NCBI GenBank assembly: GCA_944383325.1
Contig: CALWPC010000032.1
Location: 124,001 to 188,000 of the forward strand
Source of the DNA: an uncultured Lachnospiraceae bacterium
GTDB taxonomy: Bacteria > Bacillota > Clostridia > Lachnospirales > Lachnospiraceae
Length of the DNA stretch: 64,000 nt
Reading direction: 5' to 3'
In this document: in pieces, positions 1 to 64,000 of the stretch
How positions within the stretch are numbered: position 1 is the stretch's first letter
How the letters are laid out: the number at the start of each line of letters is the position of its first letter
Notes under the pieces: generated by a model
Told to the model about the DNA's origin: nothing
What the model saw: the letters and a program-made list of their open reading frames with translations, nothing else
Database searches by the model: none
Translations under genes and position numbers: made by a program

Positions 1-1868
1 TCTGCGGCAATAGTAATATCTGCCACTTCTCTCGCTAACTCTGCGCCGTCGCTGATGGCAATTCCCGCATCGGCCGCTGACAGAGCAGGGGAATCGTTGA
101 TACCGTCTCCTACCATCAGAACCTTGCGTCCGGCGGCTTTCTCCTGTTCGATAAAGGCCGCTTTTCCCTCTGGCAGCACCTCGGCATGATATTCATCCAC
201 GCCGATGCGCTTGGCAATAGACGCCGCTGTCCGCTCACTGTCGCCGGTCATCATCACAATCCGGGCGATTCCTTCCTTCCGAAGAAGGGAGATTACCTCC
301 GATGTCTCTTCCCGCAGAGGATCCTCAATACAGATCACTGCGGAGAGTTGGCCGTTGATCGCCAGATAGAGATGAGAATATTCCCCGGGCAGAAGAGAAA
401 ATTTCTCCTCCTCGCCTTCAGGCACCCGGCATTTCTCATCCTCAAACACGAAATGATAACTGCCGATGATGGCCTTCTTGCCCTCAATGGTGGAGGCGAT
501 GCCATGAGCTACAATATATTCCACCTTCGTGTGCATTTCCTGATGCTCCAGATTCCGCTCTCTGGCGGCGCGTACCACAGCCTTGGCCACAGAATGCGGA
601 AAATGCTCTTCCAGGCAGGCGGCAATCCGAAGCATTTCCGCTTCCTTCTCCTCTCCAAAAGGAATGACCTCTCTTACCACAGCCCTGGCTTTGGTAAGGG
701 TTCCCGTCTTGTCAAAAACGATGGTAGCCGCCTCTGCTACGGCCTCCATGTATTTTCCTCCCTTTACCGTAATCCGCCGCCGGCTAGCCTCCCTGATAGC
801 AGAGAGCACAGCGATAGGCATGGAAAGTTTCAGAGCGCAGGAGAAATCCACCATCAAAACAGAAAGTGCCTTGGTCACATTTCTCGTGAGCAACAGCGTC
901 AGCGCCGTGCCCGCCAATGTATAAGGTACCAACTGATCTGCCAGATGCTCTGCCCGGCTCTCTAAACCGGATTTGAGCTTCTCTGACTCTTCAATCATGG
1001 TAACAATCTTCTCGAATTTGGTCGATCCGGTGGCTTCCTTTACCAGGATCGCCAGTTCTCCTTCCTCTACTACGGTGCCCGCATAGACATAACCGTCCAC
1101 TGTTTTGTAAACCGGAGCCGATTCCCCTGTGAGAGACGCCTGATTTACCATAGCCTCTCCCTCTGTCACTTCGCCGTCAAAGGGAATTACGCTGCCCATG
1201 TGAACCACCACGGTGTCACCTTTCTGTATGCTTGCTGCGGGAACAAGGATTTCCTGGGAATTTCTGCGCAGCCACACACGATCCACCCGCAGAGACATGC
1301 TCCTGGCCAGATCTCCCACCGATTTCTTATGCGTCCACTCCTCCAGAATCTCTCCGATCCCCAGAAGAAACATCACAGAACCGGCCGTACTGAAATTCCT
1401 TCTGGCGACAGACACCCCGATGGCCGTAGCGTCCAACGCCGCCACTTCCAACTTGCCTCTGCGCAGACAGGAGAGCCCCTGGCGCAAATATTTCATAGAA
1501 CGGCAACAGACAAGACAATTCCTTACCAGTGGGGGAATGACTAATTTCTCCACCGCCCGAAACACCAATTTTCCTATCAATTTGTCTTTATATTGGGCAT
1601 TGAGAGCCCTGCCGGAATGTTCCAGGATGTCCTCCGGCACTGTAGTCATTTTCTGAGAGTAGGAAGAGAGCGCCTTCAGCAATTCCCTGCGCTCACCCGT
1701 ATAGCAAATACTGGCGTCATTAGTCCGCTCATAGACCTGAACTTTCGTCACACCGGGCAGCTGCTCCAGATAATACTGAAGAATGTCCGCATCCCGTATG
1801 GACATCCGCCGGCCGGGGGCATGGATGCGGATTCGTCCTCTGATTTCATGCTTGATTCTGAATTTCAC
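1..1868 (-). CDS. Heavy-metal translocating P-type ATPase (3' end beyond window)
   Basis: P1B-type metal-transporting ATPase of the cytoplasmic membrane. The reading frame is open from a GTG at 1868 to the window edge, so the C-terminus is missing. Reading N to C it shows a short basic domain (KFRIKHEIRGRIRIHAPGRR) without a CxxC metal motif, membrane segments, the actuator TGES, the membrane motif SCALKLS where classical family members have CPC/SPC, the phosphorylation motif DKTGTLT, HFPHSVAKA in place of the usual HP motif, and the hinge GDGINDSPAL. The GTG start lies 2 nt after the stop of the upstream small gene, so the two are probably translationally coupled. The cargo is not known; the SCA motif and metal-type operator upstream suggest Mn, Fe or Zn, but this is inference. 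Confidence 0.93.
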   Translation of the reverse strand, partial: MKFRIKHEIRGRIRIHAPGRRMSIRDADILQYYLEQLPGVTKVQVYERTNDASICYTGERRELLKALSSYSQKMTTVPEDILEHSGRALNAQYKDKLIGKLVFRAVEKLVIPPLVRNCLVCCRSMKYLRQGLSCLRRGKLEVAALDATAIGVSVARRNFSTAGSVMFLLGIGEILEEWTHKKSVGDLARSMSLRVDRVWLRRNSQEILVPAASIQKGDTVVVHMGSVIPFDGEVTEGEAMVNQASLTGESAPVYKTVDGYVYAGTVVEEGELAILVKEATGSTKFEKIVTMIEESEKLKSGLESRAEHLADQLVPYTLAGTALTLLLTRNVTKALSVLMVDFSCALKLSMPIAVLSAIREASRRRITVKGGKYMEAVAEAATIVFDKTGTLTKARAVVREVIPFGEEKEAEMLRIAACLEEHFPHSVAKAVVRAARERNLEHQEMHTKVEYIVAHGIASTIEGKKAIIGSYHFVFEDEKCRVPEGEEEKFSLLPGEYSHLYLAINGQLSAVICIEDPLREETSEVISLLRKEGIARIVMMTGDSERTAASIAKRIGVDEYHAEVLPEGKAAFIEQEKAAGRKVLMVGDGINDSPALSAADAGIAISDGAELAREVADITIAA

Positions 1869-1870
1869 TC

Positions 1871-2158
1871 TTATTCGCCCGCCTCTTCTGCAACAGCCTC
1901 GTCCTCAAATTCCAGGTCCGCTTCCTTTGCCTCTCTTTCCTCGTTGAGCTGCTTCGCCTCAGCCAGAATGTCCTCTGCATTTTCCTGTACGTTGGTCACC
2001 GTATCCATCACGCACTCTTTTGCCCGAAGCACAGACGCCGTGCAATGTGTATAAACTTTCTTCGCATCCTTACTTGAGAGCAGCTTCACTCCCGCCGTTC
2101 CAAATAACACACCGCCTGCAAAAATCCCAAGATTCTTCATTTTAAAAATATCCAACAT
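1871..2158 (-). CDS. Small acidic membrane-associated protein (DUF6110-like) paired with the P-type ATPase
   Basis: A 95-residue protein with an N-terminal hydrophobic glycine-rich segment (GIFAGGVLFGTAGVKLL, about residues 10-27), a short basic stretch, and a highly acidic C-terminus (EEREAKEADLEFEDEAVAEE). It contains two cysteines (THCTAS, AKECV). I believe it belongs to DUF6110, from memory of such proteins next to P-type ATPases; this was not checked. It sits directly upstream of and nearly overlaps the ATPase gene, so it may act as a metal chaperone, buffer or pump subunit. Its biochemical function is unknown. Confidence 0.75.
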   Translation of the reverse strand: MLDIFKMKNLGIFAGGVLFGTAGVKLLSSKDAKKVYTHCTASVLRAKECVMDTVTNVQENAEDILAEAKQLNEEREAKEADLEFEDEAVAEEAGE

Positions 2159-2259
2159 ATGTATTTCCTCCTATTTGTAAAATTTTTATAGAAACGTAAT
2201 CCCCCTGCTGTACAGACTCACCGGCATCAAAAACCGCTCCCTTTCCTGGTCTGTTTTAA

Positions 2260-2340
2260 CTACTTGTGTTTATAGCCTGTATAAAATACCATAAAAAAAC
2301 ACACCAACGCTGCCCAGGCCCAGAATCTGTGCTGTTTCAT
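2260..2340 (-). CDS. 26-residue membrane microprotein of the P-type ATPase operon
   Basis: The short frame encodes MKQHRFWAWAALVCFFMVFY followed by TGYKHK and a TAG stop. It has a basic N-terminus, one hydrophobic segment rich in Trp and Phe, and a basic C-terminal tail, as expected for a single-span membrane peptide. A purine-rich ribosome site (GGGGGA) lies 7 nt before the ATG. It is the first gene after a consensus sigma-A promoter at 2459-2487 and precedes the acidic helper and the ATPase. It resembles short conserved peptides I recall beside such ATPases in Lachnospiraceae (memory only). A role as a small regulatory subunit of the pump is inference. Confidence 0.7.
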   Translation of the reverse strand: MKQHRFWAWAALVCFFMVFYTGYKHK

Positions 2341-2374
2341 TTCGATTGTCCCCCTTCCCCACAATATTTTTAGG

Positions 2375-2390
2375 ATTAGTTTTATCTAAC
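2375..2390. promoter_or_regulatory. TTAG/CTAA dyad, likely operator of the ATPase operon
   Basis: Imperfect inverted repeat ATTAGTTTTATCTAAC in the leader of the minus-strand ATPase operon, between its promoter and the microprotein gene. It matches the palindrome at 3316-3331 at 12 of 16 positions, including both TTAG and CTAAC arms. The arms resemble DtxR/IdeR-type metal-regulator boxes, but the regulator is not identified. Confidence 0.5.
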
Positions 2391-2458
2391 TCATGCTGTA
2401 AATTAAAATGAAAAATTCCTCTTGGAACCTTTCATTTTACGTACTTTTTGACTTTTCT

Positions 2459-2487
2459 ATCATAGCATTCCTTCCACAAATTGTCAA
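2459..2487 (-). promoter_or_regulatory. Sigma-A promoter of the P-type ATPase operon
   Basis: On the minus strand, TTGACA (2487-2482) and TATGAT (2464-2459) are separated by exactly 17 bp. It drives the 26-residue gene, the acidic helper gene and the ATPase. Confidence 0.75.
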
Positions 2488-2587
2488 TGTCAGCTTCTTC
2501 ATCGTGTGTTATTACTTGTGATCATAACTATGAAAGAAGGGAACATCACCTTGTCACAGGCACGCCTCAAAATCGTCAGGGAACCTA

Positions 2588-2616
2588 TTGACAGGATGAT
2601 CCGAAAGGTGTATGAT
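2588..2616 (+). promoter_or_regulatory. Promoter of the TetR gene with adjacent TAACAC/GTGTTA dyad
   Basis: TTGACA (2588-2593), a 17-bp spacer and TATGAT (2611-2616). Immediately downstream, TAACAC (2616-2621) and GTGTTA (2634-2639) form an inverted repeat spaced by 12 bp across the transcription start region. This is a good position for autorepression by the TetR protein. Confidence 0.7.
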
Positions 2617-2652
2617 AACACCGTCATATAGCAGTGTTACATGGAGACGATT

Positions 2653-3270
2653 ATGCAGGAATATATCCCGGACACATTAGAAAAAATTCAGGAAGCGGCT
2701 CTCAATGAATTTTCCAAAAAAGGATTCCGCGGGGCATCTCTCCGGCAGATTGTGAAGCAGGCCGGCGTGACCACCGGAGCCTTTTACGGCTATTTTCCCA
2801 GTAAGGAAGCGCTGTTTGCCTCAATCGTAGAGCCCCACGCCTCCGCTTTGATGGGTCGGTTTATGAAAGCCCAGATTTCTTTTGCCGAGTTGCCGGAATC
2901 GGAACAGCCGGCACATATGGGGCAAGATTCCGGGGCTTATCTGCGTTGGATGGTGGACTATATCTGTCAGCATCGGGAGCCTGTCAAGTTGCTGCTTTGC
3001 TGTGCCGAGGGCACCGACTATGAACAGTTTGTTCATCGCATGGTGGAGGTCGAAGTAGAATCCACGCTGCAGTATATCCGGGTGCTGCGCCGCCTGGGGC
3101 AGGATGTCCCGGAAGTAGACCGGCAGTTATGTCATATTATTGCGAGCGGCATGTTCAGCGGCATCTTTGAAGTGGTAATTCACGATATGCCCTATGATCA
3201 GGCTCTGCGTTATGTGAATCAGCTGCGGGATTTTTATACTGCCGGTTGGTTAAAACTGATGACACCATGA
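2653..3270 (+). CDS. TetR/AcrR family transcriptional regulator
   Basis: About 205 residues. The N-terminal TetR helix-turn-helix is clear (ASLRQIVKQAGVTTGAFYGY, then FPSKEALF, roughly residues 24-50); the rest is the helical ligand and dimerisation domain. An in-frame ATG at 2641 exists, but GGAG at 2643-2646 is placed correctly for the ATG at 2653, so the shorter form is preferred. The gene has its own promoter, ends in a strong terminator and precedes a two-gene ABC exporter-fold operon, which it probably controls along with itself. The ligand is unknown. Confidence 0.9.
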   Translation: MQEYIPDTLEKIQEAALNEFSKKGFRGASLRQIVKQAGVTTGAFYGYFPSKEALFASIVEPHASALMGRFMKAQISFAELPESEQPAHMGQDSGAYLRWMVDYICQHREPVKLLLCCAEGTDYEQFVHRMVEVEVESTLQYIRVLRRLGQDVPEVDRQLCHIIASGMFSGIFEVVIHDMPYDQALRYVNQLRDFYTAGWLKLMTP

Positions 3271-3284
3271 GCACATGAAATGAA

Positions 3285-3307
3285 AGGGGGATTGCCCCCT
3301 GTTTTTT
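3285..3307 (+). terminator. Intrinsic terminator of the TetR gene
   Basis: GGGGG-ATTG-CCCCC hairpin followed by TGTTTTTT, 15 nt after the TetR stop codon. Confidence 0.85.
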
Positions 3308-3315
3308 ACCCATAA

Positions 3316-3331
3316 GTTAGTTATTACTAAC
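3316..3331. promoter_or_regulatory. Perfect palindrome GTTAGT-N4-ACTAAC, operator of the ABC transporter operon
   Basis: GTTAGTTATTACTAAC has perfect 6-bp arms and lies between the TetR terminator and the ribosome site of the first ABC gene. A related dyad sits in the leader of the divergent P-type ATPase operon (2375-2390), which suggests a common regulator. Its form is close to iron-regulator boxes; it could also be bound by the local TetR protein. Confidence 0.6.
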
Positions 3332-3357
3332 CAATACATATATAAGGAGGTTCTTTC

Positions 3358-5184
3358 ATGAAACAACAAAAAAAGAGTGACCTTGCGACTCTGCTCGGCT
3401 ATGCAGGGAGCCACAAAGGACTGACCTTCCTGGGGTTGGCCTTGTCGGCCGTGTCCATGCTGTTAAGCATGGCTCCCTACATCTGCATCTGGTTGGCGGC
3501 CAGAGATCTCATCGCCGTGGCGCCTAACTGGACACAAGCACAAAATGTGACCCGCTACGGTTGGCTGGCTTTCGCCTTTGCGGTGTGCGGCATTGTGATT
3601 TACTTTGCCGGTCTCATGTGTACCCATCTGGCTGCCTTCCGCACAGCATCCAATATCCGCAAACAGGGTGTTGCCCATGTGATGAAAGCCCCTCTGGGTT
3701 TTTTTGATTCCAACGCTTCAGGACTGATCCGCGGCCGACTAGATGCAGCGGCCGCCGATACCGAAACACTTCTCGCCCATAACCTGGCGGATATTGTCGG
3801 CACTGTCGTCCTGTTTCTGTCCATGTTGGCGCTGATGTTTGTCTTTGACTGGCGAATGGGCGCCGCCTGCCTGTTAGCCGCAGTCATCTCGGTCATCGCC
3901 ATGTTCTCCATGATGGGCGGCAAAAACGCCGAGCTGATGGCGGAATACCAGGCGGCCCAGGATCGTATGACAAAAGCGGGCACTGAATATGTCCGGGGAA
4001 TTCCCGTAGTCAAGATCTTTCAACAAACCGTCTATTCTTTCAGGGCTTTTCAAGAGGCCATCGAGGAATACAGCAGCAAGGCCGAGCATTATCAGGCAGA
4101 TGTTTGCAAGGTGCCTCAGTCTGTCAATCTGACTTTCACGGAAGGCGCTTTTGTGTTTCTGGTTCCGGTGGCGCTGTTTTTGGCGCCCAGCGCCCTGGCA
4201 GACGGCAGCTTTGCCGGCTTTATCACGAACTTTGCCTTTTACGCAGTATTTTCAGCCATCATCTCCACCGCGCTGGCCAAAATTATGTTTGCCGCCTCCG
4301 GTATGATGTTGGCAGGCACTGCCTTAGGCCGCATCAGCCAGGTGATGGATGCTCCCACCCTTCAGGCGCCTGTACATCCGAAAACACCTCACGGCAACAA
4401 AGTGGAATTTAAGAATGTAAGCTTTACCTACGATGGCGCGCATACTCCCGCCCTTTCCGATGTCTCTTTCACGGCAGAGCCGGGGCAAACCGTAGCGCTA
4501 GTAGGCCCTTCCGGAGGCGGCAAGACCACAGCCGCTAGCCTAATTCCAAGATTTTGGGACGTAGCTTCCGGTACCGTAGAAGTCGGCGGAGTAGATGTGA
4601 CCCAGATTGATCCTCATGTGCTCATGGATCAGGTGGCTTTTGTGTTCCAGAATAACCGCCTGTTCAAAGCCTCGATTCTGGAAAACGTGCGGGCCGCCCG
4701 GCCAAAAGCCACACGAGAGCAAGTTCTTGCAGCACTCTTTGCCGCCCAATGCCAGGATATTATCGATAAACTGCCAGACGGAATTGACACTCAGATTGGT
4801 TCCGAAGGAACCTACCTTTCGGGAGGCGAACAGCAGCGCATTGCCCTGGCCCGCGCCATTTTAAAAGACGCTCCCATTGTCGTGCTGGATGAAGCAACAG
4901 CCTTTGCTGATCCGGAAAATGAAGCGCTGATCCAAAAGGCCTTTTCCACACTGACGAAAGGACGCACTGTTATCATGATTGCCCACCGCCTGTCCACCGT
5001 AGTAAGGGCGGATAAGATCATCGTCCTGGAGGAAGGACACATTGCCGAACAGGGCAGCCATGCCGAACTCACCGCCGCAGGTGGTCTGTATGCCCGGATG
5101 TGGGCGGATTATAACCAGGCAGTTGAGTGGAAAATCACAGGTAGCTTCACCGGAAAAACCGCTTATAAAAAGGAGGCAGAGTAA
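3358..5184 (+). CDS. ABC transporter, fused permease/ATPase (IrtA/YbtP-like half-transporter)
   Basis: 608 residues: six membrane segments in about the first 320, then a nucleotide-binding domain with Walker A GPSGGGKTT, signature LSGGEQQRI, Walker B IVVLDEATAF and H-loop AHRLS. The sequence DEATAFADPENE after Walker B is typical of the IrtAB/YbtPQ subgroup, exporter-fold proteins that import iron-siderophores; that assignment is from family knowledge. AGGAGG is placed 7 nt before the ATG. The next ABC gene starts immediately after this stop codon, so the two proteins probably form a heterodimer. The substrate is not shown by the sequence; iron-siderophore is favoured because of the operator, multidrug efflux is the alternative. 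Confidence 0.9.
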   Translation: MKQQKKSDLATLLGYAGSHKGLTFLGLALSAVSMLLSMAPYICIWLAARDLIAVAPNWTQAQNVTRYGWLAFAFAVCGIVIYFAGLMCTHLAAFRTASNIRKQGVAHVMKAPLGFFDSNASGLIRGRLDAAAADTETLLAHNLADIVGTVVLFLSMLALMFVFDWRMGAACLLAAVISVIAMFSMMGGKNAELMAEYQAAQDRMTKAGTEYVRGIPVVKIFQQTVYSFRAFQEAIEEYSSKAEHYQADVCKVPQSVNLTFTEGAFVFLVPVALFLAPSALADGSFAGFITNFAFYAVFSAIISTALAKIMFAASGMMLAGTALGRISQVMDAPTLQAPVHPKTPHGNKVEFKNVSFTYDGAHTPALSDVSFTAEPGQTVALVGPSGGGKTTAASLIPRFWDVASGTVEVGGVDVTQIDPHVLMDQVAFVFQNNRLFKASILENVRAARPKATREQVLAALFAAQCQDIIDKLPDGIDTQIGSEGTYLSGGEQQRIALARAILKDAPIVVLDEATAFADPENEALIQKAFSTLTKGRTVIMIAHRLSTVVRADKIIVLEEGHIAEQGSHAELTAAGGLYARMWADYNQAVEWKITGSFTGKTAYKKEAE

Positions 5185-6927
5185 ATGTTCAGTAAAAAGT
5201 TTCAGCGCAAATACGCACTGACCGACCAGGGTGTCCGAAATACTAAAAAAGGCGCTTTCTGGACGGTCATCGTCAATCTGGTGGTCATGGGCGGTATCAG
5301 CGTCCTGTACTTGATGATGTCTGGCTTTATGGGAACCCTCACAAAGGGCGAACCGCTGCCCGGCGCAGCGCTTCCGATCAGCCTGGTACTTCTGTTTGTC
5401 ATCCTGTCCTTCGTGACTCATTTACAGCAATACAGGGCCACCTACGGACTGGTATATAATGAAGTCAAAGCCACACGCCTCAGCCTGGCGGAACGGCTGC
5501 GCAAGCTGCCTCTGGGATACTTTGGAAAACGGGATTTAGCCGATTTAACCGAAACTATCATGGGAGACGTCAACCGCATGGAGCATGTCTGGTCCCATGT
5601 TCTTGGCTATCTGTATGGTTCCTATATTTCGACAGCTGTCATTGCCGTCTGCCTGCTTAGCTACGACTGGCGGTTGGCCATTGCCTGCCTGTGGGGCGTA
5701 CCGGCGGCCTTCGGACTGTTGTTCGGCAGCCGCAAAATCACTAGCCGCAGCGCCGAGCGAACGAAAAAAGCGGCTGTCGTTGTATCGGACGGAATTCAGG
5801 AAGCCCTGGAAAATGTGCGGGAAATCCGCGCCACCAATCAGGAGGAGCGTTATCTAAACGGCCTGAATCGTAAAATTGACGAGCATGAACGGATCATGAT
5901 CCGGGGTGAACTGGGCACCGGCCTTTTCGTCAACGCCGCTAGCGTGATTATGCGGCTAGGCGTAGCCACCACCATCCTTGTGGGCGCAAATTTAATTCTC
6001 TCCGGCCACATTGACTTTATGCTGCTGTTTCTGTTCCTGTTAGTAATTACCCGGGTCTACGCTCCCTTTGACCAGAGTCTTGCTCTCATTGCCGAGATGT
6101 TTGTCTCCCAGGTGTCCGCGGACCGCATGATGGAAATTTACGAGAGCCCCATCGCAGAGGGGACGGAAACATTTAGCCCCCGCGGACACGATATTGTCTT
6201 TAACCATGTGGGCTTCGCCTACGACGAAAAAGACGTCCTGCATGATGTAAGCTTTACTGCCAAAGAAGGGGAAATTACAGCGTTAGTAGGCCCCTCCGGC
6301 TCCGGCAAAAGCACTTGCGCCCGCCTGGCCGCCAGACTGTGGGACGTCACCAGAGGTTCCATCAGGGTAGGAGGCGTGGATATTTCAACTATAGACCCTG
6401 AGGTATTACTTACCGATTACTCCATGGTTTTTCAGGACGTCGTGCTCTTTGACGATACGGTAATGGAAAATATCCGTCTTGGCAAGCGCGGTGCCACAGA
6501 CGAGGAGGTGTTGGCCGCAGCCAAAGCAGCCAACTGTGATGAATTTGTCCGCAAGCTTCCCAAAGGCTACAATACCTCGATTGGCGAAAACGGCACCAAG
6601 CTTTCCGGCGGGGAACGGCAGCGGATCTCCATTGCCAGGGCTCTTTTAAAAGACGCCCCGATTGTGCTGCTAGATGAGGCGACCGCAAGTCTGGATGTGG
6701 AAAACGAAACCAAGGTGCAGGGAGCGCTCTCCCGACTTCTGGCAGGCAAGACCGTACTGGTTATTGCTCACCGGATGCGCACTGTGGAAGCTGCCGATAA
6801 GATTGTCGTTCTGGCAGACGGACAGGTGACGGAAGAAGGAACTCCTGACGAACTGATGGCCAGAGACGGGCTCTACCGCCGCATGGTTGAGCTGCAGCAG
6901 CAAAGCTCACAGTGGCATATCCAATAA
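5185..6927 (+). CDS. ABC transporter, fused permease/ATPase (IrtB/YbtQ-like partner)
   Basis: 580 residues with six N-terminal membrane segments and a C-terminal nucleotide-binding domain: Walker A GPSGSGKST, signature LSGGERQRI, Walker B IVLLDEATAS and H-loop AHRM. The ATG abuts the TAA of the preceding ABC gene and the Shine-Dalgarno sequence (AGGAGG) lies inside the 3' end of that gene, so translation is coupled. It is the second half of the heterodimeric transporter. There is no strong U-tract terminator directly after it; the hairpin at 7025-7050 serves prfB on the other strand and may act in both directions. Confidence 0.9.
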   Translation: MFSKKFQRKYALTDQGVRNTKKGAFWTVIVNLVVMGGISVLYLMMSGFMGTLTKGEPLPGAALPISLVLLFVILSFVTHLQQYRATYGLVYNEVKATRLSLAERLRKLPLGYFGKRDLADLTETIMGDVNRMEHVWSHVLGYLYGSYISTAVIAVCLLSYDWRLAIACLWGVPAAFGLLFGSRKITSRSAERTKKAAVVVSDGIQEALENVREIRATNQEERYLNGLNRKIDEHERIMIRGELGTGLFVNAASVIMRLGVATTILVGANLILSGHIDFMLLFLFLLVITRVYAPFDQSLALIAEMFVSQVSADRMMEIYESPIAEGTETFSPRGHDIVFNHVGFAYDEKDVLHDVSFTAKEGEITALVGPSGSGKSTCARLAARLWDVTRGSIRVGGVDISTIDPEVLLTDYSMVFQDVVLFDDTVMENIRLGKRGATDEEVLAAAKAANCDEFVRKLPKGYNTSIGENGTKLSGGERQRISIARALLKDAPIVLLDEATASLDVENETKVQGALSRLLAGKTVLVIAHRMRTVEAADKIVVLADGQVTEEGTPDELMARDGLYRRMVELQQQSSQWHIQ

Positions 6928-7020
6928 AGAATTTCCGCAAAAAACAGGAACAGTTGGAGAATTCAGGGCTCCTGACAGGTATCTCCAAATATGAGACAAC
7001 ATGAGAGCAATAGGAAACCC

Positions 7021-7050
7021 AAAAGGCGGATGCGATTTTTCGCATCCGCC
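7021..7050 (-). terminator. Terminator of prfB, between converging genes
   Basis: GGCGGATGCGA and TCGCATCCGCC form a perfect 11-bp stem with a TTTT loop. On the minus strand it is followed by TTTT, 17 nt after the prfB stop. Confidence 0.85.
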
Positions 7051-7067
7051 TAACTTCCAACAGACGA

Positions 7068-8193
7068 TCACTGCTCTGTCTGCGCGCCCTGCTTGCTGTT
7101 CCACTTCAGATATTCGTTGATAAACAAATCCAACTCTCCGTCCAACACTGCGGTCACATTGCCGCTCTCCGCATTGGTTCTGTGATCCTTCACCATCGTA
7201 TAAGGCTGCATCACATACGAGCGAATCTGATTGCCCCATCCGATCTCTTTCACCTCACCGCGAATATCGGACAACTTCTCCGCATTGGCCTCCTGCTTCA
7301 GCAAATACAGCTTGGCTCTGAGCATCTGCATAGCCTTGTCCTTATTGCTGTGCTGTGAGCGTTCATTCTGACACTGAACAACAGTTCCGGTCGGAATATG
7401 CGTAATCCGAATCGCGGAGGACGTCTTATTAATATGCTGTCCGCCCGCGCCGCTGCTTCGGTAAGTGTCAATCCGCAGATCATCAGGGTTAATGTCCACA
7501 TCGACATCTTCCTCAATCTCCGGCATGACGTCCAGAGAAACAAACGACGTCTGCCGCTTTCCCTGTGCGTTAAACGGCGAAATTCGGACAAGACGGTGAA
7601 CGCCTTTTTCCGCTTTCAGATAGCCATAGGCATTCTCCCCGTTCACCTGAAAGGTGACCGATTTAATGCCGGCCTCCTCGCCGTCAAGATAATCCAATAC
7701 CTCAACGTCATAACCTTTGCGCTCGGCCCATCTCGTATACATCCGGTAAAGCATTCCGGCCCAGTCGCACGACTCTGTTCCTCCCGCGCCTGCATTTAAC
7801 TTTAAAATGGCATTATTGCGGTCGTACTCTCCGGACAGCAATGTCTTCACACGAATATTATCAAACGTCTGGACAAATTCATCAAACGTCTCCTGAATTT
7901 CCGGCAACAGCTCCGGGTCGTTTTCCTCATAGCCCATTTCAATGAGCGTCTGCATATCCTCATAACCGGAAACCAACTGCTCATATGCCGCTTTATCATC
8001 TTTCAGGCTTTTTAACGTCCTCATCGACTCCTGGGCCGCCTCCGCGTCATTCCAGTAGTCGGGAGCCTCCATCTCACGTTCTAACTCTTCAATCCTGCGC
8101 TCTTTGTTCGCGAGGTCAAAGTGAATCCCTTACTTCCTTAAGTGGCGTCTCATACGCAAGAAGCGCAGACTTTAACTGATCAAGCTCAACCAC
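7068..8193 (-). CDS. prfB: Peptide chain release factor 2, with programmed +1 frameshift
   Basis: RF2 recognises UGA/UAA stop codons in the ribosome. The gene starts at GTG 8193 after a GAGGTGA ribosome site; 25 codons on, the frame reads CTT TGA C (TGA at 8118-8116), the conserved RF2 autoregulatory frameshift site, preceded by an internal purine-rich AAGGGA. Skipping the T at 8118 enters the main frame and gives about 374 residues. The main frame carries the GGQ peptidyl-hydrolysis motif (SSGAGGQHINKTSSA) and the SPF-type anticodon tripeptide (RISPFNAQGKRQTSF). It lies 42 bp after secA and is probably co-transcribed with hpf and secA. Confidence 0.96.
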
Positions 8194-8235
8194 CGTAATC
8201 ACCTCATTCTTTTTTATTTTTCCGCAGCCGGCCAG

Positions 8236-10803
8236 TCAGGCGCGGCGGCCGCAGCACTGCTTATATTTCTTCCCGGAACCGCAGGGACACGGATCATTCG
8301 GATAAACTTTCCCTGCTGCGCGGCGCTTCGGTGCGCGCACTGCGGAATCATCCTTATTCGTACCCGTCACTTTGGCCACTTCCTCGCGCTCCACCTTCTG
8401 CTCAATGCGAATACGATACATCAGCCGTACCGTATCCTCTTTGATCGACTGCGTCATCTCATCAAACATCTGATAGCCGCTCATTTTATATTCTACCAAC
8501 GGATCGCGCTGTCCGTACGCCTGAAGCCCGATCCCCTGACGCAGCTGTTCCATATCGTCAATATGCGCCATCCATCTGCTGTCAATACTTTTGAGAAGAA
8601 CGACCCGCTCCACCTCGCGCATATGCTCCGCTTCAGGAAACTCTGCTTCCTTGGCCTCATACATCTGGACTGCAGTCTGATACAGCATCTCCTTAATGTC
8701 ATCCGGCTTCTTTCCGTCAACCGCTTCTCTGATCACCGGCTGCATCGGAATCAGCGACAGCAGTTCCATATTAAATGCATTGAGATCCCACGAGTCCGCA
8801 TCGGCGTCGCCGGCCAGATTGCGGTCAACGATTACCCCGATCACATCCTGCACCATGCGCAAAATATAATCGCGCATACTCTCGCCGTCGAGTACACGGC
8901 GGCGCTCCTCGTAGATAATCTCACGCTGTTCATTCATGACCTGATCGTACTCGAGCAAATTCTTACGCACTCCGAAATTGTTGCCCTCGATTTTTTTCTG
9001 CGCCTTCTCAATCGTACTGGAAAGCATCTTATGTTCAATCTGCTCATTTTCAGGCACGCCGAGCGCGTTGAATACCGAAATCAGCCGCTCGGAGCCAAAC
9101 AGGCGCATCAGATCATCTTCCAGGGAAATATAAAATCTCGATTCGCCCGGATCGCCCTGACGACCCGAACGGCCGCGGAGCTGATTGTCGATACGCCTCG
9201 ACTCATGGCGCTCCGTTCCGATAATCTTCAGGCCGCCCGCCGCTCTGGCCTCCTCGTCCAGCTTAATATCGGTACCACGGCCCGCCATATTCGTTGCGAT
9301 CGTAACCGCACCGTGAATACCCGCATCGGCCACAATCTCCGCCTCCAGCTCATGAAATTTCGCATTCAGCACCTTGTGCGGAATCCCCCGGCGTTTGAGC
9401 AGACCGCTCAGCTCTTCGGAAGCCTCGATCGTAATAGTGCCCACCAACACCGGCTGCTGCTTCTCATGAGCTTGAGCGACCGCCTCCACAACCGCGTGAA
9501 GCTTTTCCTTGCGCGTCTTGTACACGGCGTCCTCATGATCCACGCGAATTACCGGCTTATTCGTCGGAATGGCAATTACGTCCATACCGTAAATATCCCG
9601 AAACTCTTTTTCCTCGGTGAGCGCCGTTCCGGTCATGCCCGCTTTCTTTTTATATTTGTTGAAAAAGTTCTGAAACGTAATCGTCGCGAGCGTGCGGCTC
9701 TCCCGTTTCACTTTGACGTGTTCCTTTGCCTCGATCGCCTGATGCAGTCCGTCGCTGTAGCGGCGTCCCGGCATAATACGGCCCGTAAACTCATCGACAA
9801 TCAACACTTCATCATCTTTCACTACATAATCCTGATCGCGGAACATCAGATAATTGGCGCGCAGCGCCAGAATAATATTGTGCTGAATCTCCAGATTTTC
9901 CGCGTCTGCCAGGTTATCGATGTGAAAAAACTTTTCGACCTTGCGAACGCCCTCTTCCGTCAGGTTGACCACTTTATCCTTCTCATTGACAATAAAATCG
10001 CCCGACTCCTCAATCTGTTCGCCCATGATGGCGTCCATCTTGGAGAACTCCTTGCTCTCCTCGCCCCGTTCCAACTGCCGAGCCAGAATATCACAAGCCT
10101 CATAAAGCTTCGTAGACTTGCCGCTCTGACCGGAAATAATGAGCGGCGTGCGGGCCTCGTCAATCAGCACCGAGTCCACCTCGTCAATAATGGCATAGCT
10201 CAGATCACGAAGCACAAGCTGTTCTTTGCGAATCACCATATTGTCCCGCAGATAGTCAAATCCAATCTCATTATTCGTCACATACGTAATATCACAGCCA
10301 TAGGCCTCCCTGCGCTCGTCGGAATTCATCGAATTCAGCACCACGCCTACGCGCAGTCCCAGAAATTCGTGCAGTTTGCCCATCCACTCGGCATCGCGCT
10401 TTGCGAGATAATCATTGACCGTGACAATATGCACGCCGTTCCCCGCAATGGCATTTAAGTAGGCCGGAAGAGTCGATACTAGCGTCTTTCCCTCACCGGT
10501 GCGCATCTCTGCGATCCGCCCCTGATGCAGAATAATCCCGCCGATCAGCTGCACATCGTAGTGCTCCATATCCAACGCCCGACGGCCCGCTTCGCGCACA
10601 ACGGCGAACGCCTCCGGCAAAAGATCATCCAGTGTCTCCCCCTCGCTGTAACGCCTGCGAAACTCGTCCGTCTTGGCTCTTAACTGGCTGTCATCCAACT
10701 TCTGCATAGCCGGCCTGAGCTCATTGATACGGTCGACCAGGGGCATGATCATTTTGACCTCCCGCTCACTGTGTGTTCCAAAAAACTTTGTCAATAATCC
10801 CAT
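8236..10803 (-). CDS. secA: Preprotein translocase ATPase SecA
   Basis: 855 residues, normal for the family. It drives Sec-dependent export at SecYEG. Visible are Walker A ([19 protein letters not shown]), the [19 protein letters not shown] Walker B region, the preprotein cross-linking domain, helicase motifs ([29 protein letters not shown]), the helical scaffold, and a C-terminal zinc-binding SecB/ribosome-type tail ([14 protein letters not shown]). It is 25 bp downstream of hpf and upstream of prfB on the same strand. Confidence 0.98.
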
Positions 10804-10827
10804 AATGATCTGTTAAACTCCTATATT

Positions 10828-11355
10828 TTAAAATTCTGGCTCAATCAGGCCAAATGTATTTCCCTTCCGTTTATATACGACATTCACCTCGTCAGTCTCG
10901 GCATTGCGGAACATAAAGAAATTATGTCCCAGAAGCTCCATCTGGATGCAGGCGTCCTCAGGATACATCGGCTTGATTCCAAAGCGTTTCGTTCGGATAA
11001 TCTGAACCTCCTCCTGATCGTCATACTCCTTCTCCAGAAATTCAGGATTAAAACTGCCCCCGTTCTTCTGTTGATCGGAAAGCTTGTTTTTATACTTCTT
11101 CAGCTGCCGTTCAATAATTTCCTCCACAAGATCAATGGATACGTACATATCATTGCTGACCTGTTCGGAACGGATAATATTGCCCTTTACCGGAATCGTC
11201 ACCTCAATTTTCTGACGTTCCTTCTCCACGCTGAGCGTCACCAAAATCTCTGTATTCGGAGAAAAGAAACGCTCCAACTTGCTCAGCTTATCATTGACCG
11301 CTGCGCGTAATCCTTCAGTTACTTCAAGATTGCGTCCGGAAATCGTAATTTTCAT
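10828..11355 (-). CDS. hpf: Ribosome hibernation promoting factor, long form
   Basis: 175 residues from ATG 11355, which has AAAGGAG placed 9 nt upstream; a longer in-frame extension to 11445 lacks such a site. The N-terminal ribosome-binding domain (MKITISGRNLEVTEGLR, about 1-100) and the C-terminal dimerisation domain (IIRTKRFGIKPMYPEDAC to the end) together mark the long HPF that dimerises 70S ribosomes in stationary phase. A consensus promoter lies 50 bp upstream and the gene heads the hpf-secA-prfB unit. Confidence 0.95.
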   Translation of the reverse strand: MKITISGRNLEVTEGLRAAVNDKLSKLERFFSPNTEILVTLSVEKERQKIEVTIPVKGNIIRSEQVSNDMYVSIDLVEEIIERQLKKYKNKLSDQQKNGGSFNPEFLEKEYDDQEEVQIIRTKRFGIKPMYPEDACIQMELLGHNFFMFRNAETDEVNVVYKRKGNTFGLIEPEF

Positions 11356-11406
11356 ACAAATCACTCCTTTAATTGTCCTAAGGCAGCTTGGTTCTACCTT
11401 GTGGTC

Positions 11407-11435
11407 ATTATAGCACAATCCATCCCTTTTGCAAA
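11407..11435 (-). promoter_or_regulatory. Promoter of the hpf-secA-prfB unit
   Basis: On the minus strand TTTGCA, 17-bp spacer, TATAAT with an upstream TGC extended -10. Confidence 0.7.
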
Positions 11436-11470
11436 CAGACTTCACGAACTTTACACGAACCGAAAACTTT

Positions 11471-12184
11471 CTACCGCTTCTTCAGATACGTATACAGTGT
11501 CTCCACGGAACTGTTGATGATCAGCCGTTTCGGGAAACGGATCTCCTCGAGCTTCTGGCAAATCAGCTCCACATTGCCGACAAGTTCGTCGATATGCGCG
11601 TCGCTGTCGACTACAACCGGCACATTATATTTCTCGCAGTATGAAAGCATCTCAGCATCCTGCGCCCAACTGTCCTTTCGCGCTCCGTTCGGAGAAAGGG
11701 AGCCGTTGTTGCACTCAAGCAATACATGGTGATCCCTCGCCGCAAGCACAAGCTGCTCATAATCCACCGGATAACGCCGGTCGTCCGGGTGTCCGATCAC
11801 GTTCACATACGGGTTTTTCATCGCCCCGATATACGCCTGCGTATTCTGCTCTCTGGTTCCCGGCTTCAGGCACGGCACATGCAGACTGGCAATCACAAGA
11901 TCCATCTGTTTTAAATATTCTTCCGGCATATCCAGTGCCCCGCTGTAATCCATGATGTTTGCCTCCACGCCGAGCAGCAGCCGCACGCCGCACATCATTC
12001 TCGGGACAACTTTCAGATTCGTAAAATAAAAATCCTGACAGGTTCCCGGCATAGCCAGTCCGTGTTCTGTGATTCCCAGAATCTGAAGTCCTTTCTGCTT
12101 CGCCGCATACGCCATTTCGCGGATCGTGCTGTACCCATGCCCGCTCGCCAGAGAATGCGTATGCAGATCAAATAAATACTCCAT
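11471..12184 (-). CDS. PHP-domain metal-dependent phosphatase/hydrolase (YcdX-like)
   Basis: About 237 residues, start taken at ATG 12184 so that the protein begins MEYLFDLHTHSLASGH with the first PHP metal motif. Other family motifs are GITEHG, GVEANI, ASLHVP, GHPDD and DSDAH, which together build the trinuclear metal site of the YcdX/PolX-type PHP fold. It is presumably a phosphoesterase; the substrate is unknown. It starts 8 nt after the nucleoside phosphorylase stop and is the last gene of the dhuD-dhuI-udp unit. An in-frame upstream ATG at 12211 would overlap that gene. Confidence 0.85.
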   Translation of the reverse strand: MEYLFDLHTHSLASGHGYSTIREMAYAAKQKGLQILGITEHGLAMPGTCQDFYFTNLKVVPRMMCGVRLLLGVEANIMDYSGALDMPEEYLKQMDLVIASLHVPCLKPGTREQNTQAYIGAMKNPYVNVIGHPDDRRYPVDYEQLVLAARDHHVLLECNNGSLSPNGARKDSWAQDAEMLSYCEKYNVPVVVDSDAHIDELVGNVELICQKLEEIRFPKRLIINSSVETLYTYLKKR

Positions 12185-12191
12185 TTTATCA

Positions 12192-12971
12192 CTACCGTAT
12201 TTGTATTCCATCGCCGTCGGCCTCCATTAATTTCTGCACCGCCCTGCAGGCAATGCGAATGGCCGGTTCCGTGTCATGGCTGTCCGGCTCCTCATATCCC
12301 GCTGCTTTTCGCTCCTGATTCCAGATCACATGAAACACTGCGCCGCAGCGCACGCCAAGCGCCGCAGCCGCCGTGAACAGCGCCGCAGACTCCATCTCGC
12401 TCGCCAGCACGTGCAGACGCTTCCACGCCTCCCACCGGTACAATAATTCCTGCGATACCGGCATTCTCCCGGGACTGTGCTGTCCATAAAATGAATCCTT
12501 ACACTGCACTACACCGGCGTGCCAGGGAAGCGAAAGCTCCGAAGCAGCTCCGGTCAGCGCCGAAAGTACCTTATAATCGGACGTGGCCGGATATTCTACA
12601 GGCGCATACTCCCTGCTTGTCCCTTCCTGGCGCACCGCGCTGACCGCAATGACATTATCGCCGCTTCGCACACGCTCGTCAATTCCGCCGCATGTCCCGA
12701 TGCGGATAAACGTGTGCGCTCCGAGCGCAGCCAATTCTTCAAGCGCAATGACCGCCGAGGGACCTCCGATGCCGGTGCTCGTCACCGACACCTTTTTATC
12801 ACCGATAAAACCGGTATACGTCGTAAACTCCCGGTTGGAAGCCACCAAAACAGCCCGGTCAAAATGCGCCGCAATACTCTCGCAGCGCCCTGGATCACCA
12901 GGCAAAAGCACATACTCTCCAACATCGCCCCGGGCGCACTGAATATGATACTGCCGCTCTTGTCCCGTCAT
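12192..12971 (-). CDS. udp: Uridine/nucleoside phosphorylase
   Basis: 259 residues of the PNP/UDP family, which cleaves nucleosides with phosphate to base and ribose-1-phosphate in the cytosol. Visible are the phosphate-binding [16 protein letters not shown], the phosphate loop IRIGTCGGI and the ribose-binding [17 protein letters not shown]. The ATG overlaps the stop of the preceding RpiB-like gene by ATGA, so translation is coupled. Its place in a uronate-metabolism operon is unusual; which nucleoside it uses is not shown by the sequence. Confidence 0.88.
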
Positions 12972-13609
12972 GACTTCAACAGCTCTCTGACACAGGCCGC
13001 CAGTTTTTCACATTTGCAGTTTGCAAAAAAGTATTCCTCAAACTTCTCGCCCGCGATCGCTCCCCGGACAAGCTCCGGATCCAGTTCTTTCAAAATATCC
13101 GTCAGTTCCCGGTGCGTCACTTTTTTCACTTCATCCAGGATTTTCTTATTGCGCTGTTCCGGAACTGCGCGCTCCCTCGGGTAGCCCTGCCCGCTCTCGC
13201 CGGAAAACAGCTTTTCAAAAATATATTCCAGATTCAGCTCGGCTCCCCATCCAAATCCCTTGGCAAACGGAAGGGCAACCGCATTGCCGTCATTAATCTG
13301 TGCAAACATATACGCATCGGACGGATCCACAATATGTCCGCAGAGGACTCCCGGAAATACATTGCACGCCAACATCGCTCCCTCACCGGTTCCGCACCCG
13401 GTCACCACATAATCGGCCGCCCCGGAATTGAGCAAAATGGCCGCTAAAATTCCATTTTGCACATACGTCAGGGAATGCGCATCCTCTGTCCCGTACATTC
13501 CGTAATTGTACACCTCATGTCCCAACGGCTCAACCACTTTCTTTAATGTCTCTGTGATCAGCTCGTTTTTTGCCGCCTGGCTGTTTTCATTAATTACCGC
13601 GATTTTCAT
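12968..13609 (-). CDS. dhuI: RpiB/LacAB-family sugar isomerase, probable 4-deoxy-5-ketouronate isomerase (DhuI-like)
   Basis: About 213 residues. The N-terminal RpiB fold is visible ([31 protein letters not shown] with the catalytic Cys of the family), followed by a longer C-terminal extension with [10 protein letters not shown]. This long RpiB type beside an SDR reductase matches the DhuI/DhuD pair described for unsaturated-uronate degradation in streptococci, replacing KduI. In a pectin degrader the substrate would be 4-deoxy-L-threo-5-hexosulose-uronate. Three ATGs lie in a row; the one at 13609 has GGAGG at 7 nt. Sugar-phosphate isomerase is the alternative reading. Confidence 0.75.
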
Positions 13610-13637
13610 CATCATTCCTCCGTTTCTCAACCTGTCT

Positions 13638-14441
13638 TTATTTCGGCTGCTTGCCGATATATGCTAAAATACCGCCGTCTACGTACAAAATATGTCCGTT
13701 TACAAAATCCGAAGCGTCCGACGCCAGAAAAACCGCCGGCCCCATTATATCTTCCGGCGTCCCCCAGCGCGCCGCCGGCGTCTTGCCGATAATAAAACTG
13801 TCAAACGGATGTCTGCTTCCGTCTGGCTGGCGCTCCCTCAGAGGGGCCGTCTGCGGCGTCGCTATGTAACCAGGCCCGATACCATTGCACTGAATATTAT
13901 ATTCCCCATACTCGGAGGCAATATTGCGGGTCAGCATTTTGAGACCGCCTTTGGCCGCAGCATAAGCCGATACCGTTTCCCGTCCAAGCTCGCTCATCAT
14001 CGAACAGATATTGATAATTTTTCCGTGTCCCTTCTCGATCATACCCGGAATGACCGCCTTCGATACGATAAACGGCGCTGTCAGATCAATATCGACGACT
14101 TCGCGGAAATCTTTTGCCGACATTTCACACATTGGAATACGCTTGATAATGCCGGCATTATTGACAAGAATATCAACCGAACCGTACTCCCTCGAAATTT
14201 CGGCGACAAGCTCCTGCACTGCCTGCTCATCGGTAACATCGCACAAATACCCTTTCGCCGCAATCTGGTCGCGCTCATAATCTGCCGCCGCCTGCTTTAA
14301 GTGCTCCTCGCTTCTCGCATTGTAGCAAATCATCGCTCCCGCCAGGCCAAGGGCCTTGCCGATCGCATAACCGATTCCGTAACATCCTCCGGTCACAAGC
14401 GCCACTTTCCCCCGGAGCGAAAAACAATCCATGATATTCAT
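13638..14441 (-). CDS. dhuD: SDR-family oxidoreductase, probable 2-keto-3-deoxy-gluconate dehydrogenase (DhuD/KduD-like)
   Basis: 267 residues with the short-chain dehydrogenase signature: cofactor loop TGGCYGIG, NNAG, catalytic Ser in ICSMMSE and YAAAK, and a C-terminal GHILYVDGG. It is close to gluconate 5-dehydrogenase/KduD proteins. With the RpiB-like isomerase 28 nt downstream it would reduce the keto-deoxyuronate made from pectate-lyase products to 2-keto-3-deoxygluconate. It is the first gene of the minus-strand unit. kdgK and kdgA for the later steps are not in the window. Confidence 0.85.
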   Translation of the reverse strand: MNIMDCFSLRGKVALVTGGCYGIGYAIGKALGLAGAMICYNARSEEHLKQAAADYERDQIAAKGYLCDVTDEQAVQELVAEISREYGSVDILVNNAGIIKRIPMCEMSAKDFREVVDIDLTAPFIVSKAVIPGMIEKGHGKIINICSMMSELGRETVSAYAAAKGGLKMLTRNIASEYGEYNIQCNGIGPGYIATPQTAPLRERQPDGSRHPFDSFIIGKTPAARWGTPEDIMGPAVFLASDASDFVNGHILYVDGGILAYIGKQPK

Positions 14442-14589
14442 CTGTTAGCTCCCTTCTGTTCAAACCACCTTGCAGATACAAGGATTCCTATGAGACAGTA
14501 TAGCATTTTTCCCCGCACAAAAAAAGAGGGAATTCACATTTCCGCCCGAACGGTAATACACTAAATCAACAATCATTTTAGGAGCAAAC

Positions 14590-15672
14590 ATGAAAAAAAC
14601 AATATGGACACTTGTGGCCGTCGGCCTGATGTCTGTTTTGCTGACGGCCGGAGCCCTTGTCCTAACCGGATGTGAAAAAAAGGAAGCTGCCAAAACGACG
14701 GGTAACGGCGCCTCGGCCGAGGCGACAGCCGATTCAGCAGACACTGAGACCAAAACCACAAAGCTTGTACTCAATGAAGTGGCGCATTCCATCTTCTACG
14801 CACCGATGTATGTGGCCATTGAGGAAGGTTACTTTCAGGATAACGGCATCGACTTGACGCTCGTTAACGGCTCCGGGGCCGACAACGTGATGACGTCCCT
14901 GATTTCAGGCGACGCCGACATTGGTTTTATGGGATCAGAAGCATCAATTTATGTCTACGCGGAGGGCATGGAGGACTACTTTGTCAACTTTGCGCAGCTG
15001 ACGCAGCGCGCCGGAAACTTCCTTGTCGCCAGAGAAGCCAACGATTCCTTTACCTGGGATGACATCAAGGGCTCGACTGTGCTCGGCGGACGCGCCGGCG
15101 GCATGCCGCAGATGGTTTTTGAATACATTTTAAAAAACAACGGCATTGACCCCGCGGCTGACCTGACCATTGACCAGAGCGTCTCGTTCGGCAACACCGC
15201 CGCCGCATTCATCGGCAGCGATGAGTACGACTATACGGTAGAATTTGAACCGTTCGCCACCTCCCTGGAAGCGCAGGGCGAAGGCGCGATCGTGGCCTCG
15301 CTCGGTGTCGATTCCGGATATGTGCCCTATACTTCATTCTGTGTGCAGAAAAGCTATATGGAAGAAAATCCCGATGTGATCCAGGCATTCACAGACGCGC
15401 TGCAGCAGGGAATGGATTACGTACAGACCCATACTCCCGCCGAAATTGCGGACGTCATTGCCCCTCAGTTTGAAGAAACGGAGCTTGAAGCGCTTACCAC
15501 GATTATCACGCGCTACTACGAACAAGATACATGGAAAGACAATTTAATTTTAGAAGAAGAATCGTTTACTCTGCTCGAGGATATTCTGAAAGAAGCCGGC
15601 GAGCTGAGTGAAATGGTACCCTATGAAGATCTCGTAAACACAGAATTTGCCGAAAAAGCGGCAGATCACTAA
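14590..15672 (+). CDS. ABC transporter substrate-binding lipoprotein, SsuA/TauA/NMT1-like
   Basis: 360 residues. A lipoprotein signal peptide ends in the lipobox LTGC (Cys about residue 28), followed by a low-complexity Ala/Thr/Asp linker and an NMT1/SsuA-type periplasmic-binding fold (LNEVAHSIFYAPMYVAIEEG, ISGDADIGFMGSEASIYVYA). Family members bind sulfonates, nitrate or thiamine precursors; the ligand here cannot be read. No permease or ATPase gene is adjacent, so it either serves a transporter elsewhere or is an orphan sensor. AGGAG lies 7 nt upstream of the ATG. Confidence 0.88.
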   Translation: MKKTIWTLVAVGLMSVLLTAGALVLTGCEKKEAAKTTGNGASAEATADSADTETKTTKLVLNEVAHSIFYAPMYVAIEEGYFQDNGIDLTLVNGSGADNVMTSLISGDADIGFMGSEASIYVYAEGMEDYFVNFAQLTQRAGNFLVAREANDSFTWDDIKGSTVLGGRAGGMPQMVFEYILKNNGIDPAADLTIDQSVSFGNTAAAFIGSDEYDYTVEFEPFATSLEAQGEGAIVASLGVDSGYVPYTSFCVQKSYMEENPDVIQAFTDALQQGMDYVQTHTPAEIADVIAPQFEETELEALTTIITRYYEQDTWKDNLILEEESFTLLEDILKEAGELSEMVPYEDLVNTEFAEKAADH

Positions 15673-15699
15673 TCAATATTCACTTCCTTTCTATATAGC

Positions 15700-15738
15700 A
15701 TCGGCCGACATATAGAAACATTCTATATGCCGGCCGAT
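15700..15738. terminator. Bidirectional terminator between converging genes
   Basis: Two 18-nt arms, ATCGGCCGACATATAGAA and TTCTATATGCCGGCCGAT, pair around a 3-nt loop with a single A.C mismatch on the plus strand that becomes G.U on the minus strand. It lies between the lipoprotein gene and the pectate lyase gene. Confidence 0.75.
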
Positions 15739-15752
15739 TTGCTTTCCGTCAG

Positions 15753-18245
15753 TTAACTGGCGGGAAAAGAATCAATTAACTGTGCACTATATTGGAGGAT
15801 ATACAGCGCGTCCTCCGCGTCAATAACGTGATCCCCGTTGACATCCGCCAACTGCTGCTGCGCCTGTGTCAGCTGGGTGATCTGCGCTGCATGCTGCAGC
15901 GCTAAAAGCGCGTCTTCCGCAGTGATTTTTTCGTCTCCGTTAATATCGCCGAGCATCCCCACCGGTTCCGTTGTCGGTCCCGGCTCGTCCGTAGGCTGCG
16001 GTTCGTCGGTCGGTTTCGGCTCATCCGTAGGCTGCGGTTCATCCGTAGGCTGCGGCTCATCTGTAGGCTGCGGCTCATCTGTGGGAGCCTGTCCATTCAT
16101 GAGCGCTAAAATCTCACTCTCCGAAAGAATGCGTGCATACCCGTTCACATCGCCGATCCGAATTCCCTTAGGCGTCTTGAAATTATTCATCATCAGCGTT
16201 TCCCAGAGCACGTCGCCTCCGCCGCCAATCGTGAGCACCGTATTTTCCCTTGTGAGGAAATCGAGCAGCGTAATGCCGTGACTGTAGCATTCAGATGTGG
16301 ACGATGCACGGTATTTCTGCTTCCAACCAAATCCCAGGTTAAATGACTGACCTCCTACATACATTCCGCTTTTCTCAATCGTTGCACTGGTAGTATTCCA
16401 TACATTATATTCTGTCAGAGATACCTGTTTTCCGTCGATATAAGTGACAATATCATCGTTCTGAATCACCATCGCTACGAAATGCCAGGAACCTTTGTCC
16501 GCAACCAGAGTATTTCTCGTTCCACTCTTATTTGCAAAAATATAGAAATAATTTTTTTGCTGGAAATCCATCGACACGCCATACTCACCGGAATACGGGT
16601 TGACATTCCAACCCGAAACACAGTCGTCCTCGGAGAAGCCGATACTTCCGAACGTACTGATCTGAAGTCCGCTCATAACGTCGCCCTCCCGCATCAGGCT
16701 GTACGTGCCGCCGTTATCTTCAAAACGGTACTGATAACCGTCCTCCCCTTCTGCATGCAATGTCCAGTCCAGTGACTTCACTGCGCGGTGTGTGCCCGAG
16801 AACGTAAGCGCAACGCCTTCCGCGCTGACATTCGACGGGATATACTCCCAGTAGGTCAGCGTAACGCCATTTTTCCATGTCGGATAGCCATTGACATAGG
16901 TCGGTTCCTCCGACAGATCAAGACCGGCGAACGGATTTTCAATCACTACCTGACCGTTCGTTCTGTCCGAATTTTGACCCTGAAGCTCCCACACTTCTCC
17001 CCGCTCGCTGTCCGTCACGAGTTTCGGAGCCGCGTCCGTCGCCGCAGGCTTCGGAGTCGCAGTCGGCGCCAGAGTCGGCTGTGCGGTCGGCTGAGGAGTC
17101 GGATCTGCAGACGGCAATGGCACTGCGGTCGGCACCGGCGTCGCACTCGGATCAGGATCCTGAGGGCCCGCATATTGCTGCACAAGCGTCGGTACATCGT
17201 TCGCCTCATCAAGCCAGTATGCATAAGGAGCTTCCTCAAATGCCGCTACCGTGCCCAATGTATTCGGCTTATTTCCCTCCGCTCTGCTTCCGGTCGTATT
17301 ATCATATACATTTCCCCGCGCCACAATCGTCGCCGGGAGCGTCGAATCCGGATAACTGAACTGGTGCGGATCGTTTACATCCTTAAAATAATTGTTTTCA
17401 ATAAGAACGGACGCATAGCAGTCCGCCCCGATACAATAACTGTTGCCGCTGCTCGTATAATAGTTATTATACACATGCACTTTTCCGTACATCACTCGCG
17501 GCATACGCTGATCCACATTATCCGCAAACCAGTTATGATGATAGGTCACTTTCAGATGGCCGTAATCCTCGTCGTGGTCACCTGCTCCGGAACTGATCAG
17601 ACAGGACAGCCGGTGATCGTGATCATCGGTCGAATAAGAAAATTTACACCATGAAACGGTAATATAATTTGCAGCGCTTTTGATATCCAGGTTGCCGTCT
17701 CCTCCGTCTGAAATATCCAGATGATTAAACCAGATATGGTGCGCTTTATTGCCCTCCACATTAATCACGTCGTCGGGCGTTCTGGGTTCTTTTAAACACC
17801 CCTCCATAATCAGGTTGCTCACAATGATATTACTCTTATTATTAATCGTAATACCACCTTTAAGCTTGGCGTTCGCATCCATTCCGACAATGGTTTTATT
17901 GCTGCCGATGGAGATCGCTCCGCCGCTGCTAGAAATCGCCTCAATCGTACCCGAGATCAAAATGACCCGCGGCACATCATCGCTGACTAGTGAAACAAAC
18001 TCCTCTTTTGTCGTGACAATCTGCGGTGCTGCGTCTCCGCCGCCCGTCACCTTGTCCATGCCGGCCCCGCTGACAGACGCCCAACCAGTCAGCTCCGCCA
18101 TATCCAGATAGTCATCAATGCTGACTTCACTCTGGCCTGATGAAGAATCCGCCGCCTGCACACTTGACCAATCGCCAACCGTACTACCCAAAATACTGCT
18201 GACTGTCAATAACAGCGCCAGGCACATGACCAGTTTCTTCTTCAA
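15753..18245 (-). CDS. Secreted pectate lyase (PL1-like) with LamG-like domain and C-terminal dockerin
   Basis: 830 residues from a TTG start that has GGGGGA 6 nt upstream. Domains in order: signal peptide (1-31), parallel beta-helix pectate lyase (about 55-345; NVEGNKAHHIWFNHLDISDG, KVTYHHNWFADNVDQRMPRV), a Pro/Thr linker, a LamG/concanavalin-like domain (about 400-690), a PTDEP-repeat linker, and a two-repeat dockerin (GDINGDEKITAEDALLALQ, ADVNGDHVIDAEDALYILQ). It cleaves de-esterified homogalacturonan by beta-elimination outside the cell. The dockerin implies docking on a cohesin partner; cohesin-like proteins are encoded at 39424, 61029 and 62097. A promoter lies at 18380-18408. Confidence 0.93.
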   Translation of the reverse strand: MKKKLVMCLALLLTVSSILGSTVGDWSSVQAADSSSGQSEVSIDDYLDMAELTGWASVSGAGMDKVTGGGDAAPQIVTTKEEFVSLVSDDVPRVILISGTIEAISSSGGAISIGSNKTIVGMDANAKLKGGITINNKSNIIVSNLIMEGCLKEPRTPDDVINVEGNKAHHIWFNHLDISDGGDGNLDIKSAANYITVSWCKFSYSTDDHDHRLSCLISSGAGDHDEDYGHLKVTYHHNWFADNVDQRMPRVMYGKVHVYNNYYTSSGNSYCIGADCYASVLIENNYFKDVNDPHQFSYPDSTLPATIVARGNVYDNTTGSRAEGNKPNTLGTVAAFEEAPYAYWLDEANDVPTLVQQYAGPQDPDPSATPVPTAVPLPSADPTPQPTAQPTLAPTATPKPAATDAAPKLVTDSERGEVWELQGQNSDRTNGQVVIENPFAGLDLSEEPTYVNGYPTWKNGVTLTYWEYIPSNVSAEGVALTFSGTHRAVKSLDWTLHAEGEDGYQYRFEDNGGTYSLMREGDVMSGLQISTFGSIGFSEDDCVSGWNVNPYSGEYGVSMDFQQKNYFYIFANKSGTRNTLVADKGSWHFVAMVIQNDDIVTYIDGKQVSLTEYNVWNTTSATIEKSGMYVGGQSFNLGFGWKQKYRASSTSECYSHGITLLDFLTRENTVLTIGGGGDVLWETLMMNNFKTPKGIRIGDVNGYARILSESEILALMNGQAPTDEPQPTDEPQPTDEPQPTDEPKPTDEPQPTDEPGPTTEPVGMLGDINGDEKITAEDALLALQHAAQITQLTQAQQQLADVNGDHVIDAEDALYILQYSAQLIDSFPAS
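15973..16086 (-). repeat. Tandem 18-bp coding repeats (PTDEPQ linker)
   Basis: Seven near-identical 18-bp units within the pectate lyase gene encode the PTDEPQ-type linker between LamG and dockerin. Length may vary between strains by slippage without loss of frame. Confidence 0.8.
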
Positions 18246-18379
18246 GGATAGTCCCCCTTTCCTTAGCTCGCCTCATTGCTTCACAACTCTACTGTCTGTA
18301 AACGTATTGTAAAAAAGGCCGCCTTTTGACTGCCCCGCTCTCTGACTGCTGCAATCAAAAGATTACCTTTGCGCAGATT

Positions 18380-18408
18380 ATTGTACCATCTACACAAAAG
18401 AAGATCAA
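18380..18408 (-). promoter_or_regulatory. Promoter of the pectate lyase gene
   Basis: On the minus strand TTGATC (18408-18403), 17-bp spacer, TACAAT (18385-18380) with an extended TGG before the -10. It gives a leader of about 130 nt before the TTG start. Confidence 0.65.
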
Positions 18409-18521
18409 TCAACCTTCGAGAGATTGTCGAAATGCAACAAACCGAAATTTGTTTCTTTTTGTTACCGGTCAATTAGCAACAACTTTGAGCCCGACCGGCG
18501 GATCGGATTGTACAGCTTTCC

Positions 18522-18550
18522 TTGCGCTTTTCAAGCGCATATGTTAAAAT
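18522..18550 (+). promoter_or_regulatory. Promoter of the alarmone synthetase gene
   Basis: TTGCGC (18522-18527), 17-bp spacer, TAAAAT (18545-18550). The -35 region lies in a GCGCTT-TTC-AAGCGC palindrome, a possible regulator site. Confidence 0.55.
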
Positions 18551-18583
18551 TTGAGAAAAGTTCAGTAAAAGGGGAGAACGCAA

Positions 18584-19273
18584 ATGAGCGATACGGCAGA
18601 ACGCCATGATGAAGTGGATGAATGGACCCGCACAATGCTCATCTATAAATCTGCACTGAAGAGCATCAATACGAGACTGGATATATTAAGTGATGAATTT
18701 CGCCATGTTCATCAGTACAATCCGATTGAACATATTAAATCGAGGATCAAAACTCCCGAAAGTATTGTCAAAAAACTGCACCGGTATGAAAAAGACGTGA
18801 CGATTTCCGATATGGTCGCGTATGTCAACGACATTGCAGGCATACGTATTATCTGTTCCTTTATCCCGGATATTTACCGTATCGCGGGCATGATTGAAAA
18901 TCAGAGCGACATTAAAATACTAAATGTCAAAGATTATATTCAATCTCCCAAACCAAACGGCTATAGAAGCTACCATATGCTGGTGACCATTCCGGTTTTC
19001 CTCTCCGACGAAAAACTGGAAACGAAGGTGGAAATCCAGATCCGCACCATTGCAATGGACTTCTGGGCAAGCCTGGAACATAAAATTCACTATAAATTTA
19101 AAGGAAACGCCCCTGACTCCATGTGGAGCGATCTCAAGGACTGTGCAGATATGGTGTCGCTTCTTGATCAGCGTATGCAAGCCCTCAATGATACCATTCT
19201 CCACACGTCCGCTCCGCACGCAGAATCAGACCACAGCAAGATTGAACAGGAAATCGAACGATTATCTGTATAA
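18584..19273 (+). CDS. Small alarmone synthetase, (p)ppGpp synthetase RelQ-like
   Basis: 229 residues consisting of a single RelA/SpoT synthetase domain without hydrolase, TGS or ACT domains. Visible motifs are IKTPESIVKKLHRYEK (GTP/ATP-binding), VNDIAGIRIICSF (catalytic Asp), SPKPNGYRSYHMLV and VEIQIRTIAMDFWASLEHKI (catalytic Glu in EIQIRT). It transfers pyrophosphate from ATP to GDP/GTP in the cytosol. The ATG follows GGGGAG at 7 nt. It converges with an HD-domain hydrolase gene. Confidence 0.92.
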   Translation: MSDTAERHDEVDEWTRTMLIYKSALKSINTRLDILSDEFRHVHQYNPIEHIKSRIKTPESIVKKLHRYEKDVTISDMVAYVNDIAGIRIICSFIPDIYRIAGMIENQSDIKILNVKDYIQSPKPNGYRSYHMLVTIPVFLSDEKLETKVEIQIRTIAMDFWASLEHKIHYKFKGNAPDSMWSDLKDCADMVSLLDQRMQALNDTILHTSAPHAESDHSKIEQEIERLSV

Positions 19274-19274
19274 T

Positions 19275-19310
19275 CCCTGCGGTCTGACGCCGCCTTATGC
19301 GGGCTTTTTG
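19275..19310 (+). terminator. Probable terminator of the alarmone synthetase gene
   Basis: Short GC-rich hairpin (CCGC-CTTAT-GCGG) followed by GCTTTTTG just after the stop codon. The stem is only four clear base pairs, so support is moderate. Confidence 0.5.
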
Positions 19311-19327
19311 CACCTGAGATACGCTAG

Positions 19328-19819
19328 TTACTCAGAAACATATATGGCTTTGAGCAGTTCGATGCCGGTCTTCGTCCGAAACAGAAGGTTCATCGTATTC
19401 GCAATATTTTCCGCCGAATAGCTGCTCTCATCCGCATTGACCAAATAGTCCGCCTCGAGCAGAATCTGATAATCAATGCCGTCGACAGCGTCCGGCGTAT
19501 GATGGTGTCCTACAAGAAACACCACCCGTTTTCGCATCTCTTCAGGCAGATCCATATCCTTTAAAAATTCTTCTGTAAGAGGCATCCCCTCCTCTTCCTG
19601 CTTCTTTCCATTGGTATTGCCATACTTTTCACGGCAGAGCGGACACGCAATGTCATGGACAATCGCTGCGATTTCCAATGTCTGCTGCAGTTCTCGGTTC
19701 AGTCCTTCACATTCCCCGATCATTTTGGCGAACGCATAAACCTTCATAAAATGATTGATGTCATGCCGGTTTCCCTCGGAATACGCAACCATCTTTTTCA
19801 TAATTTCAGCAACATTCAT
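19328..19819 (-). CDS. HD-domain phosphohydrolase
   Basis: 163 residues. The metal-binding HD motifs are visible: RHDINHFMKVYAF (first His), IAAIVHDIACPLC (HD pair), LVGHHHTPD and ILLEADYLVNADE (last Asp). Such stand-alone HD proteins are predicted metal-dependent phosphohydrolases; the substrate is unknown. It is the last gene after the Bce-type operon (54 bp after the permease stop) and faces the alarmone synthetase. Confidence 0.85.
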   Translation of the reverse strand: MNVAEIMKKMVAYSEGNRHDINHFMKVYAFAKMIGECEGLNRELQQTLEIAAIVHDIACPLCREKYGNTNGKKQEEEGMPLTEEFLKDMDLPEEMRKRVVFLVGHHHTPDAVDGIDYQILLEADYLVNADESSYSAENIANTMNLLFRTKTGIELLKAIYVSE

Positions 19820-19873
19820 ATTCCCTACCTTCTTTCGTATAAGTCATCCGCCCGCAATATGGCAAGCAACGGC

Positions 19874-21895
19874 CTAATCGGCACTCTGTCCGTTGACGAT
19901 GCGATAATATGCGCGGGACGTAAGCACATACATTATAACATAAAACACCGCAAAAAGAAGCGCGCACAATACGGTCACACCGATTAACAGTCCCACATTG
20001 CTCATGGCAAATGCGAGCAAAATTTTTCGTATCAGCGGAAAAGCAAATCCGAGATGCACGCAGGCGAGCAAAAGCGGGAGAAAAAATACCATAAGCACCT
20101 GCGAATTAATACTCCTCTTAATCTCACGCTCCGTCATCCCCACCTTTTTCATAATTGCAAACCGCGACTGATCCTCATATCCCTCACACACCTGCTTGTA
20201 ATACATAATCAGCGCAACAGCGCAGACAAACACAACGGCCAGAAGAATGCCGAGCAAAAACAGTCCGCCAAATGTTCCGTAAAAGCTTTCCCTCTCCCAT
20301 TCTGCCACCTCAATCGCCACGTCGGGAAAAGCCGGATCTGCTTCTGCCGCAGCGCTGACAGCGTCCATAAGCGACTCTCCTACCTCGTTTTGTTTTTCCG
20401 CGCTGCCCGGCACGTCAAACGCATCATAGGCACACACATCCGAGGCATTTTCGCCGTAAATCTGCCGCTGTACAACATCAATCCGTTCCACGACCTGCAT
20501 ATCCGTGACAAACACATAGAGCGAATTCAGGATATTTACCGCATCCTCGCCTTTCCTAAGAAACTCGTCTGTTCTCTCGCGGATTACAAGCGGCTCCATC
20601 CCCTCCAGAGTGATCTGCTCACCCGTAAACTCACCGGACGGGTCGTACAGCATCACCTCATCCTGTTCAAGGCTGATCTGTGTACCCATCTGCTCATTAT
20701 AATCCTCAATCGGAATAAAATTGATGACATACACGTCGCTGTAATCAAAAGTTTGCACCTTATCCGGATCCAGAATGAAATTTGCCCCGTTGTAATAACC
20801 GGAGACCGACAGATAGCGGTAATGAATCCTATTGTCGCCGGAGACACCGTTTTCCTGTCCGGTCTGCGAGATCATGGCTGAGACTGCATTGACATATTGC
20901 TCATCCGCAGATTCCGTCCGCACGGCAATGTCCCTCGGATACCGATTAGCCAGAATATCTTCCTCACCGGCAAACAGACAGGTCGTTGTGGAGACACAAA
21001 CCAGCACCATGATCGACAAGATGCAGATCGACGCCAGACCGGCTCCGTTTCGTTTCATACGGTAAGCCATCGAGGAAACTGCCACAAAATGATTGGTTTT
21101 ATAATAAAACTTTTTTCTTTTCTGAAGCAGGCGGCAGCACGCCACAGAGCCCGATATAAACAACAGATACGTAGCGACAATGACCATCAACACTGCCACA
21201 AAAAAGACAGTCAGAGCCTCAAGCGGATCCTCCACAGACACTGCGAGCACATACGCGCATACTAAAATAACAATGCCCAAAACGGCAAAGACCCAGTTTG
21301 CCTTCGGGGGTTTTTCTCCCTGATTCTCACTTCGAAGCAATTCCACCGGTTTGGCCATCTGAACCTGACGCATTGTATTGAGCAAAAGAAGCAAAAAAAT
21401 GCCGGAAAATAACAACGCCGCATTCCCTACTCCTGTCCAGTCCACCGCAAATGTCAGCGTCTGGTCAGCTCCGAGCAGCCAGGCAACCAACAGCTCCACA
21501 ATTTTTGAGAACAATATGCCGCATGCCAATCCGCCGATGACCGATACCAACAACAGCATCACCGTCTCATACAGTGTTGTGCGCATGAGATTCCCTTTGT
21601 CCATGCCGAGAACATTATAAAGACCGAACTCCTTTTTTCTACGGCGAATCAAAAACGAGTGCGTGTAAAACAGAAAAATAACAGCAAACACACTGATCAC
21701 GCCGGTTCCCAGTGAAAGCATCCCCTGTACATCCTCTCCGCCGCGCATTTGCCCGATGGTCTCCTCATGCGACAAATACATGACTATATAGTACATCATA
21801 ACCATCCCGATACTGGTAAGACTGAACGGAATATACAGCTTGCGATTTTTGACGATGCCAGAAAACGCCAGTTTGAAATAAAAAACATTGCTCAT
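19874..21895 (-). CDS. ABC transporter permease, BceB/FtsX type
   Basis: 673 residues with a FtsX-like architecture: about ten membrane segments and a large extracellular domain of about 200 residues (roughly 305-540), the hallmark of BceB-type peptide-antibiotic sensors and detoxifiers. The ATG overlaps the stop of the ATP-binding gene by 4 bp. With BceA-type ATPase, histidine kinase and response regulator just upstream it forms a complete Bce module that senses and resists antimicrobial peptides or lipid-II binders. The actual inducer is not visible. Confidence 0.9.
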   Translation of the reverse strand: MSNVFYFKLAFSGIVKNRKLYIPFSLTSIGMVMMYYIVMYLSHEETIGQMRGGEDVQGMLSLGTGVISVFAVIFLFYTHSFLIRRRKKEFGLYNVLGMDKGNLMRTTLYETVMLLLVSVIGGLACGILFSKIVELLVAWLLGADQTLTFAVDWTGVGNAALLFSGIFLLLLLNTMRQVQMAKPVELLRSENQGEKPPKANWVFAVLGIVILVCAYVLAVSVEDPLEALTVFFVAVLMVIVATYLLFISGSVACCRLLQKRKKFYYKTNHFVAVSSMAYRMKRNGAGLASICILSIMVLVCVSTTTCLFAGEEDILANRYPRDIAVRTESADEQYVNAVSAMISQTGQENGVSGDNRIHYRYLSVSGYYNGANFILDPDKVQTFDYSDVYVINFIPIEDYNEQMGTQISLEQDEVMLYDPSGEFTGEQITLEGMEPLVIRERTDEFLRKGEDAVNILNSLYVFVTDMQVVERIDVVQRQIYGENASDVCAYDAFDVPGSAEKQNEVGESLMDAVSAAAEADPAFPDVAIEVAEWERESFYGTFGGLFLLGILLAVVFVCAVALIMYYKQVCEGYEDQSRFAIMKKVGMTEREIKRSINSQVLMVFFLPLLLACVHLGFAFPLIRKILLAFAMSNVGLLIGVTVLCALLFAVFYVIMYVLTSRAYYRIVNGQSAD

Positions 21896-22656
21896 GACCG
21901 CTCACCTCCTGTCGTCAGCATGGTCAGCGTATCTGAGATTTTCTGATACATTTCCTCACTGGTCAGATCGCCGCGGTACATCTGATGATAAACTTCCCCA
22001 TCCTTAATAAACAGCACGCGGCTTGCCGTACTGGCCGCTTTAATCGAGTGTGTAACCATCAAAATGGTCTGACCGCTTTTGTGAATTGCCTCAAACAGCC
22101 GAAGCAGCTCATCGCTCGCCCTGGAATCAAGCGCACCCGTCGGCTCATCTGCAAGAATCAGTTTCGGGTTTGTGATAATGGCGCGCGCCACAGCCGCACG
22201 CTGCTTTTGCCCGCCGGAAACTTCATACGGATACTTCTGCAAAATGTCGCTGATACCTAGAGACTTCGCAATCGGCACAAGCCGTTTCTGCATTTCATGA
22301 AACGGCTTCCCGGCCAGTACGAGGGGCAAAAAGATATTATCCTGAAGTGAAAACGTATCAAGCAAATTAAATTCCTGAAAAACAAATCCCAGATGCCTGC
22401 GCCGAAACTCCGCCATTTTGGACTCAGGAACTGCAACCAGATTTTTCCCCTCCAGGTACACGGTTCCCGACGTCGGCCGGTCAAGCGCTGCCAGAATATT
22501 CAAAAGCGTTGTTTTTCCAGAGCCGCTCTCTCCCATAATCGCAACATACTCGCCCTCTTCCACATCAAACGTCACATCCGAAAGCGCCTGCACCTTATTG
22601 CCTCCAAATCGTGTTGTGTAAATCTTTTTCAGATTGTTGACTTCCAAAATCGCCAT
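21892..22656 (-). CDS. ABC transporter ATP-binding protein, BceA type
   Basis: 254 residues of the MacB/LolD/BceA class: Walker A GESGSGKTT, Q-loop VFQEFNLLDTFSLQ, signature VSGGQKQRAA, Walker B LILADEPTGALD and H-loop VTHS. It powers the BceB-type permease encoded directly downstream with a 4-bp overlap. A dyad TTACA-N4-TGTCA lies upstream at 22796-22809, where a BceR-type regulator would bind. Confidence 0.93.
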   Translation of the reverse strand: MAILEVNNLKKIYTTRFGGNKVQALSDVTFDVEEGEYVAIMGESGSGKTTLLNILAALDRPTSGTVYLEGKNLVAVPESKMAEFRRRHLGFVFQEFNLLDTFSLQDNIFLPLVLAGKPFHEMQKRLVPIAKSLGISDILQKYPYEVSGGQKQRAAVARAIITNPKLILADEPTGALDSRASDELLRLFEAIHKSGQTILMVTHSIKAASTASRVLFIKDGEVYHQMYRGDLTSEEMYQKISDTLTMLTTGGERS

Positions 22657-22795
22657 ATCTTCTCATTCTCCTCATCATCAATTTTTGTAAACTAACACCT
22701 CTGTCGCCTTTGCATCATCAACTGAGGATAATGAAATGATAACAAACAGGGGAAGTTGCCGCCATCGTTCTGACTTACAAATTCCCCTGCAAACC

Positions 22796-22809
22796 TTACA
22801 CTTTTGTCA
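22796..22809. promoter_or_regulatory. Putative BceR-type operator
   Basis: TTACA-CTTT-TGTCA inverted repeat in the 177-bp gap between the kinase and the ATP-binding gene. The same gap also holds CAGGGGAA and TTCCCCTG arms about 40 bp apart. Assignment is by analogy to Bce regulon sites. Confidence 0.45.
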
Positions 22810-22833
22810 CATATCATTCAACACCGTCTCCAT

Positions 22834-23820
22834 TTATTCAAGCCACAGCCGCCGCCCTGCAAGACCGATGCATACGGTTGTCCCTTTGCCCAACACCGAT
22901 TCCACACAAATAGTATGCCCCAGATTCTTACAAATGCGGCTGCACAAATATAACCCGATACCGCTCGCTTTCTGTTCGTACCTTCCGTTGAGTCCGGTAA
23001 ACCCTTTCTCGAAAATGCGGGGCAAATCCTCCTTTGCAATACCAACTCCCGTATCTGAAATACAAAGTGTCATTTCTTCTTTCATCCGAATGGTGACGCT
23101 CCCGCCCTCGGGCGTATATTTCAGCGCATTGGACAGCACCTGCTCCAACACAAAAAGCAACCATTTTTCATCTGTGAGCACACGGGCAGAAATCGGTAAT
23201 AACTGTAAGGAAATTTTTCGGCGTATAAAGGAAGACGCATAAGTCTTTACCGCCTGACGGACAAGCCGTTCAAGCTCCACTTCCCGAAACACATAATCCG
23301 TCGTCTCCGCATCCAGACGCAGATAAGTCATGACCATGCCGACATACTGTTCAATCCGCTGCAATTCCTCTAACAGCTCACGATTATTCTCCCGGAAGCT
23401 GCTCTGCAGCAACAGTCGCATCGCCGCAATAGGAGTCTTAATCTGATGCGCCCAGATCGAATAGTATTCGGTCAGCCCTTTATAGCGGCTGTCTAGCTGC
23501 TCAACCAATCTGGCCCGATCCTCCGCCAACACAACAAGCAGCTGCTGATAGTCCCGCTCAATGATGTTGCTTCCGCTCGGCGGAAGATCTGCGAGCGAAT
23601 CCATAATACTCCCCTGCATCTTCTGCAGAACTCTGTGTTTGCGGTAAAAAGAAAGAAAATCTATGCACAGAAAAAGAATGCAAAAAAATAAACAAACTAA
23701 AAACGCATATCCCACTGCAGCCAACGGAAGCCGAAACAACGCTACAACCGCTGCTAAGATTGCAGCGCAAAACAAAAAAACTGCAATAGATCTCCACTTG
23801 CTTTTCAGGTAAGCAAGCAT
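22834..23820 (-). CDS. Intramembrane-sensing histidine kinase, BceS type
   Basis: About 328 residues from ATG 23820: two close membrane segments (about residues 11-50) with almost no extracellular loop, then the dimerisation His motif YSIWAHQIKTPIAAMRLLLQ, and the ATPase domain with N box (EQVLSNALKYTPEGG), G1 (ISDTGVGIAKEDL) and G2 (ASGIGLYLC). An alternative TTG start at 23868 would overlap the response regulator stop. Such kinases sense through the BceAB transporter encoded downstream. Confidence 0.88.
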   Translation of the reverse strand: MLAYLKSKWRSIAVFLFCAAILAAVVALFRLPLAAVGYAFLVCLFFCILFLCIDFLSFYRKHRVLQKMQGSIMDSLADLPPSGSNIIERDYQQLLVVLAEDRARLVEQLDSRYKGLTEYYSIWAHQIKTPIAAMRLLLQSSFRENNRELLEELQRIEQYVGMVMTYLRLDAETTDYVFREVELERLVRQAVKTYASSFIRRKISLQLLPISARVLTDEKWLLFVLEQVLSNALKYTPEGGSVTIRMKEEMTLCISDTGVGIAKEDLPRIFEKGFTGLNGRYEQKASGIGLYLCSRICKNLGHTICVESVLGKGTTVCIGLAGRRLWLE

Positions 23821-23857
23821 CAGCTTACATCCGTCCAACCACCTGCCATTTGGCTGT

Positions 23858-24532
23858 TCACTGTTCAATCAGATACCCCATTCCTTTCTTAGTCACTATA
23901 AAATCATGCAGCCCCGCCTGTTCCAACTTATTCCGCAGCCGCCCTACATTGACCGTCAGCGTATTTTCATCCACAAAATCATCCGATTCCCACAAATACT
24001 GCATTAACGCATCTCTCGATACCACACGGCCTTTATTTTCCATCAGCAGACGCAAAATTTTGTACTCATTTTTTGTAAGATGCAGATGCTCCCCCTCATA
24101 AGTCAGTGTCGCATCTGCCATGTTCAAAACTGCTCCCCGATGTGCGAGCAGCTCGGTCTGTTCCTTAAACTCATAAGTCCGCCGCAAGATAGACTGAATT
24201 TTAACAATAAGCACATTTAAGTCGAACGGTTTAGCAATAAAATCATCCGCCCCCATATTAATCGCCATCACGATATTCATATTATCCGAAGCCGACGAGA
24301 TAAATATAATCGGAACCTTTGAAATACGGCGAATCTCACTGCACCAGTGATAGCCATTGTAGAAAGGCAGTGAAATATCAAGCAGAACAAGCTGCGGGCT
24401 TTGCCTTAAAAACTCCTCCAAAATATGCTGAAAATCTGTCGCGCAAAACGCCTCCATACCCCAGCCGTTTAACGAGCTCTGAATGGTCTCCGCTATCGTC
24501 CGGTCATCTTCCACAATAAAAATACGATACAA
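23858..24532 (-). CDS. OmpR/PhoB-family response regulator, BceR type
   Basis: About 224 residues from TTG 24532 (MYRIFIVEDD), which has GGAGGGG 8 nt upstream; an upstream in-frame start at 24580 has no such site. The receiver domain has the acidic pair VEDD, the phospho-acceptor Asp in LVLLDISLPF and the Lys in FIAKPF. The C-terminal winged helix ends VGRLRNKLEQAGLHDFIVTK. It is the first gene of the regulator-kinase-ABC unit. Confidence 0.92.
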   Translation of the reverse strand: MYRIFIVEDDRTIAETIQSSLNGWGMEAFCATDFQHILEEFLRQSPQLVLLDISLPFYNGYHWCSEIRRISKVPIIFISSASDNMNIVMAINMGADDFIAKPFDLNVLIVKIQSILRRTYEFKEQTELLAHRGAVLNMADATLTYEGEHLHLTKNEYKILRLLMENKGRVVSRDALMQYLWESDDFVDENTLTVNVGRLRNKLEQAGLHDFIVTKKGMGYLIEQ

Positions 24533-24582
24533 GGTATTATCCCCTCCTGATTGATAAATACAAGGATGCCGCGCAAACACAA

Positions 24583-24608
24583 GTGTCCCATGCCATCACA
24601 TGGGACAC
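24583..24608. terminator. Hairpin between the esterase gene and the response regulator gene
   Basis: GTGTCCCATG and CATGGGACAC pair perfectly over 10 bp around CCATCA. It lies just after the esterase stop on the minus strand; the following U-tract is weak (TTGTGTTTG). Confidence 0.55.
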
Positions 24609-24621
24609 CGGTATTTTCATT

Positions 24622-25470
24622 TTATTTCAGATAAGCGGATAAAGACATATTTTGTTCCCGGATATTCTCCGCAATTCGTTTCGCAAGCTCTGCTGCGCCT
24701 GCCGCATTAAAGTGACCGTCTTCCTCGCCTTCGGCATTCACTCCGTGAAACTGCTGCACTTTATCTGCACCAATCTCTTCATACCATTGTTCCGTAATCT
24801 CAAACAGATCAATGCAATAAATGGAAATCCCCTGCTGCGCATACTCTTCAACCAACGTATAAATGGCATTCACATAAGGTGTTTGCGTCTCTACGGTGTG
24901 CCCCTCGTCTTTATTGAAAAAATTACGTGTCACCGGAGTCATCAGCACCGGCTGCACACCCGCCTCCAGAGCAGGTTCAATATAATCATGTTTCAGATAA
25001 TACTGAAACGATCCCTCCGTATCGGAAGATCCCTCTGGATCCGAATACAACTTATCATACTCCTCATGCTCATCATTCAATCCAAAAGCAATCAGCAGAC
25101 AGTCTCCGGCCTGCATCTTACTCATAATCGTCTTATAATTCGTCTCAATCGTATAACTTTTCGCACTGCGCCCCGAACGGGCTTCATTGTGTACCGTTGC
25201 ATTATCGGTCATGTAATCCGCCAAAAACTCCCCCCAACCAATAATGGGTTCTTCATACTCCGGCTGATCATGCGGCGACGCAATCGAATCGCCGGCAATC
25301 CAGACGACGCCGTTTGCCTCAAACGGATCCTCCGGCGCAGCCGTCGGCTCCTCGGTCTCGTTTGCCGCTTGATCACTCTGCTCGGTATCCGCTGCGCACC
25401 CCGCCGACAAACCGACAGCGCCCGCCATCAACAGCACACCAAATCCCATTGCCCACTTTTTTGCTCCCAT
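24622..25470 (-). CDS. Lipoprotein SGNH hydrolase, CE12-like (rhamnogalacturonan acetylesterase candidate)
   Basis: About 282 residues from ATG 25470 (GGGAGG 6 nt upstream). A lipoprotein signal ends at LSAGC, followed by an acidic Thr/Glu linker. The SGNH motifs are present: IAGDSIAS (catalytic Ser), ARSGRSAKSY (Gly block), AFGLND (Asn block; Leu instead of the usual His) and DGHFNAAG (catalytic Asp/His). CE12 enzymes remove acetyl groups from rhamnogalacturonan; that substrate is inferred from the pectin context and the neighbouring rhamnose-type microcompartment operon. Confidence 0.8.
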   Translation of the reverse strand: MGAKKWAMGFGVLLMAGAVGLSAGCAADTEQSDQAANETEEPTAAPEDPFEANGVVWIAGDSIASPHDQPEYEEPIIGWGEFLADYMTDNATVHNEARSGRSAKSYTIETNYKTIMSKMQAGDCLLIAFGLNDEHEEYDKLYSDPEGSSDTEGSFQYYLKHDYIEPALEAGVQPVLMTPVTRNFFNKDEGHTVETQTPYVNAIYTLVEEYAQQGISIYCIDLFEITEQWYEEIGADKVQQFHGVNAEGEEDGHFNAAGAAELAKRIAENIREQNMSLSAYLK

Positions 25471-25500
25471 GTTTAACCTCCCATTTGCCAATCGCTAATA

Positions 25501-25535
25501 TAAAAAGGGCAGAATCCGGCATTGGATTCCGCCCT
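25501..25535 (-). terminator. Terminator of the microcompartment operon
   Basis: On the minus strand, AGGGCGGAATCC and GGATTCTGCCCT pair around AATGCC with one wobble, followed by TTTTTA. Confidence 0.8.
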
Positions 25536-25542
25536 GTCTTTT

Positions 25543-26091
25543 CTAAACAAGCGTCATTACAAAATCCTTTGAAGGATTTGGAATCACGGCTGTGTCAATC
25601 AGATTGCCCTCCTCACCGATTTTAGCCGCCGCAGACTCTACCGCCTCACGTACAGCCGCTACGGTACCGGTTAAAAGCAGATACGACTTTCCACACATTC
25701 CGCGCGCCACACGAACCTCAAATAAATCCACCTGTGCCGTCTTGGCTGCATGATCCGCCGCCACAATAATCGAAGCCGCCGTAAACGATTCCACCACGCC
25801 GAGCGCCTGAATCGAATCGATCTCTGCCGTGCATGTGAGCGCCTTAAAAATCGACGGATGAGGATTGCCGAGTACAAAAGTGTCAATCAGCCCCTCTCCG
25901 TACTGCTTTTCAGCGGCGTCCGTCGCCGCGCGCACTGCGCTCAGATCACCAGAATACAGAACAATATATTTTCCGGGACATACGGTCTGCGCCTGAATCA
26001 GACTTACTTCTGCTGTCTTCACGATCAAGTCTGCTGCCTTGATACCAGTTGAGACAGTTTTGTATTCCACCATTCCAATTGCATTCTTCAT
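25543..26091 (-). CDS. pduT: Tandem-domain BMC shell protein, PduT-like (BMC-T)
   Basis: About 182 residues with two fused BMC domains (1-90 and 95-182). It forms trimeric shell tiles. The sequence TVCPGKYIVLYSG matches the PduT segment whose cysteine ligates a [4Fe-4S] cluster at the trimer pore, so electron transfer across the shell with the adjacent PduS-like flavoprotein is likely. Start at ATG 26091 (MKNAIGMVEY), 9 nt downstream of the pduS stop codon. It is the last gene of the operon. Confidence 0.9.
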   Translation of the reverse strand: MKNAIGMVEYKTVSTGIKAADLIVKTAEVSLIQAQTVCPGKYIVLYSGDLSAVRAATDAAEKQYGEGLIDTFVLGNPHPSIFKALTCTAEIDSIQALGVVESFTAASIIVAADHAAKTAQVDLFEVRVARGMCGKSYLLLTGTVAAVREAVESAAAKIGEEGNLIDTAVIPNPSKDFVMTLV

Positions 26092-26099
26092 CGTGAATC

Positions 26100-27428
26100 T
26101 CAACTCCTAATCATAATTGCCTGGTCGGTAACATCGGTTACTGTTCCAGAAATACTTGCGTGCAGACAGACTCCCAAAGCTCCCTCGGGAGGCTGTCCGA
26201 TCAACTGTCCCGCGCTCACCTGCTCGCCCTTCTTCACACAGGGAACACACGGAGCACCAATCGACTGACGCAGCGACAGGGTAACGCTCTCAAAATCCGT
26301 ATGCCTGCTTAGCGGAGCCGGCACATCAAAAGGCGCCAATCCCAAACGATGCACCAACCGGTGTTCCGGCACTTTGCGTTCTTCACGCATCGGATCAACC
26401 GGTTTCATCGGACGCTCAGGAGGCTTTACACCCGCCTGACGAAGCCCGCCCTTGTATTGATCCAGAAGACTTCTCGGAGACAGACTCTGATGACAGGAAT
26501 ACATTTCGCAAAGACCGCAGGAAACACAAAAGAAAGAATTCAAATATGTGTTGACCGAATCACCTGACGTCAGGCCGTTTGCCAACGCGCGCATGAATTC
26601 ATGCGGCTGAATCGCACCTCCGAGCAGATGACGCGGACACAGTGACGTACACATGGAACACTGTGAACACACACTCATCGCATTCCGAATATTAAACTTC
26701 GTCGTCATACGGCGTTTTGCAACCGGAGGACACGACGGCGGCAACACAAGAATTGCCTTTGTTGTCTTCGTGACAAGCTCGCTCTCCGTCACAATGCGGC
26801 CCGTCATCGGTCCGCCCATAATGATCGCATAGTCATCGTCCGTTGTTCCGCCCGCAAGCGCAATCATATCCGCTACCGTCACGCCAACCGGCACTTCCGC
26901 GGTAAGCGGCTGACGCACCAGTCCGGCAACGGTCACAAACTTTGTCGTCACGTTTTTCTGCTCAAACACTTTCCGATACACATTGAGCGCCGTCTCTACA
27001 TTGACGACCACACAGCCCACTACAATCGGAATTTTTCCCTGAGGAACCACTCTTCCGGTTGCCTCATAAATCAAAACCACTTCATCGCCGGCCGGATAAA
27101 CATCCGGCAAAATATGTATCCGCAGCTTCTGATATTCGCCGATACACGCCGAAATTGCATCAATAGAAGCCGTGTAGGACTTCTTTACTGCGATAATTCC
27201 CTCGTTAGCCCCGAGCGTCTCCACAAGCAGTTGCATACCGCCGAGTATTTCCCTGACATTTTGAATGAGAAGCTGACGGTCAACCTTTGTGAGCGGCTCG
27301 CACTCTGCCGCGTTCAAAAGCACCGTATCCGCATCTTCCGAGAGTTTTGCGTAAGTCGGAAAACCTGCGCCTCCCGCACCGACAACTCCGGCCTCCTGCA
27401 GGGCGCTTTTTAATTCGTTAATATTCAT
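26100..27428 (-). CDS. pduS: PduS/RnfC-like electron-transfer flavoprotein of the microcompartment
   Basis: About 442 residues. The N-terminal RnfC/NuoF-like part has the nucleotide-binding GVVGAGGAGFPTYAK, then an SLBB domain, two 4Fe-4S clusters (CSQCSMCTSLCP and CVSCGLCEMYSCH) and a C-terminal barrel-sandwich domain. Family members oxidise NADH inside BMCs and pass electrons out, probably through PduT. No cobalamin enzyme is encoded nearby, so a cobalamin-reductase role is doubtful here and NAD recycling more likely. Start at ATG 27428. Confidence 0.9.
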   Translation of the reverse strand: MNINELKSALQEAGVVGAGGAGFPTYAKLSEDADTVLLNAAECEPLTKVDRQLLIQNVREILGGMQLLVETLGANEGIIAVKKSYTASIDAISACIGEYQKLRIHILPDVYPAGDEVVLIYEATGRVVPQGKIPIVVGCVVVNVETALNVYRKVFEQKNVTTKFVTVAGLVRQPLTAEVPVGVTVADMIALAGGTTDDDYAIIMGGPMTGRIVTESELVTKTTKAILVLPPSCPPVAKRRMTTKFNIRNAMSVCSQCSMCTSLCPRHLLGGAIQPHEFMRALANGLTSGDSVNTYLNSFFCVSCGLCEMYSCHQSLSPRSLLDQYKGGLRQAGVKPPERPMKPVDPMREERKVPEHRLVHRLGLAPFDVPAPLSRHTDFESVTLSLRQSIGAPCVPCVKKGEQVSAGQLIGQPPEGALGVCLHASISGTVTDVTDQAIMIRS

Positions 27429-27444
27429 ACTCAATCACGCCTAT

Positions 27445-27726
27445 CTATTGTTCTTCAATCACGATCTTCTGAGGATCATCCACAATACCGACAATGCAGG
27501 CATCCACCGGTGAATGCTCATCACCGCAGCCCATCCTGGCCGCGCTGCCGGTAGCAATCAGCACGAGATCGCTGATCCCCGCACCCACATTATCCACGGC
27601 GACAATGCGCCCTGAAACATTGCCGGACACCTCTTCCACAGGAACCACAATCAGAAACTTGCTGCCTACCAGATCCTTATTCTTTCTGGTACAAACGACC
27701 GTACCAACCACTTTGCCAATAATCAT
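27445..27726 (-). CDS. pduN: BMC vertex protein, EutN/CcmL/PduN family (BMC-P)
   Basis: 93 residues forming pentamers that cap the shell vertices. The OB-like fold signature is complete: MIIGKVVGTVVCTRK, VDNVGAGISDLVLIATGSAAR and VDACIVGIVD. It lies between the PduL and PduS-like genes, as in fucose/rhamnose BMC loci of Clostridia. Confidence 0.94.
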   Translation of the reverse strand: MIIGKVVGTVVCTRKNKDLVGSKFLIVVPVEEVSGNVSGRIVAVDNVGAGISDLVLIATGSAARMGCGDEHSPVDACIVGIVDDPQKIVIEEQ

Positions 27727-27756
27727 TATCTACACATGCCTTTCTGATACTAGCTG

Positions 27757-28398
27757 CTACTTGATCAGGATTCCCATATCCTTCCCAACGCCGAGGCCAT
27801 TGGCCTCATCTGTGTCAATGTGCATTTCCAGAGTAAACGAATCGTCCACCCGAATCTGCACTCCCTCAAAAACGCCGCCCCGGCCATTGTCAAACCGCAC
27901 CTTCACGGTATCACCGTCTTTGACGCCAAACCTTTTTGCATCAGCCGGCGACATGTGAATATGCCTTTTTGCAATGATACAGCCTTCTTCGAGATATAAA
28001 ACTCCCTTCGGGCCCACCAGTGCAATCGGCGCGCTCCCCGCAATATTGCCCGACTCGCGGACAGGCGGGTTGAGCCCGAGACGAATGGCGTCTGTGCGCG
28101 CAACTTCTACCTGCGAAGCCTTTCGTTCCGGTCCGAGAATACGCACGTTTTCAATCGCGCGGAGCTTTGTGCCGACCAGTGTGACCGTCTCCTCCGCCGC
28201 GTACTGTCCGCCCATCAGTTCTTTTTTCTTATGGAGCTGATACCCCGTTCCAAACAATCTATCGATATGTTCCCTTGTCAAATGCACATGACGCGCTGAA
28301 ATGCCAATCGGAACCTTATATTCTGATTCAAATCCGCCAAGCCCGTTGATTTGTTCAATCACAAGCCTTGTAATTTGCTCTACTAACCGCTCTTGCAT
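27757..28398 (-). CDS. pduL: Phosphate propanoyltransferase PduL
   Basis: About 213 residues from ATG 28398 (GGAG 6 nt upstream). An N-terminal amphipathic helix (MQERLVEQITRLVIEQING) is a typical BMC encapsulation peptide. The duplicated PduL barrel carries the zinc ligands ISARHVHL and KRHIHMS and the phosphate site NIAGSAPIALVGP. It converts acyl-CoA and phosphate to acyl-phosphate, regenerating CoA within the shell. Propionyl-CoA or lactyl-CoA would be the substrate, depending on whether a diol dehydratase exists elsewhere. Confidence 0.95.
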   Translation of the reverse strand: MQERLVEQITRLVIEQINGLGGFESEYKVPIGISARHVHLTREHIDRLFGTGYQLHKKKELMGGQYAAEETVTLVGTKLRAIENVRILGPERKASQVEVARTDAIRLGLNPPVRESGNIAGSAPIALVGPKGVLYLEEGCIIAKRHIHMSPADAKRFGVKDGDTVKVRFDNGRGGVFEGVQIRVDDSFTLEMHIDTDEANGLGVGKDMGILIK

Positions 28399-28509
28399 AC
28401 CATTCTCCGATCTGCCCAACATGGCGCAACATCTTTCTTAAACAGGCGTCAACCCTCCGCAGAGCAAACAAGCCCTGCGGAGCAGTCTGAACCTCTGTCC
28501 TATCTGTTA

Positions 28510-28785
28510 TTATACTTCAGGAAGAATCTTTTCGACCTCAGCGTGCGGCCTGGGGATGACATGAACAGCCACAACCTCGCCTAGCTTCGCAGCCGTTGCG
28601 CTGCCGGCTTCCACAGCGGCCTTTACTGCAGCAACATCGCCGCGAACCATAATGCTGACCAAACCGGAGCCAATTTTTTCCGTTCCTACCATCACTACAT
28701 TGGCAGCCTTCAACATCGCATCCGCCGCCTCAATCGACGCCACTAAACCTCTTGTCTCGATCATTCCCAATGCCTGAAGCTCCAT
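28510..28785 (-). CDS. pduA: BMC-H shell hexamer protein, PduA/EutM type (copy 1)
   Basis: About 91 residues, a single BMC domain: [55 protein letters not shown]. The KIGSGLV segment forms the pore loop of the hexamer. It is closely similar to the copy at 29213, so the two are recent duplicates. Start ATG 28785 has GGAGG 7 nt upstream. Confidence 0.95.
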
Positions 28786-28834
28786 CACATATCCTCCTTA
28801 TTCACTTTCCAACCATGCCCCTTGCTAAACAACA

Positions 28835-29146
28835 TTACCACGGCGCAATTGGAATTTCTTCGTGAAAACGATACTTCGCGGCGCTTCTGGCCACCAGTTT
28901 CATCGTCTCCTCATGTGGATTTGCGATTACCGCCGACGCGACAATATTGCCTTTGGCGCTGCTCTTTGCGCTCTCCACCGCCTCGGTAACCGATGAAACC
29001 GCGCCCTGAACAATAATTGTCACCAGACGCCCCCCGAGCTTCTTTTCCCATGTCAGAAATTTTACATCCGCCGTCTTTAACATGACATCCACTGCCTCAA
29101 TGGCATCGGCCAAATTCGGCAGTTCTATTAACCCCAGTGCTTTCAT
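28835..29146 (-). CDS. BMC shell protein, divergent BMC-H
   Basis: 103 residues with one BMC domain (MKALGLIELPNLADAIEAVD, LGGRLVTIIVQGAVSSV, VIANPHEETMKLV) and a 15-residue C-terminal tail. The pore loop reads KLGGRLV rather than KIGSGLV, and the body is more divergent than the two PduA-like copies on either side, so it probably has a different pore chemistry. Confidence 0.92.
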   Translation of the reverse strand: MKALGLIELPNLADAIEAVDVMLKTADVKFLTWEKKLGGRLVTIIVQGAVSSVTEAVESAKSSAKGNIVASAVIANPHEETMKLVARSAAKYRFHEEIPIAPW

Positions 29147-29212
29147 ATCATTCCTCCGCGTTCTCTGAATGACTCATTCACAGCCGGAAGAAGCCGCCTG
29201 ATTATTTCGCTT

Positions 29213-29488
29213 TTACAGCGTCGGCAGAATCTTCTCAACATCTGCATGCGGTCTCGGAATTACATGAACTGCAACCAACTCGCCGAGTCTTCCTGCAGCT
29301 TCCGCTCCAACCTCTGTAGCCGCCTTCACAGCGCCGACATCGCCGCGTACAAGAATCGTTACCAATCCGGAACCGATCTTCTCTGTGCCGACCAACTGTA
29401 CGTCCGCTGCCTTCACCATCGCATCCGCTGCCTCAATAGACGCTACCAAACCTCTTGTCTCCACCATTCCCAATGCTTCCTGTGTCAT
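29213..29488 (-). CDS. pduA: BMC-H shell hexamer protein, PduA/EutM type (copy 2)
   Basis: 91 residues with the same domain and pore loop as copy 1 ([55 protein letters not shown]). Preceded by GGAGG. Probably the major facet protein together with copy 1. Confidence 0.95.
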
Positions 29489-29583
29489 AATAAATATCCT
29501 CCTTATTCATTAAACTCTGTAATTGTGTATATAATCCTTTTTTCATTTTATCATAAAAATCGACAAATGCAAACTGTCAATTT

Positions 29584-29886
29584 CTATATCGCGCTGAGTT
29601 TCAGCAACTTCTCCGTATCCTCCGTCGGATTCGGAATAATGTGTCTGGATACCACGCCGGTCAGATTCTTTGCAGCAACCTCAGCCGCATTCATCGCCGC
29701 CTCGACATCCGCCACACTGCCCCGGATTTTGACAATCATAATCAGCGGAACCGGAAGCTTTTCGGCATTTGCCGGCTTATTTTTATCCAGTGCCTCGACT
29801 GTCACATTCGCAGCTTTACTTGCGGCGTCCGCCGCGACAAACGCCGCGCAGCACCCATATACTTCCAACAGACCAACTGCATCCAT
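29584..29886 (-). CDS. BMC shell protein with modified pore segment
   Basis: About 100 residues, a BMC domain starting MDAVGLLEVYGCCAAFVAAD. The usual pore segment is replaced by a longer, Lys/Pro-rich insert (ALDKNKPANAEKLPVPLIMI), so the pore differs. It ends RHIIPNPTEDTEKLLKL. The ATG at 29886 follows GAGGTGAGAGAC. It sits directly downstream of the alcohol dehydrogenase gene. Confidence 0.9.
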   Translation of the reverse strand: MDAVGLLEVYGCCAAFVAADAASKAANVTVEALDKNKPANAEKLPVPLIMIVKIRGSVADVEAAMNAAEVAAKNLTGVVSRHIIPNPTEDTEKLLKLSAI

Positions 29887-29932
29887 GTCTCTCACCTCGC
29901 AAAATGCCTTTTCTGCCGATCACGCATCGACG

Positions 29933-31138
29933 TCACTCATTCACAATCGCGATTTTCAGCCCCGACATTGCGAGATTAGTCTGAAGCGCCTCATTGATCT
30001 GCTCAAGAGGAAAACGGTGTGTGATGAGCTTGCTCATCGGCAGTCCGATGTCTTTGGCGCTCTTTAGGAAATCAAACGTCGTTGCATAATCCCGGAGCGT
30101 ATATACCCAGGATCCGACAATCGTAATCTCCTTGGAACACATGTCGAAATGCGGGTTGATCGTTGCATCGCCGCCGTTGATAAAAAATCCAAGCTCACAG
30201 AGTCCTCCGCCGTTGCGGATAAACTTGTAAATATTGGCGTGTGCCACCGGTGAACCGGTACACTGGAATGCAAAATCTGCCAGATAACCTCCAAACGCCT
30301 GTTTTACGCCGTCCGCCAACGCTTCGATGCCCTGAAAATCTTTGAAATTAACCGTTGCAGAGGCTCCCATTTCTTTGGCAAATTCCAGGCGCTTTGCCTC
30401 CCCGTCAACGGCAACAATATTCTGAATGCCCATCGTTTTTAAGATCGCAATGCAGATCAGTCCGATCGGCCCGCAGCCCTGTACGACAACTCTGCTGTTG
30501 AACCGGAGAATGTCCGTCGTTTTTGCTCTCTCCACCGCATGAATCAACACCGCGCACGGCTCGATCAGAATACGGGAATCCAGATCCAGATCGCTTACAT
30601 TAAACACCGTAGAACCGCCCCGGATCAACAGATAGTCTGAAAACCATCCGTTCAGATGCACATCATCATCCGGAAGCAACCCGTACACATCCGCGCCGCC
30701 GACATTCTGTTTATTCAGATCAAACATCGTAATGTCTGGATTATCTTTGAAAATCATACAGGTTACGACCTTGTCGCCAAGTTTGAGCGGCTTGCCCGCC
30801 GAATCTGCTTTGACGTTTTTGCCCATTTTGACAATTTCGCCGGTGCCCTCATGGCCAAGCACAACCGGAATCAGGCCAAACGGATCTCTTTTAAACTCAT
30901 GAGCGTCCGTCCCGCATACGCCGCATCCTTCCACCTTCACCAGAATATCGTCGTCGCCAACCGGCGGAATCGGATATTCCTGAATATCAAAATGCTCCTT
31001 CTGTGTCAGCATTGCCACCTTCGCTGTCGCCGGAATCGCCGCGCCTGATGCGCTGACCGCCGACGATTGTGCCGGAGCGCTCCCCCGCATCTCCGCAAGC
31101 ACTTGCTTTACAATGCTTTCAATATTATTTGCGTCCAT
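29933..31138 (-). CDS. Zinc-type alcohol dehydrogenase of the microcompartment
   Basis: 401 residues, medium-chain dehydrogenase. The N-terminal helix MDANNIESIVKQVLAEMRG plus a Ser/Ala linker is an encapsulation peptide. The catalytic zinc ligands are in GCGVCGTDAHEF and GHEGTGE, and the NAD fold in VVVQGCGPIGLICIA. The four-cysteine structural zinc lobe is missing. It would reduce lactaldehyde to 1,2-propanediol (or propanal to propanol), regenerating NAD for the aldehyde dehydrogenase encoded just upstream. Confidence 0.9.
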   Translation of the reverse strand: MDANNIESIVKQVLAEMRGSAPAQSSAVSASGAAIPATAKVAMLTQKEHFDIQEYPIPPVGDDDILVKVEGCGVCGTDAHEFKRDPFGLIPVVLGHEGTGEIVKMGKNVKADSAGKPLKLGDKVVTCMIFKDNPDITMFDLNKQNVGGADVYGLLPDDDVHLNGWFSDYLLIRGGSTVFNVSDLDLDSRILIEPCAVLIHAVERAKTTDILRFNSRVVVQGCGPIGLICIAILKTMGIQNIVAVDGEAKRLEFAKEMGASATVNFKDFQGIEALADGVKQAFGGYLADFAFQCTGSPVAHANIYKFIRNGGGLCELGFFINGGDATINPHFDMCSKEITIVGSWVYTLRDYATTFDFLKSAKDIGLPMSKLITHRFPLEQINEALQTNLAMSGLKIAIVNE

Positions 31139-31183
31139 ATTTTTTCTCCCCTTTTTTGTTCACGGCCAACCGCCGCACTGCCG

Positions 31184-32623
31184 TTACCGGATACACAGCG
31201 CGTCGCACATAACGCAGCGCCTGCTCTTTGTAAACGTCTTGGCAGAGGTCAGTCCCTCGCCGGTGCGGCTTGCAATGGTAAATGTCGGATAACCTTCGCC
31301 CCCGAAGCCCAACGCTGCGTAGGACGGACCGTTTTTCACAAAAATCGCCGTATCAAGAGCCTTGCCGTAACGGGTCAGGTTGTTCACATTTGTCGAATGC
31401 ATATGCGCCGAATGACGGTTTCCGTGCTCCAACCACACCGCCGTCTCGATCCCTTCGTCCACATCTTTCACGCGGACAATACCGAGAATCGGCATCATAA
31501 GCTCCTCGGAGATGAGCGGATGCTCCTTCGCACCCTCAAAGATAATACAGCGAATCTCATTGCCCACCTCAACGCCGATCTTTTCAAGCAGCACCTTTGC
31601 GCTGCGTCCGACGCACTGGCGATTCAGAATTCTTTTGCCGTTCTTTTCAGTGAAAACGGTAGCGACAAGCTTGTCCACTTCCTCATCGCTTGCAAAATAG
31701 CAGCCGGTCTGCTTCATATAGAAGATCAGCTCATCCGCTATCGAATGTACCGCCACCACTTCTTTCTCTGCAATACACGGAAGATTGTTATCGAATGTAC
31801 AGCCATTTACGATGTCTTCCGCCGCCTTTGCAATATTGGCCGTCTCGTCAACCAATACCGGCGGATTGCCCGCCCCGGCGCCGATCGCGCGTTTTCCGGA
31901 AGAAAGAACCGTCGTCACCACTCCCGGTCCCCCGGTTGCCACCAGAAGGGATATATCTTTATGTCCAAAAATGACCTTGCTGACGTCCATAGTCGGGTTT
32001 TCCACTGCGACGGCAAGGTTTTCAGGACCCCCAACTTCGACGCTCGCGCGGTTCACCATATCAATCGCCAGATTGGACACCTTTTTTGCTGCCGGGTGCG
32101 GTGCAAACACAACGGCGTTTCCGGCCGCCAACATGCCGATTGAATTGCAGATGACCGTCTCCGACGGATTCGTCGACGGCGTCACCGCCCCGATTACCCC
32201 GAACGGTCCCTGTTCCACAAGCGTCAGGCCGCGGTCTCCTGACCATGCAACGGTCGAGAGATCCTCTGTGCCCGGCGTCTTCTCTGCCACCAACTGATGT
32301 TTTAAAATCTTGTGGCCGACATTTCCCATCTTCGTCTCTTCAACGCCCAGTTCTGCAAACAGCTTTGCGTTTTCCAGTGTTTTTTTACGGATGTTTGCAA
32401 TGATTTTTTCGCGGAACTCAAGCGGCATCGGCTGAATTTCTTTCTGCGCCGCTTTCGCCGCTGCGATCGCATCCTCAATATGTACAAAAATGCCTTTTTG
32501 TCTGATCTTTGGCTGATCGGACCCGGCTGCAGCGCCCACTTCGGAAATTCCCATGCCGCTTAGCACGCTCTGGACGATACTCTTAATGTCCTGTTCACTG
32601 ATCGCCAAATCAATTACCCCCAT
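31184..32623 (-). CDS. pduP: CoA-acylating aldehyde dehydrogenase, PduP/EutE type
   Basis: About 479 residues from ATG 32623. The N-terminal segment AISEQDIKSIVQSVLSGMGI is an amphipathic encapsulation peptide. The active-site cysteine is in CTFDNNLPCIAEKEV; other motifs are GVIGAVTPSTNP and ATGGPGVVTTVLSSGK. The enzyme oxidises an aldehyde with NAD and CoA to acyl-CoA, the substrate of PduL. Downstream of an aldolase the natural substrate would be L-lactaldehyde; propionaldehyde is the alternative. A TTG at the start of LAISEQDIKS is another possible start. Confidence 0.93.
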   Translation of the reverse strand: MGVIDLAISEQDIKSIVQSVLSGMGISEVGAAAGSDQPKIRQKGIFVHIEDAIAAAKAAQKEIQPMPLEFREKIIANIRKKTLENAKLFAELGVEETKMGNVGHKILKHQLVAEKTPGTEDLSTVAWSGDRGLTLVEQGPFGVIGAVTPSTNPSETVICNSIGMLAAGNAVVFAPHPAAKKVSNLAIDMVNRASVEVGGPENLAVAVENPTMDVSKVIFGHKDISLLVATGGPGVVTTVLSSGKRAIGAGAGNPPVLVDETANIAKAAEDIVNGCTFDNNLPCIAEKEVVAVHSIADELIFYMKQTGCYFASDEEVDKLVATVFTEKNGKRILNRQCVGRSAKVLLEKIGVEVGNEIRCIIFEGAKEHPLISEELMMPILGIVRVKDVDEGIETAVWLEHGNRHSAHMHSTNVNNLTRYGKALDTAIFVKNGPSYAALGFGGEGYPTFTIASRTGEGLTSAKTFTKSRRCVMCDALCIR

Positions 32624-32671
32624 TCTTCCCCGCTCCCTCACACCGTGAAAAAGCGTTCGTTATTGCTTTAT

Positions 32672-33475
32672 TCACATCTGTGCAAGAATCTTCTTTGTAA
32701 CCTCAGCTACAATCTTCTCGAGGTCAGCATCGGAGGAAGCGCTCTTTCCATTGGAACCGCAGTGTCCATGACAGCCGCCGCCGCATTTTCCGCCAAGCTC
32801 TGCGCACAGATTTGCCGGATGCTTGCCCGGCAGACCAAACTGTCTGCGAATCTCATAAAGTCTCTGAACCTGTTCCTGAGAAAGCTCTTTCGGGCCGCCG
32901 AGCTGACGAGCCTTGTACAGAAGCTCTGCATAAAATTCCAGAGACTCCATCTTGTGATATGCAGCCAAAAGATCCACGCTGTAGGACAGCGCGCCGTGAT
33001 TTTCAAGCAGCACCGCGTCATAGTACGGAAGGTACTTCTCTACCGCGTCCGGAATCTCATTCGTAGACGGTGTTCCATACTCTGCAATCGGCACACAGCC
33101 CAGTGCAATAACCGCCTCCGGCATAATCGGAGCAGTCAGCGGAATGCCCGCAATCGCAAACGCCGTTGCAAAAGTCGGATGCGCGTGAACAACAGAACCG
33201 ACATCCGGTCTGTGCTTGTACACTCTCATATGCATCTTAATCTCAGACGACGGTTTGAAATTGCCGTTTGCCTGAAGCACATTGCCGTTCGCATCTACCT
33301 TGCAGATATATTCCGGCGTCATGAAGCCCTTCGAAACGCCGGTCGGCGTACAGAGAAACTCATTGTCATTGAGTTTGACTGAAATATTTCCATCGTTTGC
33401 CGCAACCATTCCCCTGTCGTAAATACGCTTTCCAATGTCGCAGATTTGCTTTTTAATTTCGTATTCGTTTGCCAT
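32672..33475 (-). CDS. Class II aldolase (L-fuculose/L-rhamnulose-phosphate type) with C-terminal encapsulation peptide
   Basis: 267 residues. The aldolase domain (1-215) has the zinc ligands SVVHAHPTFATAFA and LLENHGALSYSVDLL and the phosphate site VAANDGNISVKL. It is followed by a Cys/His/Gly-rich linker (CGGGCHGHCG) and a C-terminal amphipathic helix (SDADLEKIVAEVTKKILAQM) that looks like a BMC-targeting peptide. It would split fuculose-1-phosphate or rhamnulose-1-phosphate to dihydroxyacetone phosphate and lactaldehyde. It is the first gene of the operon; AGGAGG lies upstream of the ATG. Confidence 0.92.
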   Translation of the reverse strand: MANEYEIKKQICDIGKRIYDRGMVAANDGNISVKLNDNEFLCTPTGVSKGFMTPEYICKVDANGNVLQANGNFKPSSEIKMHMRVYKHRPDVGSVVHAHPTFATAFAIAGIPLTAPIMPEAVIALGCVPIAEYGTPSTNEIPDAVEKYLPYYDAVLLENHGALSYSVDLLAAYHKMESLEFYAELLYKARQLGGPKELSQEQVQRLYEIRRQFGLPGKHPANLCAELGGKCGGGCHGHCGSNGKSASSDADLEKIVAEVTKKILAQM

Positions 33476-33528
33476 TGAAATATCCTCCTCGTGTTTGTTT
33501 ATGTTGTTTTGTTTCTGTTTTTGTTATC

Positions 33529-33557
33529 ATTTTATCACTTTACTGACAAGTTTGCAA
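33529..33557 (-). promoter_or_regulatory. Promoter of the microcompartment operon with overlapping dyad
   Basis: On the minus strand TTGCAA, 17-bp spacer, TAAAAT. The dyad AAGTT-N6-AACTT (33548-33563) covers the -35 box and is a likely repressor site. The leader to the aldolase ATG is about 45 nt. Confidence 0.65.
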
Positions 33558-33563
33558 CAACTT

Positions 33564-33808
33564 TCTCAACTTTTTTACAAACGGGCAAAACGCCCAAAGA
33601 TTGCGGTTTTTACCGAGAGTCTACGTATTTTCGGGACTTATGTCACCTTCTTTTTTTCACTTTTTTAAATCCAACAAAAACAACATAAAACAACATGTTC
33701 TAACTACTTTTTTCTCAATTTTCATCTTGCAATCCCACACCAACACGCACTTTTACTATATTTTCGAATATAGTATAGTACATTTTTATTAATTGAGGGA
33801 ACTGCCTT
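33564..33808. other. Intergenic region upstream of the BMC operon and the DUF4474-like gene
   Basis: AT-rich, with long T-runs on the plus strand and no supported gene. It contains ACTATATTTTCGAATATAGT (33755-33774), an 8-bp hairpin or operator with a TTCG loop, lying between a weak -35 (TTTACT) and a -10 (TATAGT, 33774-33779) of the plus-strand gene at 33809. Confidence 0.5.
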
Positions 33809-34714
33809 ATGTACATGATATTAAGTCTGCTGCTGATTGCAGTCGCCCTGTCCATCGGACTTGGCTGTGCAAAGCGGCGTGTGTTGCGCCAGCTCTCCAA
33901 AATGAGCGTATGCAGCAAAATTGCAATGTTAAACGACTGCCTCATGCCTTTCGGATATTGTTTTTCTCCTTGTTGCGACGGTGTGTCCAGTACCTGTAAC
34001 GCCTGGCAGCGAAATTTCGGATACGCCAGAATATATGACCAGAGCGCTGTGTTTTTTCAGATGATCTTTGACAGTCAGCCAATTTATTTTGATTATTGTG
34101 ATAAAACATGGCTGTTTGAAGTTTGGAAAGGACAGTACGGCATGAATACCGGAGCGGAAATCGGCCTGTATCACGCTTTCTCCATCGTAGACCCGGATTG
34201 TTATGAGGATACGCTTTTTTTCAGTGCGTGCGACAACGAACTCCTTCCCGTGTCTTTCACCCTGTTCCGCTGCGGACAGCCGCTGTGTAAGACCGACACC
34301 TGCCACTGGTGGTCTACCATCTTTTTCCCCGGATGTTATTCAAAACCGGAGGAGCTATCTCTGGAAATTTGCGTCACCTTTCCCGACTGCGCAATGCTGT
34401 CCGCCTTTTTAAACGGTATGATCGATGCCGGCTATTCGCCCTGCGATTTATATGTCCAGGACTGTTCGGTGAAATGGAGCTTTGACGTCCCAAAAAGCAT
34501 CCAACCGTACCGCAGCCATCCCCTGATCTGCCGATTGGCGATGTGCTGGAACTTTCTTCTAAGCCGTCTTTTTCTGTGGGTGACCCGTCCGCTGCTGACG
34601 ATGCTCGACCGTCTTTGTTTTCTGTTTCTGTTTGCGCGCCCGCTTTTTGGCTGGCTGATTTGCCGAAATCATGCCTGCTGCTGTCCGAAACGGCGGCGCG
34701 GCCGGAGGCGATGA
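33809..34714 (+). CDS. DUF4474-like cysteine-rich protein with N- and C-terminal membrane segments
   Basis: 301 residues. An N-terminal hydrophobic segment (MYMILSLLLIAVALSIGLGC) is followed by a domain with DAWQRKFGY-like NAWQRNFGYARIYDQSAV, QPIYFDYCDKTWLFEVWKGQ and GMNTGAEIGLY, which I recognise as DUF4474. Near the C-terminus there is another hydrophobic stretch and a basic tail. About 20 cysteines is unusually many. The function is unknown. The next gene starts inside its stop codon (ATGA), so the two are translationally coupled. Confidence 0.8.
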   Translation: MYMILSLLLIAVALSIGLGCAKRRVLRQLSKMSVCSKIAMLNDCLMPFGYCFSPCCDGVSSTCNAWQRNFGYARIYDQSAVFFQMIFDSQPIYFDYCDKTWLFEVWKGQYGMNTGAEIGLYHAFSIVDPDCYEDTLFFSACDNELLPVSFTLFRCGQPLCKTDTCHWWSTIFFPGCYSKPEELSLEICVTFPDCAMLSAFLNGMIDAGYSPCDLYVQDCSVKWSFDVPKSIQPYRSHPLICRLAMCWNFLLSRLFLWVTRPLLTMLDRLCFLFLFARPLFGWLICRNHACCCPKRRRGRRR

Positions 34715-35589
34715 CATACCGGGCGCGGCTAGACCGCGCGCTTCATAACGCCAAGACAGTGCCCTTTCACTCTGAGTCCAAATTCGTCCTGATCAGCGAC
34801 TGTCACCGCGGAACCGGCGCGCCGAACGACAACTTTGCCAAGAACCAAAATCTGTACTTTGCCGCCATGAGCGATTACTTCGACCGCGGATTTACATGCA
34901 TTGAGCTTGGCGACGGCGATGAGCTCTGGGAAAACCGGAAATTCCAGACGATCAAAGAAACACACAGCCATGTGTTCTGGCTGTTAAACAGATTTTACCG
35001 CGAACAGCGCTACTATATGATTTACGGAAACCACGACCTATGCAAACGAAACGCCCGTTTTGCCGAACATCATTTGAGCAGCTATCCCTGCAGTACCGGT
35101 GAGCTTTGTCCACTCTTTCCGGGAATCTCCTGCCATGAAGCGATTGTGCTTCAAAACGAAGAAACCGGCACGCGCTTTTTTCTGACGCACGGTCATCAGG
35201 CAGACCTGCTCAATTCCGTCTTTTGGAAAACTGCGCGGTTTCTTGTGCGCTATCTCTGGACGCCTCTGGAACTGCTTGGAATTCCGGACCCAACCAGTGC
35301 CGCCAAAAATCATACGCGCAAAAACATGGTAGAACAAAAACTCAGCAACTGGGCGCACGCAAACGGCCTGTACCTGATTGCCGGCCACACGCACCGTCCT
35401 GCACTGACCCCGGATCACCTGCCCCACTACTGCAATACCGGAAGCTGTGTTCATCCTCGCTGCATTACCTGCATTGAACTGACCGACTGCTGCCTGACTC
35501 TGGTCAAATGGGCCTACACAACAACGCCGGAACGATTTGTGCGCGTAACCCGCTCGGTTCTGGCAGGCCCCGTCTGCCTAAACAACTGA
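34711..35589 (+). CDS. Calcineurin-like metallophosphoesterase
   Basis: About 292 residues from ATG 34711, which overlaps the preceding stop and has GGAGG just upstream; an in-frame extension to 34543 inside the upstream gene is rejected. Metal-binding motifs in order: LISDCHRG, ELGDGDELWEN, IYGNHD, FLTHGHQAD, IAGHTHRP. The second motif is GDGDE where most family members have GDxxD. Substrate unknown; UDP-sugar or lipid phosphoesters are possible. The coupling to the DUF4474-like protein suggests a joint role. Confidence 0.9.
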   Translation: MTYRARLDRALHNAKTVPFHSESKFVLISDCHRGTGAPNDNFAKNQNLYFAAMSDYFDRGFTCIELGDGDELWENRKFQTIKETHSHVFWLLNRFYREQRYYMIYGNHDLCKRNARFAEHHLSSYPCSTGELCPLFPGISCHEAIVLQNEETGTRFFLTHGHQADLLNSVFWKTARFLVRYLWTPLELLGIPDPTSAAKNHTRKNMVEQKLSNWAHANGLYLIAGHTHRPALTPDHLPHYCNTGSCVHPRCITCIELTDCCLTLVKWAYTTTPERFVRVTRSVLAGPVCLNN

Positions 35590-35593
35590 ACGC

Positions 35594-35640
35594 AAAAAAT
35601 CCCAAAACACCGGCGCCCGGCCAATGATTTTGGGATTTTT
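35594..35640. terminator. Bidirectional terminator between the phosphoesterase gene and rplT
   Basis: AAAATCCCAAAA and TTTTGGGATTTT arms (12 bp) with a GC-rich inner hairpin, giving a U-tract in both directions. Confidence 0.8.
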
Positions 35641-35694
35641 AATATGATTGGAATCATCCGCGCAATCTGACTTCAGATTACAAACGCGTTTTAT

Positions 35695-36051
35695 TTACGC
35701 CAACTTGCTCTTTGCCAACTCAGCCAGTGTCGTAAATCCTTCCGCGTCATTGATTGCCATGTCCGAAAGCACCTTGCGGTTGAGCTCCACGCCTGCAAGC
35801 TTCAGACCATACATAAATCTGCTGTAGGACAATCCGTTCATTCTTGCAGCAGCGTTGATACGGGCAATCCAGAGACTTCTGAACTGGCGCTTTCTCTGCT
35901 TACGCCCTGCATAAGAAGTTGCGAGCGCTCTCATCACGGACTGCTTTGCTACTCTATACTGTTTTGATCTGGCTCCACGATAACCCTTGGCCAGTTTTAA
36001 CACACGATTATGTTTCTTTCTAGCGTTCATGCCGCCTTTCACTCTTGCCAT
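35695..36051 (-). CDS. rplT: 50S ribosomal protein L20
   Basis: 118 residues, standard length. Opens [20 protein letters not shown] and is strongly basic; contains [20 protein letters not shown] and the C-terminal [21 protein letters not shown]20 is an early-assembly protein that in Firmicutes also represses the infC-rpmI-rplT operon through its leader. AGGAGG-type site upstream of the ATG. Last gene of that operon. Confidence 0.98.
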
Positions 36052-36080
36052 GTCTTTCTTCCTCCTTCACGCATCTTATC

Positions 36081-36278
36081 TCAGATATACGGCAAAATCT
36101 TTTTCATGTTTTTCACATTGGTGCTGTCCGTCATTGTAGCTTTTCTAAGATTTCTTTTTCTTTTCTGTGATTTCTTGGTCAAGATATGGCTTTTATAGGC
36201 CTTCATTCTTTTCAGATTTCCGTTACCGGTCTTTTTAAATCTCTTTGCAGCAGCCCTGCTCGTTTTAATCTTCGGCAT
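36081..36278 (-). CDS. rpmI: 50S ribosomal protein L35
   Basis: 65 residues from ATG 36278 ([20 protein letters not shown]), which has AGGAGG 9 nt upstream. A longer in-frame extension to 36317 is not supported. The end of the protein differs slightly from many homologues ([12 protein letters not shown]). It lies between infC and rplT. Confidence 0.97.
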
Positions 36279-36339
36279 AACGATATTCCTCCTTAAAATT
36301 GTACTGTAAAACTCCAAAATGCTCTGATCGAAGATGCAG

Positions 36340-36846
36340 TTAACGCTTCACCGTCAGAAACATCATCATATTGCGTCCCTCCAGTTTCGGCGCCTTATCC
36401 ACTACAGCGACATCCGAAAGAGCCTCGGCAAACTGATCTAAAATCACTTTGCTCGTCTGCACATGCGCCATTTCCCTGCCCCGAAAACGCAGTGTAACCT
36501 TGACGCGGGCGCCCTTTTCGATGAACTTCCGCGCAGCGCTGACCTTGGTATTTAAGTCGTTGCTGTCAATGTTTGGTGACATACGTATTTCTTTAATCTC
36601 GACAGTTTTTTGCTTCTTTTTCGCCTCTTTTTCTTTGCGCGTCTGCTCATAGCGGAACTTACCGTAGTCGATAATCTTACACACCGGCGGCTTCGCGTTC
36701 GGCGCAATCTTGACCAGATCCAACTCCGCCTCAAACGCAAGCTTCTGTGCCTCGCGGGCAGACATCACACCCAACTGCTCTCCGTTTTCACCAATGACCC
36801 GAACTTCCCGGTCCCGGATTTGTTCATTAATCATTAATTCGCTGAT
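36340..36846 (-). CDS. infC: Translation initiation factor IF-3, probable AUC start codon
   Basis: About 168 residues. IF-3 binds the 30S subunit and proofreads start codons. The N-terminal domain ([31 protein letters not shown]), the linker and the C-terminal domain ([12 protein letters not shown]) are complete. The only Shine-Dalgarno sequence, GGAGG at 36860-36856, lies 21 nt before the first ATG (36834) but 9 nt before an in-frame ATC at 36846 (ATC AGC GAA TTA ATG). A non-canonical AUU/AUC start is the known autoregulatory trick of infC, so the ATC start is preferred. If the ATG is used the gene ends at 36834. Confidence 0.9.
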
Positions 36847-36946
36847 ACTGGTACACCTCCATTATAACAATTTCATAACTCACATCAACAGAACTCTCCG
36901 CCTGCGGAGCATGATTGTTTCATAAGACGTAAATTCCCAATGAAAC

Positions 36947-36974
36947 AAAAAAGCGGATAGTCAGACTATCCGCC
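36947..36974 (-). terminator. Attenuator-type terminator in the infC-rpmI-rplT leader
   Basis: GCGGATAG-TCTGA-CTATCCGC followed by TTTTTT on the minus strand, about 100 nt before the infC start. An upstream segment TATCCGC (37046-37040 on the minus strand) can pair with GCGGATA of the terminator stem and would act as an antiterminator. Confidence 0.75.
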
Positions 36975-37078
36975 AAAACACGCAAATCAAAAATACATGA
37001 AAAGGATAACCCAAGTCACACATCTGTGCTAAGGTGAGAGCGGATACTCTGCTTTACGCCGTCACACACGGCCTTATA

Positions 37079-37107
37079 AGGCTATCACATTCTCCTGGGA
37101 ATGTCAA
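37079..37107 (-). promoter_or_regulatory. Promoter of the infC operon
   Basis: TTGACA (overlapping the last codons of lgt), 17-bp spacer, TAGCCT, a weak -10 box. Confidence 0.5.
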
Positions 37108-37976
37108 GATTTTTTTCCAATAAACGGTTCCGTTCTCCGGCCGCGCACACGGCAAACGACAAGCGCCGCCGCCGAGAAAACAACAAGCGCAAGAGACAGC
37201 GCCTGGGAAACCGGCACTTCCAATCCGGGAATTAACAGCTGATCGGTGCGCAGCCCTTCAATCCAGAAACGTCCGATGCCGTAACCGAACACATACAGGC
37301 CAAACAACTCACCGCGAAATTTTGTATGTCTGCGATACAAAAACAAAATCACAAATAACACTAAATTCCAAACCGACTCATAGAAAAAGGTCGGATGTAC
37401 CTGAATATATCCATCCGAAATATGCGCCATCAACGACTCCGTCAGATCACTGCTTCGCACCGCGCTCACCGGCAGACGCATAGCTAACAAACTGTCCGTA
37501 TAATCACCGAACGCTTCACGGTTAAAAAAATTGCCCCATCTGCCAAGAATCTGTCCGACTAAAACTCCAAGACACATTGTATCCGCCATACGCCAAAACG
37601 AGATGTTTTTCCGTTTCGTATATAAAATAACGGTGAGTACAGCGCCCAAAATCCCCCCATAAATCGCAAGACCTCCCTGGCGGATATTAAAGATCTGCCA
37701 AAAATAATCCCGATACAGCTCCCACGAAAACACCACATAATACAGCCTTGCCCCCACAACACCGAACAAAAGGGCAAGCATGGTCGCATTAAAATATTCG
37801 TCGGTATTCTGCCCTGTCCGTTTTGCCTCATACATGACTAAGGAAACGCCGAGCAGCATACCTACCGCGATCACAATTCCATAATATGCAATCTCAAAGC
37901 CAAAAATAGTAACGCTCTTTCCGACGTGACTCAGATAAAGGCCGATGTTCGGAAAAGAAATGCTATAATCATCCAA
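37104..37976 (-). CDS. lgt: Prolipoprotein diacylglyceryl transferase
   Basis: About 290 residues, seven membrane segments. It transfers diacylglycerol to the lipobox cysteine of prelipoproteins at the cytoplasmic membrane; several lipoproteins in this window are substrates. Family motifs: RQGGLAIYGGILGAVLTV, the signature GRWGNFFNREAFG, and YGIGRFWIEGLRTDQL. The TTG at 37976 has GGAG 7 nt upstream; a TTG at 37982 is also in frame. Confidence 0.96.
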   Translation of the reverse strand: MDDYSISFPNIGLYLSHVGKSVTIFGFEIAYYGIVIAVGMLLGVSLVMYEAKRTGQNTDEYFNATMLALLFGVVGARLYYVVFSWELYRDYFWQIFNIRQGGLAIYGGILGAVLTVILYTKRKNISFWRMADTMCLGVLVGQILGRWGNFFNREAFGDYTDSLLAMRLPVSAVRSSDLTESLMAHISDGYIQVHPTFFYESVWNLVLFVILFLYRRHTKFRGELFGLYVFGYGIGRFWIEGLRTDQLLIPGLEVPVSQALSLALVVFSAAALVVCRVRGRRTEPFIGKKS

Positions 37977-38015
37977 AGCCAATCTCCAATCTTCCCGCTG
38001 TGTTCCGGGAATTAC

Positions 38016-39110
38016 TCAGACGTTAAACCGAAAGACAATCACATCTCCGTCCTGCACAACATAATCCTTTCCTTCCAGTCGCACAAGACCTTTATCTTTC
38101 GCCTTCGCATACGTCTGACAATCCACAAGATCCTGATACGAAATCACCTCGGCACGAATAAACCCTCGCTCAAAATCTGTGTGAATCTTTCCCGCAGCCT
38201 GCGGAGCCTTCGTTCCTCTCCGAATCGTCCACGCACGCGTTTCATCCTCTCCGCTTGTCAGAAAACTAATCAGCCCAAGCAGTGAATAACTAGCCTGAAT
38301 CAACTTATCCAGTCCGGAACACTCCAAACCGAGATCCTCCAAAAATAACGCCCGCTCCTCATCGTCCAGTTCCGCCAAATCCTGTTCAATCTGGGCGCAG
38401 ATGACAAACACCTCGCAATTTTGCTCCTCCGCATATTTGCGGACCTTCTCGACGTACAGATTGCCCTCCCCGTCATTCAAATCATCCTCAGAGACATTCG
38501 CGGCAAAAATGACAGGTTTTGCAGTCAACAAGTTATATGAACGGAACCATGCCTCGCTATCCTCGTCATCGACAGAAAAACTGCGCGCGAGTTTTCCATC
38601 TTCCAGATGGGCCTTAATGCTCTCTAGCAGCGCAAGCTCCTTTGCCAAAGCGCGGTCATTTTTGGCTCCCCTGCTCACTTTTGCAATACGCCGTTCCAAA
38701 ATTTCAATATCGGAAAAAATGAGTTCCAGATTAATCGTCTCAATATCCCGAAGCGGATCAATATCTCCCTCCACATGAACGACATTAGAGTCCTCAAAGC
38801 AGCGCACGACATGCACAATGGCATCCACCTCACGTATATTGGACAAAAACTGGTTGCCCAAGCCTTCTCCCTTCGAGGCTCCTTTCACCAGTCCCGCAAT
38901 ATCTACAAATTCAATGACCGCCGGCGTCACTTTTTTAGAATGAAAAAGATCACCCAACACAGTGATTCTCTCGTCTGGAACCGGAACCACGCCAACATTA
39001 GGATCAATGGTGCAAAACGGATAATTTGCAGACTCCGCACCCGCTTTTGTCAGCGAGTTAAACAATGTACTTTTCCCCACATTCGGCAAACCAACGATTC
39101 CTAATTTCAT
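38016..39110 (-). CDS. ychF: Obg-like ATPase YchF
   Basis: 364 residues, standard length. The P-loop is [12 protein letters not shown], with [20 protein letters not shown], and the NKxD motif is replaced by NVSE, which gives the family its ATP preference. A coiled-coil and a C-terminal TGS domain follow. It associates with ribosomes and stress control. The long leader (39111 to about 39346) contains an AGAAAGCC/GGCTTTCT hairpin (39133-39160) and 80-bp repeat copy A. Confidence 0.97.
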
Positions 39111-39280
39111 ATTTATCTTTACCTGTCCAGAAAGCCTTGATTTTACTGGCTTTCTGCCTTTCTCTATTTTTTTACACCCTTTTTACACCATTTCCTTTTT
39201 ATGAAACCATCGTAATGTAATAATCCCCGACCTTTTTGGAACACAAAAAAGAGCCCTTATACAGTAATGGGTATTTTACT

Positions 39281-39360
39281 ATCTCGACTGACGTCTCGAT
39301 GAGTTTTTCGCCTTACGGCGATCCTGCGCAAGCACGGACCGCCGTAAGGCTCATTCTACC
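39281..39360 (-). repeat. 80-bp intergenic repeat, copy A (leader of ychF)
   Basis: Aligns without gaps to 53315-53394 with 68 of 80 identical bases. A 15-bp stem (39310-39324 with 39336-39350, one mismatch) encloses TGCGCAAGCAC. The ends are short direct repeats 80 bp apart (ATTTTACTAT and ATTCTACCAT). On the minus strand the element begins at a TAGAAT -10 box. Confidence 0.8.
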
Positions 39361-39381
39361 ATACAAAGGCTCAAAAGTCTA
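39353..39381 (-). promoter_or_regulatory. Putative extended -10 promoter of ychF
   Basis: TAGACT, 17-bp spacer, TAGAAT preceded by TGG. Transcription would start inside repeat copy A. Confidence 0.5.
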
Positions 39382-39423
39382 TATATCACCGTTCAATATT
39401 ATTGAGATCGAGAACCTCAAACA

Positions 39424-40092
39424 TTAATACTCTACCGATACCGCTTCATTATCGATCTCACCATCGATCGTATATCCAAACAAACTGCCGTCCTTGCCGA
39501 CTACTTCCTTTACACGCACCTGCACATCTCCGGTTCCGCTCCCGACCACTTTAAACAATGGATTGACGTCAAACTCGCTGTGCTGAAAATCCGGTGTATT
39601 CGATAAGGTAATTTCTACCTCGTTCGGGCTGATTTCCTCGCAGCTTACCGTTTGTTCCGGCGAGAAAACCGCACTATCAAACATCAGCACATCCGGATTA
39701 TATGTAATGGAAAGCGTAACATGATCCACCTTGGTCACATGATAAATGTTGCAAAAAAAGCTCGTCGCACTTCCGCGCATCTGTATTTGAGCAATATCTG
39801 TAAGGTCTGCCGCATACTTCAAAACCGCCAGTGCATCTTCGGCATCTACATTCCCATCGTGATTAAAATCCGCAATTTCCCTTTCCTGCTCTTCAAGTTC
39901 GATCTGTGCAGCAAGCCTGAGGATTTCCAGTGCGTCTGCGGCATCGATGACTCCATTGCCATCAAGGTCACCGACGAGCTGCTTTTTATCCGCCGCATTC
40001 ATGTCGGGTGTCTGTAGCTCAGCTGCAAATGATGGAACAGCTACACAAGCGCTTAAAAACGCCGCCGCTGCCGTCGTTATAAATCTCTTCAT
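39424..40092 (-). CDS. Secreted protein with N-terminal dockerin and cohesin-like C-terminal domain
   Basis: 222 residues. Signal peptide (1-23, ending AVPSFAA), dockerin with two calcium loops (GDLDGNGVIDAADALEILR and ADFNHDGNVDAEDALAVL, about 41-98), then a beta-sandwich domain (about 103-222; VDHVTLSITYNPDVLMFDSA) that resembles cohesins. Such a dockerin-plus-cohesin protein could act as an adaptor. It is a single-gene unit; the ATG has a strong GAGGGGGG site. The promoter (40153-40183) contains a G9 tract and may be phase-variable. Cohesin assignment is by pattern only. Confidence 0.75.
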   Translation of the reverse strand: MKRFITTAAAAFLSACVAVPSFAAELQTPDMNAADKKQLVGDLDGNGVIDAADALEILRLAAQIELEEQEREIADFNHDGNVDAEDALAVLKYAADLTDIAQIQMRGSATSFFCNIYHVTKVDHVTLSITYNPDVLMFDSAVFSPEQTVSCEEISPNEVEITLSNTPDFQHSEFDVNPLFKVVGSGTGDVQVRVKEVVGKDGSLFGYTIDGEIDNEAVSVEY

Positions 40093-40152
40093 AAAATCCC
40101 CCCTCAGAGCTTATTCTTTCAACATCATACAACGATCTAAGTTTATATGTAT

Positions 40153-40183
40153 ATCTTAGCATACCCCCCCCCACAAATGTCAA
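40153..40183 (-). promoter_or_regulatory. Promoter with G9 tract in its spacer
   Basis: On the minus strand TTGACA (40183-40178), a 19-bp spacer containing nine G residues (40172-40164), and TAAGAT (40158-40153). Loss of two G would give the optimal 17-bp spacing. Confidence 0.6.
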
Positions 40184-40214
40184 TATTTATATAGCATGCG
40201 GAAATTATACAGTC

Positions 40215-40892
40215 TCAATTCGTTTCCGTCCTTTGTCTGAAAATCTGCAAATAATCTTTTACATTCTGTTCAATATCCCCCGAAAAAATCGACGTCCCGG
40301 ACACAATGACATTGGCGCCGGCATTCAGCACAACGTCCACGTTATCTTTCCGTATGCCGCCATCCACTTGTATATCCGTTGACAGACCGAGATCATTCAA
40401 CCCCTCTCTCAGCTTTGCAATCTTTCTGGTACTTGTCTTTATGTACTCCTGTCCGCCAAAGCCAGGATTCACCGTCATAATCAGAATCATATCCACCTGA
40501 TCAATAATATAATCCAACGTATGCAGACTAGTCACCGGATTGAGCGCTACCCCGGCTTTGCATCCGCAGTCCTTAATCTGCTGAATGACGCGGTCAATCT
40601 GGCGGCACGCCTCCACATGAACCGTGATCAGATCGGAACCGCAATCTGCAAAAACCTCAATATAACGCTCCGGATTGCTGACCATCAAATGAACGTCAAA
40701 AATAAGCTTGCTCTCACGGCGCAGTGACCGGATGACCGGCATACCAAACGAAATACTGGGCACAAAATCGCCATCCATAACATCAATATGCAAATACGTC
40801 GCGCCCGCCTGTTCCACAAGCTGAATCTGCTCCCCTAACCGATTAAAATCTGCCGCCAGAATCGACGGCGACAATTTATATGTCTGTCCCAT
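40215..40892 (-). CDS. rpe: Ribulose-phosphate 3-epimerase
   Basis: 225 residues, TIM barrel. Interconverts D-ribulose-5-phosphate and D-xylulose-5-phosphate. Motifs: SPSILAADF, HIDVMDGDFVPSISFGMPV, DVHLMV, MTVNPGFGGQ and DGGI. Follows rsgA after 20 bp, the usual Firmicutes order. The usual next gene, thiamine pyrophosphokinase, is absent; the dockerin gene with its own promoter follows instead. Confidence 0.97.
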   Translation of the reverse strand: MGQTYKLSPSILAADFNRLGEQIQLVEQAGATYLHIDVMDGDFVPSISFGMPVIRSLRRESKLIFDVHLMVSNPERYIEVFADCGSDLITVHVEACRQIDRVIQQIKDCGCKAGVALNPVTSLHTLDYIIDQVDMILIMTVNPGFGGQEYIKTSTRKIAKLREGLNDLGLSTDIQVDGGIRKDNVDVVLNAGANVIVSGTSIFSGDIEQNVKDYLQIFRQRTETN

Positions 40893-40912
40893 TACTCTGA
40901 TTTTCTCCTCAC

Positions 40913-41791
40913 CTAATACTTAGTTCTGCTCTCCAGTTCCTCTAAAATCTGCCGGTAATCCTCGTAACGGATGGCGCTGATCTTTCCCTCCTGTAACGCC
41001 TGCTTTACGCCGCACTGCGGCTCTTCCCTGTGCAGGCAGCTAGTAAAACGGCAGCTCTGCGCATAGGGCATAAATTCCGGGAACAGATCTTTTAACTCCT
41101 CCTTTTCACAATCAAACACATGCAGAGAACTAAAGCCCGGCGTATCGCAAATAAAAGTATTGCCGTCAATAGGGATCAGCTGCGCATGCCTTGTAGTGTG
41201 CCGTCCGCGCGCAATCTTCTCGCTGATGCGCCCCGTCTCCATCTCCACATTTTGCTGAAGCAAATTGATGAGTGAAGATTTGCCGACTCCGGACGGCCCG
41301 GCGACAACCGTCGTCTTGCCCGCAAGTACCTCCTGCAGTTGTTCGATGCCGACACTCTGATCTGCGCTCGTAAACAACATCGGATAACCGCATCCGCGGT
41401 ACGCGTCCCGCAGCTTGCAAAGCTCCTCTTCTCCGGCAATATCCGTCTTATTAAAACAGATTACCGCAGGCACGGACTGCTGCTCCATCATAATTAAAAA
41501 ACGATCCAGTAAATTAAAATTCGGCTGCGGCTTCGCAACCGCAAAGATGACCAATGCTTGATCCACATTGGCCACCGCAGGACGAATCAGCTCATTTTCG
41601 CGCGCAAGCAGGCGGACAATGTTGCCGGTTTTTTCCTCCCGGTTGAGCACGTCCACCTCGGCGTTATCCCCGACAAGCGGTTTTACGCCGTCTTTTCGAA
41701 ACACGCCCCTTGCCCGGCACTCCAACAAGCCGATTCCATCCACATATACATAATAAAAACCCGCAATTCCCTTGATAATTCTTCCCTGCAT
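40913..41791 (-). CDS. rsgA: Ribosome small-subunit-dependent GTPase RsgA
   Basis: About 292 residues from ATG 41791 (AAGGAG 6 nt upstream). An OB fold is followed by the circularly permuted GTPase with CFNKTDI (G4), GPSGVGKSSL (G1) and DTPGFSSL (G3), then a zinc finger C-x4-C-H-x5-C (CRFTSCLHREEPQC). It assists 30S maturation. Confidence 0.97.
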   Translation of the reverse strand: MQGRIIKGIAGFYYVYVDGIGLLECRARGVFRKDGVKPLVGDNAEVDVLNREEKTGNIVRLLARENELIRPAVANVDQALVIFAVAKPQPNFNLLDRFLIMMEQQSVPAVICFNKTDIAGEEELCKLRDAYRGCGYPMLFTSADQSVGIEQLQEVLAGKTTVVAGPSGVGKSSLINLLQQNVEMETGRISEKIARGRHTTRHAQLIPIDGNTFICDTPGFSSLHVFDCEKEELKDLFPEFMPYAQSCRFTSCLHREEPQCGVKQALQEGKISAIRYEDYRQILEELESRTKY

Positions 41792-41804
41792 AAATCTCCT
41801 TCGG

Positions 41805-43805
41805 TCAGAATGTGACAGACCATTTCTGTTCCAGTTCATTCCCGTCCACAAACATGGTAACAACCCCGCTGCTCACTCCGCGTTCCGCTTCGACTTCCTT
41901 CGTGAGCGGGAAATCATCCGTCGTATGGCGGCCCTCATAAAATACGTTTGTCTGCTCCTCTCCATCGACCACCTGCGTAAGTTTCAGCGTGATATAACCT
42001 CCGTCAAATGAATCCGGCAGGTCATCCAGTGAAATCATCACACTGCGGTGTCCTCCGTCAAGCAGTTCTTCGGGCTGCTTTGTCGGCGTCTCTGTCGGAA
42101 CCGAGGTATCTCCTGACTTATTCAGCACAAGATCCACTGCCGTCCCCTCTTCGACCGTCTTTCCCGCATCGTAACTCTGAGAAAGCACATATCCTTCTCT
42201 TATACTGGAGCTGCCCAACTTGCTGACCGTAATATCACCAACGACTAATCCGCGCTCCTCCAGTAATTGAATAGCGGCCTCTTTCGACTTATTGATCAGA
42301 TTTGGCACCGTCACTTCCTTGCGGGACTTGCCGCGGCTGATCAGCAGCGACACCGTATCTCCCTTGCGCGCCTCCGTACCTGCGGCCGGCGTTGTAGAAA
42401 TCACATTTCCGGTATCAATACTGTCGTCAAAATCATATTCTTCTCCGCTCACAACCAGACCGCTCTTCTCCAATGTCGTTGTGGCCATCTCAACAGTCAT
42501 ACCTGCTACGTCCGGAATGCGGAACGAAGACGGGCCGTTGCTGATCGTCACCAGAATGGTCGTATGCACATCGACAATAGCGCCGGCATCTTCACTCTGT
42601 GCCATAATCAATCCGGACTCTACTTCATCCGAGTAGTCATATCCGCCCTGACGAATGCCGAGATTCATCGCATTGAGTTCCTCCGTAGCCTGCTCAAGCG
42701 TCATGTTTGTCAGATCAATCATCACGCGCTGTGTCTCTTTGTCAAAGGTCACCTCTGTGGCCTCCGCCGTACCCGCATTTCCGCCCTGCATACGAAACGT
42801 ATTATACAGCGATACGCCCGTATACACGGCAAGCCCCACAATAATCAGCGCGGCCACAATGCCGAGCACCATCATCACACGGTCCAATGTAGTTGCAGCG
42901 GACTCTTCCTGCCCTTCGTCGGCCTCCTCATCCTCCGGCGGCGCCGTTTCCTCTTCATCCTTCGGCTCTTCCGGCTCCTCTTCAGGTCCTGTGAGACATT
43001 TCTTCAAATCATTGATCAGCTCGCCCATATTGCTGTAGCGGTCTTCCGGATTTTTCTCAATACATTTGAGGACGATCGCATCAAGTTCCTCTGAAATTTC
43101 TGGATTGTTCTCCCGAAGCGACGGCGCCTTCTCTTTGATGTGCTGCAGCGCCACCGAAACCGTCGTATCCCCGTCAAACGGCACCTTTCCCGTCAGCATC
43201 TCATAAATCGTAATCCCGAGCGAATAAATATCGCTCTTTTCATCACTGGCATCCCCGCGCGCCTGTTCGGGCGATGTATAATGAATCGAACCCATGACCG
43301 CGTTTTCTTTTACCGCCTCGGAGGTCGCCGCCTTGGCAATGCCAAAATCCGCGAGCTTCGCCTTGCCCTCCTTGGAAATAATAATATTCTGCGGCTTAAT
43401 ATCCCGATGAATAATCTTATTATTGTGAGCGGCCTCCAGTCCCATGGAAACCTGCACGGCGATACTGATCACCTCGCGCACCGGAAGCTTGCCCTTGCGC
43501 TCAATATACTGCTTGAGCGTGATGCCCTCTACAAGTTCCATCACAATATAATACAGGCCGTCCGCTTCCTCGACATCATACACACTGACAATATTTGGAT
43601 GTGTAAAACCTGCCGCTGACTGCGCTTCCTCCCGAAACTTGGTGACAAATGTTTTATCCTCACTAAATTCCCGCTTCATGACTTTGACAGCCACAAAACG
43701 GTTGAGCTTCTGATCCTTTGCTTTATATACATCAGCCATTCCGCCGGCGCCGACCTGCTCAATAATCTCATAGCGATCACCGACAATCATTCCTGTTTTT
43801 AACAT
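41805..43805 (-). CDS. prkC: PASTA-domain serine/threonine protein kinase
   Basis: 666 residues. The N-terminal kinase domain (1-270) has GAGGMADVYKA, VAVKVMK, HRDIKPQNII and ADFGIAKA. An acidic linker, one membrane segment (about 310-330) and three PASTA domains (about 358-560) follow, then a C-terminal beta-rich domain of about 85 residues. It senses cell-wall fragments and phosphorylates growth and division proteins. The ATG overlaps the phosphatase stop. Confidence 0.97.
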   Translation of the reverse strand: MLKTGMIVGDRYEIIEQVGAGGMADVYKAKDQKLNRFVAVKVMKREFSEDKTFVTKFREEAQSAAGFTHPNIVSVYDVEEADGLYYIVMELVEGITLKQYIERKGKLPVREVISIAVQVSMGLEAAHNNKIIHRDIKPQNIIISKEGKAKLADFGIAKAATSEAVKENAVMGSIHYTSPEQARGDASDEKSDIYSLGITIYEMLTGKVPFDGDTTVSVALQHIKEKAPSLRENNPEISEELDAIVLKCIEKNPEDRYSNMGELINDLKKCLTGPEEEPEEPKDEEETAPPEDEEADEGQEESAATTLDRVMMVLGIVAALIIVGLAVYTGVSLYNTFRMQGGNAGTAEATEVTFDKETQRVMIDLTNMTLEQATEELNAMNLGIRQGGYDYSDEVESGLIMAQSEDAGAIVDVHTTILVTISNGPSSFRIPDVAGMTVEMATTTLEKSGLVVSGEEYDFDDSIDTGNVISTTPAAGTEARKGDTVSLLISRGKSRKEVTVPNLINKSKEAAIQLLEERGLVVGDITVSKLGSSSIREGYVLSQSYDAGKTVEEGTAVDLVLNKSGDTSVPTETPTKQPEELLDGGHRSVMISLDDLPDSFDGGYITLKLTQVVDGEEQTNVFYEGRHTTDDFPLTKEVEAERGVSSGVVTMFVDGNELEQKWSVTF

Positions 43806-44542
43806 ATTTTCACCTCATCCGAAAACGGTTTTACAATCATCACACTGATATTATCGCGGCCGCCTTTTTCGTTTGCCGCCTCAACCAGTTTATCGGCCTT
43901 GCCGGCCATATCCGTCTGCTGACTCATGATAATACGAATATCCTCATCATCAAGCATATTGGTAAGACCGTCCGTACACAGGAGCATATAATCGCCCTGC
44001 CTTAATTTTACATCAAAAAAATCAATCATCACCGTGTCTCTGGCGCCAACCGCCCTCGTGATGATATTTTTTTTGGGATGAAACCGCGCTTCCTCTCTCG
44101 GAATCGTCCCGGAACGCACCATTTCTTCTACCAGTGAATGATCCCTTGTAATCTGACGAATTTCATCCGAAACAATATATAAACGGCTGTCCCCTACATT
44201 GGCCACATACGCATAATCATCAAACACTGTAGCCACAACCAATGTGGTGCCCATTCCCGCAAGATCCTCATCACTTTCCGCCATCGCGCGCAGCTTCTGA
44301 TTGGCTTCCTCAATGGCCTGCCGAATCAGCTTCACCGGATTGTGCTCCTTGGAATTTTCAATGGCGTCCACCATCCATTCCACCGTGCATCTGGACGCCA
44401 CATCTCCGGCCTGATGTCCTCCCATACCATCCGCGACAATAAACAGGTTCGGGAGATTGCCAACCGGAAGCTCAGATGAGTATACAAAATCCTGATTTAT
44501 ATCCCGTTTTTGCCCAATATCGGTAATGGCAAATGTTTTCAT
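43799..44542 (-). CDS. prpC: PP2C-type serine/threonine phosphatase
   Basis: 247 residues. Metal-dependent phosphatase opposing the PASTA kinase. Motifs: DIGQKRDINQDF, VADGMGGHQAGDVAS, VANVGDSRLY, LLCTDGLTNML and GGRDNISVM. It overlaps the kinase start by 7 bp. Confidence 0.96.
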   Translation of the reverse strand: MKTFAITDIGQKRDINQDFVYSSELPVGNLPNLFIVADGMGGHQAGDVASRCTVEWMVDAIENSKEHNPVKLIRQAIEEANQKLRAMAESDEDLAGMGTTLVVATVFDDYAYVANVGDSRLYIVSDEIRQITRDHSLVEEMVRSGTIPREEARFHPKKNIITRAVGARDTVMIDFFDVKLRQGDYMLLCTDGLTNMLDDEDIRIIMSQQTDMAGKADKLVEAANEKGGRDNISVMIVKPFSDEVKIC

Positions 44543-44573
44543 ACATTAACACCCGATTCTTTCCAGCGAGTCA

Positions 44574-45617
44574 TCATCCCTGTGCGTCTGTCGGATCCTG
44601 AAGATGTCTCCTCCGAAGCTGTCCGCACGCACCGTCAATGTCCCGCCCCATTTCTCTTCTAATAGTAACATTAATTCCCGATTTTTCAAGTTTATTTTGA
44701 AATTCTTTGATAACTTTTTGGCCGGAGCTTCGATAATTTCGCTCGCGGATCGGATTGACCGAAATCAGGTTGACATGCGCCGGCCTCCCCCGCAGCAGCG
44801 CGCAGAGTTCCTCTGCGTCCGCCTTTGTATCATTCACCCCGCCGACAAGACTGTACTCATAACTGATCCGGCGGCCTGTTTTTTGAAAATATTCATCACA
44901 CGCCGACAGCACCTGATCCAAATCATAAATATCAGCAACCGGCATAAGCGAACATCGCTTTTCCTGGCTCGACGCATGAAGCGAAAGCGCTAGCGTGACC
45001 ACAAACCCTTCGTCCGCAAAACGCCGGATTTCGGGCGCAAGCCCGCATGTCGAAACGGTAAGATTTCTCTGACTGATGTGCAGTCCGTTTTCATCCGTCA
45101 GCATACGGATAAAGCGGCACAAGGCTTCATAATTGTCAAGAGGCTCTCCCGTCCCCATAACGACTACGTGGGTAATACGCTCTCCAAGATCCTTTTGAAT
45201 ACGGTACACCTGATCTAGCATCTCCGACGGGCTCAAATTACGCACCCAACCGTCGAGCGTCGACGCGCAAAATCTGCATCCCATCTTACATCCGACCTGT
45301 GAAGATATACAGACGGAATTGCCGTGCCGGTATTTCATCAGCACACTTTCAATCAGATTTCCATCCGGCAGCGCAAATAAATATTTCCTCGTCCCATCGA
45401 TTGCCGATTGCTGCACAGTCACCGTCCTGAGCACGGTCAGCGGATATTGCTCTGACAGTTGGTGCCGGAGCGTTTTCGGCAGATTAAGCATTTCTTCATA
45501 AGAAGATACTCCGTCCCTGTGCATCCATGTATAAATTTGCTTTGCCCGAAACTTCGGCTGTCCAAGCCCCTCAATCGCCTCGGTAAGCTCCTGCAAAGAC
45601 ATCGATTTAACATCCAT
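44574..45617 (-). CDS. rlmN: Dual-specificity RNA methyltransferase RlmN
   Basis: About 347 residues from ATG 45617. Radical-SAM enzyme that methylates A2503 of 23S rRNA and A37 of tRNAs. Visible are the cluster motif CKMGCRFCAS, VVMGTGEPLDNY, LHASSQEKR, the SAM-binding VGGVNDT and the C-terminal GACGQL containing the methyl-carrier cysteine. Preceded by rsmB. Confidence 0.97.
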   Translation of the reverse strand: MDVKSMSLQELTEAIEGLGQPKFRAKQIYTWMHRDGVSSYEEMLNLPKTLRHQLSEQYPLTVLRTVTVQQSAIDGTRKYLFALPDGNLIESVLMKYRHGNSVCISSQVGCKMGCRFCASTLDGWVRNLSPSEMLDQVYRIQKDLGERITHVVVMGTGEPLDNYEALCRFIRMLTDENGLHISQRNLTVSTCGLAPEIRRFADEGFVVTLALSLHASSQEKRCSLMPVADIYDLDQVLSACDEYFQKTGRRISYEYSLVGGVNDTKADAEELCALLRGRPAHVNLISVNPIRERNYRSSGQKVIKEFQNKLEKSGINVTIRREMGRDIDGACGQLRRRHLQDPTDAQG

Positions 45618-45639
45618 CCCCTGCCCTCGTTTCTGCGGT

Positions 45640-47019
45640 TTAATGTTCAAAAGCCGCCAAAAAAAATCCGTCGCAGCCGTGGATTCCCGGCAGCAGCTGA
45701 ACGTATCCGCGCTTCAGCGTTTCCATGCCTCCGAACGTCTGCTCACCCTCCGCAGAGCCATTCCAAAAACGGCCTACGGTTTCAGTCAGATCAATCGGAC
45801 GGAATCCAAACTTTTCAACAATCCACTCCACCTGCTGTTCGTTTTCCTGCCGGTTGATTGTGCATGTACTGTAGATCAGACGCCCTCCCGGTTTCACATA
45901 GCGCGCTGCCTGCTCCAGTAATTCCCGCTGCAGTTTGACAAGCTTGCGCTGTTCGGAAACGGTCATCCGATATTTTATTTCCGCCTTCCGTCCAAGAACG
46001 CCAAGCCCCGAACACGGCGCATCCACGAGCACCACATCCGCGCATTCCTCCGCAGACGGATCAAACACCCGTCCGTCAAATTGCTGTGTGCGGATATTGG
46101 ACATCCCGATACGCGCAATATTTTCCTCAATGCGCTCTAATTTATGTAAACTCACATCGCGCGCCAGTACCACTCCATTCGTCAGCAGACTGGCCGCATG
46201 CATGCTTTTTCCGCCGGGCGACGCGCACATATCGAGGACACATTCCGTTCTCTGTGTGATCTCGGCAGCCTCGCACACCATCATCGAACTAATATCCTGA
46301 ATCCAGAACCATCCGTCCTGAAACGTCTGAAGATCCGACAGACGATCAAATCCCTCCAGAGTCACCGCATACGGCACCCGTTCATGAACCGACGCTCTAA
46401 CGCCCTCTCCGCGCAGACGCGCGGCGCATTGTTCGGCCGTGCACTTTTCCGGATAGACATGCGCCGTCAGCGGCCTGGTCTGCAAAAACGACCTCAGCAT
46501 TTCCTCGACTGCTGCCGCAGGATAAACGTCAAGCCACTGCTGTACAATCCATTCCGGCATCGAATAACGCACTGAAAGCGCGCGAAGCGGATCCTCCCCG
46601 ACAAGCGGCAGTGGCAATTTGTCCAGATTGCGCGCAATCGCGCGGAGCACTCCATTTACAAATCCCTTCAAGCCGCGAAAGCCCTTTTTTTCAGCCAACT
46701 TGACCGCCTCATTACAGACAGCCGACGGCGGCACGCTGTCCAGAAACATCAGCTGATAAACGCTCATCCGAAGCAGCATGCGGACAACCGGCTTCTGGCG
46801 GGAAACCGGCACTTTCGAAAACAGATCAATGACGTAATCTTCAAGAATCAGATTCTCCAGTGTTCCCTCTACAATTTTAGACAAAAAAGCCCGATCCCGT
46901 TTCGCTAAATACGCATATTGCTCTAAAACGCCAGACAGCAATTCTCCGCGCCCGGGACGGCGTTCCTGTTCCAGCAAAACCTCCAGTGCCAGACCCCGTA
47001 TATTCACCGTATCAGTCAC
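45640..47019 (-). CDS. rsmB: 16S rRNA (cytosine-967-C5)-methyltransferase RsmB
   Basis: About 459 residues from GTG 47019, which overlaps the stop of the preceding peptidase gene and has GGAGG 8 nt upstream. The N-terminal NusB-like domain (ALEVLLEQERRPGRGELLSG) is followed by the SAM methyltransferase: CVLDMCASPGGKSMHAA, DAPCSGLGVLGRKAEIKY and the catalytic TCTINRQENE. Confidence 0.95.
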   Translation of the reverse strand: MTDTVNIRGLALEVLLEQERRPGRGELLSGVLEQYAYLAKRDRAFLSKIVEGTLENLILEDYVIDLFSKVPVSRQKPVVRMLLRMSVYQLMFLDSVPPSAVCNEAVKLAEKKGFRGLKGFVNGVLRAIARNLDKLPLPLVGEDPLRALSVRYSMPEWIVQQWLDVYPAAAVEEMLRSFLQTRPLTAHVYPEKCTAEQCAARLRGEGVRASVHERVPYAVTLEGFDRLSDLQTFQDGWFWIQDISSMMVCEAAEITQRTECVLDMCASPGGKSMHAASLLTNGVVLARDVSLHKLERIEENIARIGMSNIRTQQFDGRVFDPSAEECADVVLVDAPCSGLGVLGRKAEIKYRMTVSEQRKLVKLQRELLEQAARYVKPGGRLIYSTCTINRQENEQQVEWIVEKFGFRPIDLTETVGRFWNGSAEGEQTFGGMETLKRGYVQLLPGIHGCDGFFLAAFEH

Positions 47020-47773
47020 GGTTTCTTCCTCCAAACAGTATAATAATCCGAGCCAACTGCAAAATAGACGCCGCCGCCCCCGCGACATAGGTGAGCGCGG
47101 CCGCCCTCAAAACTTTCCTTGCGTCCTGCACTTCCTCAGAAACCAACATCCCGCTTTCGCTCAGCACGCCGAGCGCACGGCTCGATGCATTCAGCTCCAC
47201 AGGAAGCGTCACAATCTGAAAAAGAACTCCAAGCGAAAAAAGCAAAACGCCCAAATTCACGAGAAAACCCGCAGCCCCGGCGCTGATCACACTTCCTAAC
47301 AAAATGCCCAGGATCAAAATCGGCCATGCAAGGCTTGTCCCAATATTGGCCGCCGGTACCAACAGCGTCCGAATCTGAAGCGGCACATACTGCGTATGGT
47401 GCTGTATGACATGCCCGCACTCATGCGCGGCCACGCTGATCGCCGCCACCGACGTGGAACTATACACACGATCCGACAGCTTCACCGTTTTGGTGCGCGG
47501 ATCATAGTGATCCGTCAACTCTCCGCTGACATGTTCTATCGTCACGTCGGTAATGCCTGCCCGGCGCAAAATCTTCTCCGCCGCCTGCGCGCCTGTGATG
47601 CCCGACCTGCCCCTCACATTAGAATACTTCCGAAACGTGGAATTCACATACGCAGATGCCGCCATTGTCAGCAAAAGGCCAATCAGTACGAGAATCATTG
47701 TCGGGTCAAAATACAAACCATAGCCGCCGAATCCATAACCGCCATAATACGCGATGCTCAAACCTGCCTCCAA
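47012..47773 (-). CDS. Membrane zinc metallopeptidase (YugP family)
   Basis: About 253 residues from TTG 47773 (AAGGAG 8 nt upstream). A glycine-tyrosine-rich N-terminus (YYGGYGFGGYGLYFDP) precedes a membrane segment; the zinc motif is AAHECGHVIQH, with further membrane segments in the C-terminal half. The family often lies in this gene cluster; its substrate is unknown. Confidence 0.88.
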   Translation of the reverse strand: MEAGLSIAYYGGYGFGGYGLYFDPTMILVLIGLLLTMAASAYVNSTFRKYSNVRGRSGITGAQAAEKILRRAGITDVTIEHVSGELTDHYDPRTKTVKLSDRVYSSTSVAAISVAAHECGHVIQHHTQYVPLQIRTLLVPAANIGTSLAWPILILGILLGSVISAGAAGFLVNLGVLLFSLGVLFQIVTLPVELNASSRALGVLSESGMLVSEEVQDARKVLRAAALTYVAGAAASILQLARIIILFGGRNRD

Positions 47774-47778
47774 TATAT

Positions 47779-48102
47779 TCACTCCTTCTTGCCGTCTTTC
47801 TGGTCATTATTCCCCTGATTTTTATTGTTATGACTACCATGCAAAGAATTTTCCTCACGCTGCAGCATGATCAGTCTGCTTTTAAAGTTGACCCGAAAAA
47901 ATAACGGAATCATAATACCAAACGGGCAAATCAACACGATCGCCCCCAACAATTTAAGCAGCTGCCGCACCCACAGCGCATCCTGCACGATGCTGACGAG
48001 CAGCCACTCGGCAGCCAGGCTGACGATCAGCGCAATTACAAATCCTATCAATATCTTATCGCACATCTTAATCTGATGTAGCCGTTTATCCTGTTCACTC
48101 AT
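47779..48102 (-). CDS. Small membrane protein of unknown function
   Basis: About 107 residues from ATG 48102, overlapping the fmt stop as ATGAGTGA with GGGGAGG upstream. Two membrane segments (about 18-41 and 50-72), then a basic segment and an Asn/Lys/Asp-rich tail (SHNNKNQGNNDQKDGKKE). It is not recognised. Placed between fmt and the zinc peptidase gene. Confidence 0.75.
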   Translation of the reverse strand: MSEQDKRLHQIKMCDKILIGFVIALIVSLAAEWLLVSIVQDALWVRQLLKLLGAIVLICPFGIMIPLFFRVNFKSRLIMLQREENSLHGSHNNKNQGNNDQKDGKKE

Positions 48103-49045
48103 CCGCATCCTCCCCGAATTGCATCTGTTCCTGTACCCTGTTGCCGCGCAGAAAAGCGGCGGCATCCATCCGTTTACGTCCCTCAAGCTGCAGCTTGGAC
48201 ACCCGCAAAATACCGCGCCCCGTCTGGATGTCAATCGCATCATCCAAAACGCGCACCACACTCCCGGGCTTTGCCGGCTCCCGCGAATGTTCTTCCACCA
48301 CCGAAGCCTCCCATAATTTCAACGTCCTGCCATTCCACGTTGTAAACGCGCTCGGCCAGGGATTTAACCCACGGATACGCCTCTCGATCGACACCGCATC
48401 CTGACTCCAGTCAATCCTTCCCAATTCTTTTCCCAACATTCCGACATAACTGGACTGACTGTCATCCTGCGCGCGCGGCTCTATATCTCCGCGCCCCACA
48501 TGCTCCAATGTCTCAACCAAAAGCTTAGCGCCGGCCGCAGCCAATTTATCATGCAGGCTTCCGCCGGTGTCATCTAGCGCAATCGGCACGCGTACCTGCG
48601 ACAACATATCTCCGGTATCCAGACCTTCCTCCATCTGCATAATCGTAACACCGGTTTCTTTGTCACCGAGCATAATGCTCCATTGAATCGGCGACGCCCC
48701 GCGATACTTCGGAAGCAGCGACGCATGCACATTGAGACATCCAAAGCGCGGAAGCGACAAAATCTCTTTCGGTAAAATCTGTCCAAACGCCGCCACTACG
48801 TATACGTCCGCCTGATGCTTGCCAAGCGTATCAATCCATTGCTGATCCCGGATCCGCTCAGGCTGTATTACGGGAATATCATATTTGAGCGCCGTCTCTT
48901 TGACCGGTGAAAATGTTACTGCCTGACCACGGCCGCGCTGTTTGTCAGGCTGCGTTACGGCCAACACTACCTCGTGTCCGGCATCCACCAACGCCTCTAG
49001 CGAGGGCACGGCAAAATCAGGCGTCCCCATAAAAATAATCCTCAT
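48095..49045 (-). CDS. fmt: Methionyl-tRNA formyltransferase
   Basis: About 316 residues from ATG 49045 with GAGGAGG upstream. Motifs: MRIIFMGTPDFAVPSLEAL, SLLPKYRGASPIQW (catalytic region) and MEEGLDTGDML. Formylates initiator Met-tRNA. Starts 3 nt before the end of def, the usual def-fmt pair. Confidence 0.97.
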   Translation of the reverse strand: MRIIFMGTPDFAVPSLEALVDAGHEVVLAVTQPDKQRGRGQAVTFSPVKETALKYDIPVIQPERIRDQQWIDTLGKHQADVYVVAAFGQILPKEILSLPRFGCLNVHASLLPKYRGASPIQWSIMLGDKETGVTIMQMEEGLDTGDMLSQVRVPIALDDTGGSLHDKLAAAGAKLLVETLEHVGRGDIEPRAQDDSQSSYVGMLGKELGRIDWSQDAVSIERRIRGLNPWPSAFTTWNGRTLKLWEASVVEEHSREPAKPGSVVRVLDDAIDIQTGRGILRVSKLQLEGRKRMDAAAFLRGNRVQEQMQFGEDADE

Positions 49046-49046
49046 C

Positions 49047-49535
49047 TTATTCCTCCTCGTCATCCTCCTCATAAGTGGCGTCCCGAAGTTCACCTTCTAC
49101 AAGATCAATGTACAAAATTCCATCCAGATGATCACACTCGTGGCAAATCGCCCTGGCAAGCAGTTCCTCCGCCACCAATTCCTTCTGATCCATATGTTCA
49201 TCCTGGAAACGGACCTTCACCACATTTGGTCTTGTGACCTGCCCGCACTTTCCGGCGAGACTTAAACACCCTTCATCCGCTGTCTGTTCCCCGCTCGTCT
49301 CATAAATCACAGGATTGATCATCACAAGCGGTTCTGCCCCGTCCCCAATATCAATGACGACGATGCGCTTTAACACCCCGACCTGCGGAGCTGCCAGTCC
49401 CACACCGCCCGCCTCATACATCGTATCAAGCATATCGCCGATTAGCATTTTTGTGCGCGGCGTCATCACCTTGACTTCTTTACTTTTCTTTCGAAGCACT
49501 TCCTCATCCATCGTGCGGATATTCCGAATTGCCAT
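49047..49535 (-). CDS. def: Peptide deformylase
   Basis: 162 residues. All three metal-site motifs are present: GVGLAAPQVG, EGCLSLAG and HECDHLDG. Removes the N-formyl group from nascent proteins. Acidic C-terminus (YEEDDEEE). Follows priA. Confidence 0.97.
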   Translation of the reverse strand: MAIRNIRTMDEEVLRKKSKEVKVMTPRTKMLIGDMLDTMYEAGGVGLAAPQVGVLKRIVVIDIGDGAEPLVMINPVIYETSGEQTADEGCLSLAGKCGQVTRPNVVKVRFQDEHMDQKELVAEELLARAICHECDHLDGILYIDLVEGELRDATYEEDDEEE

Positions 49536-49561
49536 ATTCCTTTTCCACTCCTTCCAAAACT

Positions 49562-51793
49562 CTACATCGGGTCCGGATCAAACTGTACGCTGACTCCTTC
49601 ATAATCTGAATTTGACGACAACGCCCTCTCCAAAACGCTGCGCGCCCGAATCAACAGCTCCTGATCAGCGTCTTTCAGATAAAATGCCCACTGATAACGA
49701 TCACTCACCTTTGCAACGCTTTCCGGCGCAGGCCCTAAGCCAAGGAGCCCCGGAAATTGCTCGCGAATCAGCCGGGCGAACCACTTCATACATTGTTCTG
49801 CTTGATACTCCTCCTTCGCCGCGGCATGAATGACCAACATATGCTGTGCCGGCGGATACCCCATCAGGCTCCGGTAGTTCATCTCTTCCTCATAAAACCC
49901 CTCATAGTCGTGAGCCGCCGCATGCGTCACCGCATAATGCTCCGGCTGATACGTCTGAATAATCACCTGTCCGGCCTTATCACTTCTTCCGGCGCGCCCC
50001 GCCGCCTGCTCTAGCAGCTGAAATGTTCGCTCCGCCGCGCGGTAGTCGGAAACTGCCAGTGACAAATCCGCCGCCAACACACCGACTAAGGTTACATTCG
50101 GAAAGTCATGTCCTTTCACGATCATCTGCGTGCCGACAAGAATGTCTGCCTCACCGTCCGCAAAGGATTCCAAAATTTTCTGATAGCTGTCCTTTTTCCT
50201 CGTCGCATCAAAATCCATACGCAGCACACGCGCATTTGCAAATTCTCTGCGCACCTGTTCCTCAATCTTCTGCGTCCCGGCCTTAAACGTCCCGATATAA
50301 GCCGATCCGCATGTCGGACAGCATTTCACCCCGCCTGTCGAATAACCGCAGTAATGGCAGTGCAGGCGCCCGTCCGAATGGAGCGAAAGCGCCACGGCAC
50401 AGTGGGGACAGCCAATGACCGCGCCGCACTGGCGGCAAGAGAGTATGCCCGCATAGCCTCTTCGGTTCAGAAATAACATCATCTGCTCTTTTTTCTGAAG
50501 CCGCTCCTCAATCGCGTCCCTGAGCGAGGCGCTGAACATGCTCCGGTTGCCCATCATCAGCTCTTTTCGCAAATCCACCACTTCGACGGAAGGCAGACTA
50601 GCCTTCCCGTGCCGCATATTCAGACGAAATAGACGGTATTCCCCGCGCATCGCTTTCCAGTACGACTCCACAGACGGCGTCGCGCTCCCGAGAAGCACGC
50701 AGGCGCCGAGCATACGCGCCCGCTCTATCGCGGTCTCCCGCGCATGATACCGCGGCATCGTCTCACTTTTATACGTCGCTTCGTGTTCCTCATCAATCAC
50801 AATCAGCCCCAATTTTAAAAAAGGCGTAAACAGCGCGCTGCGCGGCCCGATCATGACATCGAGCTGTCCGCTCTTCGCCCGTTCAAACTGATCATAGCGC
50901 TCTCCCTCGCTCATACGGCTGTTCAAAATGGAAACGCGATCCCCGAAGCGCGCGCAAAACCTTGTCACCGTCTGATATGTGAGCGCGATTTCCGGAATCA
51001 ACACAATCACCTGGCGGCCTCTTTTCACCATTTGTTCCGCCAGTTCAATATAAACCGCCGTCTTGCCGCTTCCGGTGATGCCGTGAAGCAGGCTGACGCC
51101 CGGACGTTTGCAGTCAAACTCTTCAAGCACTTCCGACACAATCTTTAACTGCTCTCCGGTCAGACAAAACGACTGTGAGAACCTCGCGCGCAGATTTACA
51201 TCCCCGGAAACCGGATTGCGGTACGCCCGCTCCGATTCCACTGCAATCACCTGTTCATCCGCCATCGCCCGCAGCGCCGAAGCAGAAATGCGCAGCTGCC
51301 CGGTAACCGCTTCATAATCAAGCGTCATCCCGGGCTGAGCCGCCAATGCTTCAATCAGACGCTTCCTTGCCCGCGCACGCTTCTTCTCATACAGCGTTAA
51401 CTGACGCTCCACATCGTCTGCCTCCAACAGCAGCCGAACCTGCCGCCTTTCTTTCTTCCTCGTATGCCGCCGAACCGGCAGTACCGTTTTCAGACACTGA
51501 ATCATCGTTGATCCGTACTGGTGATGCATCCAATCTGCCAAAGCGAGAAAGTGCTGCTCCACACTCACGCTGTTCTCCACAATGCCTGACAGCATTTTGA
51601 TTTTCTCAGGAGCAATTTCAGCCTGATCCGTGAGCTCCAACACATAACCGGTGCGGTTTGCATTTCCGCTGCCAAACGGTACTTTCACCTGAGATCCGAC
51701 AGCAATCACCTGTTCAAGCTGCGGGGGCACAAGATACTGAAATGTGCGGTCTACCTTTTCATGCGCGATATCAATAATGATATTAGCGTACAT
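49562..51793 (-). CDS. priA: Primosomal protein N' (replication restart helicase PriA)
   Basis: 743 residues. N-terminal DNA-binding domain (YANIIIDIAHEKVDRTFQYL), superfamily 2 helicase with LLHGITGSGKTAVY, IVIDEEHEATYKSE and GRAGRSDKAGQV, and the eight-cysteine zinc region (CRQCGAVIGCPHC to CCPTCGS). Its start overlaps the murE stop region by 11 bp. Confidence 0.97.
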   Translation of the reverse strand: MYANIIIDIAHEKVDRTFQYLVPPQLEQVIAVGSQVKVPFGSGNANRTGYVLELTDQAEIAPEKIKMLSGIVENSVSVEQHFLALADWMHHQYGSTMIQCLKTVLPVRRHTRKKERRQVRLLLEADDVERQLTLYEKKRARARKRLIEALAAQPGMTLDYEAVTGQLRISASALRAMADEQVIAVESERAYRNPVSGDVNLRARFSQSFCLTGEQLKIVSEVLEEFDCKRPGVSLLHGITGSGKTAVYIELAEQMVKRGRQVIVLIPEIALTYQTVTRFCARFGDRVSILNSRMSEGERYDQFERAKSGQLDVMIGPRSALFTPFLKLGLIVIDEEHEATYKSETMPRYHARETAIERARMLGACVLLGSATPSVESYWKAMRGEYRLFRLNMRHGKASLPSVEVVDLRKELMMGNRSMFSASLRDAIEERLQKKEQMMLFLNRRGYAGILSCRQCGAVIGCPHCAVALSLHSDGRLHCHYCGYSTGGVKCCPTCGSAYIGTFKAGTQKIEEQVRREFANARVLRMDFDATRKKDSYQKILESFADGEADILVGTQMIVKGHDFPNVTLVGVLAADLSLAVSDYRAAERTFQLLEQAAGRAGRSDKAGQVIIQTYQPEHYAVTHAAAHDYEGFYEEEMNYRSLMGYPPAQHMLVIHAAAKEEYQAEQCMKWFARLIREQFPGLLGLGPAPESVAKVSDRYQWAFYLKDADQELLIRARSVLERALSSNSDYEGVSVQFDPDPM

Positions 51794-53255
51794 TCTGTTC
51801 TTCCTTTAGTATTTCCGATATGAGCACCCTTTCATCCATCGGATATTTCTTCCCCTCAATTTCCTGATAGTCTTCATGTCCCTTTCCTGCCAGAATAATA
51901 ATGTCTCCCGGCTCTCCGTGACGGATCGCATACCGAATCGCCTCTTTGCGGTCTGGTATTGCGATATACTTACCGTCTGTCCGGTCAATACCGACACGAA
52001 TATCTGCAATAATATCAAGCGGTTTTTCAAAACGCGGATTATCCGATGTGATAATTGTAAAATCAGCCATCTTCCCGCTGACCTCGCCCATCTCAAATCT
52101 CCGGTACTTACTGCGGTTGCCGCCGCAGCCAAACACACATACGAGTCGATGCGGCTGATATTCCCTCAGTGTGCTGAGCAAACTCTCCAGTGCCATCGCA
52201 TTATGCGCATAATCAATCATCAGCGTAAACTGATCGGAAACCGGAACCATTTCCACACGGCCTTTTACTTTCGCTGTTTTGAGCGCCGCCTGAATTTTTT
52301 CCACCGGCACCTCAAAATGACTGCAGATCGCAATCGCCGTCAGCGAATTGTAGACGCTGAATTTGCCCGGAATATCAATCTCCACGTCAAAGTTCATCTT
52401 GCCGGTCACACGATATGCAATCCCCAGATACCCCGGACGGGTGACAAGCGCCGTATCCGAAGCGCGAAAATCCGCGTTCTCCGAAAACCCGTACGTTTCG
52501 AGTGAACAAGTATGCCCTGCAAGCACTGTCTCCCAGTGCCGGTCATCAATATTGACAATCCCTTTGCGGCACTGCCGAAACAACATCCCCTTACACTGCA
52601 TGTATTCTTCAAAATTTTCATGCTCACCGGGTCCAATATGATCCGGCTCCATATTTGTAAAAATACCCAATTCAAAGACAATGCCCGCAGTGCGGTGCAT
52701 TTTCAGTCCCTGCGACGACACCTCCATGACAACCATTTCGCATCCGGCCGCCGCCATTTTGGAAAAATACTCCTGAATGCAATAGGATTCCGGCGTCGTA
52801 TGACTTGCCGGAATATGAACATCTCCGATAATCGTCTCGATTGTACCGATCAGTCCCACCTGATAGCCTGCGCTCTCCAAAATGGATTTGACCATATAGG
52901 TTGTAGTCGTTTTCCCTTTCGTCCCGGTAATACCGATGATCTGCATGCGCTCCGCCGGGTAATCAAAATATGCCGCCGAAATTACCGCCATTGCATAGCG
53001 GGTGTCCGGCACACGAATCACCGTCACGCCATCCGGAACCGATACGCGCTCCTCCACCAACAGCACCGCTGCGCCTTTCTCCACAACTTCCGATACAAAG
53101 GTGTGTCCGTCCACCTGCGTGCCGCGAATACAAACAAACAAATCTCCGTCTGTAACCTTACGCGAATCATATACAATGTCGTTTACACGGACATCCATAC
53201 TTCCTGAAAGACATTCATATTCTAACCGTTCCAGTAATTGTGCAAGCTTTTTCAT
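51783..53255 (-). CDS. murE: UDP-MurNAc-L-Ala-D-Glu:meso-diaminopimelate ligase
   Basis: 490 residues. Cytosolic Mur ligase adding the third residue of the peptidoglycan stem. ATP loop GITGTKGKTTTTYMV, TTPESY and the substrate motif SDNPRFEKP; DNPR indicates meso-diaminopimelate rather than lysine. The leader carries 80-bp repeat copy B behind a good promoter. Confidence 0.97.
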   Translation of the reverse strand: MKKLAQLLERLEYECLSGSMDVRVNDIVYDSRKVTDGDLFVCIRGTQVDGHTFVSEVVEKGAAVLLVEERVSVPDGVTVIRVPDTRYAMAVISAAYFDYPAERMQIIGITGTKGKTTTTYMVKSILESAGYQVGLIGTIETIIGDVHIPASHTTPESYCIQEYFSKMAAAGCEMVVMEVSSQGLKMHRTAGIVFELGIFTNMEPDHIGPGEHENFEEYMQCKGMLFRQCRKGIVNIDDRHWETVLAGHTCSLETYGFSENADFRASDTALVTRPGYLGIAYRVTGKMNFDVEIDIPGKFSVYNSLTAIAICSHFEVPVEKIQAALKTAKVKGRVEMVPVSDQFTLMIDYAHNAMALESLLSTLREYQPHRLVCVFGCGGNRSKYRRFEMGEVSGKMADFTIITSDNPRFEKPLDIIADIRVGIDRTDGKYIAIPDRKEAIRYAIRHGEPGDIIILAGKGHEDYQEIEGKKYPMDERVLISEILKEEQNVR

Positions 53256-53314
53256 TTCTTAAAACCCTCCTGACGACATTAATAACAACCGTCTCCTGAT
53301 CGATTCATTGTACC

Positions 53315-53394
53315 ATCTCGACTTATGTCTCGATGAATTTTTCGTCTTATGTCGGTCTTGCGCAAGCGCAGACCGCCGTATGGCTCATTGTACC
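53315..53394 (-). repeat. 80-bp intergenic repeat, copy B (leader of murE)
   Basis: Second copy of the element at 39281-39360 (68/80 identity, no gaps). The hairpin arms are conserved with wobbles; the loop region TTGCGCAAGCGCA is kept. The direct repeat CATTGTACCA flanks it at 53306-53315 and 53386-53395, giving TGGTACAAT extended -10 boxes on the minus strand at both ends. Confidence 0.8.
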
Positions 53395-53415
53395 ACAATT
53401 ACCGGATTGATTCAA
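53387..53415 (-). promoter_or_regulatory. Promoter of murE
   Basis: TTGAAT, 17-bp spacer, TACAAT with extended TGG. The transcript would begin inside repeat copy B. Confidence 0.65.
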
Positions 53416-53466
53416 CCGGACGAACCATGAAAAAGAATCCTGCGGGCTGCGCAACTTTTCTATAAA

Positions 53467-53515
53467 CGAAAAAGCTGTCGTGTACATTCGCTTTCAGCCA
53501 ATGTACACAACAGCT
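53467..53515 (-). terminator. Terminator of eno
   Basis: Long hairpin with arms AGCTGT-GTGTACATT and AATGTACAC-ACAGCT around an 11-nt loop, followed by TTTTTCGTTT on the minus strand. Confidence 0.85.
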
Positions 53516-53538
53516 ACGAATCTGATTCAAATATAAAA

Positions 53539-54924
<1,386 letters not shown>

Positions 54925-54940
54925 TTATTGGCTATGTATG

Positions 54941-54969
54941 AGTTTAACACATCTTTTGTGTAAAATCAA
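54941..54969 (-). promoter_or_regulatory. Promoter of eno
   Basis: TTGATT, 17-bp spacer, TAAACT on the minus strand. The spacer contains the dyad ACACA-N5-TGTGT. Confidence 0.55.
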
Positions 54970-55033
54970 TAAGTAAATCATCTTTTGTCGCGCCTGACAA
55001 ACCTGTGTACTTTCCTTACAATCCTTCTGATTT

Positions 55034-56371
55034 TCAGTAAAATAATGTGTTTTTTCGCTGCATTCTTCCGTTTATAATCGTAATGCAAATGACGGTCACA
55101 ATCGTTACGATACATTCTGTGAAAACCATCGCCCACCAAACCCCTCTCAATCCAAACCAAAGAGGGAGCAGATACAGCAAAACGGCACTTATTACAACAC
55201 CTCTCAATAACGTAAGAACAGATGAAATACGGGTTCGCATAATCGATTGAAAATAAAATGTTGCCCAAATATTGATCCCCATGAACAGAAACGAAATAAA
55301 ATACGTTCTGACGATGCCCGGCGCGGCCTCGAATACAGCCGGTGTCGTTTTTACAAAAAACTGTACGATCTGTGTCGGGAACAGAATACCACTCAAAGAA
55401 AAAAACATTCCCATTCCAATCACAGTCACGAGTGAAATGCGCCGTATTTGTGAAATACGACCCATGTGTCCCGCGCCGTAATTGTTTGTGATAATCGGCT
55501 GTATGGCCTGTCCCACACCCGTAAAGATATGCTGAAACATACCTGAGCAGGTAAGCACGACGCTAAAGACCGCCAAAGGCACCTCGCCGCCGTACCGCAT
55601 AATTTGATTGTTCAGAATGCAGGTCAATACAATAAAAGCAAGTTCAAGAACAGACGCGCTAAAACCGGAGGTCACAGATTTCCATAATGCCTGTGATAAT
55701 TTCCACGGCTTTACCAACCGCAGCCTACAATTTTTAGTGAATAAATAAGCGCAAAGAATCACAGTCTGTATTACCGTCCCGCCGGCTGTAGCAATAGCGG
55801 CTCCTGCCATTCCCATCTTCATAGGAAATACCAGAAACCAATCTCCAAACACATTAAAGACGCCGCCTGCGATCACAGCCCACATTGCAAAATTGGGCGC
55901 GCCATCACAGCGCACCATACAAGCAAGATACGCTGAAAAAATAAAGAAAGGAAACGTCCAGATAATCCAATTTCCATATTCTAGCACAAGCGGCATGAGC
56001 GTTTCGTTCGCACCAAACAATGTAAAGATCTCTTCCTTACAAATAACAGTCACAGGCCATACAACAATGGTTAAAATCAGCGTTAACAAAAACGAAGCAG
56101 TGTAGTAAGCATTTGCTTTTTCTGTCCCTCCCTCTCCCTGCGCTTTCCCAAAGCGTACTGATCCGCCAATGCCGCTTAAAAAGCCAAAAAGGCTTGCAAC
56201 ACCAAAGATTGGAAATACAACGGCCCCCGCCGCCGCTCCATTCGGCCCTACACCCTGCCCAATTGCAACAGTGTCAACAAAACTATATACAGTAGTAACC
56301 ATAGAGGCAAAGAGCGAAGGCCATAAAAACTTTGCATACAGCGTGGTTACTTTGTCTTTGAGCAAATCCAT
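55034..56371 (-). CDS. MATE-family efflux transporter
   Basis: 445 residues, about twelve membrane segments in two similar halves (FLWPSLFASMVTTVYSFVDT; GFSASVLELAFIVLTCILNN). Cation-coupled multidrug exporter of the cytoplasmic membrane; the substrate is not visible. Divergent from a MerR regulator, with an operator in a 19-bp promoter spacer, so it is probably induced by the regulator's ligand. Confidence 0.92.
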   Translation of the reverse strand: MDLLKDKVTTLYAKFLWPSLFASMVTTVYSFVDTVAIGQGVGPNGAAAGAVVFPIFGVASLFGFLSGIGGSVRFGKAQGEGGTEKANAYYTASFLLTLILTIVVWPVTVICKEEIFTLFGANETLMPLVLEYGNWIIWTFPFFIFSAYLACMVRCDGAPNFAMWAVIAGGVFNVFGDWFLVFPMKMGMAGAAIATAGGTVIQTVILCAYLFTKNCRLRLVKPWKLSQALWKSVTSGFSASVLELAFIVLTCILNNQIMRYGGEVPLAVFSVVLTCSGMFQHIFTGVGQAIQPIITNNYGAGHMGRISQIRRISLVTVIGMGMFFSLSGILFPTQIVQFFVKTTPAVFEAAPGIVRTYFISFLFMGINIWATFYFQSIMRTRISSVLTLLRGVVISAVLLYLLPLWFGLRGVWWAMVFTECIVTIVTVICITIINGRMQRKNTLFY

Positions 56372-56397
56372 AAAAACACTCTCCTATCGTTAGATGA

Positions 56398-56426
56398 TTG
56401 ACATTTTCCCCATGCCGCTATATTAT
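56398..56426 (+). promoter_or_regulatory. Promoter of the MerR gene
   Basis: TTGACA, 17-bp spacer, TATTAT. The -10 overlaps the -10 of the divergent MATE promoter. Confidence 0.7.
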
Positions 56427-56452
56427 AAAGTCTAATATAATATCAGAGTCAA
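56422..56452 (-). promoter_or_regulatory. MerR-type promoter of the MATE gene with 19-bp spacer and dyad
   Basis: On the minus strand TTGACT, 19-bp spacer, TATAAT. The spacer is covered by TCTAATAT-A-ATATCAGA (56431-56447), arms matching at 7 of 8 positions. Overlong spacers with a central dyad are the hallmark of promoters activated by MerR proteins. Confidence 0.75.
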
Positions 56453-56478
56453 CAGAAAGAAGAAGCGTTTTGAATAAA

Positions 56479-57267
56479 ATGAATTTGTTTTCGATAGGTA
56501 AACTTTCAAGACTGACCGGCGTCCATGTGCAATCATTGCGATATTATGAAGAATTAGGCATATTAAAGCCCGCATATATCGACCCGGACAGCCGATATAG
56601 ATATTATACTTTTGCGCATATGCGCATTGTTGAAGCCATTCAATATTGTGTTGATCTGGATATTCCTCTTAAACAATTTACAAATTTTCTTTTAGAAGAG
56701 GAAGAAGCAATAGACTATGCAAAGTTAATTGCATATGGAAAAGAAATAACCAACCAAAAGATGCGGCGGATCGAAAGCCGTCTTCGTTTTTTAGAGACCA
56801 TGCGGGAAGGTATGGATCATGCCGAAATCTGTTATACAAATCATGTTATTTCATGCCATATGGAAGAAAAAATATGTTGGGCAATGCCATATCACGGAAC
56901 GCAGTCTAATCCGGATTTTCAATCTGCAATATACCAGTTGATTTCTGACATAGAAAACAATGGTTTCCGGGCAGGTTATTCTTTTGGCCAACTGCTTATA
57001 TGCAAAGGAGATAGCAGCAAATCCTATATTTTTATTGATATACGGGAAACAGACAAACCACTGGAGAATGTTCCTCAAATTATGCATCTTCCGGCTGGTG
57101 AATATTTGTGTATAGTATCACGGGAAAACCAAATTGAAAAAGCCTCTGAAATCTTTCCAGATTTGTTTGCAATGTCATACGATAAAATTGTTATATCCGT
57201 TGAAATGTTCAACGAAAAATTTAACTATTCATCTCCTATATATGAGATCCGTTGTTTACTCCCTTAA
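56479..57267 (+). CDS. MerR-family transcriptional regulator, multidrug-sensing (BmrR-like)
   Basis: About 262 residues. The N-terminal winged helix (FSIGKLSRLTGVHVQSLRYY, YEELGILKPAYIDP, YRYYTFAHM) is MerR type, followed by a coiled-coil and a C-terminal GyrI/effector-binding-like domain. It lies divergent to the MATE gene and probably activates it by DNA twisting. A TTG at 56470 is an alternative start with a nearer purine-rich site. Confidence 0.88.
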   Translation: MNLFSIGKLSRLTGVHVQSLRYYEELGILKPAYIDPDSRYRYYTFAHMRIVEAIQYCVDLDIPLKQFTNFLLEEEEAIDYAKLIAYGKEITNQKMRRIESRLRFLETMREGMDHAEICYTNHVISCHMEEKICWAMPYHGTQSNPDFQSAIYQLISDIENNGFRAGYSFGQLLICKGDSSKSYIFIDIRETDKPLENVPQIMHLPAGEYLCIVSRENQIEKASEIFPDLFAMSYDKIVISVEMFNEKFNYSSPIYEIRCLLP

Positions 57268-57280
57268 AATACAGCTAAAC

Positions 57281-57322
57281 AAAAAAAGCAGAACCGCATA
57301 GCATTTTGCTATACAGTTCTGC
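57281..57322 (-). terminator. Terminator of the pectinesterase gene
   Basis: GCAGAAC...GTTCTGC arms with inner ATAGCA/TGCTAT pairing; TTTTTTT follows on the minus strand. It also separates the converging MerR gene. Confidence 0.8.
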
Positions 57323-57391
57323 AATATACAATCACTTTCTAATTGGGTATATAGCTAAGACAACGCGGATTTCGCGCATAAGCGTCTGCGT

Positions 57392-58927
57392 TTACTCTTC
57401 TCCCGGAAGTACCAGGGGCACCACCGGATAATTGCCTGGATTCCATCCATCCGGCTCATCGAGCTGTCTTGTAGACGGGTTATATTTTGCCGCTAAAAAC
57501 GCATAGGGAGCATAGGACGTCTGAATCTCCTGATCCGTTAAAAGCTTTTCATACGACGGCGCGACAACCTCAAGATCAATCAGGTTGCCTTCCATATCCA
57601 TCGTGCCATACTCCGCATATCTGGCGTTTTCAGGCAAAAAGCCATTCCCGCCCATTTGCACAAAACGGTCAAAATTTGGCGTGTCCTTATTGGAAATATG
57701 CTTATCCATCCTGCAATTATAAAACACAACCATAGCCGGTCCGTTCCAGGGGCGCCCAAGGCTGTAGGACTCCTCTTTCGGCGCGCTGCTCTCTGTAGTC
57801 GGATCGCAAGTCAACATGCAATCCTTAAACAAAAATCCGTACGGCTGCGTTTCCGCCGTCGATGCAGCCGTAATATGACCTGCATTATAAGGACTGTTAA
57901 TTGTACAGCTCTCAAATACCGCCGTACCGTTTCCGTAAATAAAATCAACCGTACCCTCAATGTAACAATTCTCATAATATACCCGGTTGCTCTGGTTCAT
58001 CAGAAGCGTATCCTGCCGTCCGATCATTTTGCACTCATAAAATGCACTGCGATCGGCATCCACACGAAGCGCCAGGCCCTGCGTCTGATTTTTACTGCTT
58101 CGGATATCCTTCTCCCTCTGCTCGATCGTCAGCGCATTTCCATACCAGTTTCCATCCTCGCCTCGGGCATATTTGCGGTAATCTTCGCGTTCTTCCTCCG
58201 TTACATAGATGTTATAAGAATTTTCAAACATCATATTTTTTGCAATAAAATCATGCGCGGTAGATGCGATCACCGTGCTCGCATGATTGGAACTTGCGCT
58301 CACGTTTCCGTCGGAAATCGACCAGTAGTACATACCGCACCCGTAATAAAAGGTAAGATTGGCCTCTTCTTCAGCATCTGGATACATAGCCTCATAAGTG
58401 ACGTATGGCGCCGTAAGCGTCGTATGCTCACGATACGTACCGGGGGCAAACCGCAGGGTAATGCGCTCCTCCTCACAGGTCGGCGCGTGCTGATTGACAT
58501 AATCGACCGCTTCCCCCAAGGTCCGGAAACAATGGGTTCCCGTCGTATACGATTTGCTGTCCACATAAATGACGCGCTCTTCCTGCGGTTTTTCATATCC
58601 GAAATTCGAATATTCTCCAACTGCGGCCTTCAAAAGCAGTAACGCGTCGTCCGCACTGACCAAGCCGTCCGCGTTAACGTCAGCCCGCTCCTTTGTCTGT
58701 TCATCTGCCTCATACAGTCCGGCATTGATCTGCAGCGCGCGCAGTGCATCACGAACCGTATACCTGCCGTCCCCGTTGAGATCCCCCTTGTCGAGCAGCA
58801 CCGGCTCCGACCAATCCGACGTCACAGCCGCCTTTGCCCGAACCGCCGGCAGGCAGACCGTGAAGGCAGCAATTCCAAGCGCCGCAGCAACGTACCTCCC
58901 GCATCTTCTCCATTTATGATTTCTCAA
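57392..58927 (-). CDS. Secreted pectin methylesterase (CE8) with N-terminal dockerin
   Basis: 511 residues. Signal peptide (1-33), dockerin (about 47-105; GDLNGDGRYTVRDALRALQ and ADVNADGLVSADDALLLL), then a CE8 beta-helix (about 118-480). CE8 motifs: QTQGLALRVDADRSAFYECK, GRQDTLL (catalytic Asp), GTVDFIYGNG (second Asp) and SLGRPWNG. It removes methyl esters from homogalacturonan, preparing it for the pectate lyases at 58940 and 15753. It follows the lyase gene on the same strand by 12 bp and is probably co-transcribed. Confidence 0.95.
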   Translation of the reverse strand: MRNHKWRRCGRYVAAALGIAAFTVCLPAVRAKAAVTSDWSEPVLLDKGDLNGDGRYTVRDALRALQINAGLYEADEQTKERADVNADGLVSADDALLLLKAAVGEYSNFGYEKPQEERVIYVDSKSYTTGTHCFRTLGEAVDYVNQHAPTCEEERITLRFAPGTYREHTTLTAPYVTYEAMYPDAEEEANLTFYYGCGMYYWSISDGNVSASSNHASTVIASTAHDFIAKNMMFENSYNIYVTEEEREDYRKYARGEDGNWYGNALTIEQREKDIRSSKNQTQGLALRVDADRSAFYECKMIGRQDTLLMNQSNRVYYENCYIEGTVDFIYGNGTAVFESCTINSPYNAGHITAASTAETQPYGFLFKDCMLTCDPTTESSAPKEESYSLGRPWNGPAMVVFYNCRMDKHISNKDTPNFDRFVQMGGNGFLPENARYAEYGTMDMEGNLIDLEVVAPSYEKLLTDQEIQTSYAPYAFLAAKYNPSTRQLDEPDGWNPGNYPVVPLVLPGEE

Positions 58928-58939
58928 AAAGACACCTCT

Positions 58940-60757
58940 CTATCTCCCGATAGCAGCCTCGGGATTTTCTATCAGAAACTGTAAAAATACCTCCAGATTC
59001 GTAAACGACGTATCCTTATAAGCGGCTTTTCCATCGTCCGGATCATTCTTATCCAAACCGGCAAAATCTTCCCACGCGTCGCTCATACCGTCTTTATCTG
59101 TATCAACATAGGAAGGATAGGAAGCTAACCCGGGATACTGCCCGTCTACAGATGCAGCATATACCGGATTGCTGTTGCTTGAAGGGATAGTCCCCGTCCA
59201 ACCCGGCGACTCGTAAATATAATCGATCGTTTTTCCGGTTCCGTCCTGATACGTTTTCACAATCGCCGCATCCACCGTATCGCGGAACAGCGACGCGCCG
59301 GCATACAGCTCCACTTCCTCCGCCGCCTTCTGTGCGCTCTGAACCTGTGTCATCATCGAATTTTCATAAGGCGCGTCAAGCAGATATTTCGTTTGATCGA
59401 GCACAAGACCGCTCTTTACATAGTACGGATTTTTGTCAGTAGCCAACACATCATCCTCAAAGCGAATCAGAGAAATCTGATCATCAGGCAGCTCTCCGTC
59501 CATCATATTGCCGGACGCATACATATGATTGCCGATGCTAGCTTCAGAGAACATGTATTTTCCAGTCGAAATCGGACCGCTCTTGAAATAGTTATTAATA
59601 TAATTATATGTAGTCAAATACAACAGTGTCCCGTTTTCATCCGCATCACTGGATTTTCCTGAACTCTGTCCCGACCAGTTATAGACCAGATTGTTAATAA
59701 ATTCTACATGCTTTTCGCTGCTATCCAGGTCACTGGACATATATGTTCCAATCATCGGCATCCGGCTGCTGTGCGTCACATACATATTATGATGGAACGT
59801 CACTTTCGATCCCTGCGCTACGCGGATCAACGAACCCATACCGTGACGCGACTTTCCGACATTAACGGAACTCGTAATACTCTGTGCGACAATATTCCAC
59901 TGAACAGACACACGGTCACTGACTGCATCGTATGAATTTCCGTCTCCGCTTGGAGAAACAGAAAGCGTCTCATCGGTTCCCCATGTCACGCTGCAGTGAT
60001 CAACAATCACATCTTTGGACCCCTTCACATCGACACTGTCGTTCTGTTTGCCCATCTGGTCGCCGGAGCGAATGCGCAGATAGCGCACAATCACATTGCT
60101 CGTATCGCTAATATGCAGTCCGTAATTTGCCAGACATATTCCATCGCCCGGAGCTGTCTGTCCTGCTATCGTAACGTCGCCGTTCTTGATCGTGAGATTA
60201 CTGTTCAGGTAAATCGTTCCCGATACCTTAAATACGATCGTGCGCGGGCCTTTCATTTCTATCGCCGCACGCAGAGAACCCTCGCCGCTGTCGTTTAAGT
60301 TGGTTACTTCAACTACTTGGCCGCCGCGGCCGCCGGTTGTATATTTCCCATAGCCGTCAGCACCCAGAAAACCAATGCCGTCTTCTGCCTCCTCAAACCC
60401 TTCTGGAATATAATACTCTACATCATCCAGATATTGCTCATATCCAAGCTGATAATCGGCCAGGCCGGCAATATCCTGTAATATCATAAGTGCGTCCCGA
60501 ACAGAAAGCGTCCCGTCCTCATTCAGATCTCCATTGACAACATGCGCATCCTGTTTTGCCACCGTACCGGAAATCGCCTGCAGCGCCTTCAGCGCATCAC
60601 TTGCGTCAACAATACCGTCATTATTCACATCCCCGCGCTTTAAAGCGCTGCTGACTGTTCCCTGTCTCGCAAGAGTGGTTTCTGTATCCGCCCATACCGG
60701 AGTAGTAACCGCCATGGAAATCGCCAATGACAAAGCCATAACTTTCTTCAGTCTCAT
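58940..60757 (-). CDS. Secreted pectate lyase (PL1-like) with N-terminal dockerin
   Basis: About 605 residues from ATG 60757 (GAGGAGG upstream). Signal peptide (to about residue 24, TTPVWA), dockerin (about 41-106; GDVNNDGIVDASDALKALQ and GDLNEDGTLSVRDALMILQ), then a lyase beta-helix (ADGYGKYTTGGRGGQVVEVT, VDHCSVTWGTDETL, VTFHHNMYVTHSSRMPMIG), and a C-terminal calcium-binding segment (DTDKDGMSDAWEDFAG). Cleaves pectate outside the cell by beta-elimination. Upstream of the methylesterase gene. Confidence 0.93.
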   Translation of the reverse strand: MRLKKVMALSLAISMAVTTPVWADTETTLARQGTVSSALKRGDVNNDGIVDASDALKALQAISGTVAKQDAHVVNGDLNEDGTLSVRDALMILQDIAGLADYQLGYEQYLDDVEYYIPEGFEEAEDGIGFLGADGYGKYTTGGRGGQVVEVTNLNDSGEGSLRAAIEMKGPRTIVFKVSGTIYLNSNLTIKNGDVTIAGQTAPGDGICLANYGLHISDTSNVIVRYLRIRSGDQMGKQNDSVDVKGSKDVIVDHCSVTWGTDETLSVSPSGDGNSYDAVSDRVSVQWNIVAQSITSSVNVGKSRHGMGSLIRVAQGSKVTFHHNMYVTHSSRMPMIGTYMSSDLDSSEKHVEFINNLVYNWSGQSSGKSSDADENGTLLYLTTYNYINNYFKSGPISTGKYMFSEASIGNHMYASGNMMDGELPDDQISLIRFEDDVLATDKNPYYVKSGLVLDQTKYLLDAPYENSMMTQVQSAQKAAEEVELYAGASLFRDTVDAAIVKTYQDGTGKTIDYIYESPGWTGTIPSSNSNPVYAASVDGQYPGLASYPSYVDTDKDGMSDAWEDFAGLDKNDPDDGKAAYKDTSFTNLEVFLQFLIENPEAAIGR

Positions 60758-60954
60758 ACCCTTACTTCCTCCTCTGATGCTGCGCCTGGACATATACAAC
60801 TGATTTTTTCATCTATGTATTGAAAATTGGAACGATAGCACAAAAAAACAGCCGTATATCCCCAGTTTTTTATTGATCTTATACATCATACCATACAATA
60901 AAACGAAAGTAAAGATTTGCAAACAGATGTTCCTTTAAAGATACAAAAGAACAG

Positions 60955-60986
60955 AAAAAAGGACACCGACTTTCGTCAGTGTCCTT
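60955..60986 (-). terminator. Terminator of the cohesin-like surface protein gene
   Basis: AAAGGACACTGAC-GAAA-GTCGGTGTCC followed by TTTTTT on the minus strand. Confidence 0.8.
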
Positions 60987-61028
60987 TACAAACGATATTG
61001 ACATTCAGAATGCTAAACCTAACACGTA

Positions 61029-61883
61029 TTAGATTGTAGCTTTCTTCTTCAGCGTAACAAGTACAACACCTGCTGCAAGAGCAAGAACTGCCATTGTAGC
61101 TACCGGAGCAACGTCAGCAGTCTTAGCTGCGCTTGTGCTAGAACCTGTTGAAGAAGATCCTGTTGAGGAGCTTCCTGTTGAGGAGCTTCCTGTTGAGGAA
61201 GAACCGCCAGTTGTAGAAGAACCACCAGTTGTGGAACCACCTGTCGGTGCTTTTGTTGCGTCAACAGTCGGTGCTTTTGTTGCATCTGCGCTCGGTGCAG
61301 GCTCGTCACTAGAAACAGGTGTCTCAGTCGGAGCTGATGTCGGATCTGCGCTCGGTACAGGCTCATCAGTAGGAACCGGCGCCTCAGTCGGAGCTGCAGA
61401 AGGAGTTACTTCAGGCATAATAGCCTGTGTATCAACAGCAACTTCGCATGTGCTCAAATCATCTTTAACAGCTGCGGTACCCTTAATAACTCTCATTGTA
61501 GATTCTGCAGTTACATCTGAAAACTTAACTGTAAACACTGCGCCATCCCAGTCATTGTTCTGAGCCTTTGCGCCAGTTGCAACAACATAAGTCTCGCCGC
61601 CTTTAGAAGCTGCCGGATTCTTAACACCAGTACCACCGTCGCCAAGATAATCCAATCTGAAATCTGTAACATAGGATACATCTGCATCTGTAGTAGTTGC
61701 ATCTGTATATACGATACCGATATCAAATGTCTCCAGGTTGCCGCTTGCATAAACAGTAACAGTCACCGTACCGTCTTCATTTAATACTTTATCAACAGAT
61801 ACGGAATACTCTCCAGCAAATGCCATTACGCTCATGGATAAAACCATAGCCAGTGCAACGACTGTTGCAAGTAATTTCTTCAT
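61029..61883 (-). CDS. Wall-anchored surface protein with cohesin-like domain
   Basis: 284 residues. Signal peptide (1-23, ending VMAFAG), a beta-sandwich domain of about 135 residues (YSVSVDKVLNEDGTVTVTVY, DWDGAVFTVKFSDV) with cohesin-like spacing, a Pro/Thr/Asp linker, a Gly/Ser-rich stretch of SSTG repeats, then a C-terminal signal: AAKTADVAP, hydrophobic segment, KKK. The sorting motif is unusual, resembling a degenerate PKTGD/LPxTG. It would be the cell-wall anchor for dockerin enzymes. The cohesin call is by pattern only. Confidence 0.7.
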   Translation of the reverse strand: MKKLLATVVALAMVLSMSVMAFAGEYSVSVDKVLNEDGTVTVTVYASGNLETFDIGIVYTDATTTDADVSYVTDFRLDYLGDGGTGVKNPAASKGGETYVVATGAKAQNNDWDGAVFTVKFSDVTAESTMRVIKGTAAVKDDLSTCEVAVDTQAIMPEVTPSAAPTEAPVPTDEPVPSADPTSAPTETPVSSDEPAPSADATKAPTVDATKAPTGGSTTGGSSTTGGSSSTGSSSTGSSSTGSSSTGSSTSAAKTADVAPVATMAVLALAAGVVLVTLKKKATI

Positions 61884-62096
61884 CTCTTAATCTCTTCCTT
61901 CCTATTAATATGTTATAGCAATACGTTTACATCACAAAATATAACATCTGTGCATCTGAATGTCAAGAAAAATTTCATTTTTTCACATGCTCATAGCATA
62001 TGTCAACTTGGCTTCGTTCCGCAACTGTCTCACATTGGAATGTAAGACATATACTGCCACATTACCTTCCTTTCGATAATGCCGAAACTACATCAA

Positions 62097-62885
62097 TTAC
62101 AGTTCCGGAATCAGTTGTGCCGCGTACTGTAAAATTTGCAGCGCATCGTCTGCACTGATCATTCCATCAGCATTGACGTCAGCCGCATTGGTCTGTGCTT
62201 CATCCAACTCCATCAGCTGAGCTGCATTCTGCAGAACAAGAAGCGCATCCTGTGCGTCCACAACACCGTCCGCATTGACATCGCCGCGCGTGTACGGCTC
62301 TTCTGACGGCTGAGACGTCGGCTCCTCCGTCGCCGGAGTATCCGTCGGATCCGGCGCAGCGCTCTTGAAAAATGTAACTGTCGAACCCTGCGTTGCCACA
62401 TCGGAAGCTTCCGTATTAAAACCTAATTCCTCGACGCTGATCTCCAGTTGTGTCGTCGTGTTATCTTTTGAAATTCTCTGACACAGCACAAATGTCAGCT
62501 GACCGACCTGGCCGGTCGCCTCAAGCGCCGCATCTTCGGTAGTGATGCCCGCAATCCGAATGCTTCCGTTCGTGTCCGTATTGACATCCTGATACCCCTC
62601 AAACGCTGTAATTCCATTCAAAATCTCATCGCCCTCGGGTTCCTGGACTTCCAAGCAGCGGCTATCGTACGTCACCGTAAAATCATAGCACTGCATATCA
62701 ATCGTCCCGTCCACATAAATCGGAACAGTTACAATGCTCTCGTCTCTTGTCGCCGAATAGACCGTGACGTCACCCAACCGCACCGTCGGTTTCTGCTCCT
62801 CCGCATTTGCAAACACAAAAACCTGCGCGCTCACCGCCAATGCCAACACAGCGATACAGGCAATCACTTTTCTGATATGTTTCAT
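62097..62885 (-). CDS. Secreted cohesin-dockerin adaptor protein
   Basis: About 262 residues from ATG 62885 (GAGGA 6 nt upstream). Signal peptide (to about residue 27), cohesin domain (about 33-172; TVTVYSATRDESIVTVPIYV, YDFTVTYDSRCLEV, GSIRIAGITTED, GQLTFVL), a Thr/Pro/Glu linker, and a two-repeat C-terminal dockerin (GDVNADGVVDAQDALLVLQ, ADVNADGMISADDALQILQ). With both modules it can bridge one dockerin enzyme to another cohesin. It lies between the surface protein and the LamG-dockerin gene. Confidence 0.85.
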   Translation of the reverse strand: MKHIRKVIACIAVLALAVSAQVFVFANAEEQKPTVRLGDVTVYSATRDESIVTVPIYVDGTIDMQCYDFTVTYDSRCLEVQEPEGDEILNGITAFEGYQDVNTDTNGSIRIAGITTEDAALEATGQVGQLTFVLCQRISKDNTTTQLEISVEELGFNTEASDVATQGSTVTFFKSAAPDPTDTPATEEPTSQPSEEPYTRGDVNADGVVDAQDALLVLQNAAQLMELDEAQTNAADVNADGMISADDALQILQYAAQLIPEL

Positions 62886-62951
62886 ACGAAGTCCTCTTTT
62901 CATTTAGACAGCGCTCTCCTCCATTACAGAGGAGAGACTGCCTGTGTGCTA

Positions 62952-64000
62952 TTAATCAAGCTGTGCTGCAATTCTAAGAATTGTAAGTGCATCGTCTGCA
63001 GTAACATTGCCATCGCCATTCAGATCTGCAATTGCCAACTGCGTTTCATCTAATGTTGTCAACTGTGCCGCATGCTGAAGAACAAGCAGTGCATCTTCTG
63101 CCGTTGCAGCGCCGTCCTGGTTCACATCGCCGCGAACCGTCGGATTCACATGCGGATCGTTTGCCTTTGCATCTTCATACAATGCCTGAACCTGTGCGTC
63201 AGAAAGCTCCTCGTCATAGAAACGCAGACATGTCACATAGGAATCTGTTGTCGTCTGGTAATTGCTCTTCGATCCTGCTCTGTTTACATAGCCAAGATAT
63301 ACGGAAGTATCTTCTGCTGTCAGGAAAGACATAATCGAAGTTGCTCCCTGATTTTGCGTTCCGCCATAAATCAGATTGTTTGTAACATTTGCAAAACTCG
63401 GAAGTCCCTCATAAGTTGCTACAGAGTCATTGTCAATTTTCCACTGATAATAACCATCATAGAAACGAGGTCCAACATTGTCGTTTGCGTTCTCAATCTT
63501 TACACCGTCAATGTATGTCTGGATACCGGAGTTTGCCATCGTCATCGTTACATAATGCCACTCCGTATTTGCCGCCAAAATTGCAGCAGATTGCTCCTCT
63601 GAAGCGGAGAAGGTGAAATCATTTTTCAGCGTGCTGATCACTGCAGCATCGGATGTACCTTCCTGGAATACCGCCATACCGTTACTCATAGAGTACAAAA
63701 TGGAATATGCCTTGATCGTCTTCGCTGTTTCCTGCATCTTGGACTGATAAATCAGCTTTGCTGTATCTACAAAAGATACTGCCGCCGAATTAGCAACCGT
63801 TCCGTCTTCCGCCGCATCCTGCTTCAGCCAGTAGGAGATGGTTGCTCCGGTCATATCATCTCTTCCTGCAAACGGATTCTCAGCGAGCTGAAGTGCGGAA
63901 GTCTCTGTTGCGGAGCTTGCCGCCAACTTCACAACGTTGCCCATCGTCGCATCGTTTACAATCGAAGGATCTGCTACCTGATTGCGTCTTCCCTCATTAG
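62952..64000 (-). CDS. LamG-like domain and C-terminal dockerin of a larger secreted protein (5' end beyond window)
   Basis: The frame is open to the window edge, so the N-terminal part, including any signal peptide and catalytic domain, is missing; the internal ATG at 63944 is not a credible start. Visible are a LamG/concanavalin-like domain (ENPFAGRDDMTGATISYWLK, WHYVTMTMANSGIQTYIDGV, VTCLRFYDEELSDAQVQALY) and a dockerin (GDVNQDGAATAEDALLVLQ, ADLNGDGNVTADDALTIL). The same LamG-linker-dockerin tail ends the pectate lyase at 15753, so this is likely another polysaccharide-active enzyme. Confidence 0.85.
   Translation of the reverse strand, partial: NEGRRNQVADPSIVNDATMGNVVKLAASSATETSALQLAENPFAGRDDMTGATISYWLKQDAAEDGTVANSAAVSFVDTAKLIYQSKMQETAKTIKAYSILYSMSNGMAVFQEGTSDAAVISTLKNDFTFSASEEQSAAILAANTEWHYVTMTMANSGIQTYIDGVKIENANDNVGPRFYDGYYQWKIDNDSVATYEGLPSFANVTNNLIYGGTQNQGATSIMSFLTAEDTSVYLGYVNRAGSKSNYQTTTDSYVTCLRFYDEELSDAQVQALYEDAKANDPHVNPTVRGDVNQDGAATAEDALLVLQHAAQLTTLDETQLAIADLNGDGNVTADDALTILRIAAQLD

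Follow-up and report, generated by a model that had tools for sequence, protein, structure and literature searches.

We found that the gene of a secreted dockerin protein in an uncultured Lachnospiraceae bacterium probably carries a real sigma-A-type promoter with nine consecutive G in its spacer, and that slippage in this tract probably varies dockerin expression in a graded manner rather than as an ON/OFF switch. The features at the locus in the window, namely the whole 64,000-nucleotide stretch of DNA analysed, are as follows:

39424..40092, minus strand: target gene, 222 aa, with a signal peptide, a type I dockerin (aa 41-93) and a C-terminal domain of unknown family
40093..40152, minus strand: predicted 5' leader with a GAGGGG ribosome site ahead of the ATG, from the sequence
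40153..40158, minus strand: -10 box TAAGAT, 4/6 matches to TATAAT
40159..40163, minus strand: TATGC, with the TG of a TGn-extended -10 as judged from the consensus
40164..40172, minus strand: G9 tract within the promoter spacer as read from the sequence, one of the two G tracts of at least nine in the genome
40178..40183, minus strand: -35 box TTGACA, 6/6 matches to the consensus
40215..40892, minus strand: rpe (ribulose-phosphate 3-epimerase), the upstream gene on the same strand
40153-40124, minus strand: TATACA-18-TATGAT, an alternative candidate promoter downstream of the tract
40209-40204, minus strand: TATAAT, a further candidate for an alternative start

Read on the minus strand from 40183 to 40153, the site is TTGACA-TTTGT-GGGGGGGGG-TATGC-TAAGAT, with nine G and a total spacer of 19 bp. 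This re-reading agrees with the initial annotation in the coordinates, the box sequences, the number of G and the spacer length, and adds two features absent from it: the TGn-extended -10 (TGC-TAAGAT) and the lack of a terminator from rpe to the dockerin gene. No intrinsic terminator was found in the gap between these two genes, and therefore part of the dockerin expression could come by read-through. The transcription start is expected around 40146, within the predicted leader, and 72 bp separate the tract from the ATG (40092) downstream of it. As in a porA-type promoter, the poly-G run is situated between recognisable -35 and -10 boxes, and the spacer of 19 bp is inside the range of approximately 15-20 bp where one or two bases matter. 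TTGACA and TAAGAT spaced by 10 to 25 bases occur four times in the genome, and only the occurrence at the dockerin gene holds a long G-run.

The G9 run alone is not significant, because the number of G/C runs of at least nine in the 2.0-Mb genome (two) matches the expectation of about 1-2.5 per 2 Mb from Markov models of orders 2-4 trained on the window. Unlike the run itself, its position between the -35 and the extended -10 is not ordinary: of 20,000 trials that kept the G9 in place and shuffled its flanks within the 122-bp gap, only 0.15% gave an equal or better promoter spanning the tract.

With regard to the target, aa 41-93 match the type I dockerin family (Pfam PF00404, 38.1 bits against a gathering score cut-off of 22.9) and the PDB entry that matches best is a dockerin from a cellulosomal hydrolase of family 48 (E 1.6e-4), supporting the name dockerin that had been given to the gene. 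The protein is predicted to be secreted from its signal peptide, called by a crude script rule, together with the dockerin domain, as had been proposed. The additional label of cohesin-like was not sustained, since the C-terminal 128 aa gave no Pfam match, PF00963 included. The C-terminus showed a weak match of 16.9 bits (E 0.38) inside the cohesin domain of the one cohesin protein of the genome, and the single-sequence fold model (mean pLDDT 43) is too poor to judge a cohesin fold. The docking system, put forward as putative, is real, because the target protein has 28 matches in the genome at E<=0.001, itself included, of which the other 27 cover the dockerin part. The only Pfam cohesin protein of the genome is encoded at 62097-62903 of the window and itself carries a dockerin. 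It belongs to a cluster of dockerin proteins at 57392-63944, which comprises a pectinesterase, a pectate lyase, a laminin-G-like protein and the cohesin protein. Around the remaining dockerin matches in the genome, 27 stretches (L013-L039) showed no G/C run of at least seven.

Searches of 397 family genomes and of a wider genome contig collection yielded no ortholog of the target; the five matches in the latter were distant dockerin repeats (from Phycisphaerales and a cyanobacterium), and the genus of the source genome is represented by one genome. Therefore, recurrence of the poly-G spacer architecture was examined instead. The pattern TTGACA-N2..9-G7-N2..9-TANNNT was searched in the 397 family genomes and all distinct places were read, giving 55 places in 41 genomes, which are not all independent as some share a genome (five in G369, four in G060) or are paralogs. 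Tracts of 7, 8, 9, 10 and 11 G accounted for 12, 9, 14, 13 and 7 places, respectively, without the fall-off expected for chance runs. The spacer was 16-20 bp in 52 of the 55 places when the -10 nearest to 17.5 was taken, and in 44 when the best -10 was taken instead; the length of 19 bp is common (14/55). The G-run directly abuts the -10 in 28 of the 55 places, compared with five intervening bases at the dockerin gene. Length compensation between G and non-G parts of the spacer was not found in these places, the variance being not reduced relative to permutation (p 0.92).

The same pattern read backward gave three places in the family. This control is insufficient, because the same asymmetry holds for ordinary promoters (996 TTGACA-N17-TATAAT against 19 in the reverse order, summed over 30 of these genomes), and so the C7 version of the pattern, the tract lengths and a survey of long G tracts were used. 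The C7 version occurred in 16 places in 15 of the 397 genomes, and tracts of at least nine were found in 5 of these 16 places versus 34 of the 55 G-run places (Fisher p 0.045). The survey of G>=9 tracts, which were not selected for promoters, covered 60 family genomes, in which 90 loci among the matches listed (30 given by the search and 60 chosen by hand, the latter omitting almost every tract of G013, G016 and G029, three genomes rich in such tracts) yielded 91 distinct tracts. A promoter-like site was defined as at least 9 of 12 box matches with a spacer of 15-21 bp spanning the tract. Such sites were present at 12 of the 91 tracts on the G strand versus 2 of the 91 on the C strand (Fisher p 0.01), compared with 3.1% of 3,600 random positions (binomial p 2e-5 for the 12 tracts), and 79 of the tracts lay outside them. 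At a threshold of at least 10/12, which is the score of the dockerin locus, the values were 8 of the 91 tracts against 1.0% at random. Thus, promoter-located G>=9 tracts exceed chance several-fold, in the G orientation only.

The genes behind the poly-G promoters are mostly secreted. Secreted proteins or lipoproteins were called for 36 of 50 downstream genes, compared with 6 of 25 genes behind ordinary strong promoters (TTGACA-N17-TATAAT) from 30 of the same genomes (Fisher p 1.5e-4), after loci with no gene call had been dropped (5 of 55 and 5 of 30, respectively). These calls come from our own crude signal-peptide script. By eye, its results for the 50 genes include one false positive (L100) and one false negative (the truncated L087), and of the six control positives at least two (L132 and L154) look cytoplasmic. 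In a class-wide draw, the pattern was present in 14 of 291 genomes, that of the window included, with 22 places besides the dockerin one, and 16 of the 19 with a gene call precede genes of secreted proteins or lipoproteins.

Some genomes of this draw are rich in such spacers. G517, a genome of 1.1 Mb from another family of the class, has six poly-G spacers of 11-14 G (loci L180, L190, L193, L195 and L199), which include two duplicated pairs, and five of the six precede lipoprotein genes. G625 (1.8 Mb) has five (loci L179, L194, L196 and L198), three of them before lipoprotein genes, and here two poly-G spacers stand in tandem upstream of one gene. Moreover, 21 stretches of viral contigs match a stricter poly-G promoter pattern.

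Duplicated genes provided comparisons of tract length. The tracts upstream of two lipoprotein-gene duplicates in G517 (L190/L199) are G11 and G12 with 91.5% identity over 707 bases, and those upstream of duplicated genes in G078 (L109/L110) are G9 and G7 with 82% identity over 701 bases; two further duplicated pairs (one in G076 and the second in G517) showed no difference in tract length. Such differences between duplicates are indirect evidence suggesting that runs of this kind slip.

The source genome contains eleven G-tracts of at least seven. Beyond the limits of the window, its contig also carries a surface-polysaccharide cluster in which a span of 5.3 kb (C32:34561-39847) holds four runs of G7-G8, and the runs listed for it are the following:

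L092 4562-4568: G-run of the cluster
L092 8498-8504: G-run of the cluster
L092 9841-9848: G-run of the cluster

In an acyltransferase-3 gene of the cluster, the two halves (profile positions 4-255 and 271-325) are in different frames at a G-run, and a family-2 glycosyltransferase has its start in another frame than the remainder with the break at a G-run, while a third run is inside an intact acyltransferase. Elsewhere in the genome, the C-terminus of a D-Ala-D-Ala carboxypeptidase leaves the frame at a G8 run (C46:79518-79525; L097 3019-3026), and another G8 run (C14:15946-15953; L098 5947-5954) is located at the ribosome-binding region of a Sir2-family gene, making it a candidate translational tract. 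The frame-breaking tracts may be phase-variable or may be assembly errors. Altogether, the other tracts fit a genome that uses G-tracts.

From these data, slippage is the best-supported reading of the G9 spacer, because the architecture recurs in the family, the targets are secreted proteins or lipoproteins, the bias is to the G strand, the tracts are long and duplicates differ in length. Replication slippage would change the number of G in the spacer, the altered -35/-10 spacing and helical phase would change the promoter strength, and sister cells would then differ in the amount of dockerin protein. An extended -10 weakens the dependence of a promoter on its -35. Because of the TGn-extended -10 and the possible read-through from rpe, which could mask a switch, a graded change that is strongest near 17-18 bp is likelier than a full ON/OFF switch. 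The present allele need not be OFF, because its spacer length is a common one among the poly-G promoters. Against the slippage reading speak the 79 surveyed tracts outside promoter-like sites, the five bases between the run and the -10 at the dockerin gene, the lack of length compensation within the spacers and the two duplicated pairs of equal tract length. Thus, phase variation by spacer slippage, as proposed in the initial annotation, is favoured by the recurring G-strand spacers, the secreted targets and the duplicate differences, whereas full ON/OFF switching is disfavoured by the extended -10 and the possible read-through.

It is possible, though rather unlikely, that a real promoter is sustained by its extended -10 and that the G9 within it arose by chance, is neutral and has little effect. 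The agreement of the two long runs with the Markov expectation, the TGn element itself and the position of the tract, which does not abut the -10 unlike in the 28 relatives, all speak for such neutrality; against it stand the frequency of promoter-like sites at G>=9 tracts, about four times as high on the G strand as at random and six times as high as on the C strand, and the bias of poly-G promoters to secreted genes. We consider it improbable that the dockerin gene is transcribed from elsewhere, with the tract irrelevant or in a leader, by read-through from prkC-rsgA-rpe or from one of the two alternative sites listed above. The missing terminator after rpe is consistent with this, as are the exact TATAAT after the rpe stop and a promoter scan of the gap with spacers of 16-18 bp, which lists only the weak TATACA-18-TATGAT, but the perfect TTGACA -35 and the TGn -10 give a better total match than these alternatives, and the observed promoter fit was rare in the flank shuffles. 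That the number of G is an assembly artefact of this draft genome in 53 contigs seems very improbable: homopolymers are prone to error and the frame breaks at other G-tracts of the assembly could also be errors, but the run is long whatever its exact count, the single T8 and the single A8 runs of the window lie in genes with intact frames and many independent genomes show the same architecture.

The best-known examples of phase variation by homopolymer slippage come from Gram-negative pathogens, and in Neisseria the poly-G promoter spacer is an established device. In porA of Neisseria meningitidis, loss or gain of one G in the spacer alters transcription (PMC3899988; PMC7864442). The dockerin locus resembles porA in having a poly-G between the -35 and -10 of a surface protein gene, but differs in its clostridial-type genome, its TGn-extended -10 and its product, a secreted dockerin and not a porin. 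The promoter of tprL in Treponema pallidum has a poly-G of 8-10, which is variable within isolates; this tract overlaps the -10 region and leaves the spacing unaltered, whereas the tract of the dockerin gene is clearly in the spacer (PMC7864442). In Bifidobacterium breve UCC2003, likewise a gut Gram-positive, the pilus genes show G-tract slippage in surface genes, but these are coding tracts that switch the frame, whereas the tract of the dockerin gene would act on transcription; other G-tracts, in promoter spacers, are mentioned there in one sentence (PMC9187656). The promoter-proximal T-tract of sabA in Helicobacter pylori acts as a rheostat, similar to the graded outcome expected at the dockerin gene (PMC4081817). 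We found no report of poly-G promoter spacers in this clostridial family in the open-licence PMC literature.

Finally, we tentatively suggest, with slightly less than even confidence, that Clostridia, above all the family of the source genome, have widespread undescribed contingency promoters with a spacer tract of G7-G14, often placed against the -10 and mainly serving genes of secreted proteins and lipoproteins. In the source genome, these would act jointly with the frame-shifting G-tracts of surface-polysaccharide genes, so that slippage would vary both the cellulosome-type dockerin and the cell surface. The slippage reading of the poly-G spacers of the family could be examined in existing reads. 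Since comparable tracts recur in promoters of secreted proteins in related bacteria, the poly-G tract of the dockerin gene is a plausible candidate for making expression differ between cells. If the recurring spacers of the family are slippage switches, fibre-degrading commensals would gain a simple, sequence-readable cell-to-cell variation in their secreted and docking proteins.

Follow-up and report, generated by a model that had tools for sequence, protein, structure and literature searches.

Multi-cohesin scaffoldins define the cellulosome, yet dockerins number in the dozens in some bacteria that have next to no cohesins, and what the dockerins of R. albus bind has been stated as an open question (PMC4081043). 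A 64,000-nucleotide stretch of an uncultured Lachnospiraceae genome (the window; C32:124001-188000 of genome G000, 1.99 Mb in 53 contigs, 97.9% complete) raises this question again. In the whole genome, 29 dockerins exceeded the Pfam cut-off against one Pfam cohesin, that of protein 62097. What would these dockerins bind?

Five adjoining genes of the window encode a CE8-dockerin protein, a PL1-dockerin protein, the surface protein 61029, the cohesin-dockerin adaptor 62097 and a LamG-dockerin protein (Table 1). All ORFs lay at the positions given by an initial annotation, and its gene map was right. One start needed correction: the LamG-dockerin protein had been placed at 63944, and its gene actually runs past the window end to a full length of 994 aa. 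Every cluster protein except 61029 had a dockerin over the Pfam cut-off, and so did 15753 and 39424. Pfam matches over the cut-off also bore out the annotated dockerin-methylesterase (57392; Pectinesterase and Dockerin_1), the dockerin-pectate lyase and the further lyase (58940 and 15753; Pectate_lyase_4 and Dockerin_1) and the LamG-dockerin protein; the Laminin_G_3 match of 15753 was below the cut-off. Two full calcium loops had been claimed for the dockerins. We observed two intact loop repeats each in most, though not all, of the dockerins that we inspected; the cluster and adaptor dockerins had both.

The adaptor gene lies 48 bp from the LamG-dockerin gene, and the PL1 gene 12 bp before the CE8 gene. 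In the PL1-dockerin gene, the ATG at 60757 is preceded by AGGAGG and is the more likely true start. The region's best promoter match and the terminator-like hairpin, both consensus matches only, flank 61029 alone. A single operon spanning the whole cluster was rejected as the likely arrangement, given the separate promoter-like and terminator-like sites of 61029; the LamG-dockerin/adaptor pair and the PL1/CE8 pair look like separate expression units.

Table 1. Coordinates of features in the window (plain numbers), in the window genome and in other Lachnospiraceae genomes (contig or locus prefix).
Feature	Position	Strand	Evidence
CE8 pectin methylesterase; N-terminal dockerin (58631-58789), Arg-type, group B	57392..58927	-	Pfam PF01095 2.1e-34, PF00404 4.2e-7; repeat sequences
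PL1-type pectate lyase; N-terminal dockerin (60476-60634), group B	58940..60799	-	Pfam PF00544 3.1e-9, PF00404 1.1e-6
Terminator-like hairpin, 13 pairs and T-rich tail, directly 3' of the 61029 gene	60958..60987	-	Consensus match only
61029, surface protein: one divergent cohesin-like domain (61389-61814, aa 24-165) between a signal peptide and a Pro/Thr/Ser linker; tail AAKTAD + hydrophobic + KKK	61029..61883	-	Pfam-negative; orthologue, profile and fold data
Sigma-70-like promoter match TTGACA-17-TATATT (11/12), upstream of 61029	61938..61966	-	Consensus match only
62097, monovalent adaptor: cohesin (62463-62747) joined by a linker to a group A dockerin at the C-terminus (62127-62285); signal peptide	62097..62903	-	Pfam PF00963 6.6e-7, PF00404 1.1e-10
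LamG protein; C-terminal dockerin (62979-63131, group A)	62952..64000, continues beyond window end; whole gene C32:186952-189936	-	Pfam Laminin_G_3 and Dockerin_1
PL1 pectate lyase with a LamG-like region and a group A dockerin (15795-15953) at the C-terminus	15753..18245	-	Pfam PF00544 1.1e-26, PF00404 5.7e-10
39424: dockerin (39814-39972), then beta-rich domain, weakly cohesin-like	39424..40092	-	PF00404 1.7e-9
O-mannosyltransferase-like membrane protein in cohesin cluster, window genome	G000 C32:190107-193190
O-mannosyltransferase-like membrane protein in cohesin cluster	L170:6164-9235		PMT Pfam match
G182 fusion, 742 aa: cohesin, dockerin, second dockerin without first calcium loop, CE8	L171:8420-10648
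Two G422 proteins (2057 and 1841 aa): LRR or LamG, two dockerins, 61029-like domain directly after first dockerin	L251:3953-10126; L251:11669-17194
Pairs of large dockerin protein and TM-anchored single-cohesin protein	L115:5126-8875; L116:5628-9863; L117:4994-9074; L118:4912-8419; L120:4568-8866; L123:2512-7595
Tandem cohesin genes beside a dockerin protein of ~1300 aa	L173:8897-15034; L174:1916-7800; L114:291-6618

The annotation of 62097 as a cohesin-dockerin adaptor was confirmed, with both modules over the Pfam cut-off (cohesin 30.0 bits, cut-off 24.1) and orthologues in G243, G422 and G423. The protein has one cohesin, one dockerin and a signal peptide, the last by inspection, as expected of a secreted monovalent adaptor. 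Its cohesin profile matched solved cohesins (best 4ums, 1.3e-6). A contig search with the 62097 cohesin as query gave no match; when the family was scanned with a cohesin profile of four sequences, a cohesin-dockerin orthologue and, in G182, a fusion protein were recovered.

Protein 61029 had been annotated as a wall-anchored cohesin-like protein, and this stood in part. We found no Pfam PF00963 match at E <= 1 for 61029 or its three orthologues. In hhalign, the 61029-family profile and the classical-cohesin profile matched weakly (P 7e-4, probability 27%). Against the cohesin profile, the G243 orthologue scored 17.4 bits, reached by 0/1000 shuffles, and 61029 itself 6.2 bits (8/1000 shuffles); the G422 and G423 orthologues were matched by 27/1000 and 200/1000 shuffles, respectively. 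In the reverse direction, 62097 scored 11.2 bits against the 61029-family profile (0/1000 shuffles). With either profile, the top three of all window ORFs of at least 120 aa were 62097, 61029 and 39424. A PDB sequence search with the 61029-family profile gave no cohesin and no match. A search of 200 family genomes with the 61029 sequence by itself gave only two matches, both spurious, at loci with DeoR-type regulator ORFs.

The initial annotation had proposed fold prediction as a check. By Foldseek, the AF2 model came closest among PDB chains to two cohesins of C. perfringens, 2vo8 and 2jh2 (TM 0.45-0.54, E 1e-4 to 1e-3). The nine-stranded model is a single-sequence prediction of low confidence (pLDDT 60, pTM 0.54), and clathrin-adaptor beta-sandwiches scored nearly as high as the cohesins. 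The 61029 gene adjoins the adaptor gene wherever the cluster is intact. Profile comparison, fold model and synteny together suggest that 61029 is probably a divergent cohesin.

The tail of 61029 is a variant of the LPXTG/KTGD signal and not a textbook sortase motif. It is near-identical in the orthologues from three genomes, and the window genome has five sortases. We infer that 61029 would be surface-anchored through this sortase-like tail. Other Lachnospiraceae encode small KTGD-tailed proteins with a Pfam-positive single cohesin (G018, G027) or profile-matched single cohesins that adjoin a large dockerin protein (G369, G164), and thus the 61029-type architecture has precedent in the family.

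Single cohesins also occurred in other settings (Table 1). Many Lachnospiraceae have a tight gene pair, mostly within 30 bp, that encodes the anchored cohesin protein and a large secreted protein whose dockerin is C-terminal. This is often the genome's sole such pair, and several lie near clpC. In three other family genomes, with 8-21 dockerins each, cohesin genes stand in tandem; one product has an FN3-like region at its C-terminus, another a KTGD tail.

The dockerin of 39424 was upheld by Pfam; the cohesin-like part of its annotation was not, and we did not accept 39424 as a cohesin. Its score against the 61029-family profile was weak (7.1 bits, 2/1000 shuffles), the single-sequence model of its C-terminal domain was poor (pLDDT 54), and no cohesins were among the PDB fold matches of that model. 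The earlier description of each cohesin-like protein as single-module is supported for 62097 (one Pfam cohesin) and in part for 61029, and was not supported for 39424. Two large G422 proteins have a 61029-like domain next to a dockerin (Table 1).

We assigned the 29 dockerin proteins of the genome to classes by Pfam and inspection. Nine were pectin enzymes: two CE8, two PL1 with N-terminal dockerin, 15753, and four PL1-like proteins with Ig domains, of which one was below the Pfam cut-off and one was assigned by close similarity to its neighbour. The rest were four peptidases or amidases (M15, M23, CHAP, Amidase_6), two PF00756 esterases (one just below the cut-off), two transglutaminases, two LRR/Bsp-like proteins, two LamG proteins, the adaptor, 39424, a beta-propeller protein and five of unknown class. 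No polysaccharide-degrading families other than pectin enzymes were recognised among the 29. The carbohydrate side of the dockerin set is pectin-centred; the set as a whole is not pectin-dedicated, contrary to what had been claimed. Dockerins on peptidases, transglutaminases and LRR proteins also occur in R. flavefaciens (PMC2930009).

The genome search that had been proposed as a check supported the scaffoldin-free part of the earlier proposal. A classical-cohesin profile found no multi-cohesin protein and exactly one cohesin each in the window genome, G421, G422, G423 and G182. A multi-cohesin scaffoldin is unlikely in this group of genomes. Multiple dockerin enzymes are present, as in a classical cellulosome; the locus is not one, because a non-catalytic scaffoldin with at least two cohesins was not found.

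Conservation of the cluster was assessed in three MAGs labelled 'uncultured Lachnospiraceae' (G421, G422, G423), which were recovered by a contig scan with the PL1-dockerin alignment. Their rabbit-gut origin is read from the name 'Lapin'. G421 appears identical to G243 (same contig coordinates and counts), of the window genome's own family. The three MAGs have 36, 45 and 52 dockerins and one classical cohesin each. Their cluster runs from a LamG wall protein and an O-mannosyltransferase-like membrane protein to the cohesin-dockerin adaptor, the 61029 orthologue (TAD tail), a GH95-dockerin protein, one or two more anchored 61029-like proteins, and then PL1-dockerin, GDSL (CE12-like)-dockerin and CE8-dockerin proteins; in G423 it is split across two contigs. 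The two upstream genes are also present in the window genome beyond the window end, as judged by position, length and end sequence. The O-mannosyltransferase-like protein may glycosylate the Pro/Thr linkers. Conservation in three other genomes indicates that the cluster is not a chance arrangement. In G182, where no 61029 homologue was detectable, the fusion protein (Table 1) points to a Rosetta-stone link between adaptor and CE8.

The dockerins fell into two groups. Recognition position 11 was Arg, in one of the two repeats, in 4/4 N-terminal PL1/CE8 dockerins and in 0/25 of the others (Fisher 4e-5, a value inflated by relatedness, for a pattern noticed in the data and not predicted beforehand). 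About two lineages gave rise to the four Arg-type dockerins. In the relatives, the pattern recurred in PL1, CE12 and CE8 dockerins, with one exception, a C-terminal dockerin with Arg in G422. The adaptor's own dockerin is of group A, and the adjoining PL1 and CE8 enzymes are of group B. Two kinds of cohesin and two groups of dockerin suggest two pairings.

We propose a surface cohesin-dockerin system that works without a multi-cohesin scaffoldin, a reading to which we give a probability of roughly 60% and which comprises four inferred steps of decreasing certainty. Protein 61029 would be a divergent single cohesin held on the cell surface by its sortase-like tail. Many of the genome's group A dockerin proteins would dock directly onto it. 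The group B pectin enzymes (PL1 and CE8, and in relatives also CE12) would bind the classical cohesin of 62097. The group A dockerin of the adaptor would then plug into 61029, so that the dockerin type is switched and methylesterase and lyase are brought together at the surface. We favour type switching because the dockerins of the adaptor (group A) and of the neighbouring enzymes (group B) differ in group and because the adaptor is linked to CE8 by the G182 fusion. Such a role has been proposed for monovalent adaptors generally, in the available text of a 2024 survey (PMC11557425).

Three other readings were weighed against this system. The cohesin of 62097 might be the only true one, present at low valency, with 61029 an ordinary beta-sandwich surface stalk or adhesin and most dockerins binding partners of other species or acting otherwise, possibilities also discussed for R. 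albus. This would agree with the absence of a Pfam match for 61029, with the failure of its profile to find a cohesin among PDB sequences, and with R. albus, where 58-90 dockerins accompany at most one adaptor cohesin (PMC4081043). We consider it unlikely, since profile and fold evidence point 61029 to the cohesins and its gene always adjoins that of the adaptor in intact clusters. A conventional multi-cohesin scaffoldin might instead have been lost from the draft assembly, as scaffoldin genes are repetitive and the genome is in 53 contigs at 97.9% completeness. That is very improbable, because each of the four relatives likewise has no multi-cohesin protein and a single classical cohesin, and the loss would be needed in five genomes.

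The initial annotation had suggested head-to-tail chains, in which the cohesin of one 62097 molecule takes up the dockerin of the next (and that of 39424) and enzymes add on to the linear polymers. Both modules are present in 62097, and self-aggregation through the cohesin and dockerin of one protein has been proposed for R. bromii Amy4 (available text of PMC5814915). The difference in group between the adaptor dockerin and those of the neighbouring enzymes, the adaptor-enzyme pair indicated by the G182 fusion and the negative fold search for 39424 all speak against it. Chains are possible, at poor odds; the two dockerin groups and the fusion would fit a type-switching adaptor better.

In its proposed working the locus resembles the R. 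bromii amylosome, and in composition R. albus. The amylosome, as described in the available text, is likewise a substrate-focused cohesin-dockerin complex of a gut Firmicute, with few cohesins per scaffoldin, a cohesin and a dockerin on one protein (Amy4) and sortase-anchored scaffoldins (PMC5814915). Its substrate is starch, whereas pectin is concerned here; its binding has been shown, whereas our locus is known from sequence. It also has a scaffoldin with two cohesins (Sca5), and its dockerin amylases number five, compared with the 29 dockerin proteins of the window genome; a divergent, Pfam-negative anchored cohesin is not among the features described in that part of the source. R. albus shares with the window genome dozens of dockerins, at most one recognisable cohesin and a cohesin-dockerin adaptor of ScaF type (PMC4081043). 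No anchoring cohesin is known there, and CBM37 has been proposed instead, whereas here an anchored candidate adjoins the adaptor; its dockerins form one group, and ours form two (PMC4081043).

Lachnoclostridium sp. MSJ-17 and Paenibacillus guangzhouensis, termed 'scaffoldin-containing', also have single-cohesin proteins, C-terminal TM anchors and monovalent adaptors, and bacteria of this type are non-cellulolytic with up to 39 dockerin proteins (PMC11557425, available text). They differ in having at least one protein with two cohesins, and no pectin locus is described in that text. Because the survey asked for a multi-cohesin gene, this genome and others of its kind would fall outside the criterion as given there (PMC11557425). 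The C. perfringens X82 cohesins, the nearest solved fold to the 61029 model, are also single cohesins off a scaffoldin; they sit on glycosidases with host-glycan substrates, whereas 61029 is a non-catalytic surface protein. For 'pectosome/pectinosome' in the literature, the papers listed all concerned liposomes and drug delivery.

The locus offers a specific, testable receptor candidate, 61029, beside a lone adaptor and conserved across genera, and would carry the cohesin-dockerin principle over to a gut system centred on pectin. More tentatively, at somewhat less than even odds, 61029 may found a divergent, Pfam-invisible cohesin family that serves as a single-socket surface receptor for dozens of Lachnospiraceae dockerins; R. 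albus-like bacteria may hide similar receptors, and scaffoldin-free surface docking may be common. The locus could thereby help to explain dockerin-rich bacteria with hardly any recognisable cohesins.
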